A stretch of 36,702 nucleotides of DNA from a virus. The stretch is taken from IMG/VR virus record IMGVR_UViG_3300028415_000011, positions 1 through 36,702 of that record. One strand, given 5' to 3'. Positions within the stretch are counted from its first letter, which is position 1; the number at the start of each line of letters is the position of its first letter. The position numbers were made by a program, and so were the translations under genes. The notes under the pieces were generated by a model. The model made no database searches. It was not told the DNA's origin and saw only the letters and a program-made list of their open reading frames with translations. This document shows positions 1 through 36,702 of this stretch, one piece after another.

Positions 1-141
1 TTATATATAATTATTTTTTGTTTGTCTTGTTATGTAGCATATTTACATCAATCATTGTCTGAAACTAAAAATAAATTGGTAAGAGCAAAAGAAAAGAATA
101 AGGAATTACAGGGAACAAAAACAAGATTGAAAAAAGTATAG
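1..141 (+). CDS. C-terminal part of a small membrane/coiled-coil protein (5' truncated by window edge)
   Basis: Frame 1 is open from the first base to a TAG at 139-141, giving 46 residues. The visible part starts with a hydrophobic stretch (LYIIIFCLSCYVAYL) that looks like the end of a transmembrane segment. It is followed by a Lys/Glu-rich helix (residues about 17-46) typical of a short coiled coil. This topology is common in small phage membrane proteins such as holin- or Rz-like proteins, but nothing specific is recognisable. The start codon lies outside the window. The stop is followed within 15 nt by a strong RNA hairpin at 154-213. Confidence 0.45.
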   Translation, partial: LYIIIFCLSCYVAYLHQSLSETKNKLVRAKEKNKELQGTKTRLKKV

Positions 142-153
142 TAATTAATTTTG

Positions 154-213
154 GGGTAGTAAAGCAGAAGAACTCAAAAGAAGCCTTCTTCTCTCCGTAT
201 AGCTTTGCTGCCC
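154..213 (+). ncRNA. Strong 60-nt RNA stem-loop of unknown role
   Basis: GGGTAGTAAAGC (154-165) pairs with GCTTTGCTGCCC (202-213) over 12 bp, with two G-U wobbles. An inner 7-bp helix AGAAGAA/TTCTTCT can stack inside it. The element sits between the stop of the partial gene (141) and the Zn-ribbon peptide (245). The 3' flank (TATCTTTATATAA) is U-rich but lacks the clean T-run of the other terminators here, so it may be a weak terminator, a processing or stability structure, or a small RNA. It does not fold as a tRNA. Confidence 0.4.
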
Positions 214-244
214 TATCTTTATATAAAAAGGTGGTGATTGTTTA

Positions 245-415
245 GTGGTCTGTAAAAGATGTGGTAAAAAATTTAATAAAAAAGGTGCAACTGAAAAAAT
301 GATCTTGCAATCTCTCTGCATATTGTGTATAATGGAATATACAAGAAAGTACCAAACAAAAATGACTTTAGAAGAATTTGCTGAAACTAAAAGAGAAAGT
401 CATTTTAAAATGTAG
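245..415 (+). CDS. Small Zn-ribbon-like protein (56 aa)
   Basis: This short gene starts at GTG 245, about 10 nt after AAGGTGG, and ends at TAG 413. The product has four cysteines in two CxxC pairs, at residues 3/6 (VCKRCGKKF) and 25/28 (LCILCIM). This spacing fits a small zinc ribbon or treble-clef knuckle that could bind DNA, RNA or a protein partner. The remainder is basic. It is followed after 18 nt by the 133-aa gene with its own strong RBS. No specific function can be assigned. The alternative is a chance ORF, but the paired cysteines and the upstream RBS argue for a real gene. Confidence 0.55.
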   Translation: MVCKRCGKKFNKKGATEKMILQSLCILCIMEYTRKYQTKMTLEEFAETKRESHFKM

Positions 416-433
416 AGAAGGAGATGCTAAACA

Positions 434-835
434 ATGATTAAAAGATGGGATGATGGTAGGATTAAGTTTAGTCAGAATGATAAAAGCCCAGAGGAGTGGT
501 ATAAGTTAATCTGGCATAAAGGATCACCAGTTTACAGGAGAGATAAAGAAAATATTTTAATTCAAGTAGGTAGTATGGGTGTTTACTTTAATGGTAAATG
601 GGTGAGTATTGGATATAATGACTTGGATAGGCATGTATTTAAGAAGATATTACCCATATTGAAAAGAAAATGGCAGAGTGAGTATGAGTATTTAAAAGAA
701 AAGACTAATTATATGTATTATGTGGAAAACAATATTGATTATACTTTTGAGCGTTTTTGTCATTTCGATATTTATAAACCTGTTAACTTTAAATCAGTCT
801 ATGAGGTATTGGAGGAAGATAGAAATGGAAATTAA
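434..835 (+). CDS. Hypothetical protein (133 aa), KRWDxG N-terminus
   Basis: ATG 434 follows AAGGAG at 418-423. The product is soluble, rich in aromatic residues and Lys, with no signal peptide or membrane segment. Its N-terminus reads MIKRWDDGRI, a motif that recurs as VKRWDSGYL in the protein from 1294. The two therefore may share an N-terminal fold, although the rest does not align by eye. The 3' end overlaps the next gene by 11 nt, which suggests translational coupling. I do not recognise a family. Confidence 0.7.
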   Translation: MIKRWDDGRIKFSQNDKSPEEWYKLIWHKGSPVYRRDKENILIQVGSMGVYFNGKWVSIGYNDLDRHVFKKILPILKRKWQSEYEYLKEKTNYMYYVENNIDYTFERFCHFDIYKPVNFKSVYEVLEEDRNGN

Positions 836-1268
836 ATTTACAAATTTAACAATAGTCACTTATTATGAGGATGGAGGGTTAATTTATCTACCTAATTTTA
901 TGAGAACTTATATTGATAATCTTAATGACTATGACACTAAAATAGCAGATGAAATTATTTATGTTACTGAGGATTATGTTGCTTATGCTGATGCTAAATT
1001 AGAGTTTACACCTGAAAGCAAGCAGGGAAAAGAAAGATTTAAATACAATCAAGAATATATGAAAGGCAATACTCATTATCCTAATGTTTTTTGTGCTGTT
1101 GAAGTGTCTAATATTAGAAGAAAAGAGTATTTTGATAATCCTGACCCCATTGAGGGAACAGAGAAGATAGCAGCAGGAATCAAAATGGTTCAGCAATATA
1201 ATGATTATGTTGATTATTGTGAAGATGATGTCAAAAAAGGAGATATGTTTAGACCTAATTGGGTTTAA
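825..1268 (+). CDS. Hypothetical acidic protein (147 aa)
   Basis: The start is ATG 825, preceded by GGAGG at 811-815, overlapping the end of the previous gene by 11 nt in another frame. An upstream in-frame ATG at 720 would add a stretch that is only the shadow of the preceding gene, so it is rejected. The protein is mixed alpha/beta in composition, rich in Tyr, Asp and Glu, with no membrane segment. The short overlap places it in the same operon as its neighbours. No family recognised. Confidence 0.7.
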   Translation: MEIKFTNLTIVTYYEDGGLIYLPNFMRTYIDNLNDYDTKIADEIIYVTEDYVAYADAKLEFTPESKQGKERFKYNQEYMKGNTHYPNVFCAVEVSNIRRKEYFDNPDPIEGTEKIAAGIKMVQQYNDYVDYCEDDVKKGDMFRPNWV

Positions 1269-1293
1269 AAATAATCTAAAAAGGGTGATGATT

Positions 1294-1605
1294 GTGGCAG
1301 TCAAAAGATGGGATAGTGGATACCTTCTTATTAGAGATAGAAGTGGGATGCAGCTTATTAATCAAAATATGGAACACAGAGACAACGAACCTTATGGGCA
1401 TATACATAGCATTAAACACATTAGTTATGCTAAAAGTTTAGTGGAGGATGCAGAGAGCAACACAGTCCCACGAGATAGGTCTATTAAACATCTTCAAGAC
1501 TTAAAAAGGATTACATCTGATAGAAGGTTAAGAAAAGAACTAGAACATTTAATCAATGTTAAAATAGATAAGGCTAAAAGTTGTGATTATTATAATGTCC
1601 AATAA
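1294..1605 (+). CDS. Hypothetical protein (103 aa), KRWDxG N-terminus
   Basis: GTG 1294 lies 8 nt after AAGGGTG (1281-1287). ATG 1288 in the same frame is too close to that site, and the longer upstream reading overlaps the previous gene without a ribosome binding site. The product begins VAVKRWDSGYLL, resembling the start of the protein at 434. The C-terminal half is helical and basic (residues about 65-95). It is probably cytoplasmic. Function unknown. Confidence 0.65.
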   Translation: MAVKRWDSGYLLIRDRSGMQLINQNMEHRDNEPYGHIHSIKHISYAKSLVEDAESNTVPRDRSIKHLQDLKRITSDRRLRKELEHLINVKIDKAKSCDYYNVQ

Positions 1606-1617
1606 TGGGGTGACTAA

Positions 1618-1800
1618 ATGACAGATAGAGAAAAGAGAGTAATAAGGGAATATATAGCGAGAAACTACCCTCAACACTTAAATGGTATGGATAATGGTTG
1701 GCTAGGCTTTCATTACATAGACGAGTTTAATGGTGGTTATCATATATTCGCACACTGCGACACTGGCAGTCCCGATTTAATTGGGACTGTTTTGTTTTAG
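1618..1800 (+). CDS. Small hypothetical protein (60 aa) whose 3' end encodes a terminator
   Basis: ATG 1618 follows GGGGTG at 1606-1611. The protein has a charged N-terminal helix (MTDREKRVIREYIARNY) and an aromatic/Gly middle (NGWLGFHY). The last dozen codons lie over an intrinsic terminator hairpin and its T-run, so the C-terminus GTVLF is dictated by the terminator. No family is recognised. The gene is short, but start, RBS and codon use match the neighbours. Confidence 0.6.
   Translation: MTDREKRVIREYIARNYPQHLNGMDNGWLGFHYIDEFNGGYHIFAHCDTGSPDLIGTVLF
1767..1798 (+). terminator. Intrinsic terminator inside the 3' end of a CDS
   Basis: CAGTCCC (1767-1773), loop GATTTAATT, GGGACTG (1783-1789), then TTTTGTTTT. 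Stem and T-run are as good as any other terminator in the window. It lies wholly within the coding sequence of the 60-aa protein, so ribosomes finishing that gene would cover the hairpin. Confidence 0.75.
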
Positions 1801-1813
1801 AAAGGGGTAAAAA

Positions 1814-2029
1814 ATGGATATTTTATTATGGGCAGGATCAGCTATTTTATCTTTAGGTCTTTCTTTTATTATTTCAACTATATTTTTAGATGTATTTTTA
1901 AAGTGGGATTACAATGATCCAGGAGAGAGGATTTGGGTTTCTTTAACTCTGTGGGGTTTATTATTATCAGTTTTGATTGTTATTTTTATGGGATTATTTC
2001 AATCATTAATATTTAAGGTGATTATATGA
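1814..2029 (+). CDS. Small membrane protein with two TM segments (71 aa)
   Basis: ATG 1814 follows AAAGGGG. Two long hydrophobic stretches (about residues 3-28 and 43-70) are separated by a short charged loop containing KWDYNDPGER, which predicts a hairpin in the cytoplasmic membrane. The stop overlaps the next start as ATGA at 2026, implying coupled translation. Small 2-TM proteins in phages include holins, antiholins and superinfection-exclusion proteins. The lysis genes of this phage are elsewhere (29250 onward), so an exclusion or moron role is possible but unproven. Confidence 0.65.
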   Translation: MDILLWAGSAILSLGLSFIISTIFLDVFLKWDYNDPGERIWVSLTLWGLLLSVLIVIFMGLFQSLIFKVII

Positions 2030-2400
2030 AATTAGATATGAGAATGTTGACAAAACTACAAAAAATAAAGAAAGATGATGATATTAAATTAGTTTTTATA
2101 TCTCATCCTTTTTCAGATGATCCTAAAAAGAATAGAAAATTGGTGGATAAAATTTGTAAAGACATAACTAATAAGCACCCAGATATTCTTCCTATTTCTC
2201 CCCTTCATTTATTTGGGTTTTTAGAGAAAGACGGTAAATATAGAGATAAGATAATGGAGGTTTGTTATCTTTTAATTGCCCTGACTGATGAAACCTGGAT
2301 ATACATATATGACCAGAGTAAAACAACGGGGCAGGTATTAGAGAATAATTTTGCAATAAATTTAGGTACTAAGAATGTTAAATATATAAGAGGTGATTGA
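2026..2400 (+). CDS. Nucleoside 2-deoxyribosyltransferase/DUF4406-like protein (124 aa)
   Basis: The start is ATG 2026, overlapping the previous gene by 4 nt. The product has the look of the DUF4406/nucleoside 2-deoxyribosyltransferase-like fold. An N-terminal beta strand with a ISHPFSDDPKKN loop (residues about 26-37) binds the nucleotide sugar in that family. A central YLLIALTDETW strand and the C-terminal GQVLENNFAINLG helix supply the usual acidic residue and Gly. Known members cleave or transfer the base of nucleosides or nucleotides. Phages use such enzymes in nucleotide metabolism or base modification. Which substrate this one uses cannot be told. It is possibly connected with the purine/pyrimidine permease further on. 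Confidence 0.6.
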   Translation: MKLDMRMLTKLQKIKKDDDIKLVFISHPFSDDPKKNRKLVDKICKDITNKHPDILPISPLHLFGFLEKDGKYRDKIMEVCYLLIALTDETWIYIYDQSKTTGQVLENNFAINLGTKNVKYIRGD

Positions 2401-2415
2401 TCAGGAGGTGAGAAT

Positions 2416-2997
2416 GTGGCAAGAAAATCATATAATTGGGAGGAAATAAGGACTAAGTGGGAAACAGGTAAGTACACAATGCAGGACTTAGCTGACGAAT
2501 ATGGGTTTAGTGCTAGAACAGGGTATAAAAAATCATCTGCTGAGGATTGGCAGAAAGGTAGAACAGAACATAAATTGCAGAACATGTTAGAGGAAAAGAT
2601 ATTAGATAATGAAGCACAGGTAAGAAAACAGACAAGACTTGAATACTATATGATATTTAGCCAACTTAGAGAGAAGATAGCAGACGAAGCATTGAATAAG
2701 GAAAATCCAGATAAGGGTAGAATAAAAACATTAAAACTTGCTATGGAAGCATTGAGTGGTTGCAAGAAGGCAGAATGGGACATACTGATGTTAGAACAAA
2801 ACTTAAAGAACTTTAGTGCTAAATATAGACTAGAGAAACGAGAGGTAGTGGAAGTATTAGTAGATAACCCTAATTTAAGAAATAGTCTAAAAGAACTTTA
2901 CAGAAAATCAAAAGGAAGCAATAGAGATCAAGTCATAGATATAACAAAAATGGCAGAAAAGGAAGATGAAAAAGAAACTGTAAAGGTAAGGAAGTGA
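2416..2997 (+). CDS. terS: Terminase small subunit candidate (193 aa)
   Basis: GTG 2416 follows a perfect AGGAGGTG at 2403-2410. The N-terminus carries a helix-turn-helix (residues about 20-48, TMQDLADEYGFSARTGYKK) like those of phage small terminases that bind packaging-initiation sites. After it come long helices suited to oligomerisation (residues about 55-135), and a charged C-terminal tail for contact with the large subunit. Size and order upstream of TerL fit. Unusually, TerL does not follow directly: two small genes and a permease/tRNA/csp cassette intervene. It could instead be another HTH phage regulator. Confidence 0.65.
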   Translation: MARKSYNWEEIRTKWETGKYTMQDLADEYGFSARTGYKKSSAEDWQKGRTEHKLQNMLEEKILDNEAQVRKQTRLEYYMIFSQLREKIADEALNKENPDKGRIKTLKLAMEALSGCKKAEWDILMLEQNLKNFSAKYRLEKREVVEVLVDNPNLRNSLKELYRKSKGSNRDQVIDITKMAEKEDEKETVKVRK

Positions 2998-3161
2998 TAG
3001 TTTTGGATAATGAATTAAGGTTTGATAGTTATGAGGGGGTTGTTTATATTGAAAACTTAGGTGAAATAAGAGATGTTGATTATGTAGAAGGAGTGTTTTT
3101 AGCAAAGGAGGGGCAGAATGATAGAGAAGCTGTATTCTTTGAAGAAGAAGCCATGTATTAA
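2994..3161 (+). CDS. Small acidic protein (55 aa), overlapping both neighbours
   Basis: GTG 2994 overlaps the terminase stop as GTGA and lies 7 nt after AAGG. The frame is open for 55 codons to TAA 3159 and fully covers the gap up to the next gene, whose start it overlaps by 44 nt. The product (start VIVLDNELRFDSYEG) is acidic, with beta-type composition. The absence of stops in the gap and the coupled start suggest a real gene, but it is small and unrecognised. Confidence 0.4.
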   Translation: MIVLDNELRFDSYEGVVYIENLGEIRDVDYVEGVFLAKEGQNDREAVFFEEEAMY

Positions 3162-3450
3162 CCCCACTAATGTTAGACTAATGGCAGTGGAGTATCTAAA
3201 TGAACACACTAAAATGGTGATGAGTTCGTCTAAAACATATGTTGTGACTAAGGCAGATAATCAGATATTTGCAACTGAATTAGAAGAAGATGTCAGTTTA
3301 GAGATGCCTTTATTCAAGACCAGATTTTATTATGGGTATAAAGTGGTTGTAGATGAATATAGTAATGGAGATTTACTTTTAGTGTTAAGAGAGTATTCAA
3401 ATACTAGAATTAGAATGAATGAAACTATTTTAAAAAGACATAAAAATTAA
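3118..3450 (+). CDS. Hypothetical protein (110 aa)
   Basis: ATG 3118 follows AAAGGAGGGG at 3105-3114. The product is soluble with a basic N-terminus (MIEKLYSLKKKPCINP) and a largely beta C-terminal half (residues about 50-105). No motif is recognised. The position after the terminase small subunit suggests an early packaging or accessory protein, but the sequence shows nothing specific. Confidence 0.65.
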   Translation: MIEKLYSLKKKPCINPTNVRLMAVEYLNEHTKMVMSSSKTYVVTKADNQIFATELEEDVSLEMPLFKTRFYYGYKVVVDEYSNGDLLLVLREYSNTRIRMNETILKRHKN

Positions 3451-3515
3451 TTCGACTTTGGAAAAGAAGTGAGTGAGTTTGATATATGGAAAAAACATAA
3501 AAAGGGAGAGATGTA

Positions 3516-4658
3516 ATGAATTATATTTTATTAGGTAGTCAGCATTTTCTATCAATGATAAGTGCGACAATATTAGTTCCATTATTAACGGGTATGCCTG
3601 TTAGTGTTGCTTTGTTTACCTCTGGGGTAGGTACAATAATCTTTCATAAGCTAACTAAGGATAAAGTGCCTGCTTATTTAGGTAGCAGTTTTGCTTTTAT
3701 AGCCCCTTTAGCTTACATAGTGGCTAATCAGGGGATAAGGAGTGCAGCAGGTGGTGTTATTTTTGCAGGTTTGATTTATTTAATATTTAGCAGATTCATA
3801 AAAAAGATAAATTTAAAAAGATATTTACCTCCTGTAGTGGTTGCACCTATCATAATGTTAATAGGTCTATCGTTAGCACCTGTAGCAATAGAACAAGCAC
3901 AGACAAATATACTAATATCAGTGTTTACTTTAGTAGTAGCAATAGCAATAGCAATTTTTGCTAAAGGTTTCTTTAAGTTGGTGCCTGTGATGGGAGGAAT
4001 AATAGCAGGTTATTTTCTAGCAGTTATGTTGGGGGCAGTTGATTTTAGTCCGATAGCATCAGCAGAGATCATTGGTTTCCCTAAATTCTTTTTACCTAAC
4101 TTTAATTTAACAGCAATTAGTGTGATAGCACCAGTTGCTTTAGTGACTATGGTAGAGCATATAGGAGATATATTAGCAATAGAAAACACAATTAAAGAAG
4201 ATATAGTAGGAGAGGTTGGTTTGAACAAAACTTTACAGGGGGATGGAGTTGCAACAATGTTTGCAGGACTATTAGGAGGAGTTCCTAACACTACTTATGG
4301 TGAAAACACAGCAGTCTTAGCTTTAACTAAAGTATATGATGCTAGAGTGGTTAAGATAGGGGCTATTATTGCTATAATTTTAAGTTTCCTACCTAAAGCA
4401 AGTGCTTTTATCTTCACAGTACCAGAAGCAGTGTTGGGTGGAATAAGCATTTTATTATTCGGAATGATCACAGCAATAGGTTTAAGGACATTAGTAGAGA
4501 GCAACACAGACTTAAATGAACAGAGAAATTTAATAATAATCAGTGTTATTTTAGTAATAGGTTTAGGTGGGGCAGTCTTTAATGTGGGATTTGAAGTGTC
4601 AGAGTTAGCAGCAGCAACAATAATTGGTATTTTACTTAATATAGTTTTACCTGAATAA
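3516..4658 (+). CDS. NCS2 family uracil/xanthine permease (380 aa)
   Basis: ATG 3516 is preceded by AAAGGGAG. The protein is almost entirely hydrophobic, with 12-14 predicted membrane segments, and carries signatures of the nucleobase:cation symporter-2 (UraA-type) family: QHFLSMISATILVPLL near the N-terminus, the VPAYLGSSFAF segment at 51-61, MVEHIGD at 212-218 and the GVPNTTYGENT signature at 255-265. By alignment to UraA, E214 and E263 are the likely substrate-binding acidic residues. It would import uracil or xanthine with protons across the host membrane. At 380 residues it is a little shorter than typical members (about 400-430) but has both ends of the fold. It lies between terS and terL, where a transporter has no structural role, so it is best seen as a cargo gene acquired from a bacterium, perhaps supplying bases for phage DNA synthesis. 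Confidence 0.9.
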   Translation: MNYILLGSQHFLSMISATILVPLLTGMPVSVALFTSGVGTIIFHKLTKDKVPAYLGSSFAFIAPLAYIVANQGIRSAAGGVIFAGLIYLIFSRFIKKINLKRYLPPVVVAPIIMLIGLSLAPVAIEQAQTNILISVFTLVVAIAIAIFAKGFFKLVPVMGGIIAGYFLAVMLGAVDFSPIASAEIIGFPKFFLPNFNLTAISVIAPVALVTMVEHIGDILAIENTIKEDIVGEVGLNKTLQGDGVATMFAGLLGGVPNTTYGENTAVLALTKVYDARVVKIGAIIAIILSFLPKASAFIFTVPEAVLGGISILLFGMITAIGLRTLVESNTDLNEQRNLIIISVILVIGLGGAVFNVGFEVSELAAATIIGILLNIVLPE

Positions 4659-4664
4659 GTTTAT

Positions 4665-4738
4665 GAGAGCATACGATAATAGTAATCGACCAAACTCCAA
4701 ATTTGGTTATGGGGGTGCAATTCCCTCTGCTCTTGCCA
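4665..4738 (+). tRNA. tRNA-Trp (anticodon CCA), divergent D and T loops
   Basis: A 74-nt cloverleaf with encoded CCA. The acceptor GAGAGCA pairs with TGCTCTT (G1-U72 wobble). The D stem is CGAT/ATCG with loop AATAGTA. The anticodon stem is CCAAA/TTTGG with loop CTCCAAA, giving anticodon CCA. The variable loop is TTAT. The T stem is GGGGG/CCCTC with loop TGCAATT. Discriminator base G73 agrees with bacterial tRNA-Trp identity. It starts 6 nt after the permease stop and is probably cut from that transcript. The D loop lacks the usual GG pair and the T loop has G where U55 is nearly universal, so the elbow contact must be altered. Confidence 0.85.
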
Positions 4739-4771
4739 TACATATATAAAAGAAAAACAGGAGGTGAAAGA

Positions 4772-4972
4772 ATGAAAGGAACAGTAAAATGGTTTAACAC
4801 AAAAAGAGGATTTGGCTTCATTGAACAAGATGCAGAAGGCGAAGATGTGTTTGTACATTACTCTGAAATTAATGAAGGGGGATTCAAAGATTTAGCAGAC
4901 GGAGAAAAGGTGACCTTTGATGTTGAAGAAACAGAAAAGGGACTAAATGCAAAGAATGTAATTAAACTTTAA
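4772..4972 (+). CDS. csp: CspA-family cold-shock protein (66 aa)
   Basis: The start is ATG 4772, after AGGAGGTG at 4759-4766. The longer in-frame reading from 4703 runs through the tRNA and is rejected. The product is a single full-length cold-shock domain starting MKGTVKWFN. It has the RNP1 motif RGFGFIEQ (about 13-20) and RNP2 motif VFVHYSEI (about 26-33), whose aromatic residues stack on single-stranded RNA or DNA. Length 66 equals the bacterial family norm. Such proteins melt RNA structure and can act as transcription antiterminators. It is the last gene before an intrinsic terminator, in a cassette with the permease and tRNA. The likely source is the host chromosome. Confidence 0.95.
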
Positions 4973-4980
4973 AGATACTA

Positions 4981-5012
4981 AGAGAGCAGGTGTATCCTGT
5001 TCTCTTTCTTTA
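4981..5012 (+). terminator. Intrinsic terminator after csp
   Basis: AGAGAGCAGG (4981-4990), loop TGTAT, CCTGTTCTCT (4996-5005) with one G-U pair, followed by TTCTTTAT. It closes the permease/tRNA/csp cassette before terL. Confidence 0.8.
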
Positions 5013-5039
5013 TAAATATACAAAAGAGGAGGTTGTTAT

Positions 5040-6506
5040 ATGTCTAAGAAAGAAGTTGAATTAATGAGAGAAGTAGTCCCAGAAGAACAGAAGATATATT
5101 TTGATTCATTAGCAGAGTTAGATTATGAGTTTTATACTGAATATATTAACGAAGGGTATAGACATGGAGAACATACTGAATATATTTGCAAGAAATTGCA
5201 AGAAGCAATAGAACAAAAAGGAGCAAAAAGATTAATTGTAACTATGCCACCACAGCATAGTAAATCTTTCACTATAACAGAAACCTTTCCTAGTTTCTTT
5301 TTAGGGAGAAATCCAACTAAAAATGTGATTGGAGTTGGTTATTCTGATGATTTTGCAGAAAAATTTGGTAGAAGAAATAAAGAAAAGATAAAAGATTTTG
5401 GAGCAGAGATATTTGATGCCCACCTTAGCAGCAAACAAGCACACAAAGATTGGGAATTAGAAAAAGGTGGGGGTATGATAAGTTCAGGAGTTGGAGGTCA
5501 AATTACTGGTAAACGAGCTGACTTGATGATAATTGATGACCCAATAAAAAATAGAAAAGAAGCGAACAGTAAGAGATACAGAGATACCCTATGGGAAGAA
5601 TGGGAAAGCACATTATCAACAAGGCTTGCAGAAGATGCTATAGTTATATTAGTTTTAACTAGGTGGCATGAGGATGATTTAGCAGGCAGATTTTTGGAGA
5701 GATTTGGTGATGATTGGGAACTGTTAAATTTCCCTGCATTGAGTGAAGGCAAAGACACAGACTTATTAAGTAGACCAGAGGACACAGCTTTATGGGAGGA
5801 TCAATATAGCACAGAATATCTCAAAAAAAGAAGAAAAGAATTAAGTGCAAAAGCATGGAACTCTCTTTATATGGGCAGTCCTAATATTGAAGAAGGTAAC
5901 CAGTTTAAATCTACATACTTTAGATACTTTAGAGAAAATGATGACAGAAATGCCTTTATCCTGGAAAGACCAGAAGGCAAGAAAGTCATACTTAAAGAAA
6001 AATGTGTTTGTTTCCAAACAGTTGACAGTAGTTTTAAAGTTAAAACTAGAAATGACTATACCGTTATTAGTACATGGTATTTAACACCAAATAATGATCT
6101 ATTACTTTATGATGTATATAGAGATAAAATTCCAGTTCCAGATTTATGGTCAACTTTAGATAATGTTATGGATAGATTTAATCCTTCTAAAGTGTTTGTA
6201 GAGGACAGAGCAAGTGGTACAGGATTAATCCAGACAGCAAAGAGAGAGGGCAGACCAGTTATTCCAATTCCTGCTGAAAGCGATAAAATTACTAGGTCAT
6301 TTAACATCAGCACATTCTATGAGAATAGGGCAGTTTACCATAAAGCAGAAACAAATTGGGTAGCAGACTTTGAAGATGAGTTAAACACCTTCCCAGAAGG
6401 AACAAATGATGACCAGGTTGATACAGCTAGTATTGCAGGTATAGTAGTGTCAAGAGGAATGATTAGAGCAAGCAACAGTAATAGAGGATTCGTACACACA
6501 ACTTAA
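5040..6506 (+). CDS. terL: Terminase large subunit (488 aa)
   Basis: ATG 5040 follows AGAGGAGG. The protein is the ATP-driven DNA packaging motor and headful or site-specific nuclease. The ATPase half has the degenerate Walker A MPPQHSKS (69-76) and Walker B DLMIIDDP (161-168). A TRWHEDDLAG segment near 210 fits the coupling motif region. The C-terminal RNase H-like nuclease half has TVDSSFKVKTRNDYTV (about 327-342), FVEDRASGTGLIQ (about 385-397) and NDDQVDTASIAG (about 455-466), supplying the metal-binding acidic residues. Length is normal for the family. The portal gene follows after 14 nt. Identification is secure. Confidence 0.95.
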   Translation: MSKKEVELMREVVPEEQKIYFDSLAELDYEFYTEYINEGYRHGEHTEYICKKLQEAIEQKGAKRLIVTMPPQHSKSFTITETFPSFFLGRNPTKNVIGVGYSDDFAEKFGRRNKEKIKDFGAEIFDAHLSSKQAHKDWELEKGGGMISSGVGGQITGKRADLMIIDDPIKNRKEANSKRYRDTLWEEWESTLSTRLAEDAIVILVLTRWHEDDLAGRFLERFGDDWELLNFPALSEGKDTDLLSRPEDTALWEDQYSTEYLKKRRKELSAKAWNSLYMGSPNIEEGNQFKSTYFRYFRENDDRNAFILERPEGKKVILKEKCVCFQTVDSSFKVKTRNDYTVISTWYLTPNNDLLLYDVYRDKIPVPDLWSTLDNVMDRFNPSKVFVEDRASGTGLIQTAKREGRPVIPIPAESDKITRSFNISTFYENRAVYHKAETNWVADFEDELNTFPEGTNDDQVDTASIAGIVVSRGMIRASNSNRGFVHTT

Positions 6507-6520
6507 AGGAGTTGATATGA

Positions 6521-8044
6521 GTGAGTAAAGATAGGGGAGAACCTTTTGCAATAGTAACAGATGATGACATAATAACAAGTGATGTATATAAACAATATTC
6601 AATGAAACAGGAGGATAGAGATACCAGCCCAACAAGCCAGTTAGGTGATGATTTATTCACAGGTCAGTATGGGAATAGAAATATAGTTAAACCTTTATAT
6701 AATCCTAGTCAGTTGGCAGGGTTGTTAGAGATAAACACTTATCATAATAGATGTGTGAGGACAAAAGCACATGATATAACAGGTAATGGTTATAAATTAA
6801 AGAAAACAACAGAAAACCCAGACGAAGGTGAGAAAAAGAGATTAAAAGAGTTTTTTGATACTCAATTTCCTCCTTTAGAAGATATATTAAGTAAAGGTGA
6901 AATAGATTATGGAGGTTTGGGTTATAGTTTTTATGAGTTAGTGAAAGAGGGCAATATGCACAATACAGTTTATAAATACATGAACCATGCTCCTGCTCAT
7001 ACCATTAGAACTATTAGAGATAAAACAGGTGGAGAAGTAATGAAGTTTGTTCAGAAAAGAGCAGGTAAATTTGTATATTTTAAGCACCCATTTTTAGAAA
7101 AAGATGTACATAAAGAAACAGGGAAAGAATACCCACCAGGAGAGTTAAAACCAGAAGAACGAGCAAATGATATGATTATGATGAAAAACTACACCCCTAG
7201 AAGTGATTACTATGGTATTCCTGATATAATTAACGCTTTGGGTGCTATCTGGGGCAACTTAGCACAACAAAGTTATAATAATGAGTTCTTTAAGAATCAT
7301 GGTGTTCCTCAATACGCAGTGTATATCACAGGTGATTATGATTTAGAGACAGATGAAGAAGGAAAACCAAAAGTAGTAACTGCAATAGAAGAAAGCCTTG
7401 CTAAAGTAAGAAAGAACCCACACAGCAGTTTAGTTTTTGGTATTCCTAGCAATACATCTGGTATGGGAGAGAATGTTAAAGTTACTTTTGAGCCTTTAGC
7501 AGTAGAAACCAAAGATGCCAGTTTTAGAATGTTTAGAAAAGATAATAGAGATGAAGTAATTGTTGCACACGCTGTGCCTGGTAATAGAATAGGTATTGGT
7601 GATGTTCAAAGTCTGGGTGGAGATACAGCTTATGAAACTAATAGAATTTATAAAGAGAGTGTATTAAACCCTAGACAGAAAGAGATAGAGGATTACATTA
7701 ATAGATATATTGTAAAGCATAACTTTGGTATTGAAGATTGGGAGTTTAAACTAAACTCTATTGATGTTGACAGTATTGAGAAAGATACAGAAGTTTTAGG
7801 TTTTCTCTTTAAGAATGGTGCAGCAACACCTAATGATCTTATTAGAAATTTAGGGGAAGATTATGGTATTCAACCTTCCGACAATGAAGATATGAATAAA
7901 TACTACATAAATGGGCAACCAGTGGATAAGATTAATTCTGAACAACCTGCTCCTAGTTTTAATAGTATAGAGAAGGCAGAAGATAAAGATGTAGAGAGTT
8001 TTACTGCTATGCTAAAGAACAGATTGAACAAGAAAAGAGGGTAG
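6521..8044 (+). CDS. Portal protein (507 aa), PBSX-type
   Basis: GTG 6521 follows AAAGGAG (6506-6512). The product belongs to the phage portal family of the PBSX/SPP1-like group. Signs are QLAGLLEINTYHNRCVRTKA (about 67-86), the KGEIDYGGLGYSF segment, the HPFLEKDVHKETG segment and NYTPRSDYYGIPDIINAL in the middle. A long helical stem and a QSLGGDTAYETNRIYKESV region follow. It forms the 12-mer ring at the head vertex, through which TerL pumps DNA. Length and position directly after terL and before the minor head protein are typical. Confidence 0.9.
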   Translation: MSKDRGEPFAIVTDDDIITSDVYKQYSMKQEDRDTSPTSQLGDDLFTGQYGNRNIVKPLYNPSQLAGLLEINTYHNRCVRTKAHDITGNGYKLKKTTENPDEGEKKRLKEFFDTQFPPLEDILSKGEIDYGGLGYSFYELVKEGNMHNTVYKYMNHAPAHTIRTIRDKTGGEVMKFVQKRAGKFVYFKHPFLEKDVHKETGKEYPPGELKPEERANDMIMMKNYTPRSDYYGIPDIINALGAIWGNLAQQSYNNEFFKNHGVPQYAVYITGDYDLETDEEGKPKVVTAIEESLAKVRKNPHSSLVFGIPSNTSGMGENVKVTFEPLAVETKDASFRMFRKDNRDEVIVAHAVPGNRIGIGDVQSLGGDTAYETNRIYKESVLNPRQKEIEDYINRYIVKHNFGIEDWEFKLNSIDVDSIEKDTEVLGFLFKNGAATPNDLIRNLGEDYGIQPSDNEDMNKYYINGQPVDKINSEQPAPSFNSIEKAEDKDVESFTAMLKNRLNKKRG

Positions 8045-8048
8045 AGAT

Positions 8049-8897
8049 ATGATTATAACACCGGGAGATATAGATTATTTTAACCTAATTGTGAAAATGA
8101 CAGCAGAACAAAGAAATGCAGAAAGAGAGTTAACAGGTGAATTGCAGGGTCTTTTTGACCCTGTTTTTGATGATATAGAAGGATTAGTAGAGAGAGAAGG
8201 GGTGCAAAACTCTAACAATATTAATAGAACAATTGAACAGAGAATGGGAGATTTATTAGATGAATATAGAGATGAATTGCTTAAATATGGAGGAATTGTT
8301 GCTGCTATAGGAGCAGGTCAGACAATATCCAATTTACAGCAATTAGGAATGGATGTTGGTTTAGTTGATGTTCAGGATAGAGTAGAAAGTCAATTACAAA
8401 GCACAGTTTTTGAAGCAAGTCAGCAAACTTTAGATAGAATGACAGGGGATATAACAAAAATAGTAAGTAATGCAGGAAAAGAGGGCTTATCTGCTAATGA
8501 ATTAAGAGAGAATTTAAGAAGTAAATTTAATAACATGAGTGATTATGAATTACAAAGGATAGCAGAAACAGAGCTACATTCTTATAATGAATTAAGTTCT
8601 TTTGAATCAGAGAAAGAGATAGGAATAGAATATCACCAATGGATAACAGAAGAAGATGAAGCAGTAAGAGGTAATAGTCCTTATGACATAGCAGATCATG
8701 TTTCTTTGCATGGTCAGATAGTTAAAGTTGGTGATCCTTTCAGTAATGGGCTGCAATATCCAGGAGATAAAGCAGGAGCACCAGAGGATATAATCAGATG
8801 TCGTTGCGATCTTTTTCCTTACATTATGCCTAGAAACAAGATGGCACCAGTTGGGCAACCATATTTTTATGAAGAAGATTTATTAGATAGAATATAA
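8049..8897 (+). CDS. Minor head protein, SPP1 gp7/Mu F family (282 aa)
   Basis: ATG 8049 lies 4 nt after the portal stop. The N-terminal half is helical. The C-terminal half carries the Mu gpF/SPP1 gp7 domain, seen as the helix RIAETELHSYNELSSFE (about 171-187), YHQWITEEDEAVR (about 195-207), DHVSLHGQ and the terminal IIRCRCDLFPY (about 251-261) with its paired cysteines. Members attach to the portal or inner head and can help DNA ejection. Size fits. The gene order TerL-portal-gp7 is the common one. Confidence 0.9.
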   Translation: MIITPGDIDYFNLIVKMTAEQRNAERELTGELQGLFDPVFDDIEGLVEREGVQNSNNINRTIEQRMGDLLDEYRDELLKYGGIVAAIGAGQTISNLQQLGMDVGLVDVQDRVESQLQSTVFEASQQTLDRMTGDITKIVSNAGKEGLSANELRENLRSKFNNMSDYELQRIAETELHSYNELSSFESEKEIGIEYHQWITEEDEAVRGNSPYDIADHVSLHGQIVKVGDPFSNGLQYPGDKAGAPEDIIRCRCDLFPYIMPRNKMAPVGQPYFYEEDLLDRI

Positions 8898-8908
8898 GGG
8901 GGAATTTA

Positions 8909-10366
8909 ATGAAGTGGAAACAGTTAAAGCATAAACCAGAAACTTTAGTTGATATGGTTAACGAATTAGGGACAAGAGGTGTGGGTGATAGATTTAATAA
9001 GAATAAGGATACCATAAATCATTGGCTAAAGAAATATGGTTATGAATATGATCCTAGCACACATAAATGGGGAAAAGAAGGGGAAACAGAGGAAGAAGAA
9101 GTGGACTTAGATGAGTTTGAGGAATATCTTAACCAAAAAGGCAAAGCTAAAGTATCTAAAACAGAAAACGGTTATAAGATTAATAAAGATAATGCAGAAG
9201 TGGATTTATCCAAAGAGGAATTAAAACAAATATATTATGATTATTGTGAGTTGGGGATCACAAAGAAAGAAACAGCAGTTAAAAATGGTTTTATTCTTGA
9301 TGATTTAGAACTTATACTTAAAACATTTGGAATAGTACATAAAGAATTGCCAGTGACAGAAGAAGAAATACTTGAAAAAGATCCTAAACAAATAGTGCAG
9401 CAAATAATTCAGAACAAAAAGAGAAAGATTAAAGAAATGAAACCTGCTGAGGAAATGAGGTATCTAAGAAAGTTAGCAGATAAGCACTTAAAAGATGACT
9501 ACTACACAGACAGAGTTATAGAGGAAATGAAAAAAGATTTAAGAACAATAAAGATAGAGTTGGATGATTTAGAGATTACATATAGTAAAGAAGATAATGT
9601 TTTAGTAGTAGTTTTATCTGACTGGCATTATGGTAAGAAAGTGCTAAAAGAACAACTGTTGGGGGATAATAAATACAACTCTAGTATCTTTAAAGAAAGA
9701 ATAGATAAATACAGAAAGAAGATAATAGAAGAAATAAAATTAAGAAACCCACAAAAAGTAATTATTGTTAATTTAGGGGATATAGCTGATGATCCACAGA
9801 GCAGAACTTATCCAGGACAAGTACATAATCAAGATGTAACAGGAGAAAAACAGGTTTTACAATGTGCTAAACATTTAACAGAGTTTATTTTAGGAATTAG
9901 AAAACATCATGATAAAGTAGAAGTTTATGGTGTAACAGGTAACCATAGTGATGATACTTTAAATGCTGATGCTTTAATCTTAGGCATTACAGGTGGTTGG
10001 TTAGAAGGGACAGATATATTAGTAGATACTAAAAAGAGAGATTTTAAAGTGGTTAAACTATTGAACAGTAATTTAGTCTTTACTCATGGGAACAATTTAA
10101 GAGGAGGAACAAATACTAAAGAGAATGACATTCTTAATATCATTCACGCTTTAAATCTACAGGGTAAAAATACCTACATTATTAATGGACACCTGCACCA
10201 TGAAAGTGGGGAAGGGGTTAATTATGAGAGAAAAGGGGTTCCTTCTTTAGTGGGTAATGACAATTATAGTCAGAACCAATTAAATGTGTCTTCAAGACCT
10301 GCCCAAATGTTCTTTTTAATAGACAGAGATGGAATGACAGGTAGAAATAAAGTTTATTTTGATTAA
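8909..10366 (+). CDS. HTH-containing metallophosphoesterase (485 aa)
   Basis: ATG 8909 follows AGGGGG. The C-terminal half is a calcineurin-like metallophosphoesterase with all usual metal-binding motifs: SDWHYG (about 236), LGDIADD (about 289), TGNHSDD (about 344), THGN (about 391) and NGHLHHE (about 426). These coordinate two divalent metals in phosphodiesterases and nucleases such as Mre11/SbcD. The N-terminal 180 residues contain two HTH-like segments (DRFNKNKDTINHWLKKYGY at about 30-48 and ELGITKKETAVKNGF at about 111-125), suggesting DNA binding. It sits among head genes between the minor head protein and the protease-scaffold. A role in DNA end processing during packaging is an inference. 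Substrate unknown. Confidence 0.85.
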   Translation: MKWKQLKHKPETLVDMVNELGTRGVGDRFNKNKDTINHWLKKYGYEYDPSTHKWGKEGETEEEEVDLDEFEEYLNQKGKAKVSKTENGYKINKDNAEVDLSKEELKQIYYDYCELGITKKETAVKNGFILDDLELILKTFGIVHKELPVTEEEILEKDPKQIVQQIIQNKKRKIKEMKPAEEMRYLRKLADKHLKDDYYTDRVIEEMKKDLRTIKIELDDLEITYSKEDNVLVVVLSDWHYGKKVLKEQLLGDNKYNSSIFKERIDKYRKKIIEEIKLRNPQKVIIVNLGDIADDPQSRTYPGQVHNQDVTGEKQVLQCAKHLTEFILGIRKHHDKVEVYGVTGNHSDDTLNADALILGITGGWLEGTDILVDTKKRDFKVVKLLNSNLVFTHGNNLRGGTNTKENDILNIIHALNLQGKNTYIINGHLHHESGEGVNYERKGVPSLVGNDNYSQNQLNVSSRPAQMFFLIDRDGMTGRNKVYFD

Positions 10367-10488
10367 ATGACAATTATTTACAAAAACTAGTTCAATAATA
10401 GTTATCGTTGTTGTATATTACTAGTAGAAAGGTATTTTTTTGCCTAGCTGGATATATTATATCACATAAAAAGTAAGGAGGTGTTTTT
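10367..10488 (+). promoter_or_regulatory. Structured leader of the protease-scaffold gene
   Basis: This 122-nt gap is the longest in the head module. It holds ACTAGTtcAATA (10386-10397), pairing with TATTACTAGT (10416-10425) apart from a two-base bulge. A short AGGTA/TGCCT hairpin with a T6 loop follows. TTTACA about 17 nt before AGTTAT is only a weak promoter match. It could be a late promoter, an RNA processing site or a regulatory leader. I see no coding sequence. Confidence 0.3.
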
Positions 10489-12162
10489 GTGCCTTTTGGT
10501 GATTTCACAGATTTTGAAGATTATGTAGAAACAATAATGGAAGAACAAGATGTGACAGAAGAAGAAGCACAGGCAATCTGTGCAGAGACACATTATGAAG
10601 AAACAGGAGAATATCCGTCAGAAAAAGGAGGTGAAGATGTGGCTTTACTTGAAAAAGAATGTGTGGAGTTAGTTCTTTCCGAATTAGAATATAAAGTTTG
10701 GGATGAATTTGACAAATACTCATCTGACATGAATGAAGATGATTTTGATACCTATAAAGTGTCAACTTTTATGAATGTTGGAGAAGATAATAAAAACTAT
10801 ATTGTTTTTGTTAATATGGTAACTGATAAACTATATCGTGCAGAGTTTGAAGTTGGTGAGGATACTGAAATCACATTTGGGGAGAAAGAGGAAGTTGAAG
10901 AAGGGTACATCCTTAAAAATATTGAAGATGTAACTCTAAAACAGGTAGTCAATAAAGAAGTTGATCCTGTATCTGAGATATTCATGATCAAGAATATTAC
11001 AGGTAAATATCCTCAGATTAATGTGAGTAAGAAAAGCAAAGAGATTAGGGGCACTATCTTAAAGCAGGAAGATGAAGAAGAAAAAATGATTGTTTCTGGT
11101 GCTGTATTAATCCCAGATGAGGAAGATACAGATGGTGATGTAATCAGCAAAGAGAAGATAGAAGAAGTTGCTCACGAATGGATGCTAAATTATAGAAATG
11201 TTGATTTACAGCATACTCTTAATAATGTAGCTTATCCAGTAGAGAGTTATCTACTTAAAGAAACTAAAGAAGTTACTAGTCTTGATGGGCAAGTAATGGA
11301 GTTGCCTGCTGGTACATGGATGGTATCTGTTAAAGTTGATGATGATGATACATGGGAAGCAATTAAAGATGGTAGAATGAGAGGGTTCTCTATCATGGGA
11401 GTACCTAAAGAAAACATAGGCAGCGTAATTAAGTCTGAATCTGCTTTAAAAAGAACAACTTTAGCTGATATTGAAGATTCTGGTAGAGATTGGACAGTTC
11501 CATTTTTTAGTATTGTTGATGAGCCTGCTGTTCCTAAAGGTAGGATTGTTAGTATAAAAAGCAAAGAGAAAGAAGATAAAGGTTTTTGGCAGACACTCAA
11601 AAGTATTTTTATTACTGATAAAAGTGAAGAAGATACTGAAATCGAGGAAGAAGAAGTAAATACAGAGAACTCTGAAAAAGGGGGTGCAGATATGGATAAA
11701 GAGCAATTAACTGAAATTCTCAAAGAATTTAAAGAAGAACTACTTTCTGATGTAGATGAAAAACTGGAATCAGTTAAGTCTGAGGAGGTTGAAGAAGAAG
11801 TAGAAAAAGAGGTAGAAGAAGAAGTCGAGGAAGTAGAGGAAGAAGAAGTAGAAAAATCAGAAGAAAAAGAAAAAGAGGGAGAAGTAGAGAAAGCAGAAGA
11901 AGAAACTGAGGAAGAAGATGAGGAAGAAGAAGTTGAGGAAGAAGATGAAACTCTTAAAGAATTAAGATCCGAACTTACAGAGTTAAGAGAAGAAAACTCC
12001 TCCCTTAAAGAGTTTAAAACAGAGGTTGAGAAGAAATTTGTAACTAGAAAGAGTAACCAACCAGAAGGACAGGATGACGAAGAAAAAACACAGAGAACAG
12101 AGAAATCAAGACAAGCAGAATTAGGCAGAGATGCTTTTGGTAGAAAAAGAAGTAGAAAATAA
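10489..12162 (+). CDS. XkdF-like prohead protease fused to acidic scaffold (557 aa)
   Basis: GTG 10489 follows AAGGAGGTG (10474-10482). Three parts are visible. Residues 1-45 are a small helical motif with two Cys (DFEDYVETIMEEQ...AICAETHYEETG), seen at the N-terminus of several phage head proteins. Residues about 190-350 match the XkdF/S78-type prohead protease: VSGAVLIPDEEDTDGDVI, LQHTL and GRMRGFSIMGV, with His and Ser as candidate catalytic residues. Residues about 400-557 are a highly acidic Glu-rich coiled coil typical of scaffolding proteins. Two internal in-frame starts have excellent ribosome sites, GTG 10639 and ATG 11692. The second would yield a separate 156-aa scaffold, like lambda Nu3 within gpC. 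The major capsid gene follows. Confidence 0.85.
   Translation: MPFGDFTDFEDYVETIMEEQDVTEEEAQAICAETHYEETGEYPSEKGGEDVALLEKECVELVLSELEYKVWDEFDKYSSDMNEDDFDTYKVSTFMNVGEDNKNYIVFVNMVTDKLYRAEFEVGEDTEITFGEKEEVEEGYILKNIEDVTLKQVVNKEVDPVSEIFMIKNITGKYPQINVSKKSKEIRGTILKQEDEEEKMIVSGAVLIPDEEDTDGDVISKEKIEEVAHEWMLNYRNVDLQHTLNNVAYPVESYLLKETKEVTSLDGQVMELPAGTWMVSVKVDDDDTWEAIKDGRMRGFSIMGVPKENIGSVIKSESALKRTTLADIEDSGRDWTVPFFSIVDEPAVPKGRIVSIKSKEKEDKGFWQTLKSIFITDKSEEDTEIEEEEVNTENSEKGGADMDKEQLTEILKEFKEELLSDVDEKLESVKSEEVEEEVEKEVEEEVEEVEEEEVEKSEEKEKEGEVEKAEEETEEEDEEEEVEEEDETLKELRSELTELREENSSLKEFKTEVEKKFVTRKSNQPEGQDDEEKTQRTEKSRQAELGRDAFGRKRSRK
11692..12162 (+). CDS. Internal-start scaffolding protein (156 aa), nested in the protease gene
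   Basis: ATG 11692 is in frame with the 557-aa protein (its residue 402) and is preceded by AAAGGGGGTG (11677-11686) at 5 nt. The start falls exactly at the boundary between the protease part and the coiled coil (MDKEQLTEILKEFKEELL). The product would be a free scaffold of Glu-rich heptads with a basic C-terminal tail (GRKRSRK) suited to binding the capsid protein. Nested scaffold genes are well known in lambda-type protease genes. Expression here is inferred from the ribosome site and domain boundary. Confidence 0.6.
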   Translation: MDKEQLTEILKEFKEELLSDVDEKLESVKSEEVEEEVEKEVEEEVEEVEEEEVEKSEEKEKEGEVEKAEEETEEEDEEEEVEEEDETLKELRSELTELREENSSLKEFKTEVEKKFVTRKSNQPEGQDDEEKTQRTEKSRQAELGRDAFGRKRSRK

Positions 12163-12190
12163 TAAAACTAATTAAAGGAGTGATTACATA

Positions 12191-13204
12191 ATGGATAACA
12201 AGAAAGCGTTAGAAGAAATTCAAAAAAGTGTTGAAAAAAGTGTAACTAACATTACACAGTTGGGGGATAGTGTTCTTGTCGCACAGCAGTTTGATAGTTT
12301 TGTAAGAGAGATGCAGGAAGAAGCTAATATTTTAGGTGCTGCTAGATTCCAAAGAATGGATTCACCTAAGATGAACATTGATAGAATTGCATTTTTAGAT
12401 AGAGTATTAGAAAAAGGTGTAGAAGGCACAGAAAGTGATAAAACTGCACCTACTACAAGCACTAATACTTTACTTGCTAATGAATTAATGGCAATTGCAC
12501 CTATCACTGACCAGGCATTAAGAAGAAATATTGAAAGAGGAAACCTAGAAGATACTATTGTTCAATTACTAGGTGAAGCTGCTGGTAGAGATATGGAAGA
12601 ATATGGTATTTTTGCTAGTACAGACTTTGATTCTACATTATATAATGATGAAGGCTGGTCTCCAATTGATATGACAGATGGTTGGATTAAGAAAGCAGGT
12701 AACAAACTTTATAATTCTGCTTTTGATGACACAGCAGACAACTATCCTGAAAATCTATTCCAGTCTATGCTTAATGCTCTACCTAAGAAGTATCTAAGAA
12801 ATAGAGCAGATTGGAGATTTTATGTTCCATTTGCTATTGAGGATGCTTACAGAGATTTACTCAAAGCAAGAGGTACAAACTTAGGAGATGCTATTCAAGT
12901 GGGTAATGACGCTGTATATTACAAAGGTATTCCTGTAGTATATAGTCCAATGCTTGAAAGATATAATGCAACTACAGCTATGCTGCAAAACCCAGATAAC
13001 ATGGTTTGGGGTATCTTCCACGAGGTTACTCTTGAAGCTGAAAGAGAAGCTAAGTTAAGACAAACAGACTTCGTATTAACCTTTGAAGGAGATGCAGGTT
13101 ACGAAGATGAAAATGCTGTTGTTACAGCACAAGACATTGATGAAACTGATGATGCAGAAAGCACTGATCCAGGAGTAGCAGGAGCACATCCATTAGCAGG
13201 CTAA
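12191..13204 (+). CDS. Major capsid protein (337 aa)
   Basis: ATG 12191 follows AAAGGAG. It is the first gene after the protease-scaffold and ends at a strong terminator, the usual setting for the most abundant phage protein. The N-terminal 40 residues are helical (delta-domain-like). The body shows features of an HK97-fold capsid protein: FQRMDSPKMNIDRIAFLDRV (about 53-72), PITDQALRRNIERGNLED (E-loop and spine helix region) and the LRQTDFVLTFEGDAG region near the end. The last 25 residues are acidic and low complexity. The call rests on length, position and composition together. Confidence 0.85.
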   Translation: MDNKKALEEIQKSVEKSVTNITQLGDSVLVAQQFDSFVREMQEEANILGAARFQRMDSPKMNIDRIAFLDRVLEKGVEGTESDKTAPTTSTNTLLANELMAIAPITDQALRRNIERGNLEDTIVQLLGEAAGRDMEEYGIFASTDFDSTLYNDEGWSPIDMTDGWIKKAGNKLYNSAFDDTADNYPENLFQSMLNALPKKYLRNRADWRFYVPFAIEDAYRDLLKARGTNLGDAIQVGNDAVYYKGIPVVYSPMLERYNATTAMLQNPDNMVWGIFHEVTLEAEREAKLRQTDFVLTFEGDAGYEDENAVVTAQDIDETDDAESTDPGVAGAHPLAG

Positions 13205-13225
13205 ATAGAATATAATAGAATACTA

Positions 13226-13258
13226 GGGCAGGTGTAATCCTGCCCTTTTTTATTTTAT
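13226..13258 (+). terminator. Intrinsic terminator after the major capsid gene
   Basis: GGGCAGG (13226-13232), loop TGTAAT, CCTGCCC (13239-13245), then TTTTTTATTTTAT. Perfect 7-bp GC-rich stem. Read-through must be partial because head-tail genes follow without an obvious promoter. Confidence 0.9.
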
Positions 13259-13278
13259 CAAAAAAGAGGGGGAATAAA

Positions 13279-13644
13279 ATGCCTAAGTTAATAATTAAAA
13301 ATAAAACTAATAATGAAATCAAGAGAGCAAATAAATCATTTGCTCCTAAAGAAGAAAGAGAAGTTTTTGTTAATAAATATAAAGTAGCAGTGATTGATTC
13401 TTGTGTCGGCTTAAAATGGGAATATGCAGACCCACTGATGGTTGTTGATTTTGAACATATTGAAGATTATACAGCGAGAGAATTAAAAGAATATGCCAGG
13501 AGAGCCGAGATTAAAAATTACTCAACAATGCTTAAAGATGATTTGATAGAAAAATTAGAGATAAAGAAGGGGATTAAACAACCTAACCAAAAAGTAGAAG
13601 ATGTGGATGAGGTGGAAGAAGATGAAGCTGACGATACAGAATAA
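13279..13644 (+). CDS. SAP/HeH-motif protein in the head-tail module (121 aa)
   Basis: ATG 13279 follows AGAGGGGG. The N-terminal half is beta-rich with a basic patch. Residues about 64-94 (YTARELKEYARRAEIKNYSTMLKDDLIEKLE) form a helix-extension-helix/SAP-like motif, found in phage proteins next to the capsid gene and in Rho N-terminal domains. An acidic tail follows. Such proteins are often annotated as head fibre or decoration proteins; the SAP-like motif could also bind nucleic acid. Its 3' end overlaps the next gene by 23 nt. Confidence 0.7.
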   Translation: MPKLIIKNKTNNEIKRANKSFAPKEEREVFVNKYKVAVIDSCVGLKWEYADPLMVVDFEHIEDYTARELKEYARRAEIKNYSTMLKDDLIEKLEIKKGIKQPNQKVEDVDEVEEDEADDTE

Positions 13645-13912
13645 GAATAAGTATAGTGTTGGATTTAAGGGTAGATACTATCCTAAACTAAGTCAGAAAA
13701 CATTTGTAGGTACTATTGATAACCTAAATGATTTTCTTAGTAATGATGATTTAACTGTTGCAGCAGTTGATAAAATTAATTACAGCTTGAATTTAACTGA
13801 TTTACAAAAAATAGCAAAGATAAATGGGGTTGTTTACTCTGGACTAACTAAAGAAGAATTAAAAAGGGCACTGAAAGAGGAGGATAAACCTAAAGAAGTA
13901 GGTGATGAATAA
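13622..13912 (+). CDS. Second HeH-motif protein (96 aa)
   Basis: The start is ATG 13622 after GAGGTG (13609-13614), overlapping the previous gene by 23 nt. An upstream in-frame start at 13601 has no proper ribosome site. The N-terminal half is beta-rich (YSVGFKGRYYPKLSQKTFVG). Residues about 61-88 (LTDLQKIAKINGVVYSGLTK...) resemble the HeH motif of the neighbour. This gives two small proteins of related build in tandem, perhaps partners or an old duplication. The function is unknown, but the place between capsid and connector genes is that of head decoration or head fibre proteins. Confidence 0.65.
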   Translation: MKLTIQNKNKYSVGFKGRYYPKLSQKTFVGTIDNLNDFLSNDDLTVAAVDKINYSLNLTDLQKIAKINGVVYSGLTKEELKRALKEEDKPKEVGDE

Positions 13913-14346
13913 TGCCTTTTTATGGTAAGGTAGAAGATGCAAAAATAAGAAGTGGTATTGAGTTTGCTGAGCTTGGTTTTGATACAGAATCAGAATTTGA
14001 TACTTATGTAGAAGGATTACTTGTTAAAGCTAAAGAGTACATTGATTTCTACACTAATAATGAGTTTAGTGTTGACCCTGTAGAGAGAAGTGTGATGGTT
14101 GATGACATAGCAGAAAGAATTGCTAGTAGAATGTTAAATATAGCAGTTAGAGATCAAACCAATCAATATATAGAGGTTAATGATTTTAATGCTCAATTAG
14201 TAGATGATGTAGTTGTTACTAAAGGTATTAAAGCAGACCTTGAATTATTACCTACTGGAAATGCTAAGGATTCAACAAGGGGGACAATTTATACAGGTGT
14301 AGTTACTGATCAAGATGACTTTGATTTTTATGTGGATGCTGATTAA
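13912..14346 (+). CDS. Head-tail connector (head completion) protein (144 aa)
   Basis: The start codon overlaps the previous stop by one base (TAATG). The protein begins with a helical region (DTESEFDTYVEGLLVKAKEYIDFYTNNEF) and helix VMVDDIAERIASRMLNIAVRDQ, followed by a beta C-terminus. This is the helical-bundle layout of gp6/gp15-type connectors that extend the portal ring. Gene order (capsid, small proteins, this, HK97 gp10-like, tail terminator, tube) supports the call. The sequence alone is not diagnostic. Confidence 0.7.
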   Translation: MPFYGKVEDAKIRSGIEFAELGFDTESEFDTYVEGLLVKAKEYIDFYTNNEFSVDPVERSVMVDDIAERIASRMLNIAVRDQTNQYIEVNDFNAQLVDDVVVTKGIKADLELLPTGNAKDSTRGTIYTGVVTDQDDFDFYVDAD

Positions 14347-14348
14347 CT

Positions 14349-14789
14349 ATGCCCAAAGAAGATTTACAAATAGAAGTCGATTTATCAGACTTAGAAGGAC
14401 TTAAAAAAGATGCAAGTGCAGCTAGTAATTATGCTTTAGATAGATATACAGACAATTTACTAAATGTTGTCAAGGAAGAAATGCCAAAGAAATCAGGGCA
14501 GATGATAAGCAAAGTAGGTAAGTGGGAACAGGATAATACCACATTTGCTATAGGTAGTGATGTTTTTTATAGATGGTGGGTACATGATGGTACTGGTATC
14601 TATGGAGAAACAGGGCAGCCGATAACTCCTGTGACAGCAAAGTTTTTAAGATTTGAATGGCATGGGGAGATTATCTATACTAAAAGTGTTAGAGGTCAAA
14701 AACCCAACCCTTACTATGATAGAGCAATCGAAAGTGAGAAAGACACAATAAGTAAATATATTGGTGAAGCATTGAAGAAATTTATGTAA
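14349..14789 (+). CDS. HK97 gp10-like tail/head completion protein (146 aa)
   Basis: ATG 14349 lies two bases after the previous stop. The protein matches the HK97 gp10 family: an N-terminal helix (LEGLKKDASAASNYALDRY), EEMPKKSGQMISKVGKW, the YRWWVHDGTGIYG turn (about 76-88) and C-terminal PNPYYDRAIESEKDTISKY. Members act at the head-tail joint or in tail completion. Length is standard. The aromatic YRWWVHDGTG segment is the most characteristic element. Confidence 0.85.
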   Translation: MPKEDLQIEVDLSDLEGLKKDASAASNYALDRYTDNLLNVVKEEMPKKSGQMISKVGKWEQDNTTFAIGSDVFYRWWVHDGTGIYGETGQPITPVTAKFLRFEWHGEIIYTKSVRGQKPNPYYDRAIESEKDTISKYIGEALKKFM

Positions 14790-14800
14790 GGTGGTGTAAA

Positions 14801-15259
14801 ATGTTACATAAAAAATTATCTAATATAGAAGATACTATTTTAGATATGATCCAGACTGTTGATTATTCAGCAATCAGTCCTAAATTGAATAATATTACAT
14901 TTCTAAAAGGCAGAAGGGAGAAGGGGGCAAAAATAAAACCACCTTTAATTGCTGTTTATTTAGATAGTGCTAATATAACACATGCAGGAATGAGCAACCA
15001 CGAGGAGTGGCAAGTGCCTGTGGTTATTATAGGACTGGTTATTGATAAAAATGCTAATGATGGTAGAGAATTATCAACTGAAATGGTGATGAAAGCAAGA
15101 GATGAATTAATAAAAGATAGAAGTATCAGAGGTAAAGTTAGAGATGTAGTAGGCACTGGTTTTACAATGGGAGACGAAAGAGGAGAAGTCGGAAGAAATG
15201 CTTTTGGTGCTGGGGCAGAACTAGAATTAAGATTTAGATACAGACCAGAGTTAAACTAA
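14801..15259 (+). CDS. Tail terminator/tail completion protein (152 aa)
   Basis: ATG 14801 follows AAGGTGGTG. The gene stands between the gp10-like and tail-tube genes, the position of the protein that caps the tail tube and joins it to the head. The sequence shows an alpha/beta fold with N-terminal helix LSNIEDTILDMIQ and strands around PPLIAVYLDSANI, EWQVPVVIIGLVI and the C-terminal AELELRFRYRPE. This suits that family. Not diagnostic by itself. Confidence 0.7.
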   Translation: MLHKKLSNIEDTILDMIQTVDYSAISPKLNNITFLKGRREKGAKIKPPLIAVYLDSANITHAGMSNHEEWQVPVVIIGLVIDKNANDGRELSTEMVMKARDELIKDRSIRGKVRDVVGTGFTMGDERGEVGRNAFGAGAELELRFRYRPELN

Positions 15260-15282
15260 TTAATTAAAGGGGTGAGTATATA

Positions 15283-16407
15283 ATGGAAGAAAAGGTTTTA
15301 AGATATGCAAGAATTGCTCTTGAAGATGAATATGGGGCTAAAGTAGATGCAACCACTGATGAAGAACAATTTATAGATATAGATATTGCCAGTGCTGGTT
15401 TAGATGCACCTAGCGACCCTGTATTGAGATATGAGGGTGGATTAAGTAGAAGTGTTCATACTAGCAGACCAGGTGCTTATATACCAGAAGGTGATTTAGA
15501 GTATGCTTTTGATATTCATACAATAGCACATTTACTCTATCTTGCTTTAGGTAATATTAATCAAACCAATGCAGGAACAATGACAATTACTTCTGACCCA
15601 GAAGGGGATTATGTTGATGGTAGCACAGAGGACGAATTATTTGTGCACGAGTTTACACCAACAAGACACTCACTAACATTACCTAGTGCAACAATTAATG
15701 TAGGTAAAGACCACTTTGAGCAGGTTTTTCAAGGTTGTGTAATCAACAGTTTAAGTTTTGAATTAGATGATGATTTTGCTTTTGTGACTATTGATGTTTC
15801 AGCACAAAAAGACAGTAAAGAATCAATACAAGCTATTGAGGATTTACATTTATCAACAGCCTACCCTGTTGCTTTTTATGAAACAGCAGTACAGATTGGG
15901 GTTAAGGGTGGAGAGCAAACACAGGTATTTGAAGTAGAAAGTCTATCCTTAGAGATTACTAATAACATTGATGCTGATGTGGGTGTTGTTTTAGGTAGCA
16001 GGTATCCTCAGAGAATAGTTGCAGGTGATTTTGAGGTCACAGCATCTATGGATATGGCGTTTGATAGCAGCGAACAGTTAGAGCACTTCTGGGGTGCTGT
16101 AGATGCACCAGATGATGATGCTCAGGATGTTATGAATATTAACTTTATCTTTAGTTCTGCTCCTTATACAACAGAAATAGATGTAGAGAGCACACCAACA
16201 GATGTTGAAATTAGAGGTGCTGAGTTAGACCTGCACTTACCTAATGTTCTATACGAAACAGTTAATATTCAACCTTCTGGTAGAGATAGATTAACCCAGA
16301 CTGTTGATGCTAGAGCATATTATGATGCAGATGCTCAGTATGAAATTATCGCAACATTGAAGAATGATGTTGATTATATCACAGATTTTACAGGTTTCAC
16401 AGCGTAA
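15283..16407 (+). CDS. Major tail tube protein (374 aa)
   Basis: ATG 15283 follows AAAGGGGTG. The protein begins LRYARIALEDEYG and contains the repeated beta segments expected of a tail tube subunit: YEGGLSRSVHTSRPGAYIPEGDLEYAF (split here as YEGGLSRSVHTSRP and AYIPEGDLEYAF), HEFTPTRHSLTLPS and FEVESLSLEITNNI. About half are residues in beta strands, with a two-domain pattern. It precedes the G/GT chaperones and tape measure, as tube genes normally do. At 374 residues it is longer than minimal tube proteins, consistent with an added surface domain. Confidence 0.85.
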   Translation: MEEKVLRYARIALEDEYGAKVDATTDEEQFIDIDIASAGLDAPSDPVLRYEGGLSRSVHTSRPGAYIPEGDLEYAFDIHTIAHLLYLALGNINQTNAGTMTITSDPEGDYVDGSTEDELFVHEFTPTRHSLTLPSATINVGKDHFEQVFQGCVINSLSFELDDDFAFVTIDVSAQKDSKESIQAIEDLHLSTAYPVAFYETAVQIGVKGGEQTQVFEVESLSLEITNNIDADVGVVLGSRYPQRIVAGDFEVTASMDMAFDSSEQLEHFWGAVDAPDDDAQDVMNINFIFSSAPYTTEIDVESTPTDVEIRGAELDLHLPNVLYETVNIQPSGRDRLTQTVDARAYYDADAQYEIIATLKNDVDYITDFTGFTA

Positions 16408-16433
16408 CATAATTAATAAGGAGGAATAAACAA

Positions 16434-16883
16434 ATGGCATTAACTAAACAGGATATTCTAAAATCAGTGGAAGATAGTAAAGAAGTAGAAATTAAATCTT
16501 TAGGTGGAGAAGTGTTGATTAGACCTCTTAGAGATGCAGAATACAGTGAGATACAGGACAAAATTCTTGGTGGGATTAAAGCAACTAAATCTATTGACCC
16601 CTCTAAGTTGAAAGAAGTTAAAAATGCTGATTCAGACAAGGCTAAAACAGAGATGTTACAGAATTTAGGTCTTGATATAGATGTGGCTAAGGTACAAAAA
16701 TTAGAAAAAGAGAGCACATACTTAGCTTGCAAATATGGATTAAGTGTTGGTGACGAAGAATGGTCAATGGAAGATGTAGGAAAATTACCACCAGGAGTTC
16801 CTAAAGAAATATCAGAAGCAGTTTTTGAATATACTGGTGTAGATAAATTGGATGAGGTAAAGAAATTTCGTAGAGGAAAGTAA
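16434..16883 (+). CDS. Tail assembly chaperone G (149 aa)
   Basis: ATG 16434 follows ATAAGGAGG. The product has the pattern of tail assembly chaperones placed between tube and tape measure: SLGGEVLIRPLRDAEYSEI (about 23-41), a long linker and a helical LACKYGLSVGDEEW segment. Near its end, the frame +1 is open and continues as a second coding region to 17115 without a well-spaced start. The protein should therefore exist as G and, after frameshifting, as a longer GT fusion. G coats the tape measure, and the T part recruits tube subunits. Confidence 0.85.
   Translation: MALTKQDILKSVEDSKEVEIKSLGGEVLIRPLRDAEYSEIQDKILGGIKATKSIDPSKLKEVKNADSDKAKTEMLQNLGLDIDVAKVQKLEKESTYLACKYGLSVGDEEWSMEDVGKLPPGVPKEISEAVFEYTGVDKLDEVKKFRRGK
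16866..16869 (+). promoter_or_regulatory. Probable programmed +1 frameshift site (TTT_C)
   Basis: The only stretch where the zero frame and the +1 frame are both open is between the +1-frame TAA near 16860 and the zero-frame TAA at 16881. It contains AAG AAA TTT CGT AGA. A tRNA-Phe on TTT can re-pair with TTC after slipping +1. The next codon CGT is rare here, where AGA dominates, which would stall the ribosome. GAGG lies 8 nt upstream. Confidence 0.6.
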
Positions 16884-17115
16884 TTCCCTATATTACAGAC
16901 TGCATGAAAAAGGATATTCCTTTGGGGAGATGAAAGATTTAACTCCCCTCCAAATGCAGTATTTGGTGATCTCAATTAATAAAGAAGCAGAAGAAATGGA
17001 GAATGAGAAAAATAATTTTGATAGTGGTAATATGAGAAAAGGTAAAACACCAAATATAGCAAAAAAGGGAATAAGAAATCAAATGAAGGAAAAAATAAAA
17101 CAAAGGGGGCAGTAA
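16870..17115 (+). CDS. Tail assembly chaperone T region (frameshifted part of GT, 81 aa)
   Basis: In the +1 frame after TTT_C the reading runs VEESNSLYYRLHEKGYSFGEM and on through LTPLQMQYLVISINKEAEEM to TAA 17113. YYRLHEKGYSFGEM..LTPLQM resembles the T domains that follow G proteins in many siphophages. ATG 16930 within it has GGGGAG directly adjacent, too close for good initiation, so the region is probably made only as a GT fusion of about 226 residues. It ends one base before the tape measure ATG. The C-terminal half is Lys-rich and low in complexity. Confidence 0.65.
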   Translation, partial: VEESNSLYYRLHEKGYSFGEMKDLTPLQMQYLVISINKEAEEMENEKNNFDSGNMRKGKTPNIAKKGIRNQMKEKIKQRGQ

Positions 17116-17116
17116 G

Positions 17117-20100
17117 ATGTCCAGAGCAGTCGATATTTTAATAAATGGAGTTGATAACTTCTCAAAGACAGCAGAAGATGCTGAAAAATCAGGACAGCAG
17201 TTGGCTAAAGAACTGGATAGTGCCTTTAATAAAGTAGCACTAGCAGTCTTAGGGGCAACTACTGCCCTTGAAGTTATGAACAGAGAACAAAGAGGAATGA
17301 GAGAAACCTTAGAAAGAACTGCTTATTTTTTAGATACAAATTCAGAAAGTTTAAGAGAGTTAGCAGTTAATATTGCTAATGTTACTAGACCAACCAGTGA
17401 TGTTGTAAAAGGTTTTAGAGCATTAATGCAGAGAGGTATTCAAAATGAAGAACATCTGGCAAGACTTGCTATTCAGTATGACACTTTAGCAGATGCTATG
17501 GGTGAAAATATGTTACCTGTTCTTGAGCAGGTAATCCCTATGTTTGCTGCTTTTGGTGACAATGCTGGTGGTGTTGAGAGATATGGAGATAAATTAGTAC
17601 ATACTTTTGAAGCAACCTCTCTTGAATTAGCAGATTTTAACAGAGTAATGAGAAGATCAAGAATATATTTAACCAATATGGGCTTAACTATGGATGATGC
17701 TATAGCAGTGCTATATGGTTTAGGTGAAAGTTCTAAGAACTCTGCTCAGGCTATGTACACTCTACAGAGAGCAGCAAGAAGGGCAGATGGGGATTTTGAT
17801 AAGTTCCTAGAGATAGCAGGATTAACCAAAGAAGAATTAGGCGAATATAAAGAGATACTAGAAGACACAGAAGGAACAATGAATGATTTTGCCGATATTC
17901 ATGCAGACAGCTATACCCCAATACAAAAATTATTGAGTATTGTAGAAAGATTAAAATTAAGATATGGAGAAACAATAGAGACTTTAGGATCATTAATGAC
18001 AGTGATTGGTGTAGTTGTTGGGGGTATATGGGTTTTATCAACATTAACTAACAGTCTAGCAACTAATGTGTGGTTAGCACATAAAGCCTTTGTAGCTTTA
18101 GCAGGTCTTATGTCAACTTCTTTAGCAGTTGTTCTTGGGTGGACAGCAGGTATTATTGCTCTAGTAGGAGGATTCACTTATCTTGCTGAAACAATGACTG
18201 ATGATATAGCAGTAATGGAAAGAAGTATGGAGAGATTAGAAGGTACAATAGATTCAGTCTCTAAAATAATAGCTGGTGAATTAGGGGACAGTTGGGAAAG
18301 TATAGCAGATGTGCCCGAACAAGTTATTGATCAATGGGAAGATAACATTAAAAAAGGTTTAGATATTGATGTGGATATAAGAGAAAATTTTGATACTTTT
18401 GAGAGTTTAAAATCATTTTTAGAGCAGGGTGTTGCTGATTTAGAAATAGAGATAATGAACACTGATGATGTTGGAGGAGTTATATCACAAGCAATCACCA
18501 GTGGTTTAGAAAAAGTTAAACCTGCTGTATATAATGCAATTAATGGTTTAGAGGAATGGTTGTTTGATTCCTTAGAAGCTATGGATTTTGAAGCCTTTGA
18601 TGGAAAAATGGGTGAGTTGCTAGATGGGTTAGGCATAGAAACAACCCTGACTGTTGGGTTGACAGTGGAAGATATAGACAAAATATTATCAGAGGTAGAG
18701 AGAAAACTAAAAAATGTAGATGAGCAACTTGAAGCAGGTCTGTTAGGTAGTCAATTTGAGGTTCTTCAAGGATATGCAGAAGCAACTAAGTCTGGATTAG
18801 AGGAACTACTTAATGGTGGTTTAGAACCTACTTCTGAGGAAGTGCAGAAACTATTTAATGATTTTGTTGAGTTCACTTCTCAAATGAATAATGGAGCAGA
18901 AAAAGCAGAATATATGAACGAAGCATTTATTGGTTTATTAGATAGTGGTATTACACCCAATACTAAAGGGTATGATAAACTAAAACAAGCTGTAATAGCT
19001 GCTAACAATGCTATAGATAATTCAGAACCAGACGAACAGATTAAAAAAAGAGATGAGATAATCAAAGCATACCAACAAGAAATCCAAAATATAGAAATGT
19101 TAGCAGATAAAAAAGAAGAATTAGGGCAGGAATATGATGAAGAAGGCGAAAAACTAAAAGTCTATGAAAATGCCCTTAAACAGTTAATGCCTTTATATGG
19201 TGTGTCTGAACAGCAAATAGAGAAACTAATGAGTTCAATAGAAGAATTAACAGAGGAAGAAGAAACTCTAGTACAATCAATGCAGAAAGCTAGAACAGAA
19301 ATAGCACTGCTAACTAAACTAGATAATGAACTAGGTGATAGTTTAGATTTAACAAGTGATAGAACTTCAACAGCACAAAGTGCTATAGATAAGTTAACAG
19401 AAGCATGGATTGCTGGTGATATAACTATAGAAGAATTTAAAAAAGAGGTTAAATACTTTAATGATATACTAGATTCTCCTAAGGTAGATAGTTATGCTGA
19501 TAGCATTGAAGAATTAAATACTCAACTTAGAAACATTAACGAAATGGAAAAAGTTGGAGTATTAGATGAAGCAGAAGCAGATCAAAGAAGATTAAATAAT
19601 GTAAATAGACAAATGGAATTAATGGTAAATAACCAGGAGCATATAAATGAAGAAACAGGAAAAGTAACACAGGAATTTAAAAATTTATTATTAGAAGCAG
19701 AACTTTTAGAAGAAAGTTTGGGTAAGTCAGAGGGTCAAACAAAAGAAATGGAACATGGTTGGCGTAGAGTGTTAGATGTAATAAGTAATAATGTAAGTGC
19801 CGTTGGTGCTTTTAGAGATATGATGGCAAACATGAATGATGTAGATTTTAGTCTTAGTGACATAAAACTACCAGAAGGAATGGATTTAGGGATTAATTTT
19901 GGAGGAATAGGCGAAAAGGTGGGAAATGTGTTCTCTGATATTAGTAGTAAATTAGGTTCTTTTATTGGTGAAGCTGGTGTGTTTCTAAGTGTTATAATGC
20001 CTATGCTTGAACAATCAAAGCATTTTGACAAGGTAATGGGAACATTAGCCAGGATAATGGAGCCAGTTGTAGAGATCTTTGGTCTTATCTTAGAAGCATT

Positions 20101-20731
20101 GTACCCTTATATTAGAGTAATAGAAATGGTGTTAGTACCACTTTTAAAATTACAAGCTATGATACTTGAAACATTAATCTTGCCCGTTTTCAAAGCATTA
20201 TTCCCTGTTATTAAGTTATTTGGCGTTGTTATTCTAAGTGTGGGAGAACTTATTGCTAATGTAGTAGGTATCTTTTCTCATAGAGCACGAGAGGTAGCAG
20301 ATGAAATGGGCAAGGCAAGGCGAGATTTAATGGATTTATCATGGGATGACCTACAAGATGAACTTAAAGACACAGAAAGTGGAATGAGTAAAGTTAATGA
20401 AGAATTACATAATATCCCTAGTGGCTTTAAATTGAACTTAGAAAGATTTAGAGCAACAGCAGAAGAAATACCAGAGAGATTGAGTTCTAGTAGCACTGTG
20501 AGCAGTTTAAGTTCTAGTGATGCAAGTAGCAATAGAGTATCTGCCCAGAGTATTCAATCTGAAACTAATGATAACAGGCAAACTAACCATTATTACTATT
20601 ATACATTTGAAGATGTGGACATAATGTCTGATGATCCAGAAGAAGTTTGGAGAGAATTAAAGAGAATAATGAAAAGAGAAAACTATGAAAAGACAGGAAC
20701 AACATTAAGACGAGATAATAGATATGCTTAA
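17117..20731 (+). CDS. Tail tape measure protein (1204 aa)
   Basis: ATG 17117 follows AAAGGGGGC. It is the longest ORF, directly after the chaperones. The N-terminal 260 residues resemble the TMP core domain (FRALMQRGIQNEEHLARL and MRRSRIYLTNMGLTMDDAI regions). Hydrophobic segments at about 288-355 (TVIGVVVGGIWVLSTL, TAGIIALVGGFTYL) and about 1000-1065 would enter the host membrane. Long helical coiled-coil stretches (about 540-880) act as the ruler. By the usual rule of roughly 1.5 angstrom per residue, the tail would be near 180 nm. The C-terminus has a Ser-rich region and a short NHYYYYTFEDVD segment typical of phage TMP ends. Confidence 0.95.
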   Translation: MSRAVDILINGVDNFSKTAEDAEKSGQQLAKELDSAFNKVALAVLGATTALEVMNREQRGMRETLERTAYFLDTNSESLRELAVNIANVTRPTSDVVKGFRALMQRGIQNEEHLARLAIQYDTLADAMGENMLPVLEQVIPMFAAFGDNAGGVERYGDKLVHTFEATSLELADFNRVMRRSRIYLTNMGLTMDDAIAVLYGLGESSKNSAQAMYTLQRAARRADGDFDKFLEIAGLTKEELGEYKEILEDTEGTMNDFADIHADSYTPIQKLLSIVERLKLRYGETIETLGSLMTVIGVVVGGIWVLSTLTNSLATNVWLAHKAFVALAGLMSTSLAVVLGWTAGIIALVGGFTYLAETMTDDIAVMERSMERLEGTIDSVSKIIAGELGDSWESIADVPEQVIDQWEDNIKKGLDIDVDIRENFDTFESLKSFLEQGVADLEIEIMNTDDVGGVISQAITSGLEKVKPAVYNAINGLEEWLFDSLEAMDFEAFDGKMGELLDGLGIETTLTVGLTVEDIDKILSEVERKLKNVDEQLEAGLLGSQFEVLQGYAEATKSGLEELLNGGLEPTSEEVQKLFNDFVEFTSQMNNGAEKAEYMNEAFIGLLDSGITPNTKGYDKLKQAVIAANNAIDNSEPDEQIKKRDEIIKAYQQEIQNIEMLADKKEELGQEYDEEGEKLKVYENALKQLMPLYGVSEQQIEKLMSSIEELTEEEETLVQSMQKARTEIALLTKLDNELGDSLDLTSDRTSTAQSAIDKLTEAWIAGDITIEEFKKEVKYFNDILDSPKVDSYADSIEELNTQLRNINEMEKVGVLDEAEADQRRLNNVNRQMELMVNNQEHINEETGKVTQEFKNLLLEAELLEESLGKSEGQTKEMEHGWRRVLDVISNNVSAVGAFRDMMANMNDVDFSLSDIKLPEGMDLGINFGGIGEKVGNVFSDISSKLGSFIGEAGVFLSVIMPMLEQSKHFDKVMGTLARIMEPVVEIFGLILEALYPYIRVIEMVLVPLLKLQAMILETLILPVFKALFPVIKLFGVVILSVGELIANVVGIFSHRAREVADEMGKARRDLMDLSWDDLQDELKDTESGMSKVNEELHNIPSGFKLNLERFRATAEEIPERLSSSSTVSSLSSSDASSNRVSAQSIQSETNDNRQTNHYYYYTFEDVDIMSDDPEEVWRELKRIMKRENYEKTGTTLRRDNRYA

Positions 20732-20733
20732 AA

Positions 20734-20760
20734 GGGTAGGGTAATTCCTGCCCTCTTTTA
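20734..20760 (+). terminator. Intrinsic terminator after the tape measure gene
   Basis: GGGTAGG (20734-20740), loop GTAATT, CCTGCCC (20747-20753) with one G-U pair, then TCTTTTATATT. It is a close relative in sequence of the terminator after the capsid gene. Confidence 0.8.
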
Positions 20761-20782
20761 TATTATATAAGGAGGTGGGTTC

Positions 20783-21061
20783 ATGAAACCAGATAATAGG
20801 AGACCTGCTATATTAGGTGGAAAAGCAAGAAGGGCAAAAGAAATAGATTTAACTATAGTACCAGACGGAGAAACTTATTTAGAATTAGATGAAGTAAGTC
20901 AAGGTATTTATATCGGAACTGGTGGAGATTTAACTGTAACTTTAGAACAAGATGATACTGAGGTTACTTTTGTAGGAGCAAGTGCAGGAATAACACACCC
21001 AATAAAAGCAAAGAGAATACACACATCAACCACAGCAAGTGATATTATTGTTGTATATTAA
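20783..21061 (+). CDS. Small beta-barrel structural protein (92 aa)
   Basis: ATG 20783 follows AAGGAGGTG. The product resembles short phage structural proteins of the type that read 'G.A..IYVGTGGDL.V......V.F.....G...PI.AKRI.T..T.A.DI...Y'. This one has GIYIGTGGDLTVTL (about 42-55), ITHPIKAKRIHTSTTASDIIVVY (here cited in two parts, ITHPIKAKRIHT and TASDIIVVY) at its end. Such proteins form small beta folds on heads or tails. It begins the tail-tip gene block just after the terminator. The precise role is unknown. Confidence 0.65.
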   Translation: MKPDNRRPAILGGKARRAKEIDLTIVPDGETYLELDEVSQGIYIGTGGDLTVTLEQDDTEVTFVGASAGITHPIKAKRIHTSTTASDIIVVY

Positions 21062-21075
21062 AGGTGGTGGAGTAA

Positions 21076-21546
21076 ATGCTTAATATTAATACAATAGATA
21101 TATCAGCAACAGTTGCAAGTTTATTAGAAGAAGAAGGAGACGGGTTAACCTATTCAGAAGATATGCCTATTAATTTTGTTTTTAGTTTAGAGTACGATTC
21201 TATTTTATATACTACTAATTATACTATTTATAATTCTAGTAGTGCTCTACAAGATGGGGTTAATATTTATTATACAGATCATACAGGCACACAACAATCA
21301 GATATAACAGATGTAAATGGGGAAGCCAGTTTAGATAATTTCAGAGAAGGAGAAACCTATATTGTTAAATTTAATTTAAACGGGGATATTACTAGAGTTG
21401 AACAAGTTTATAATGTGGGAGATTTAACTGATGGGATTGCTAATGCAACAATCACATTAATTGAAGGTGGAAGTAATAAAGAAGAAACAGAAACAATGAA
21501 TTTAGATTATATATTTAACTTAGAATACGAGGAGGTAGTTATTTAA
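21076..21546 (+). CDS. Ig-like tail module protein (156 aa)
   Basis: ATG 21076 follows AAAGGTGGTG. The centre (about 40-100) is a carboxypeptidase-regulatory/Ig-like module: a lead-in strand FSLEYDSILYTTNYTI, then ALQDGVNIYYTDHTG, DVNGEASLDNFREGETYIVKF. This is nearly the same design as a module in the 1050-aa protein (GCNIYYTNHRND and PSGQATLSDFRADENYTVYF). After TLIEGG it ends with FNLEYEEVVI, a second copy of the LEY lead-in without its module. Such domains mediate adhesion to sugars or protein surfaces on virions. The stop overlaps the next start by one base. Confidence 0.65.
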   Translation: MLNINTIDISATVASLLEEEGDGLTYSEDMPINFVFSLEYDSILYTTNYTIYNSSSALQDGVNIYYTDHTGTQQSDITDVNGEASLDNFREGETYIVKFNLNGDITRVEQVYNVGDLTDGIANATITLIEGGSNKEETETMNLDYIFNLEYEEVVI

Positions 21547-22946
21547 TGAAGATAAAACAAAAAGTAGGAATATCAGGTAGAGTTGATATAGAAAAGTATA
21601 ATACTAGAACAGGTGAACTTGTAGAAAAAAGAGAAGGCAAGAACATGCTCCTTAATAGTTACCTAAATGGGTATTTTGAGGAGGGGTACCCACTATTAAG
21701 TTCAGATGTGTTTAGTGCTTGTATGTTAGGGGATAGCAATACAGCAGTAGCAAGAACTCAAACAGGGGTACAGGGATCAACACTTGCTAGTAAAGCATCT
21801 AAAGCTGTGGACACTAGTTTGATTGCTCTTATGAATCGGGGTTGGGACACTAAAAATACTTTCACAGGCCATGGTGGTGATGTTTATTCAGTAAACTTCC
21901 ACCCTGACCCAAACAGTAACCTAGCAATAAGTGGAAGTTATGATGACACAGCAAAAATATTTGAATATGACACCACAGCAGGAACAACAACAGAAATGGC
22001 AACTTTCACAGGTCATAATACACGTGTTTATTCAGCAAACTTCCACCCTGACCCAAACAGTAACCTAGCAATAAGTGGAAGTTTTGATGACACAGTAAAA
22101 ATATTTGAATATGACACCACAGCAGGAACAACAACAGAAGTGGCAACTTTCACAGGTCATAATAGTTATGTTTCTTCAGTAAACTTCCACCCTGACCCAA
22201 ACAGTAACCTAGCAATAAGTGGAAGTTGGGATAACACAGTAAAAATATTTGAAATCCTAACTGATAAAAAGAACACTATATCTGCAAACGGTGAGTGGGT
22301 ATTTGAAGCAGGAGAGGGTACAGGAACAATAAGAGAAATATTTTTACAAGCAGATTTTAGTGGTTATCCCCTTTATGGCTCTGACACACCAGTAGCAAGA
22401 AAAGTAATATCACCAGAGATAGTCAAAGATGAATACCACGAAATAATACTAAAATGGACAATAGAGATAACAAAACCAGACTTAGGTTGGTCAGGCACCT
22501 TATCAGATGTTGGTATGAGTGGGGAAAATATCTCATATGAATTGACATTGGGAAACCAATCCTTAGCACAAAACACAGGATTTATAAAACCCCTATCTTG
22601 GAATATTAACCAAAATAATACTGCTGATGTATTCCTAAGAACCTTTGAGATGAATACAGAACCAACAAGTATAGAAGCAACAAAATTAACAGGAGATTAT
22701 TATGAAACACAGATAGACAGAGTTAGCACTTACCAAATACTAAAAACATATACAGCTTCACAATATAAGATAGAGTACCGAGTGACACTAGATGTAGATG
22801 ATAGCAACACAGCTAATATTGGAGGACTAAGGTTAGAGAATGATGGGACAGAATCCTCATTAAGAGTGCTATTTGATCCTAAATTACCTAAGACAGACAC
22901 TTATAGATTACATTTTGACTTTGAATATCAACTAAACCCCAGCTAA
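21546..22946 (+). CDS. Tail protein with three WD40 repeats (466 aa)
   Basis: ATG 21546 follows GAGGAGG and overlaps the previous stop by one base. Residues 1-105 and 240-466 look like one phage tail protein (MKIKQKVGISGRVDIEKYN..., GEWVFEAGEGTGTIREIFL, ILKWTIEITKPD). Between them are three tandem 48-residue WD40 repeats at about 106-236, each with FTGH, FHPDPNSNLAISGS and a [Y/F/W]D[D/N]T[A/V]KIFE end, the WD dipeptide being replaced by FE. The DNA of the repeats is almost identical (144-nt unit from 21861). A closed propeller usually needs more blades, so the three may combine with other subunits or extend differently. Position in the tail-tip block suggests a surface-exposed binding function. 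Confidence 0.75.
   Translation: MKIKQKVGISGRVDIEKYNTRTGELVEKREGKNMLLNSYLNGYFEEGYPLLSSDVFSACMLGDSNTAVARTQTGVQGSTLASKASKAVDTSLIALMNRGWDTKNTFTGHGGDVYSVNFHPDPNSNLAISGSYDDTAKIFEYDTTAGTTTEMATFTGHNTRVYSANFHPDPNSNLAISGSFDDTVKIFEYDTTAGTTTEVATFTGHNSYVSSVNFHPDPNSNLAISGSWDNTVKIFEILTDKKNTISANGEWVFEAGEGTGTIREIFLQADFSGYPLYGSDTPVARKVISPEIVKDEYHEIILKWTIEITKPDLGWSGTLSDVGMSGENISYELTLGNQSLAQNTGFIKPLSWNINQNNTADVFLRTFEMNTEPTSIEATKLTGDYYETQIDRVSTYQILKTYTASQYKIEYRVTLDVDDSNTANIGGLRLENDGTESSLRVLFDPKLPKTDTYRLHFDFEYQLNPS
21861..22253 (+). repeat. Tandem 144-nt repeats encoding WD40 units (2.7 copies)
   Basis: Copies start at 21861, 22005 and 22149; the third stops after 105 nt. The core from AACTTCCACC to GTGGAAGT is identical in all three. 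Differences fall mainly at the codons after TGH (GGD, NTR, NSY) and at Y/F/W in the GSxD turn, plus a few neighbouring sites. The flanks also echo each other (ACTAAAAATACT before, AAAAAGAACACT after). Confidence 0.9.
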
Positions 22947-22960
22947 AGGGGAGGATATAA

Positions 22961-25900
22961 ATGCTGGAAATAATTAGACCACCCGAAGATAATATGAAAG
23001 TGGAGATAGCAGAAGAAGGACTGACAGAAGAATTTAAACCAATAGAAGAAATGGGCAGACTAAGATCATGGAGGATACAGTCTGCCCCTCTTACTAAACA
23101 GGAGTATATTGAATTAAAAAATGAATTGGAGAAGCCAGGTTTTTTAAGGGTAACAGGTAAGTTTTTACACCCTAATCAGGAAAAAGTTTTATACTTAAAA
23201 GTAAAATCAGAAATTATCAGTTTAAATGAGGAAAGAGATGATATACATTATAGCATAGAATTTAGATTAAAAGATGCAGAAGGATTATATGGTGGGGCAC
23301 AAGATGTATCACCTACACATACTACAATAGTTTTTGAATTGTTAGATATTAATAAGCAACCCCTAAGTGATGTAGAAATAGAAATATATAATATAACAAG
23401 GACAACAGACGAAAATGGAAAAGCAAGGTTCGACAATTTTTACACTTTAAAAGAGTTTAACTTTGCAACAGGTCAATGGGAATACAATGAACAGGGCTTA
23501 GATTACACAATTATGTCAAAAGATGGGAAAACATGGGAGATAACTAGAAATGTTTACATAGAACAAGAAAGATATGATATAACTTTAACTATAGATCAAT
23601 TAAATGAAAGTTTTAATCTTGACTGTGATTTTGGTTTAGAATATGAAAACATGTATAGTTCAATAAATTACACAGTAGAGGATAGACAGATATTAGATTA
23701 TGAGGTTAACTTATTTGATGAATACCAGGTTATCTTGCCAACCTTAAGAGAATTAGGTTTCACAGAAGATGAGAATGGCAGGTTACAGGAAGATATAACA
23801 ATTGAGATAGAGAATTATTTTGGGGATAATAGAGTTAGCAGTGATGATAGTTTTAATATAGTTAATGCAGGTGGCTTAACTCTTACATTAAACAAGGATA
23901 ATTATGATTTTGCAGAATTAAGTATTTCAGGTCGAGGCAGTTGGACAATGGAAGCCCCTAGAAAATTTCCTGGATGCCCTGCACCCCCATCATCTCCTAT
24001 TTCTGCTAGTACAGCTTTAGCTTTTGAAGAATACCCAGAAGAAACAAGTTGGAGAACTTTCAATATTAAAATGAAAGAAGATGGGGTTGGTGATGTTAGT
24101 CTTTATGGAATCCCTACTTATCCTAGTTCTCTTAATGAGTATCTATCCACAGATTGTAAATATTGGGATGATGTCAATGAGGAGTATGTTTATTATTCTT
24201 TCAGTGCTGATAGTCAATCCTGCACTGAACAACACTATAACGGAAAGTGTGTGGGGATTAATTATAAAACACAGCACACTGGCTATGGTGTGTATGATGA
24301 GGATGCAGGCAGAAGATATATAACAGGCATTAATTTAGACCAACCAATCACTATAGGTAAATTTAATGGTAAAGTTCGCAACATAAAAGTGAAAAAGAAT
24401 GGAACAATTGTAGGTCAGTGGAACGCTCAAAGCCCTCAACCTTATAGTAGATATATTGAACCTATAACTGGTAACCTAAAAGCAAAATTATCTAAAGGGA
24501 CAGTTGATTATTTCTGGGTAAACTGGCAAGAAGGGGACAAAGTGGATAATGCTTTAATAGAAGCAGAAACAGCTGCTCCACCAGACATAGCACAGCAGAA
24601 ATCAACTACTACAGACATAAACGGTGAGAGCACAATACCTAATATGATCTTAGATGGGGAACTAATGGAATACACCATATCTAAAACAGGTTATTCAGAT
24701 GTTTCACATTTAATGGAAAGAAAATCAAATGAGTTTTTTAAGAATAAAATAAGCAATACCGAAGATTTTGTTTTATCAAACACCTTTGATAAGTTCAATG
24801 ATTACATTAATGGGACATTTGGTGGTTCACCAACTGAACAGGAACGATATGATTTCTACACTAATTTTAGAGAAGAACTAAAAGCAGGGACAAAAGATTA
24901 TAGAAATGATGTAGCAATTCCTTTTAATACAAGATTAGTGAAATTATTTAAAGATTTAATTTTTATGTATCAAATTGTTGATGAGTTTGGTAAAAACTTG
25001 CCTACAAATAGATACTTTAGTAGTCAAGATGCTTTTGTTAAAAAACAAAGTTCAGATATATTTGATATATATGGGCATCAAATAGAAGAACCAGTCAGTA
25101 TTTCAGTTAGATTCGAGGGGTTAGAATATCAGGAAATGTTAATAGATGTTCAATTTACAGTTAGAGATTGGGATAGTAATTTAGTAAGTGGTTGTAATAT
25201 CTATTATACTAACCACAGAAATGATTATTTTGAGGTGACCACTAATCCCAGTGGACAGGCAACTCTTTCTGATTTTAGAGCAGATGAAAATTACACTGTT
25301 TATTTTGAATATAATGGAGAAATAACACAAACTATTCAGATGATTACTGCACAAGAAGCAGGAGGTGCAGGTTGGGATTTTGTGACTAAAGATGTAGTTT
25401 TACTTGAAGGGGGCAGTTACCCAGAATATTTAGATACTGCTAGTGTCTCACTTGATAACTTTGATATGGCTTATGAAGGTGGGTTCTTCATAGACTTTAG
25501 CAGAACTAATGAATTAGATAATTGGACTTCAAGATATGTTAGTGATTTTGAAACATGGTCAATAATAGATGATGTAGGAGCAACAGGTGGCAAACTACTT
25601 AAACATGATACTTCTCAAAACATAAGAAGATTATTTAGTTTTGATCCATTGTGGGAGTTGTGGACAGATGGACAGTTTGGTAAAAGATTTTGGGAAGATA
25701 TGGAGATAGTGGGTAAAGTTAAAGCCACAGTTGATACAGGCAACCAAAATAGATTACATGTAAGGTCAGGATATAATATTGGGGATGCATTCCCAACAGA
25801 TGTGTGTAACCCTAATTATCTTTTAGTGGGTCTATTTTATAAAACTATTTTGAATATTAATTTCACTGTTAAAGACGATTTAGATTCCACATTATTAGAG

Positions 25901-26113
25901 GGTGCAACCATAACTTTAACACTGGATTATGGAGAAACTAAACAGCAGACAACAGACTTAAATGGGGAAGTCAGTTTCCTAGATGAAGATAGTGGCACTT
26001 TAACTTATGATTATGAAGTAACAAGACCGAGTTACCAGACAACAACAGGAACATTCACAGTAGATAAAGAGACAACAACACACAACGAAGAAGTCTTAAT
26101 GACAGCAATATAA
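22961..26113 (+). CDS. Large modular tail/adhesion protein with Ig-like domains (1050 aa)
   Basis: ATG 22961 follows AAAGGGGAGG. The first 110 residues (GRLRSWRIQSAPLTKQEYIEL, EERDDIHYSIEFRLKDAEG) resemble a tail-tip or baseplate attachment domain. Ig-like/carboxypeptidase-regulatory modules follow at about 115-165, 525-585, 725-790 and 960-1050, most introduced by an LEY-type strand (FGLEYENMYSSINYTV; LEYQEMLIDVQFTV; VGLFYKTILNINFTV). A Cys-containing beta region is at 340-500. Residues about 835-945 are the first half of a ConA-like lectin domain (NELDNWTSRYV, GGKLLKHDTSQNIRRLFSF, VKATVDTGNQNRLHVRSG) whose second half appears in the next gene. It is probably a receptor-binding or side-fibre component. 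Exact role unproven. Confidence 0.7.
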   Translation: MLEIIRPPEDNMKVEIAEEGLTEEFKPIEEMGRLRSWRIQSAPLTKQEYIELKNELEKPGFLRVTGKFLHPNQEKVLYLKVKSEIISLNEERDDIHYSIEFRLKDAEGLYGGAQDVSPTHTTIVFELLDINKQPLSDVEIEIYNITRTTDENGKARFDNFYTLKEFNFATGQWEYNEQGLDYTIMSKDGKTWEITRNVYIEQERYDITLTIDQLNESFNLDCDFGLEYENMYSSINYTVEDRQILDYEVNLFDEYQVILPTLRELGFTEDENGRLQEDITIEIENYFGDNRVSSDDSFNIVNAGGLTLTLNKDNYDFAELSISGRGSWTMEAPRKFPGCPAPPSSPISASTALAFEEYPEETSWRTFNIKMKEDGVGDVSLYGIPTYPSSLNEYLSTDCKYWDDVNEEYVYYSFSADSQSCTEQHYNGKCVGINYKTQHTGYGVYDEDAGRRYITGINLDQPITIGKFNGKVRNIKVKKNGTIVGQWNAQSPQPYSRYIEPITGNLKAKLSKGTVDYFWVNWQEGDKVDNALIEAETAAPPDIAQQKSTTTDINGESTIPNMILDGELMEYTISKTGYSDVSHLMERKSNEFFKNKISNTEDFVLSNTFDKFNDYINGTFGGSPTEQERYDFYTNFREELKAGTKDYRNDVAIPFNTRLVKLFKDLIFMYQIVDEFGKNLPTNRYFSSQDAFVKKQSSDIFDIYGHQIEEPVSISVRFEGLEYQEMLIDVQFTVRDWDSNLVSGCNIYYTNHRNDYFEVTTNPSGQATLSDFRADENYTVYFEYNGEITQTIQMITAQEAGGAGWDFVTKDVVLLEGGSYPEYLDTASVSLDNFDMAYEGGFFIDFSRTNELDNWTSRYVSDFETWSIIDDVGATGGKLLKHDTSQNIRRLFSFDPLWELWTDGQFGKRFWEDMEIVGKVKATVDTGNQNRLHVRSGYNIGDAFPTDVCNPNYLLVGLFYKTILNINFTVKDDLDSTLLEGATITLTLDYGETKQQTTDLNGEVSFLDEDSGTLTYDYEVTRPSYQTTTGTFTVDKETTTHNEEVLMTAI

Positions 26114-26126
26114 AGGAGGGGCAAAT

Positions 26127-26510
26127 ATGGGAGAATACACTCCTCCTTTCTCTCAACACGAGAAAGGATATTTTTGTGAATTATACGGAACAGAAACAGG
26201 TGCAAATGAGTTTAGATTAGGAAAACATATAGATGTTGGGTATCAATTAATAACAGCAGTAGAATATGATTGGGTTCCTGGCAATTATTATCTAATGCGA
26301 TTGAGAGTAGAAGGCAATCAATTAAAAGCTAAAGTTTGGGCAGATGGGGAAACAGAACCAACTGCCTGGACAATAGAAACAACAGATGATGATTGGACAG
26401 AAGGAATAGCAGGAGTAGGTAGTTTTAATAGTGAGGGCGACAGACTATATGATTTTGTAGGCATAGGCTGGTTAGGTAATCCTGCACCAAAGGAGGACTT
26501 TAAAAGATGA
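26127..26510 (+). CDS. C-terminal half of a ConA-like lectin domain (127 aa)
   Basis: ATG 26127 follows AAAGGAGGGG. Residues about 13-115 read GYFCELYGTETGANEFRLG, YYLMRLRVEGNQLKAKVWAD, PTAWTIETTDDDW and GVGSFNSEGDRLYDFVGIGW. This is the second half of a phage or bacterial ConA-like jelly-roll, where sugar or surface binding takes place. The expected first half lies at the end of the preceding gene, before an Ig-like module. The two halves thus seem to be separated by an inserted module, a stop and a new start. The next gene overlaps by 4 nt (ATGA). It may assemble with the preceding protein. Confidence 0.65.
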   Translation: MGEYTPPFSQHEKGYFCELYGTETGANEFRLGKHIDVGYQLITAVEYDWVPGNYYLMRLRVEGNQLKAKVWADGETEPTAWTIETTDDDWTEGIAGVGSFNSEGDRLYDFVGIGWLGNPAPKEDFKR

Positions 26511-27319
26511 TTATAACAATAAATGATTTTTTAGAAGTCCCAATATCAAGAGAGAATATTGAACCTGACCCTGTGTATTACTTAGATGAAATAAAAATGT
26601 TTGCAGGCAATACTAAATTAGTGCAAAGCAATAGAATTAAAAAACAAAGATGGAATATGACCACAGAAAGTTTAAAACCAGAGCAGGCATTTTCTGTGGC
26701 TTCTATTCTTGCTAATTTAGGTGACTATTGGAAGTTTAATGGTGATTACTTTAGTGCAAAAGGACAGGAAGCAACATTTGAAACTGCTGTAACTAGTCCT
26801 GCTGAACCTATCATTATAACAGGTGCTTTTGGTTCTTCTGTTAGATTAAATGATTATAATATGATATTAAGAGTATTTTTAGAATCTAATTACTTAGTTA
26901 GTTTTTATAGGCAGCAAACCAGTTTTGATGATAAGTTTTATCATTATGTTGTTGATGATTTTGATAGAGTTTGGATAGATGGTGTGCTGGCAGATGAAAC
27001 AACTATAGAAAATCATGGAATTAGAGATTGGTTAATAGTTAAACCTTTAGATAATGCGATATATTTTACTAAAGAAGCAGCAGAGATAGATGAGGTTTAT
27101 GTTATGAGTGGTGTTATGTATGATGCAGACATATTAGACCCTGCTAATATATATCAAGCAGGAGAAATGCCGATAACAGGCTCAACAATCAAGGTAGCAG
27201 GTGATTTCCTTGATACAGAAGATTATATTATCTGTGAATGTAGAGTTGACCAAAACGAATATAGAGATATAGGAAAATCAATAGATGTCGAATTTACATT
27301 GGAGGAAGATATATTATGA
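26507..27319 (+). CDS. Hypothetical tail-tip protein (270 aa)
   Basis: ATG 26507 overlaps the lectin-half gene by 4 nt, and the stop overlaps the next gene's start by 4 nt, so the three genes are translationally coupled. The protein is soluble and beta-rich, with segments such as KKQRWNMTTESLKPEQAFSV (here about 45-64), DDFDRVWIDGVLADETT and IVKPLDNAIYFTKEA. The LKPEQAF stretch is reminiscent of distal tail or baseplate proteins that follow tape measures. I cannot name the family with confidence. The context indicates a baseplate or tail-tip structural component. Confidence 0.6.
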   Translation: MIITINDFLEVPISRENIEPDPVYYLDEIKMFAGNTKLVQSNRIKKQRWNMTTESLKPEQAFSVASILANLGDYWKFNGDYFSAKGQEATFETAVTSPAEPIIITGAFGSSVRLNDYNMILRVFLESNYLVSFYRQQTSFDDKFYHYVVDDFDRVWIDGVLADETTIENHGIRDWLIVKPLDNAIYFTKEAAEIDEVYVMSGVMYDADILDPANIYQAGEMPITGSTIKVAGDFLDTEDYIICECRVDQNEYRDIGKSIDVEFTLEEDIL

Positions 27320-29229
27320 GAAGTTTAACAACAAGAGAAGTTGATTTACTCCAATCGTCAGAATATAGAGCACATTTTAGAGTTTATTTTGAAGATGCAG
27401 ACGGTAATATGGAAGAAATAACTAATTATGAGGGAAGAAATTGGGTAGAGAGTATAGAGATAAGCACAGACATAGATGCAGAAGGCAAGTCATTCACTTT
27501 TAACATAAAAAGAAACAGAAACAAAAGATCATTTTCTCCTTTAATGAAGGGCAGTCCTTTTAATGTAGTTAATGAGTTGTATAAGCCTAAAATATTTATG
27601 GGTAGAAAGTTCTTAATAGAGATAGCTTTAACAGGGTTAAATGGAACCCCTGAACCTGAATGGTGGAAAGTGTTTGAAAGAGGTTATCTAAATAGAGTTC
27701 AATTTCATAGTGATCCTATGGTTATTCAGGGCAGTTGTGATTCTTCTGATTTATTAAGAGCATATATAAAAACAGAAAGACAGTATGGTTCAGAAACGGG
27801 ACAACCAGTAGAAAATGCTATGCAACAAATATTAGATGATAATGGTAAATCAGAGTATGATCTAGTAGTGCCTACATCACCTAATTGGAACATTTACCCA
27901 TATATACAAAGAAAAGAAAAAGTGTATGCTGCATTGAGAGAATTAGCCCATCAAATAGGTTGGGAAGTCAAACCTAGATTTAATAATGGCACAGGAGACA
28001 TAGAATTAATGCTTTATGAGCCAGAAAGAGACCCTAATGATTTTGTTTGGTCATTCACTCCTGGTGATTATACAGATGTCAGAAGATTAGAGATGGGGAT
28101 AGAAAACATAAGAAACTATGTGAGAGTTGTTTACAGTGATATTAATGTAGATGACGAAGATGGTAACCCAGGAAAAAGACAAGCAATAGAAAGATTTGAT
28201 CAAGATTCAATAGATGCTTTTGGTGAAATATATATGGAGATCAGTGAATCGAGTGTTAGTAATATAAATACAGCAACAGAAGCTATTACATTAGCAGAGA
28301 ATAGTTTACATGACCTTAAAGAACCAAAAGCAGATCAACAAATAGAGACAGGTTTTTTCTATCCTATCCAACTTAATGACTTTGTTGAGTTTCAACCGAA
28401 TGGTGTTCATTTTGATAGAATACAAAAATTTGGGGTTGTTGGGTATAGGCACAATATTAAAATAGAAGAAGGTAAACTGAGGACAGTTTTAACTACTAAA
28501 GGCAGACCTAATATGTCAGAAACAGGTTTCCCTGTAGGTATGACAGCATCATGGTTAGAAAGAGAAGCATTACCTGCTATAGCAAAAATCAATAAAGAAA
28601 CAACACCAATTCAACCACAAGATATAATAACACATTCCTCTATTAAAGGCATTACAGTGACTTGGGCAGCACAGGAAAATAGAGAAGTAGAAGGATATAA
28701 TGTTTACTGTAGTAATACATCAGCTTTCACTGCTAATAATGATAGGAGAGTAGCGAGAGGGTCTATTAATCAATTCAATATTGCAACATACTACAATGAG
28801 ACCACAAAACAAATAGAAAATATGGTAGCAGGTGAAATCTACTATATTAAATTAAGAGGTTACAATGAAGATGGTCAATTAGGAGATGTTTCTATAGAGG
28901 TGTCAGAAACAGCAGGGCAGACAGGTGAAGCATCTATTGCTGATGGTAGCATAACTGAGCCTAAATTAGCAAACGGAGCAGCAACAGAAGATAAGATAGG
29001 CACTGGTTCTGTAACAGAAGATAAGATAGGCACTGGTTCTGTAACAGAAGATAAGATAGGCACTGGTTCTGTAACAGAAACTAAGTTGGGAAATGGGTCT
29101 GTTTCCCAAAATAAGGTACAAGATAATGCTATTAATAGTAGTAAGACATTTGGTGCAACTGGCACATTTACAACCTCTGATGGGAAAACAATAACAGTTA
29201 CAAATGGATTAATTACAGACATAACTTAA
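27316..29229 (+). CDS. Tail hub/tail-associated protein with FnIII and fibre repeats (637 aa)
   Basis: ATG 27316 overlaps the previous stop (ATGA). Residues about 1-420 look like the hub-like minor tail protein of siphophages: YVNRVQF-type beta, VYAALRELAHQIGWEVKPRF (about 195-214), RNYVRVVYSDINVDDE (about 269-284) and an AITLAENSLHDL helix. Residues about 435-530 are a fibronectin type III domain (KGITVTWAAQENREVEGYNVY, here shortened, and YYIKLRGYNEDG). The end is a fibre-like stretch of 10-residue repeats TEDKIGTGSV and a terminal beta segment (KTITVTNGLITDIT). It closes the tail block. Likely role: central tip joining tube to fibre and host surface. Confidence 0.75.
   Translation: MRSLTTREVDLLQSSEYRAHFRVYFEDADGNMEEITNYEGRNWVESIEISTDIDAEGKSFTFNIKRNRNKRSFSPLMKGSPFNVVNELYKPKIFMGRKFLIEIALTGLNGTPEPEWWKVFERGYLNRVQFHSDPMVIQGSCDSSDLLRAYIKTERQYGSETGQPVENAMQQILDDNGKSEYDLVVPTSPNWNIYPYIQRKEKVYAALRELAHQIGWEVKPRFNNGTGDIELMLYEPERDPNDFVWSFTPGDYTDVRRLEMGIENIRNYVRVVYSDINVDDEDGNPGKRQAIERFDQDSIDAFGEIYMEISESSVSNINTATEAITLAENSLHDLKEPKADQQIETGFFYPIQLNDFVEFQPNGVHFDRIQKFGVVGYRHNIKIEEGKLRTVLTTKGRPNMSETGFPVGMTASWLEREALPAIAKINKETTPIQPQDIITHSSIKGITVTWAAQENREVEGYNVYCSNTSAFTANNDRRVARGSINQFNIATYYNETTKQIENMVAGEIYYIKLRGYNEDGQLGDVSIEVSETAGQTGEASIADGSITEPKLANGAATEDKIGTGSVTEDKIGTGSVTEDKIGTGSVTETKLGNGSVSQNKVQDNAINSSKTFGATGTFTTSDGKTITVTNGLITDIT
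28981..29100 (+). repeat. 30-nt tandem repeats encoding TEDKIGTGSV
   Basis: Three essentially identical 30-nt units start at 28981, 29011 and 29041 (ACAGAAGATAAGATAGGCAC and a GGTTCTGTA tail), followed by a degenerate fourth at 29071 (TETKLGNGSV). They encode decapeptide repeats of a trimeric fibre-like shaft, and copy number could change by slippage. Confidence 0.9.
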
Positions 29230-29249
29230 TAGAGGAGGTGAGATTAACA

Positions 29250-30257
29250 GTGAGAGAGATAGAGAACTTGTTAACTCACTATGCAAATAGAATTGCCGAG
29301 CACCCTGTAGCAAAAACAATAGGGTCTGGGTTAGTTATTTTAGGAGATTATATGTTTGGTGGATTTGGTGAACCTTTACAAATACTAGTATTATTAATGT
29401 TAATTGATTTAATTACAGGAATAGGTGCAGGGCTGACTAAAGAAAGAGAACTGAGAGAGCAGGGCATTTGCCCCAGTGCAGTAGTTACCAGCAGAACAAT
29501 GAGAAATGGAATTTGGAAATTCATAGAATATTTAATAGCTGTTTTTATTGCTAATGTGATTAGCTTGCAATTTGGAGTTGGTTCAGTAAGAGAATTTGCA
29601 ATAATGTGGCTATCGTTAACAGAACTTAAATCAATACATGAAAATTTTTATAAAATGGGGTTTGATATACCTTTAACTCAACAATTATTTGAGTGGAGTG
29701 ATGATTATTTGGATAAACAGAATAAGCGCAATAAGAAAAACAGGAAAGAAGAAGATAAAAAAAGATATTATAGGAGGGATAAAATGAAAATAAAAGATGT
29801 TAGAGATAAACTGCCTAAGAATGGTGAATACCCTAAAAGAAACATAGAGGACATAACCCACATAGACATACACCACTCAGCGAGCTTAACCAGCGATTAC
29901 AGGGATTTTGAAATAGTAGAGGGGTTTGCTAAGGGTCACATAAATAAAGGCTGGCAAGGACTGGGTTATCACTATGTGGTGCCACCTAAAGATGCCATAT
30001 TTAAAACAGGTTATGCAGGAGAGATGAGGTGGTCTGTGGGAGGAAACAACTCTTACACAATATCAATAATGGTTATTGGTAATTTTGATAAAGAAGAAAT
30101 AAGCGAAGAACAATACCAAAAAGCGTTAAAGTTAGCCAGAGCATTAATGAAAGCATATAATGTGCCCAAAGAAAATGTTATGGGGCATAATGAGTACCCT
30201 AATCAAGCAACCCTCTGTCCTGGTATAGATATGGATAAGTTTAGAAGTGATCTATAA
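29250..30257 (+). CDS. Holin-endolysin fusion: phage holin plus amidase (335 aa)
   Basis: GTG 29250 lies 9 nt after GAGGAGGTG; GTG 29238 overlaps that ribosome site and is rejected. Residues about 1-165 are a holin of the Phage_holin_4 (toxin secretion/lysis) type, with membrane segments around PLQILVLLMLIDLITGIGAG and FIEYLIAVFIANVISL, and a charged tail NKRNKKNRKEEDKKRYY. Residues 179-335 are an N-acetylmuramoyl-L-alanine amidase of the PGRP type, with Zn-ligand motifs HIDIHHSAS and GHNEYPNQATLCPG. The two are in one uninterrupted frame. An internal ATG at 29784 with AGGAGG should also give free amidase. Separate holin and endolysin genes are the norm, so the fusion is odd. The junction looks like a lost stop codon between two adjacent genes. 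Confidence 0.85.
   Translation: MREIENLLTHYANRIAEHPVAKTIGSGLVILGDYMFGGFGEPLQILVLLMLIDLITGIGAGLTKERELREQGICPSAVVTSRTMRNGIWKFIEYLIAVFIANVISLQFGVGSVREFAIMWLSLTELKSIHENFYKMGFDIPLTQQLFEWSDDYLDKQNKRNKKNRKEEDKKRYYRRDKMKIKDVRDKLPKNGEYPKRNIEDITHIDIHHSASLTSDYRDFEIVEGFAKGHINKGWQGLGYHYVVPPKDAIFKTGYAGEMRWSVGGNNSYTISIMVIGNFDKEEISEEQYQKALKLARALMKAYNVPKENVMGHNEYPNQATLCPGIDMDKFRSDL
29784..30257 (+). CDS. Internal-start amidase endolysin (157 aa)
   Basis: ATG 29784 is in frame with the fusion (its codon 179) and sits 6 nt after AGGAGG (29772-29777), a better site than most in the window. The product MKIKDVRDKLPKNG... is a complete amidase domain with candidate Zn ligands in HIDIHHSAS, GHNEY and TLCPG and no signal peptide. 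It would hydrolyse the amide between muramic acid and the stem peptide after holin permeabilises the membrane. Confidence 0.75.
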   Translation: MKIKDVRDKLPKNGEYPKRNIEDITHIDIHHSASLTSDYRDFEIVEGFAKGHINKGWQGLGYHYVVPPKDAIFKTGYAGEMRWSVGGNNSYTISIMVIGNFDKEEISEEQYQKALKLARALMKAYNVPKENVMGHNEYPNQATLCPGIDMDKFRSDL

Positions 30258-30469
30258 TGAAACTAAAAGAAAAAGAAAGAGATGAATTGGTAGGGAGGGC
30301 ACTTTCTTTTTTATCCAGAAAGTTCCTTCTATCCCTAATGGTTTTCATTGTATCCACAGTAATGGTATTAACTGATCAATTAGATGCTAATTATTGGTTA
30401 AGTGTTGTTGCAGCAGACTTAATACAATTTGGAGCAACTAACGCTGCATCTAAAAAATATAAGAATTAA
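30257..30469 (+). CDS. Small membrane protein of the lysis module (70 aa)
   Basis: ATG 30257 overlaps the amidase stop by one base. A basic N-terminus (MKLKEKERDELVGRAL) is followed by two hydrophobic segments, about residues 22-40 (KFLLSLMVFIVSTVMVL) and 46-62. This layout fits an additional holin, an antiholin or a pinholin-like protein modulating the timing set by the fused holin. The position directly after the endolysin supports a lysis role. Not recognised as a named family. Confidence 0.65.
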   Translation: MKLKEKERDELVGRALSFLSRKFLLSLMVFIVSTVMVLTDQLDANYWLSVVAADLIQFGATNAASKKYKN

Positions 30470-30481
30470 GGGGGGATTACT

Positions 30482-30847
30482 ATGATGGATTTATTAAAGA
30501 CTTTTGGTATTCCTATTTTACTTGCTGTTCTTGCTTTTTTAGGATTGAAAGGAAGATCAGGGTTTTTAAATAATAAATCAGAGAAAAAAGAACAAGAAAA
30601 AGAAGATATACAAAAAGAAATAGAAAAGGAACAGCAAGAAGTAGAAGAAACACAAGAAAAAGTAGAACAGATAAAGCAGGAAGTAGCAGATAAAAGAAAA
30701 GAAACACAGAAAAAGGAAGAAATCGTAAAAGAGGAAAAAGAAAAAACTGATAACTTAGAGGAGGATGAAGATGAAAAAAGCAACCACGATATTAATTCTG
30801 CTCTTAATATTCTTAACGATACCATTGATAAGCGTAACAGCGAATGA
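30482..30847 (+). CDS. N-terminally anchored coiled-coil protein, possible i-spanin-like (121 aa)
   Basis: ATG 30482, or the next ATG at 30485, follows AAGGGGGG. A single membrane segment at about 5-24 (TFGIPILLAVLAFLGL) is followed by a long Glu/Lys/Gln coiled coil (about 33-105) and an Asn/Asp-rich tail. Topology matches the inner-membrane subunit of spanin pairs (Rz), which joins to an outer-membrane partner in diderm hosts. The 3' end overlaps the next gene by 77 nt in another frame, as Rz/Rz1 genes often do. Whether the host has an outer membrane is unknown, so the role is inferred. Confidence 0.6.
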   Translation: MMDLLKTFGIPILLAVLAFLGLKGRSGFLNNKSEKKEQEKEDIQKEIEKEQQEVEETQEKVEQIKQEVADKRKETQKKEEIVKEEKEKTDNLEEDEDEKSNHDINSALNILNDTIDKRNSE

Positions 30848-31262
30848 AGTCATTAAAGAAGATTTAGGTCATTTTGTTTTAACAGATGATGGGCTGTTAG
30901 CAACTGAACCAGAGAACATAAAAGAGATAGCAAATGAAATGACTGATTTAAGAAATAAAGTAGATAATAAAAATGAATTAATCGCTGACCTAAGAGATCA
31001 AATAGAAAATGAGAGAGCAGCCTATGAAAATGTAATCAAGAGTAAAGATGAAGAAATAGATTTAATGACCTCACAGATAGAATTAAAAGATAAACAAATA
31101 TCTGATCTTAATAGTATAATAAATAAAAAAGACGAACAATTAAATATCACAGAATATTTAGTTAAATTAGAAGAACAAAAATTAAATACATTAAAAATAC
31201 AACAATGGACAGAAAGAATAGCAGTAATTGCTATTGTTGGATATATAATATTTGGTAACTAA
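30771..31262 (+). CDS. Secreted coiled-coil protein with C-terminal TM, possible spanin partner (163 aa)
   Basis: ATG 30771 lies 6 nt after AGGAGG (30759-30764); ATG 30765 is too close. A signal peptide (MKKATTILILLLIFLTIPLISVTANE) is split here as MKKATTILILLL and IFLTIPLISVTA, ending near residue 24. It is followed by a coiled coil (about 48-135) and a C-terminal membrane segment (IAVIAIVGYIIFGN). There is no lipobox Cys, so it is not a classical outer-membrane lipoprotein. N-terminal export plus a C-terminal anchor recalls unimolecular spanins. It could also be a lysis regulator. A strong terminator follows immediately. Confidence 0.6.
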   Translation: MKKATTILILLLIFLTIPLISVTANEVIKEDLGHFVLTDDGLLATEPENIKEIANEMTDLRNKVDNKNELIADLRDQIENERAAYENVIKSKDEEIDLMTSQIELKDKQISDLNSIINKKDEQLNITEYLVKLEEQKLNTLKIQQWTERIAVIAIVGYIIFGN

Positions 31263-31297
31263 CCTCACTTTTAATTAAGTGGGGTCTTTTTTTTTAT
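31263..31297 (+). terminator. Intrinsic terminator at the end of the lysis module
   Basis: CCTCACTT (31263-31270), loop TTAATT, AAGTGGGG (31277-31284) with one wobble, then TCTTTTTTTTT. It ends the late structural/lysis transcription unit. Confidence 0.9.
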
Positions 31298-31301
31298 TGC
31301 C

Positions 31302-31330
31302 TTGACTTTTTTCTTGTGATGTGTTAAGAT
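31302..31330 (+). promoter_or_regulatory. Sigma-70-type promoter for the helicase operon
   Basis: TTGACT (31302-31307), 17-nt spacer, TAAGAT (31325-31330), immediately after the lysis terminator and before a small gene with an AAGGAGG site. Spacing is ideal and the -35 is 5/6 consensus. Confidence 0.7.
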
Positions 31331-31354
31331 AATAGTTGAAGGAGGTTGAGGTGT

Positions 31355-31453
31355 ATGTGTAAAGAAGAAATTGATTATATCTTAAAAGAAATCAAATGGG
31401 ATAAAAAACCTGAAATGTTTGACATAAATGAATATTATGAGATTGTTAAATGA
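31355..31453 (+). CDS. Very small acidic protein (32 aa)
   Basis: ATG 31355 is 9 nt after AAGGAGG (31339-31345), itself just downstream of a clear promoter. The 32-residue product (start MCKEEIDYILKEIKWDKKPE) is mostly charged with aromatic residues and ends NEYYEIVK. It is the first gene of the helicase transcript. It may be a leader peptide or a small host-interaction protein. Start and RBS are convincing despite its size. Confidence 0.5.
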   Translation: MCKEEIDYILKEIKWDKKPEMFDINEYYEIVK

Positions 31454-31483
31454 TACCCTAATTTATTTAAAAGGAGTTGATTT

Positions 31484-34297
31484 TTGTTGCAACATGAATT
31501 TGAAGTAGATGAGTACATAGAAGGTGCAAAATATGATCCAAAAACTAAGCAATACACTCTAGCAATACACTTATATGGTCTGTATTGCTATGAGAAAGAA
31601 GTAGAGCAATACACTTCTTTTACTGATAAGAATATAAAACTAGATGAAGATATAGTAATCTATTTTGATTATGATGAGGATTTAATAGAAAAGGTAAAAG
31701 AAATACCAGGAAGGAAGTGGGATAACACAGAAAAGAGATGGGAACTTAAACCTAGTCTTAGCAATATTCAGAATGTTGTTAAATTTGCTAGAGATAATGA
31801 ATTTAATGTCCATAAAGAAGTATATGCTTTAAAAGATAAGTTAGAGAAGGAAGTAGAAAAGTCTAAAGCAATAGATTCTAATATAGAGATAGATGGTTTA
31901 AACTTAAAACTAAGACCTTTCCAGAAAGCAGGGGTTGACTATGCGATAAATAAAAAGAGAACTTTTATAGCAGACCAGGTTGGGTTGGGGAAAGATCAAC
32001 CTTTAGATGCTAAACTACTGACACCTAATGGTTGGGTAACTATGGGGGAGATACAAGTAGGCGATTATGTGATAGGTAGTGATGGAAAACCTACAAAAGT
32101 AATAGGTGTTTACCCACAAGGGCTAAATGATGTATATGAAGTAATTTTTAATGATGGGAGTTCCACTGAATGTGGAAAACATCACCTTTGGAATGTTAAC
32201 ACTTCAGATAGAAATGCTCAAAACAGACCTTATCAAACTAAAGAGTTGATTGAGATTAAAGATGGTTTATTTAAAAGTGATAATCAATCAAAAAGATTTA
32301 TCCCATTAGTTGCTCCGATTGAAATGGAAAAGAAAGACCTGCCAATCGACCCCTATGTATTAGGTGTCTTATTAGGAGATGGGGAGCTATCAATAAAGTC
32401 AAGAGTTAAATTATCAAATACTAACCAACAATTGATAAATATATTTAAAAAAAGGTTACCCAAAGGCATTAAATTAAGACATGAACAAAAAGGTGAGTAT
32501 AGTATCACAGACATGAAAAACCATAACAATAGGATTTTAGATTCCCTAAGAGAACTTAATTTACAAGGTTGCAAGTCTTATCAGAAATTTATACCAAAAA
32601 TATACCTACAAGGCTCTATTAAACAAAGACAGGCATTATTACAAGGTTTATTAGACACAGATGGATATGCCTTTAAAGGGAGGAATCTTTTTTATAGTTC
32701 TTCTAAAAGAATGTGTAAACAAGTATTACAATTAATTCAATCGTTAGGGGGTGTTGGTAGATCTAAGGTGAAGAACAAGAAACCAAAATACACATATAAA
32801 GGAGAGGTGAGAATTGGGAGACCTGCATATCAAGTATCAGCTATTAAAGTTCCAAAAAGTATTTCTTTAAACAAGCTAACTAAAAATAAAAAAAGACTAG
32901 ATGATAAAAGGTTTGAACCTAGCAGAGCAATGAAGGAGGTCAATTATATAGGTAAAAAGCAAACACAGTGCATTTCTGTAAATGCAGATGATGGTTTGTA
33001 TGTTACAGATGATCACATAGTAACACACAACACTGTGCAGGCTATAGTGACAATTAATCAACTAAATGCTTACCCTGCTCTTATTATTTGTCCTGCTTTT
33101 TTGAAAATCAACTGGAAAGAAGAATATAAAAAGTGGTTAGAAGATGATAAAGAGATTGTAATAATAGATGGAACAAAAAATAAGAAGTTGCCTAAAGCTG
33201 ATATTTATATTATTAACTATTATATTATTAAAGATAATCTTACATTATTAAAGAAACTTAATTTTAGCAGTTTGATATGTGATGAATCACATAATCTTAA
33301 AGGATACAAAAGTCAAAGGACTAAGGCAGTTAAGAAGTTAGTTAAAGCCTTAGATATACCAGTTAGACTGCTGCTATCTGCCACACCTATTAAAAATAAA
33401 CCTAAAGAGTATATACCACAATTAGAGATACTTGATAGATTAGAAGATTTAGGCGGCTTTTGGAACTTCACAGGCAGATATTGTGATAGAAAGAAAACCA
33501 ATTTTGGTATGGACATTAATGGTGCTAGTAATCTTGAAGAATTGAACCAGAGATTAAGAGAGGTTGGTTTCATAAGAAGAAAGAAATCACAGGTTTTAAA
33601 AGAATTACCTCCTGTTAATAGGTCTAGGGTTTGGATAGAGATAGACAACAGAAGCAGTTATGAAGAAGCAGAGAGGGATATATTTAACTGGTTAAAGAAG
33701 AATGAAGGGTTAAAGAAAGCACTTAAAGCAAGAGGGGCAGAGGTAATGGTTAAGATAGCAAAACTACGGAAACTCTCTGCACAGGGGAAAAAGAAAAATG
33801 CTTATAAATGGATAAATGAGTTCCTGGAAACAGGGGAAAAACTGATTTTATTTGCTCACCATATAGATATAACAGAAAGCATAGCTGCTGATTTTAACTG
33901 CTTAAAAATAACAGGTAACACAACTGATGAAGAAAAGGATCAAGCAGTTAAGCAGTTTCAAAATGACCCAAATAAAAAATTAATAGTTATCTCAATACAG
34001 GCAGGAAGTGAAGGAATAACACTAACAGAAGCACAGAGTGTAGCTTTTTTAGAGTTTGGTTGGACACCTGCTGAACATGATCAAGCAGAAGGTAGAGCTT
34101 ATGGTAGATTAAATGATATTCATGGGTTAAATAGTTATTATTTAGTTGGTAAAGATACAATAGATGAGAGTATTTTGAATATTATAGATAATAAAAGAGA
34201 GATAGTAGATAAAGCAACAGATGGAGAAATAAACGAGGAAAATAAGGAAGGTATGTTACGAGAATCACTTAACTATCTTAAAAATAAGTATAATTAA
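31484..34297 (+). CDS. SNF2 family helicase (SMARCAL1-like), interrupted by an intein (937 aa precursor)
   Basis: TTG 31484 lies 7 nt after AAGGAG (31471-31476). The mature protein would be 591 residues after removal of the 346-residue intein. Residues about 45-115 resemble a HARP-type N-terminal region. Superfamily 2 ATPase motifs are in order: RPFQKAGVDYA (Q motif), DQVGLGK plus T after splicing (Walker A), DESHNLK (motif II, near 33281), LLLSATPIKN (III), ISIQAGSEGITLTEA (V) and EHDQAEGRAYGRL (VI). Such SNF2 proteins translocate on DNA and remodel forks or remove bound proteins. In phages they probably assist replication or recombination. The intein sits in Walker A, so ATPase activity depends on splicing. 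Confidence 0.95.
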   Translation: MLQHEFEVDEYIEGAKYDPKTKQYTLAIHLYGLYCYEKEVEQYTSFTDKNIKLDEDIVIYFDYDEDLIEKVKEIPGRKWDNTEKRWELKPSLSNIQNVVKFARDNEFNVHKEVYALKDKLEKEVEKSKAIDSNIEIDGLNLKLRPFQKAGVDYAINKKRTFIADQVGLGKDQPLDAKLLTPNGWVTMGEIQVGDYVIGSDGKPTKVIGVYPQGLNDVYEVIFNDGSSTECGKHHLWNVNTSDRNAQNRPYQTKELIEIKDGLFKSDNQSKRFIPLVAPIEMEKKDLPIDPYVLGVLLGDGELSIKSRVKLSNTNQQLINIFKKRLPKGIKLRHEQKGEYSITDMKNHNNRILDSLRELNLQGCKSYQKFIPKIYLQGSIKQRQALLQGLLDTDGYAFKGRNLFYSSSKRMCKQVLQLIQSLGGVGRSKVKNKKPKYTYKGEVRIGRPAYQVSAIKVPKSISLNKLTKNKKRLDDKRFEPSRAMKEVNYIGKKQTQCISVNADDGLYVTDDHIVTHNTVQAIVTINQLNAYPALIICPAFLKINWKEEYKKWLEDDKEIVIIDGTKNKKLPKADIYIINYYIIKDNLTLLKKLNFSSLICDESHNLKGYKSQRTKAVKKLVKALDIPVRLLLSATPIKNKPKEYIPQLEILDRLEDLGGFWNFTGRYCDRKKTNFGMDINGASNLEELNQRLREVGFIRRKKSQVLKELPPVNRSRVWIEIDNRSSYEEAERDIFNWLKKNEGLKKALKARGAEVMVKIAKLRKLSAQGKKKNAYKWINEFLETGEKLILFAHHIDITESIAADFNCLKITGNTTDEEKDQAVKQFQNDPNKKLIVISIQAGSEGITLTEAQSVAFLEFGWTPAEHDQAEGRAYGRLNDIHGLNSYYLVGKDTIDESILNIIDNKREIVDKATDGEINEENKEGMLRESLNYLKNKYN
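31994..33031 (+). mobile_element. Class 3 intein with LAGLIDADG homing endonuclease (346 aa)
   Basis: Removing these codons restores an exact Walker A GLGKT. The intein begins DQPLDAKLLTPNGW, lacking the Cys/Ser/Ala1 of class 1 and 2, and ends VTHN before Thr+1. It shows the class 3 signature: Trp66 in block B (HHLW), Cys326 in block F (QTQCISV) and Thr at +1. In that class, the block F Cys performs the first attack. Two dodecapeptides, YVLGVLLGDGEL (about 121-132, D129) and LLQGLLDTDGYA (about 215-226, D223), form an apparently intact homing endonuclease. The frame is uninterrupted, so splicing and homing may both be active. Confidence 0.9.
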
Positions 34298-34300
34298 CTC

Positions 34301-34329
34301 TTGACAACTGTTGTTTAATTTGTTATATT
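34301..34329 (+). promoter_or_regulatory. Strong sigma-70-type promoter
   Basis: TTGACA (34301-34306), 17-nt spacer, TATATT (34324-34329). The -35 is perfect and the -10 matches 5/6. It begins right after the helicase stop and would drive the three small genes 34351-35300. Confidence 0.85.
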
Positions 34330-34350
34330 GTTAAGTGAGGAGGTGAGAAT

Positions 34351-34713
34351 ATGAAAGATTTGATTAAAAAATATAATGAATATAATCAAAAAAAGAAGGA
34401 TTATGACAAAAAGAGAAAAGAGATTGGGAAGGTTTTACAATCTGAAATGGAAGAAAAAGGTATTGATAAACAGGTGGAAGATAATGTTGAGGTTAAATTG
34501 ATTACCCGACAGGGAAAGAAAAAAGTTGACGAAGATAAATTAATGGAAACCTTACAAGAACATAACATTGATGCAACCAAAACTGTGCCTGATTTAGACA
34601 GGTTAGAAGTTTTAATTGATGAGGGCAAAGTTCCAACAGCAGCATTAAGTGAGATTGCAGAATGTATTAGCGTATCAGAGTATAGTTATGTCCAGGCGAA
34701 AGAGTTAAATTAG
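34351..34713 (+). CDS. Hypothetical coiled-coil protein (120 aa)
   Basis: ATG 34351 follows GAGGAGGTG. The N-terminal 40 residues are a Lys-rich helix or coiled coil (LIKKYNEYNQKKKDYDKKRKE). The middle (VEVKLITRQGKKKVDEDKL) is basic, and the C-terminal part is acidic and helical. Small phage proteins of this build are common near replication genes, but I do not recognise a family. First gene under the strong 34301 promoter, so it is likely an early, well-expressed protein. Confidence 0.65.
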   Translation: MKDLIKKYNEYNQKKKDYDKKRKEIGKVLQSEMEEKGIDKQVEDNVEVKLITRQGKKKVDEDKLMETLQEHNIDATKTVPDLDRLEVLIDEGKVPTAALSEIAECISVSEYSYVQAKELN

Positions 34714-34724
34714 GAGGAGAAAAA

Positions 34725-35090
34725 TTGAAGATACTTGATAAGATCAAAGCATTTTTTGTTAAAGAAGAAGTTAAATATGAAAGACCAACACACCCAGCAG
34801 ATACATTCTTGTTGCTAAAACAACAGATTAAAGAACAGTTTGATTTAGATGCTGATATTGAGATACATGTCCATGCAGAACATAGAGATGATTGCTCAGA
34901 AGAAAAAAGAAATGAAGATTGGAAAATGGTTAATTTTGTAGAGGAGATGGCAGAATTATGGGGTTTAAAAATAGAGACAGGCACCACTCCTGCCATTAAA
35001 GCTAGCCTTGATTATAATAATGGAGTAGTCACTTTCCCTAATTATAGTGCTGATAATTATTTTGAATATAAATCTAAGGAGGAAGAATAA
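34725..35090 (+). CDS. Hypothetical protein (121 aa)
   Basis: TTG 34725 lies 7 nt after AGGAGG. The start MKILDKIKAFFVKEE is a short amphipathic helix. A His-rich strand IEIHVHAEHRDDCSEE (about 46-61) could bind metal. The C-terminal half ends in a beta segment (NNGVVTFPNYSADNYF) and an acidic tail. No family is recognised. It abuts the next gene, whose ATG follows the TAA directly. Confidence 0.6.
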   Translation: MKILDKIKAFFVKEEVKYERPTHPADTFLLLKQQIKEQFDLDADIEIHVHAEHRDDCSEEKRNEDWKMVNFVEEMAELWGLKIETGTTPAIKASLDYNNGVVTFPNYSADNYFEYKSKEEE

Positions 35091-35300
35091 ATGGAAATTA
35101 AAGAAATAGAACTAGGTAGAGGGGTTAGTTTTGAGATTAATAAACAGTGGCATAAATTAAATGCAAAGATCAAAGTTGAATTAGAAGAAGGAGAAAATGA
35201 AGATGAAGTAGTAGAAAAAACATGGGATAAAATAGACAACATTTTGTCCGAAAAATACTCTAAAATAACATCATCTTATGAAGGAATTGAAGATGAGTAA
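35091..35300 (+). CDS. Small conserved-looking acidic protein (69 aa)
   Basis: ATG 35091 immediately follows the previous TAA and an AAGGAGG site at 35077-35083. The sequence MEIKEIELGRGVSFEINKQW, then KLNAKIKVELEEGENEDEVVE and a helix, resembles a small phage or plasmid family with GRGV..........V.LEEGE......E. Its role is not known to me, though such proteins tend to sit near replication or recombination genes. It is the last gene before the candidate origin. Confidence 0.6.
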   Translation: MEIKEIELGRGVSFEINKQWHKLNAKIKVELEEGENEDEVVEKTWDKIDNILSEKYSKITSSYEGIEDE

Positions 35301-35324
35301 AAAGTGTGGTTAAGACCTACATAC

Positions 35325-35411
35325 CAGTAAGGATAGAGGGTTTTGGTTAATTAAGGTGATTTAAAACTTAATTTAACCATTAATTAAAGATATAACCCTC
35401 TATCATTACTG
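35325..35411 (+). repeat. Large imperfect inverted repeat (18-bp arms)
   Basis: CAGTAAGGATAGAGGGTT (35325-35342) and AACCCTCTATCATTACTG (35394-35411) are inverted complements with one mismatch. Inside, GGTTAATTAAG (35345-35355) pairs with CTTAATTTAACC (35367-35378) with one bulge. The structure could extrude as a cruciform or form an RNA hairpin downstream of the 69-aa gene; it lacks a T-run, so is not a typical terminator. Confidence 0.8.
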
Positions 35412-35432
35412 TCATACAGGCGATAACGGGGG

Positions 35433-35460
35433 ATTCATTAAATCATTTTACGAATCATTT
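35433..35460 (+). repeat. Iteron copy 1 (diverged)
   Basis: ATTCATTAAAT C ATTTTACGAAT (35433-35455) is an 11-bp palindrome about a central C. It shares the ATTTTACGAATCATTT end with copy 2. Upstream ACAGGCGATAACGG is a degenerate form of the ACAGGGATAAGAGG box of copies 2 and 3. Confidence 0.8.
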
Positions 35461-35506
35461 ATGTTTTTATATCAATTTAAGGCGCATCCCCTCTCATAAG
35501 CACTGT

Positions 35507-35554
35507 TATGACAGGGATAAGAGGTCATTCGTTAAATCATTTTACGAATCATTT
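35507..35554 (+). repeat. Iteron copy 2
   Basis: Begins TATGACAGGGATAAGAGGTC, followed by the palindrome ATTCGTTAAAT C ATTTTACGAAT (35527-35549). The first 45 nt (35507-35551) are identical to copy 3. Centre-to-centre distance from copy 1 is 94 nt. Confidence 0.9.
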
Positions 35555-35619
35555 CAAAAGATAAAGATTAATCGCCTTTTTTAACAGATTTAAAGAATTT
35601 TTTAATTTATAATCGTTGA

Positions 35620-35664
35620 TATGACAGGGATAAGAGGTCATTCGTTAAATCATTTTACGAATCA
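35620..35664 (+). repeat. Iteron copy 3
   Basis: Exact 45-nt repeat of 35507-35551, with the palindrome at 35640-35662. Centre-to-centre distance from copy 2 is 113 nt. Confidence 0.9.
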
Positions 35665-35715
35665 ACCCCCCTTAAAAGTGGAGTTAAGCCTATCATTCTA
35701 TGGGTTAATGGAGAA

Positions 35716-35745
35716 TTGGTCAACCTTTATTGTAGTATATATAAT
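35716..35745 (+). promoter_or_regulatory. Possible promoter for the initiator gene
   Basis: TTGGTC (35716-35721), 18-nt spacer, TATAAT (35740-35745). The -10 is perfect but the -35 is poor. It lies just after the third iteron, so the iteron-binding protein could control it. Confidence 0.4.
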
Positions 35746-35876
35746 ATTATTCTTGTTATTAAGTAATATAAGTAATAAAGATAAAACTAAATAAAGGTTA
35801 AAACTAAATATAGTTAAAAAAGAAAAAAAAAGAACATAAAAAAGAAAAATAAATTTTGCTGAGAAGGAGGGCAGAA

Positions 35877-36686
35877 TTGATTAATGTAAATACAACAGAT
35901 TTCCAAAAACTATTAGATAAATTTGAAGGAGATTTTAACAACTTATATTTATTAAATTATTTAATTAGTCTTAATCAAAAAAACATTACTACAAATTATC
36001 AAAAAATAAAAGAGAGATTAAACATGAGTATTTATAAACAGAAAAAGTCATTAGACTATCTTAAAGAGAGAAATATGATTAATTATTCTAAAAAAGGGCA
36101 GACCAAAGATAAAAGAATAATAATCACTCTTAATATGAAAAATGAAGATGTTAGATATTTAAAGGAGGTTAACAGTATGAAAAAACAAACTCTGCTGCCT
36201 TTCTTAGGTCAACCAGATAAAACAGATGAATTATCAAAACACCCAGTAATGATGTATCCCTTTAAGATCAATGGGAACAACCCTCAAACAATTTTAGATT
36301 ATAGCATGCAGAAGTTTTTGCAAGCTAAGTTTGAGTTAATTGATTGGGATAAGGTGACTAATAGAGATTTAGCAGGAGTGTTTATGCAGATTGGGCAACA
36401 CCACAGAGATTTGAGATTATATGAACTAAAGAAAATAAATTGGGCAGGGACAGTGATTAACAAGATGATGAACAGCAGAGATTGCTTAAAAAAGAAAGAC
36501 TTCCTAGTTATAGCAAGGAAGTTCATTAATACATATGAGCAGGAATATATGAACGGATCAGGATTAAATTGGGGATTTATCCATAAACATATAACTTTTA
36601 GAGATAAAATCCTTGACAAGATAGAAAAAGAATTATATACTAAGAGCAGTAGTGAACAAGCAGCAGAGATGCCAGATTTCTTTTAG
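35877..36686 (+). CDS. Winged-helix replication initiator-like protein (269 aa)
   Basis: TTG 35877 lies 6 nt after AAGGAGG (35864-35870). The longer reading from 35856 overlaps that site and is rejected. The N-terminal 85 residues form a winged helix: LYLLNYLISLNQKNIT, the recognition region YQKIKERLNMSIYKQKKSL and a basic wing SKKGQTKDKRIIITL. This is as in phage or plasmid replication initiators and DnaD/O-like proteins. The C-terminal part (about 110-269) is helical and ends in AAEMPDFF. The 3' gene border is near the window edge, so the expected helicase loader or helicase downstream is not visible. Position directly after iterons supports an origin-binding role; a transcription regulator is the alternative. 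Confidence 0.65.
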   Translation: MINVNTTDFQKLLDKFEGDFNNLYLLNYLISLNQKNITTNYQKIKERLNMSIYKQKKSLDYLKERNMINYSKKGQTKDKRIIITLNMKNEDVRYLKEVNSMKKQTLLPFLGQPDKTDELSKHPVMMYPFKINGNNPQTILDYSMQKFLQAKFELIDWDKVTNRDLAGVFMQIGQHHRDLRLYELKKINWAGTVINKMMNSRDCLKKKDFLVIARKFINTYEQEYMNGSGLNWGFIHKHITFRDKILDKIEKELYTKSSSEQAAEMPDFF

Positions 36687-36702
36687 AAGGCTTTTAATCA
36701 GT

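Follow-up and report, generated by a model that had tools for sequence, protein, structure and literature searches.

A gene in the tail module of the virus record IMGVR_UViG_3300028415_000011 (IMG/VR; this stretch of 36.7 kb, or 36,702 nucleotides, was analysed as a whole and is referred to as the window) probably encodes a host-contact tail fibre carrying inserted WD40 blades that are shuffled, diversified on their binding face and selected for attachment to a variable host. Tandem, near-identical blades would here have been inserted into the host-contact tail-fibre protein of a tailed phage, where they would make all or part of a β-propeller that keeps the blade scaffold uniform while residues of the top face are diversified, namely those encoded by the three codons that follow TGH, by the codon next to the subsequent valine and by the codons flanking the aspartate of GSxD. 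The most likely source of the variants would be unequal recombination or gene conversion between units, by which blades are gained, lost and shuffled, together with point mutation; selection for attachment to a host surface that itself varies would then retain them. We infer that the propeller closes (within one chain with more blades, or as a trimer), that it binds a receptor and that the host imposes the selection, and the pattern suggests a fast-changing host-attachment surface.

Alignment identifies the array as inserted within a tail-fibre protein, since the flanking parts without the repeats align end to end to the family phrog_4176: when the repeats were excised and the flanks joined, residues 3–322 of 327 matched positions 2–303 of 309 of the family profile (E 2e-12). 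The match of the intact protein to the family is limited to its N-terminal part. The N-terminal module aligned to proteins of a Xanthomonas phage and of halovirus HHTV-1, and homologues without the repeats, which the preliminary description of this DNA had proposed as a means of placing the insertion, were found among them: in contrast to the present protein, the two relatives examined (Xanthomonas phage 10KY502B gene 4 and HHTV-1 gp39, the latter a weaker and partial match) have no counterpart of the WD40 array. The alignment places the insertion point directly after GWDTKN (GWRRKT in the homologue) and before the strand GEWVFEAGEGTGTIRE. The flanking motifs DTKNT and DKKNT, which had been taken for duplicated ends of the insertion, match at 10 of 15 bases (67%) in an A-rich genome; because the homologues align their own GWRRKT to it, GWDTKN is tail-protein sequence and no duplicated end, and the idea was abandoned.

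Table 1 Features of the tail-fibre gene and its WD40 array (positions in the window).
Feature	Position	Strand	Basis or remark
Tail-fibre protein with WD40 insertion, 466 aa	21546..22946	+	Open reading frame; phrog_4176 flanks; position in tail module
N-terminal tail-fibre module, aa 1–104	21546..21857	+	phrog_4176 2–86, alone E 4e-7
WD40 unit 1 (variable residues GGD / Y)	21858..22001	+	Repeat finding, Pfam
Hypervariable codons 5–7 after TGH	Unit 1 21873..21881; equivalents 22017–22025, 22161–22169	+	
Hypervariable codon 27 (GSxD)	Unit 1 21939..21941; equivalents 22083–22085, 22227–22229	+	
WD40 unit 2 (variable residues NTR / F)	22002..22145	+	Repeat finding, Pfam
WD40 unit 3, partial, 108 nt, without strand d (variable residues NSY / W)	22146..22253	+	
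C-terminal tail-fibre part, aa 237–466, resumes the domain interrupted by the array	22254..22943	+	

The array (positions 21858–22253) comprises 396 nt, or 2.75 times 144 nt, that is, two full units followed by 108 nt. Tandem Repeats Finder recovered the same period of 144 (93% matches, score 664), and the Pfam WD40 family (PF00400) matched three stretches with 90.1 bits against a cut-off of 27 (E 6e-26). These results bear out the earlier assignment of WD40 units to positions 21849–22265 within a phage tail protein; of the three 48-residue units described there, however, the third is partial. Units of the window are 92–93% identical in DNA and about 83–89% identical in protein, and outside the variable codons the 48-residue units are nearly identical, silent sites included, in keeping with the suggestion that the copies expanded recently or have been homogenised. 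The codon differences reported after TGH and at GSxD proved real as well. Highly repetitive propellers are defined by a pairwise blade identity above 60% (PMC9218822), which the array exceeds; relative to HiC repeats, which have more than 85% internal identity across at least 100 aa (PMC4986451), the unit identities of the 132-aa array fall on both sides of 85% because of the variable codons. The PDB entries closest in sequence are WD40 proteins of the highly repetitive kind, led by 2YMU (5e-63). The phage array shares with these bacterial propellers (PMC9218822) an apparent recent amplification from a single blade, but it sits in a viral tail fibre, has fewer units and carries Phe instead of the Trp of the WD motif.

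Near-identical viruses carry other arrays. We compared the window with contigs L002 and L004 (metagenome 3300028374) and L003 and L005 (metagenome 3300011185), which represent the same virus at 99.2–99.7% identity, the rest of the genome, outside the array, being 99.2–99.9% identical to the window. Their arrays differ from that of the window, with at least four units in L002 and at least three in L003, and do not conform to the fixed, diverged repeats in all related phages that had been named as the opposite outcome; no more than three arrays are known, and two of these are incomplete because the L002 and L003 contigs end inside the repeats. In a position-matched comparison, with units anchored by the unique flanks, the last unit of L002 differed from that of the window at 12 of 108 nt against 3 of 696 in its flank (Fisher 6e-9), and the first unit of L003 at 9 of 108 nt against 1 of 315 (Fisher 3e-5). 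Boundary units therefore differ at 8–11% of sites and the flanks of the same gene at less than 0.5%, a density of differences about 25-fold higher in the repeats. Among the seven full units, variation touches 11 of 35 codons and alters the amino acid at 10, namely codons 5 (G/N), 6 (G/T/S/D/H), 7 (D/R/Y/N), 9 (Y/S), 27 (Y/F/W/S) and 29 (D/N), as well as 11, 13, 26 and 31; the changes thus sit on the codons that follow TGH, at the V-x-S next to them and around GSxD.

AlphaFold modelled the full protein poorly as a whole, with a mean pLDDT of 46, the repeats reaching about 70–83, and the isolated repeat domain with a mean pLDDT of 64 and a pTM of 0.65, with the same strand pattern. DSSP of both models gives, with moderate confidence, strands a-b-c-d in each unit and a third unit without d, so the repeats are predicted to form a four-strand-per-unit meander, the blade-like fold whose absence had been proposed as grounds for rejecting the WD40 reading. 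Foldseek placed the repeats of the full-length model on WD40 structures (E 2e-8, rmsd ~2 Å, ~135 columns); the isolated repeat model gave no match below E 0.04, and a structure search of viral models returned low-similarity propellers only. The array starts within a degenerate strand d and stops after strand c, which would correspond to the arrangement that closes WD40 propeller rings.

Three blades alone cannot close a ring. Threefold symmetry is usual for tail fibres, so a trimeric assembly would suit the protein. Laboratory constructs termed WRAP, which like the phage array have three WD40 blades per chain, close as nine-blade trimers (PDB 6R5Z), and PkwA closes as dimers (PMC6805158); for the phage protein, a natural tail fibre whose assembly is predicted by analogy, trimer closure into nine blades is plausible. 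Since the assemblies break at the array and leave the true copy number uncertain, a ring closed within one chain by a larger number of blades is as likely. It may even be that the real array has six to nine blades, as is usual for WD40 propellers, and was collapsed or truncated by short-read assembly, an account of unit number only and one compatible with a face-diversified tail fibre. The broken contigs and the additional unit or units in L002 speak for such an effect, which we nevertheless hold to be somewhat doubtful, as no two of the three window units are the same and a single uninterrupted contig carries them together with both unique flanks.

The preliminary description had missed that the variable codons coincide with positions on the binding face of the WD40 repeats in fungal HET proteins. 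In Podospora het-D, het-E and het-R, diversifying selection acts on codons 7, 9, 25 and 27, which flank the conserved codons 8 and 26 and all map to the propeller's top face; both the number of repeats and the sequence of the units change by recombination (PMC1805685, PMC2873952). The phage equivalents, set via a two-residue loop difference in the 2YMU alignment, are codons 7, 9, 27 and 29, flanking V8 and D28, and all four belong to the 10 codons, out of 35, that vary in amino acid (hypergeometric P 0.004). The phage protein and HET-E, HET-D and HET-R (Podospora anserina, fungal NLRs) thus both have near-identical WD40 units that appear to be shuffled and to change in number, and both vary at four binding-face codons flanking two conserved ones. 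The carriers differ, however, being a NACHT/HET NLR in the fungus and a tail fibre with few units in the phage, and in the phage array codons 5 and 6 are also strongly variable. As Pfam gave no match to a NACHT or NB-ARC domain in the phage protein, the likeness, on the sequence evidence, is one of working principle and not of membership in the HET/NLR proteins.

The contrast between nonsynonymous and synonymous changes was rejected as an indicator of positive selection. Among the units, pN is 0.085 and pS 0.036, in a small sample; counted by codon, the repeats show 13 nonsynonymous to 2 synonymous changes, no different from the 78 to 13 in shared genes outside the repeats. Because the nonsynonymous excess is genome-wide, this contrast does not demonstrate positive selection, and the argument for selection therefore rests on the density and placement of the changes. 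The same lack of a special signal in the repeats favours a structural spacer, that is, a complete or fragmentary propeller in a tail protein, amplified recently and neutral, in which the units differ through relaxed drift and slippage; propellers continuously amplify anew from single blades, and many decay (PMC9218822), and the array has three units only. We nonetheless regard a neutral spacer as unlikely, given that the differences concentrate on codons of the binding face, all four HET positions among them, and that the remainder of each unit has stayed nearly uniform even where changes would be silent.

WD40 domains are rare in isolated phages. Neither the whole protein nor the repeats by themselves, the latter compared with 50,697 records, found a homologue among INPHARED phages; a generic WD40 query, used as a control, found 12 phage records, one of them strongly (Salicola phage SCTP-2), so the search itself works. 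The earlier remark that WD40 is unusual in virions agrees with this, other β-propellers being known in the receptor-binding proteins phi11 Gp45, PRD1 P2 and PhiKZ gp131C (PMC4901313). These resemble the present case, as proposed, in placing a propeller in a phage host-recognition protein, but they are single-chain propellers of five or seven blades, and near-identical WD40 repeats with hypervariable codons are not described in that work. Repetitive WD40-like propeller repeats also occur, on different carriers, in SCTP-2 gp442 and in a 'WD40 repeat protein' of podovirus ctYwJ313, both long and highly repetitive proteins (L030 1–6810 and L031 4606–6750, respectively).

The gene lies 3' of the tape measure gene (17117–20731) and two small genes, and is followed by a gene for a 1050-aa protein with carboxypeptidase-regulatory-like and weak Ig-like domains and, further 3', by genes for a tail-fibre-like protein (27316–29229) and a holin-amidase fusion (29238–30257). 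WD40 domains are general protein-binding platforms, and the protein might act inside the cell, as a scaffold for host factors or a decoy of them, rather than as an adhesin of the virion, but a carrier that belongs to a tail-fibre family and sits in the tail module, near tape measure and tail-fibre genes, makes this very improbable. Although the head and proximal tail genes resemble those of Methanobacterium virus Drs3 (24–38%), the presence of the amidase gene argues for a peptidoglycan-bearing, and hence bacterial, host. The N-terminus, the C-terminus and the 1050-aa protein encoded downstream, each used as a query, matched the same virus only, and no prophage relative carrying the tail-fibre/WD40 protein was found in the genome contigs searched; portal relatives at 35–38% (a Bacteroidota MAG, Geobacillus and a Clostridia MAG) lack phrog_4176.

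As to how the variants arise, the units share parts in new combinations, which points to reshuffling: there are four-gamete pairs among them, the second units of the L002 end and of L003 are identical, and AGTTAT, codons 6–7 of window unit 3, recurs in a unit with a different codon 5. The window and seven IMG/VR records from this or a related virus, which may be incomplete, yielded neither a reverse transcriptase (PF00078) nor a template repeat or second copy of the repeat outside the gene; a diversity-generating retroelement acting in cis was therefore discarded, and shuffling of units appears to be the better explanation. That such an element rewrites the loop codons by adenine-directed mutagenesis from a template repeat is very improbable, even though the variable codons are often NNT and A occurs at 10 of the 16 variable nucleotide sites, because several variable sites lack A or would have to change from bases other than A (ACA and TGG codons).

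Known routes to variation of phage adhesins include point mutation, inversion or recombination of fibre modules and diversity-generating retroelements. If tail-fibre blades are indeed shuffled and selected for host binding, a WD40 face varied by the shuffling of repeats would add another route, and host attachment in phages would appear to have converged with non-self recognition in fungi, because the same residues are varied in the phage and fungal repeats. More tentatively, the phage might follow the strategy of the fungal NLRs throughout, with WD40 blades shuffled and point-diversified, a tail-fibre receptor face that changes without a retroelement, blade number and identity that vary within one population, and closure across three chains. 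Such a protein would directly test whether incomplete WD40 arrays close across chains in nature, as laboratory fragments do (PMC6805158).

Several other features of the genome were noted. The genome-wide nonsynonymous excess is dense in the tape measure gene (20 nonsynonymous and 0 synonymous differences, with a cluster at 18386–18654) and in the holin-amidase gene (11 and 0 relative to near-identical relatives). In the head protease gene, a tandem region that is acidic and rich in Glu (11784–11950) is longer by 24 nt in L005 and by 3 nt in L010, and a tandem 30-nt repeat in the downstream tail-fibre gene (28983–29102) is one unit shorter in L004. The phage also carries a xanthine/uracil permease gene (3516–4658; PF00860, 8e-90) and a tRNA-Trp (cca) gene (4665–4738). 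A SNF2-type helicase gene (31484–34297) is apparently split by an intein, with Hint and LAGLIDADG matches, and terminase families match the same stretch; at 35402–35664, a 56-nt repeat occurs three times in an apparently non-coding stretch.
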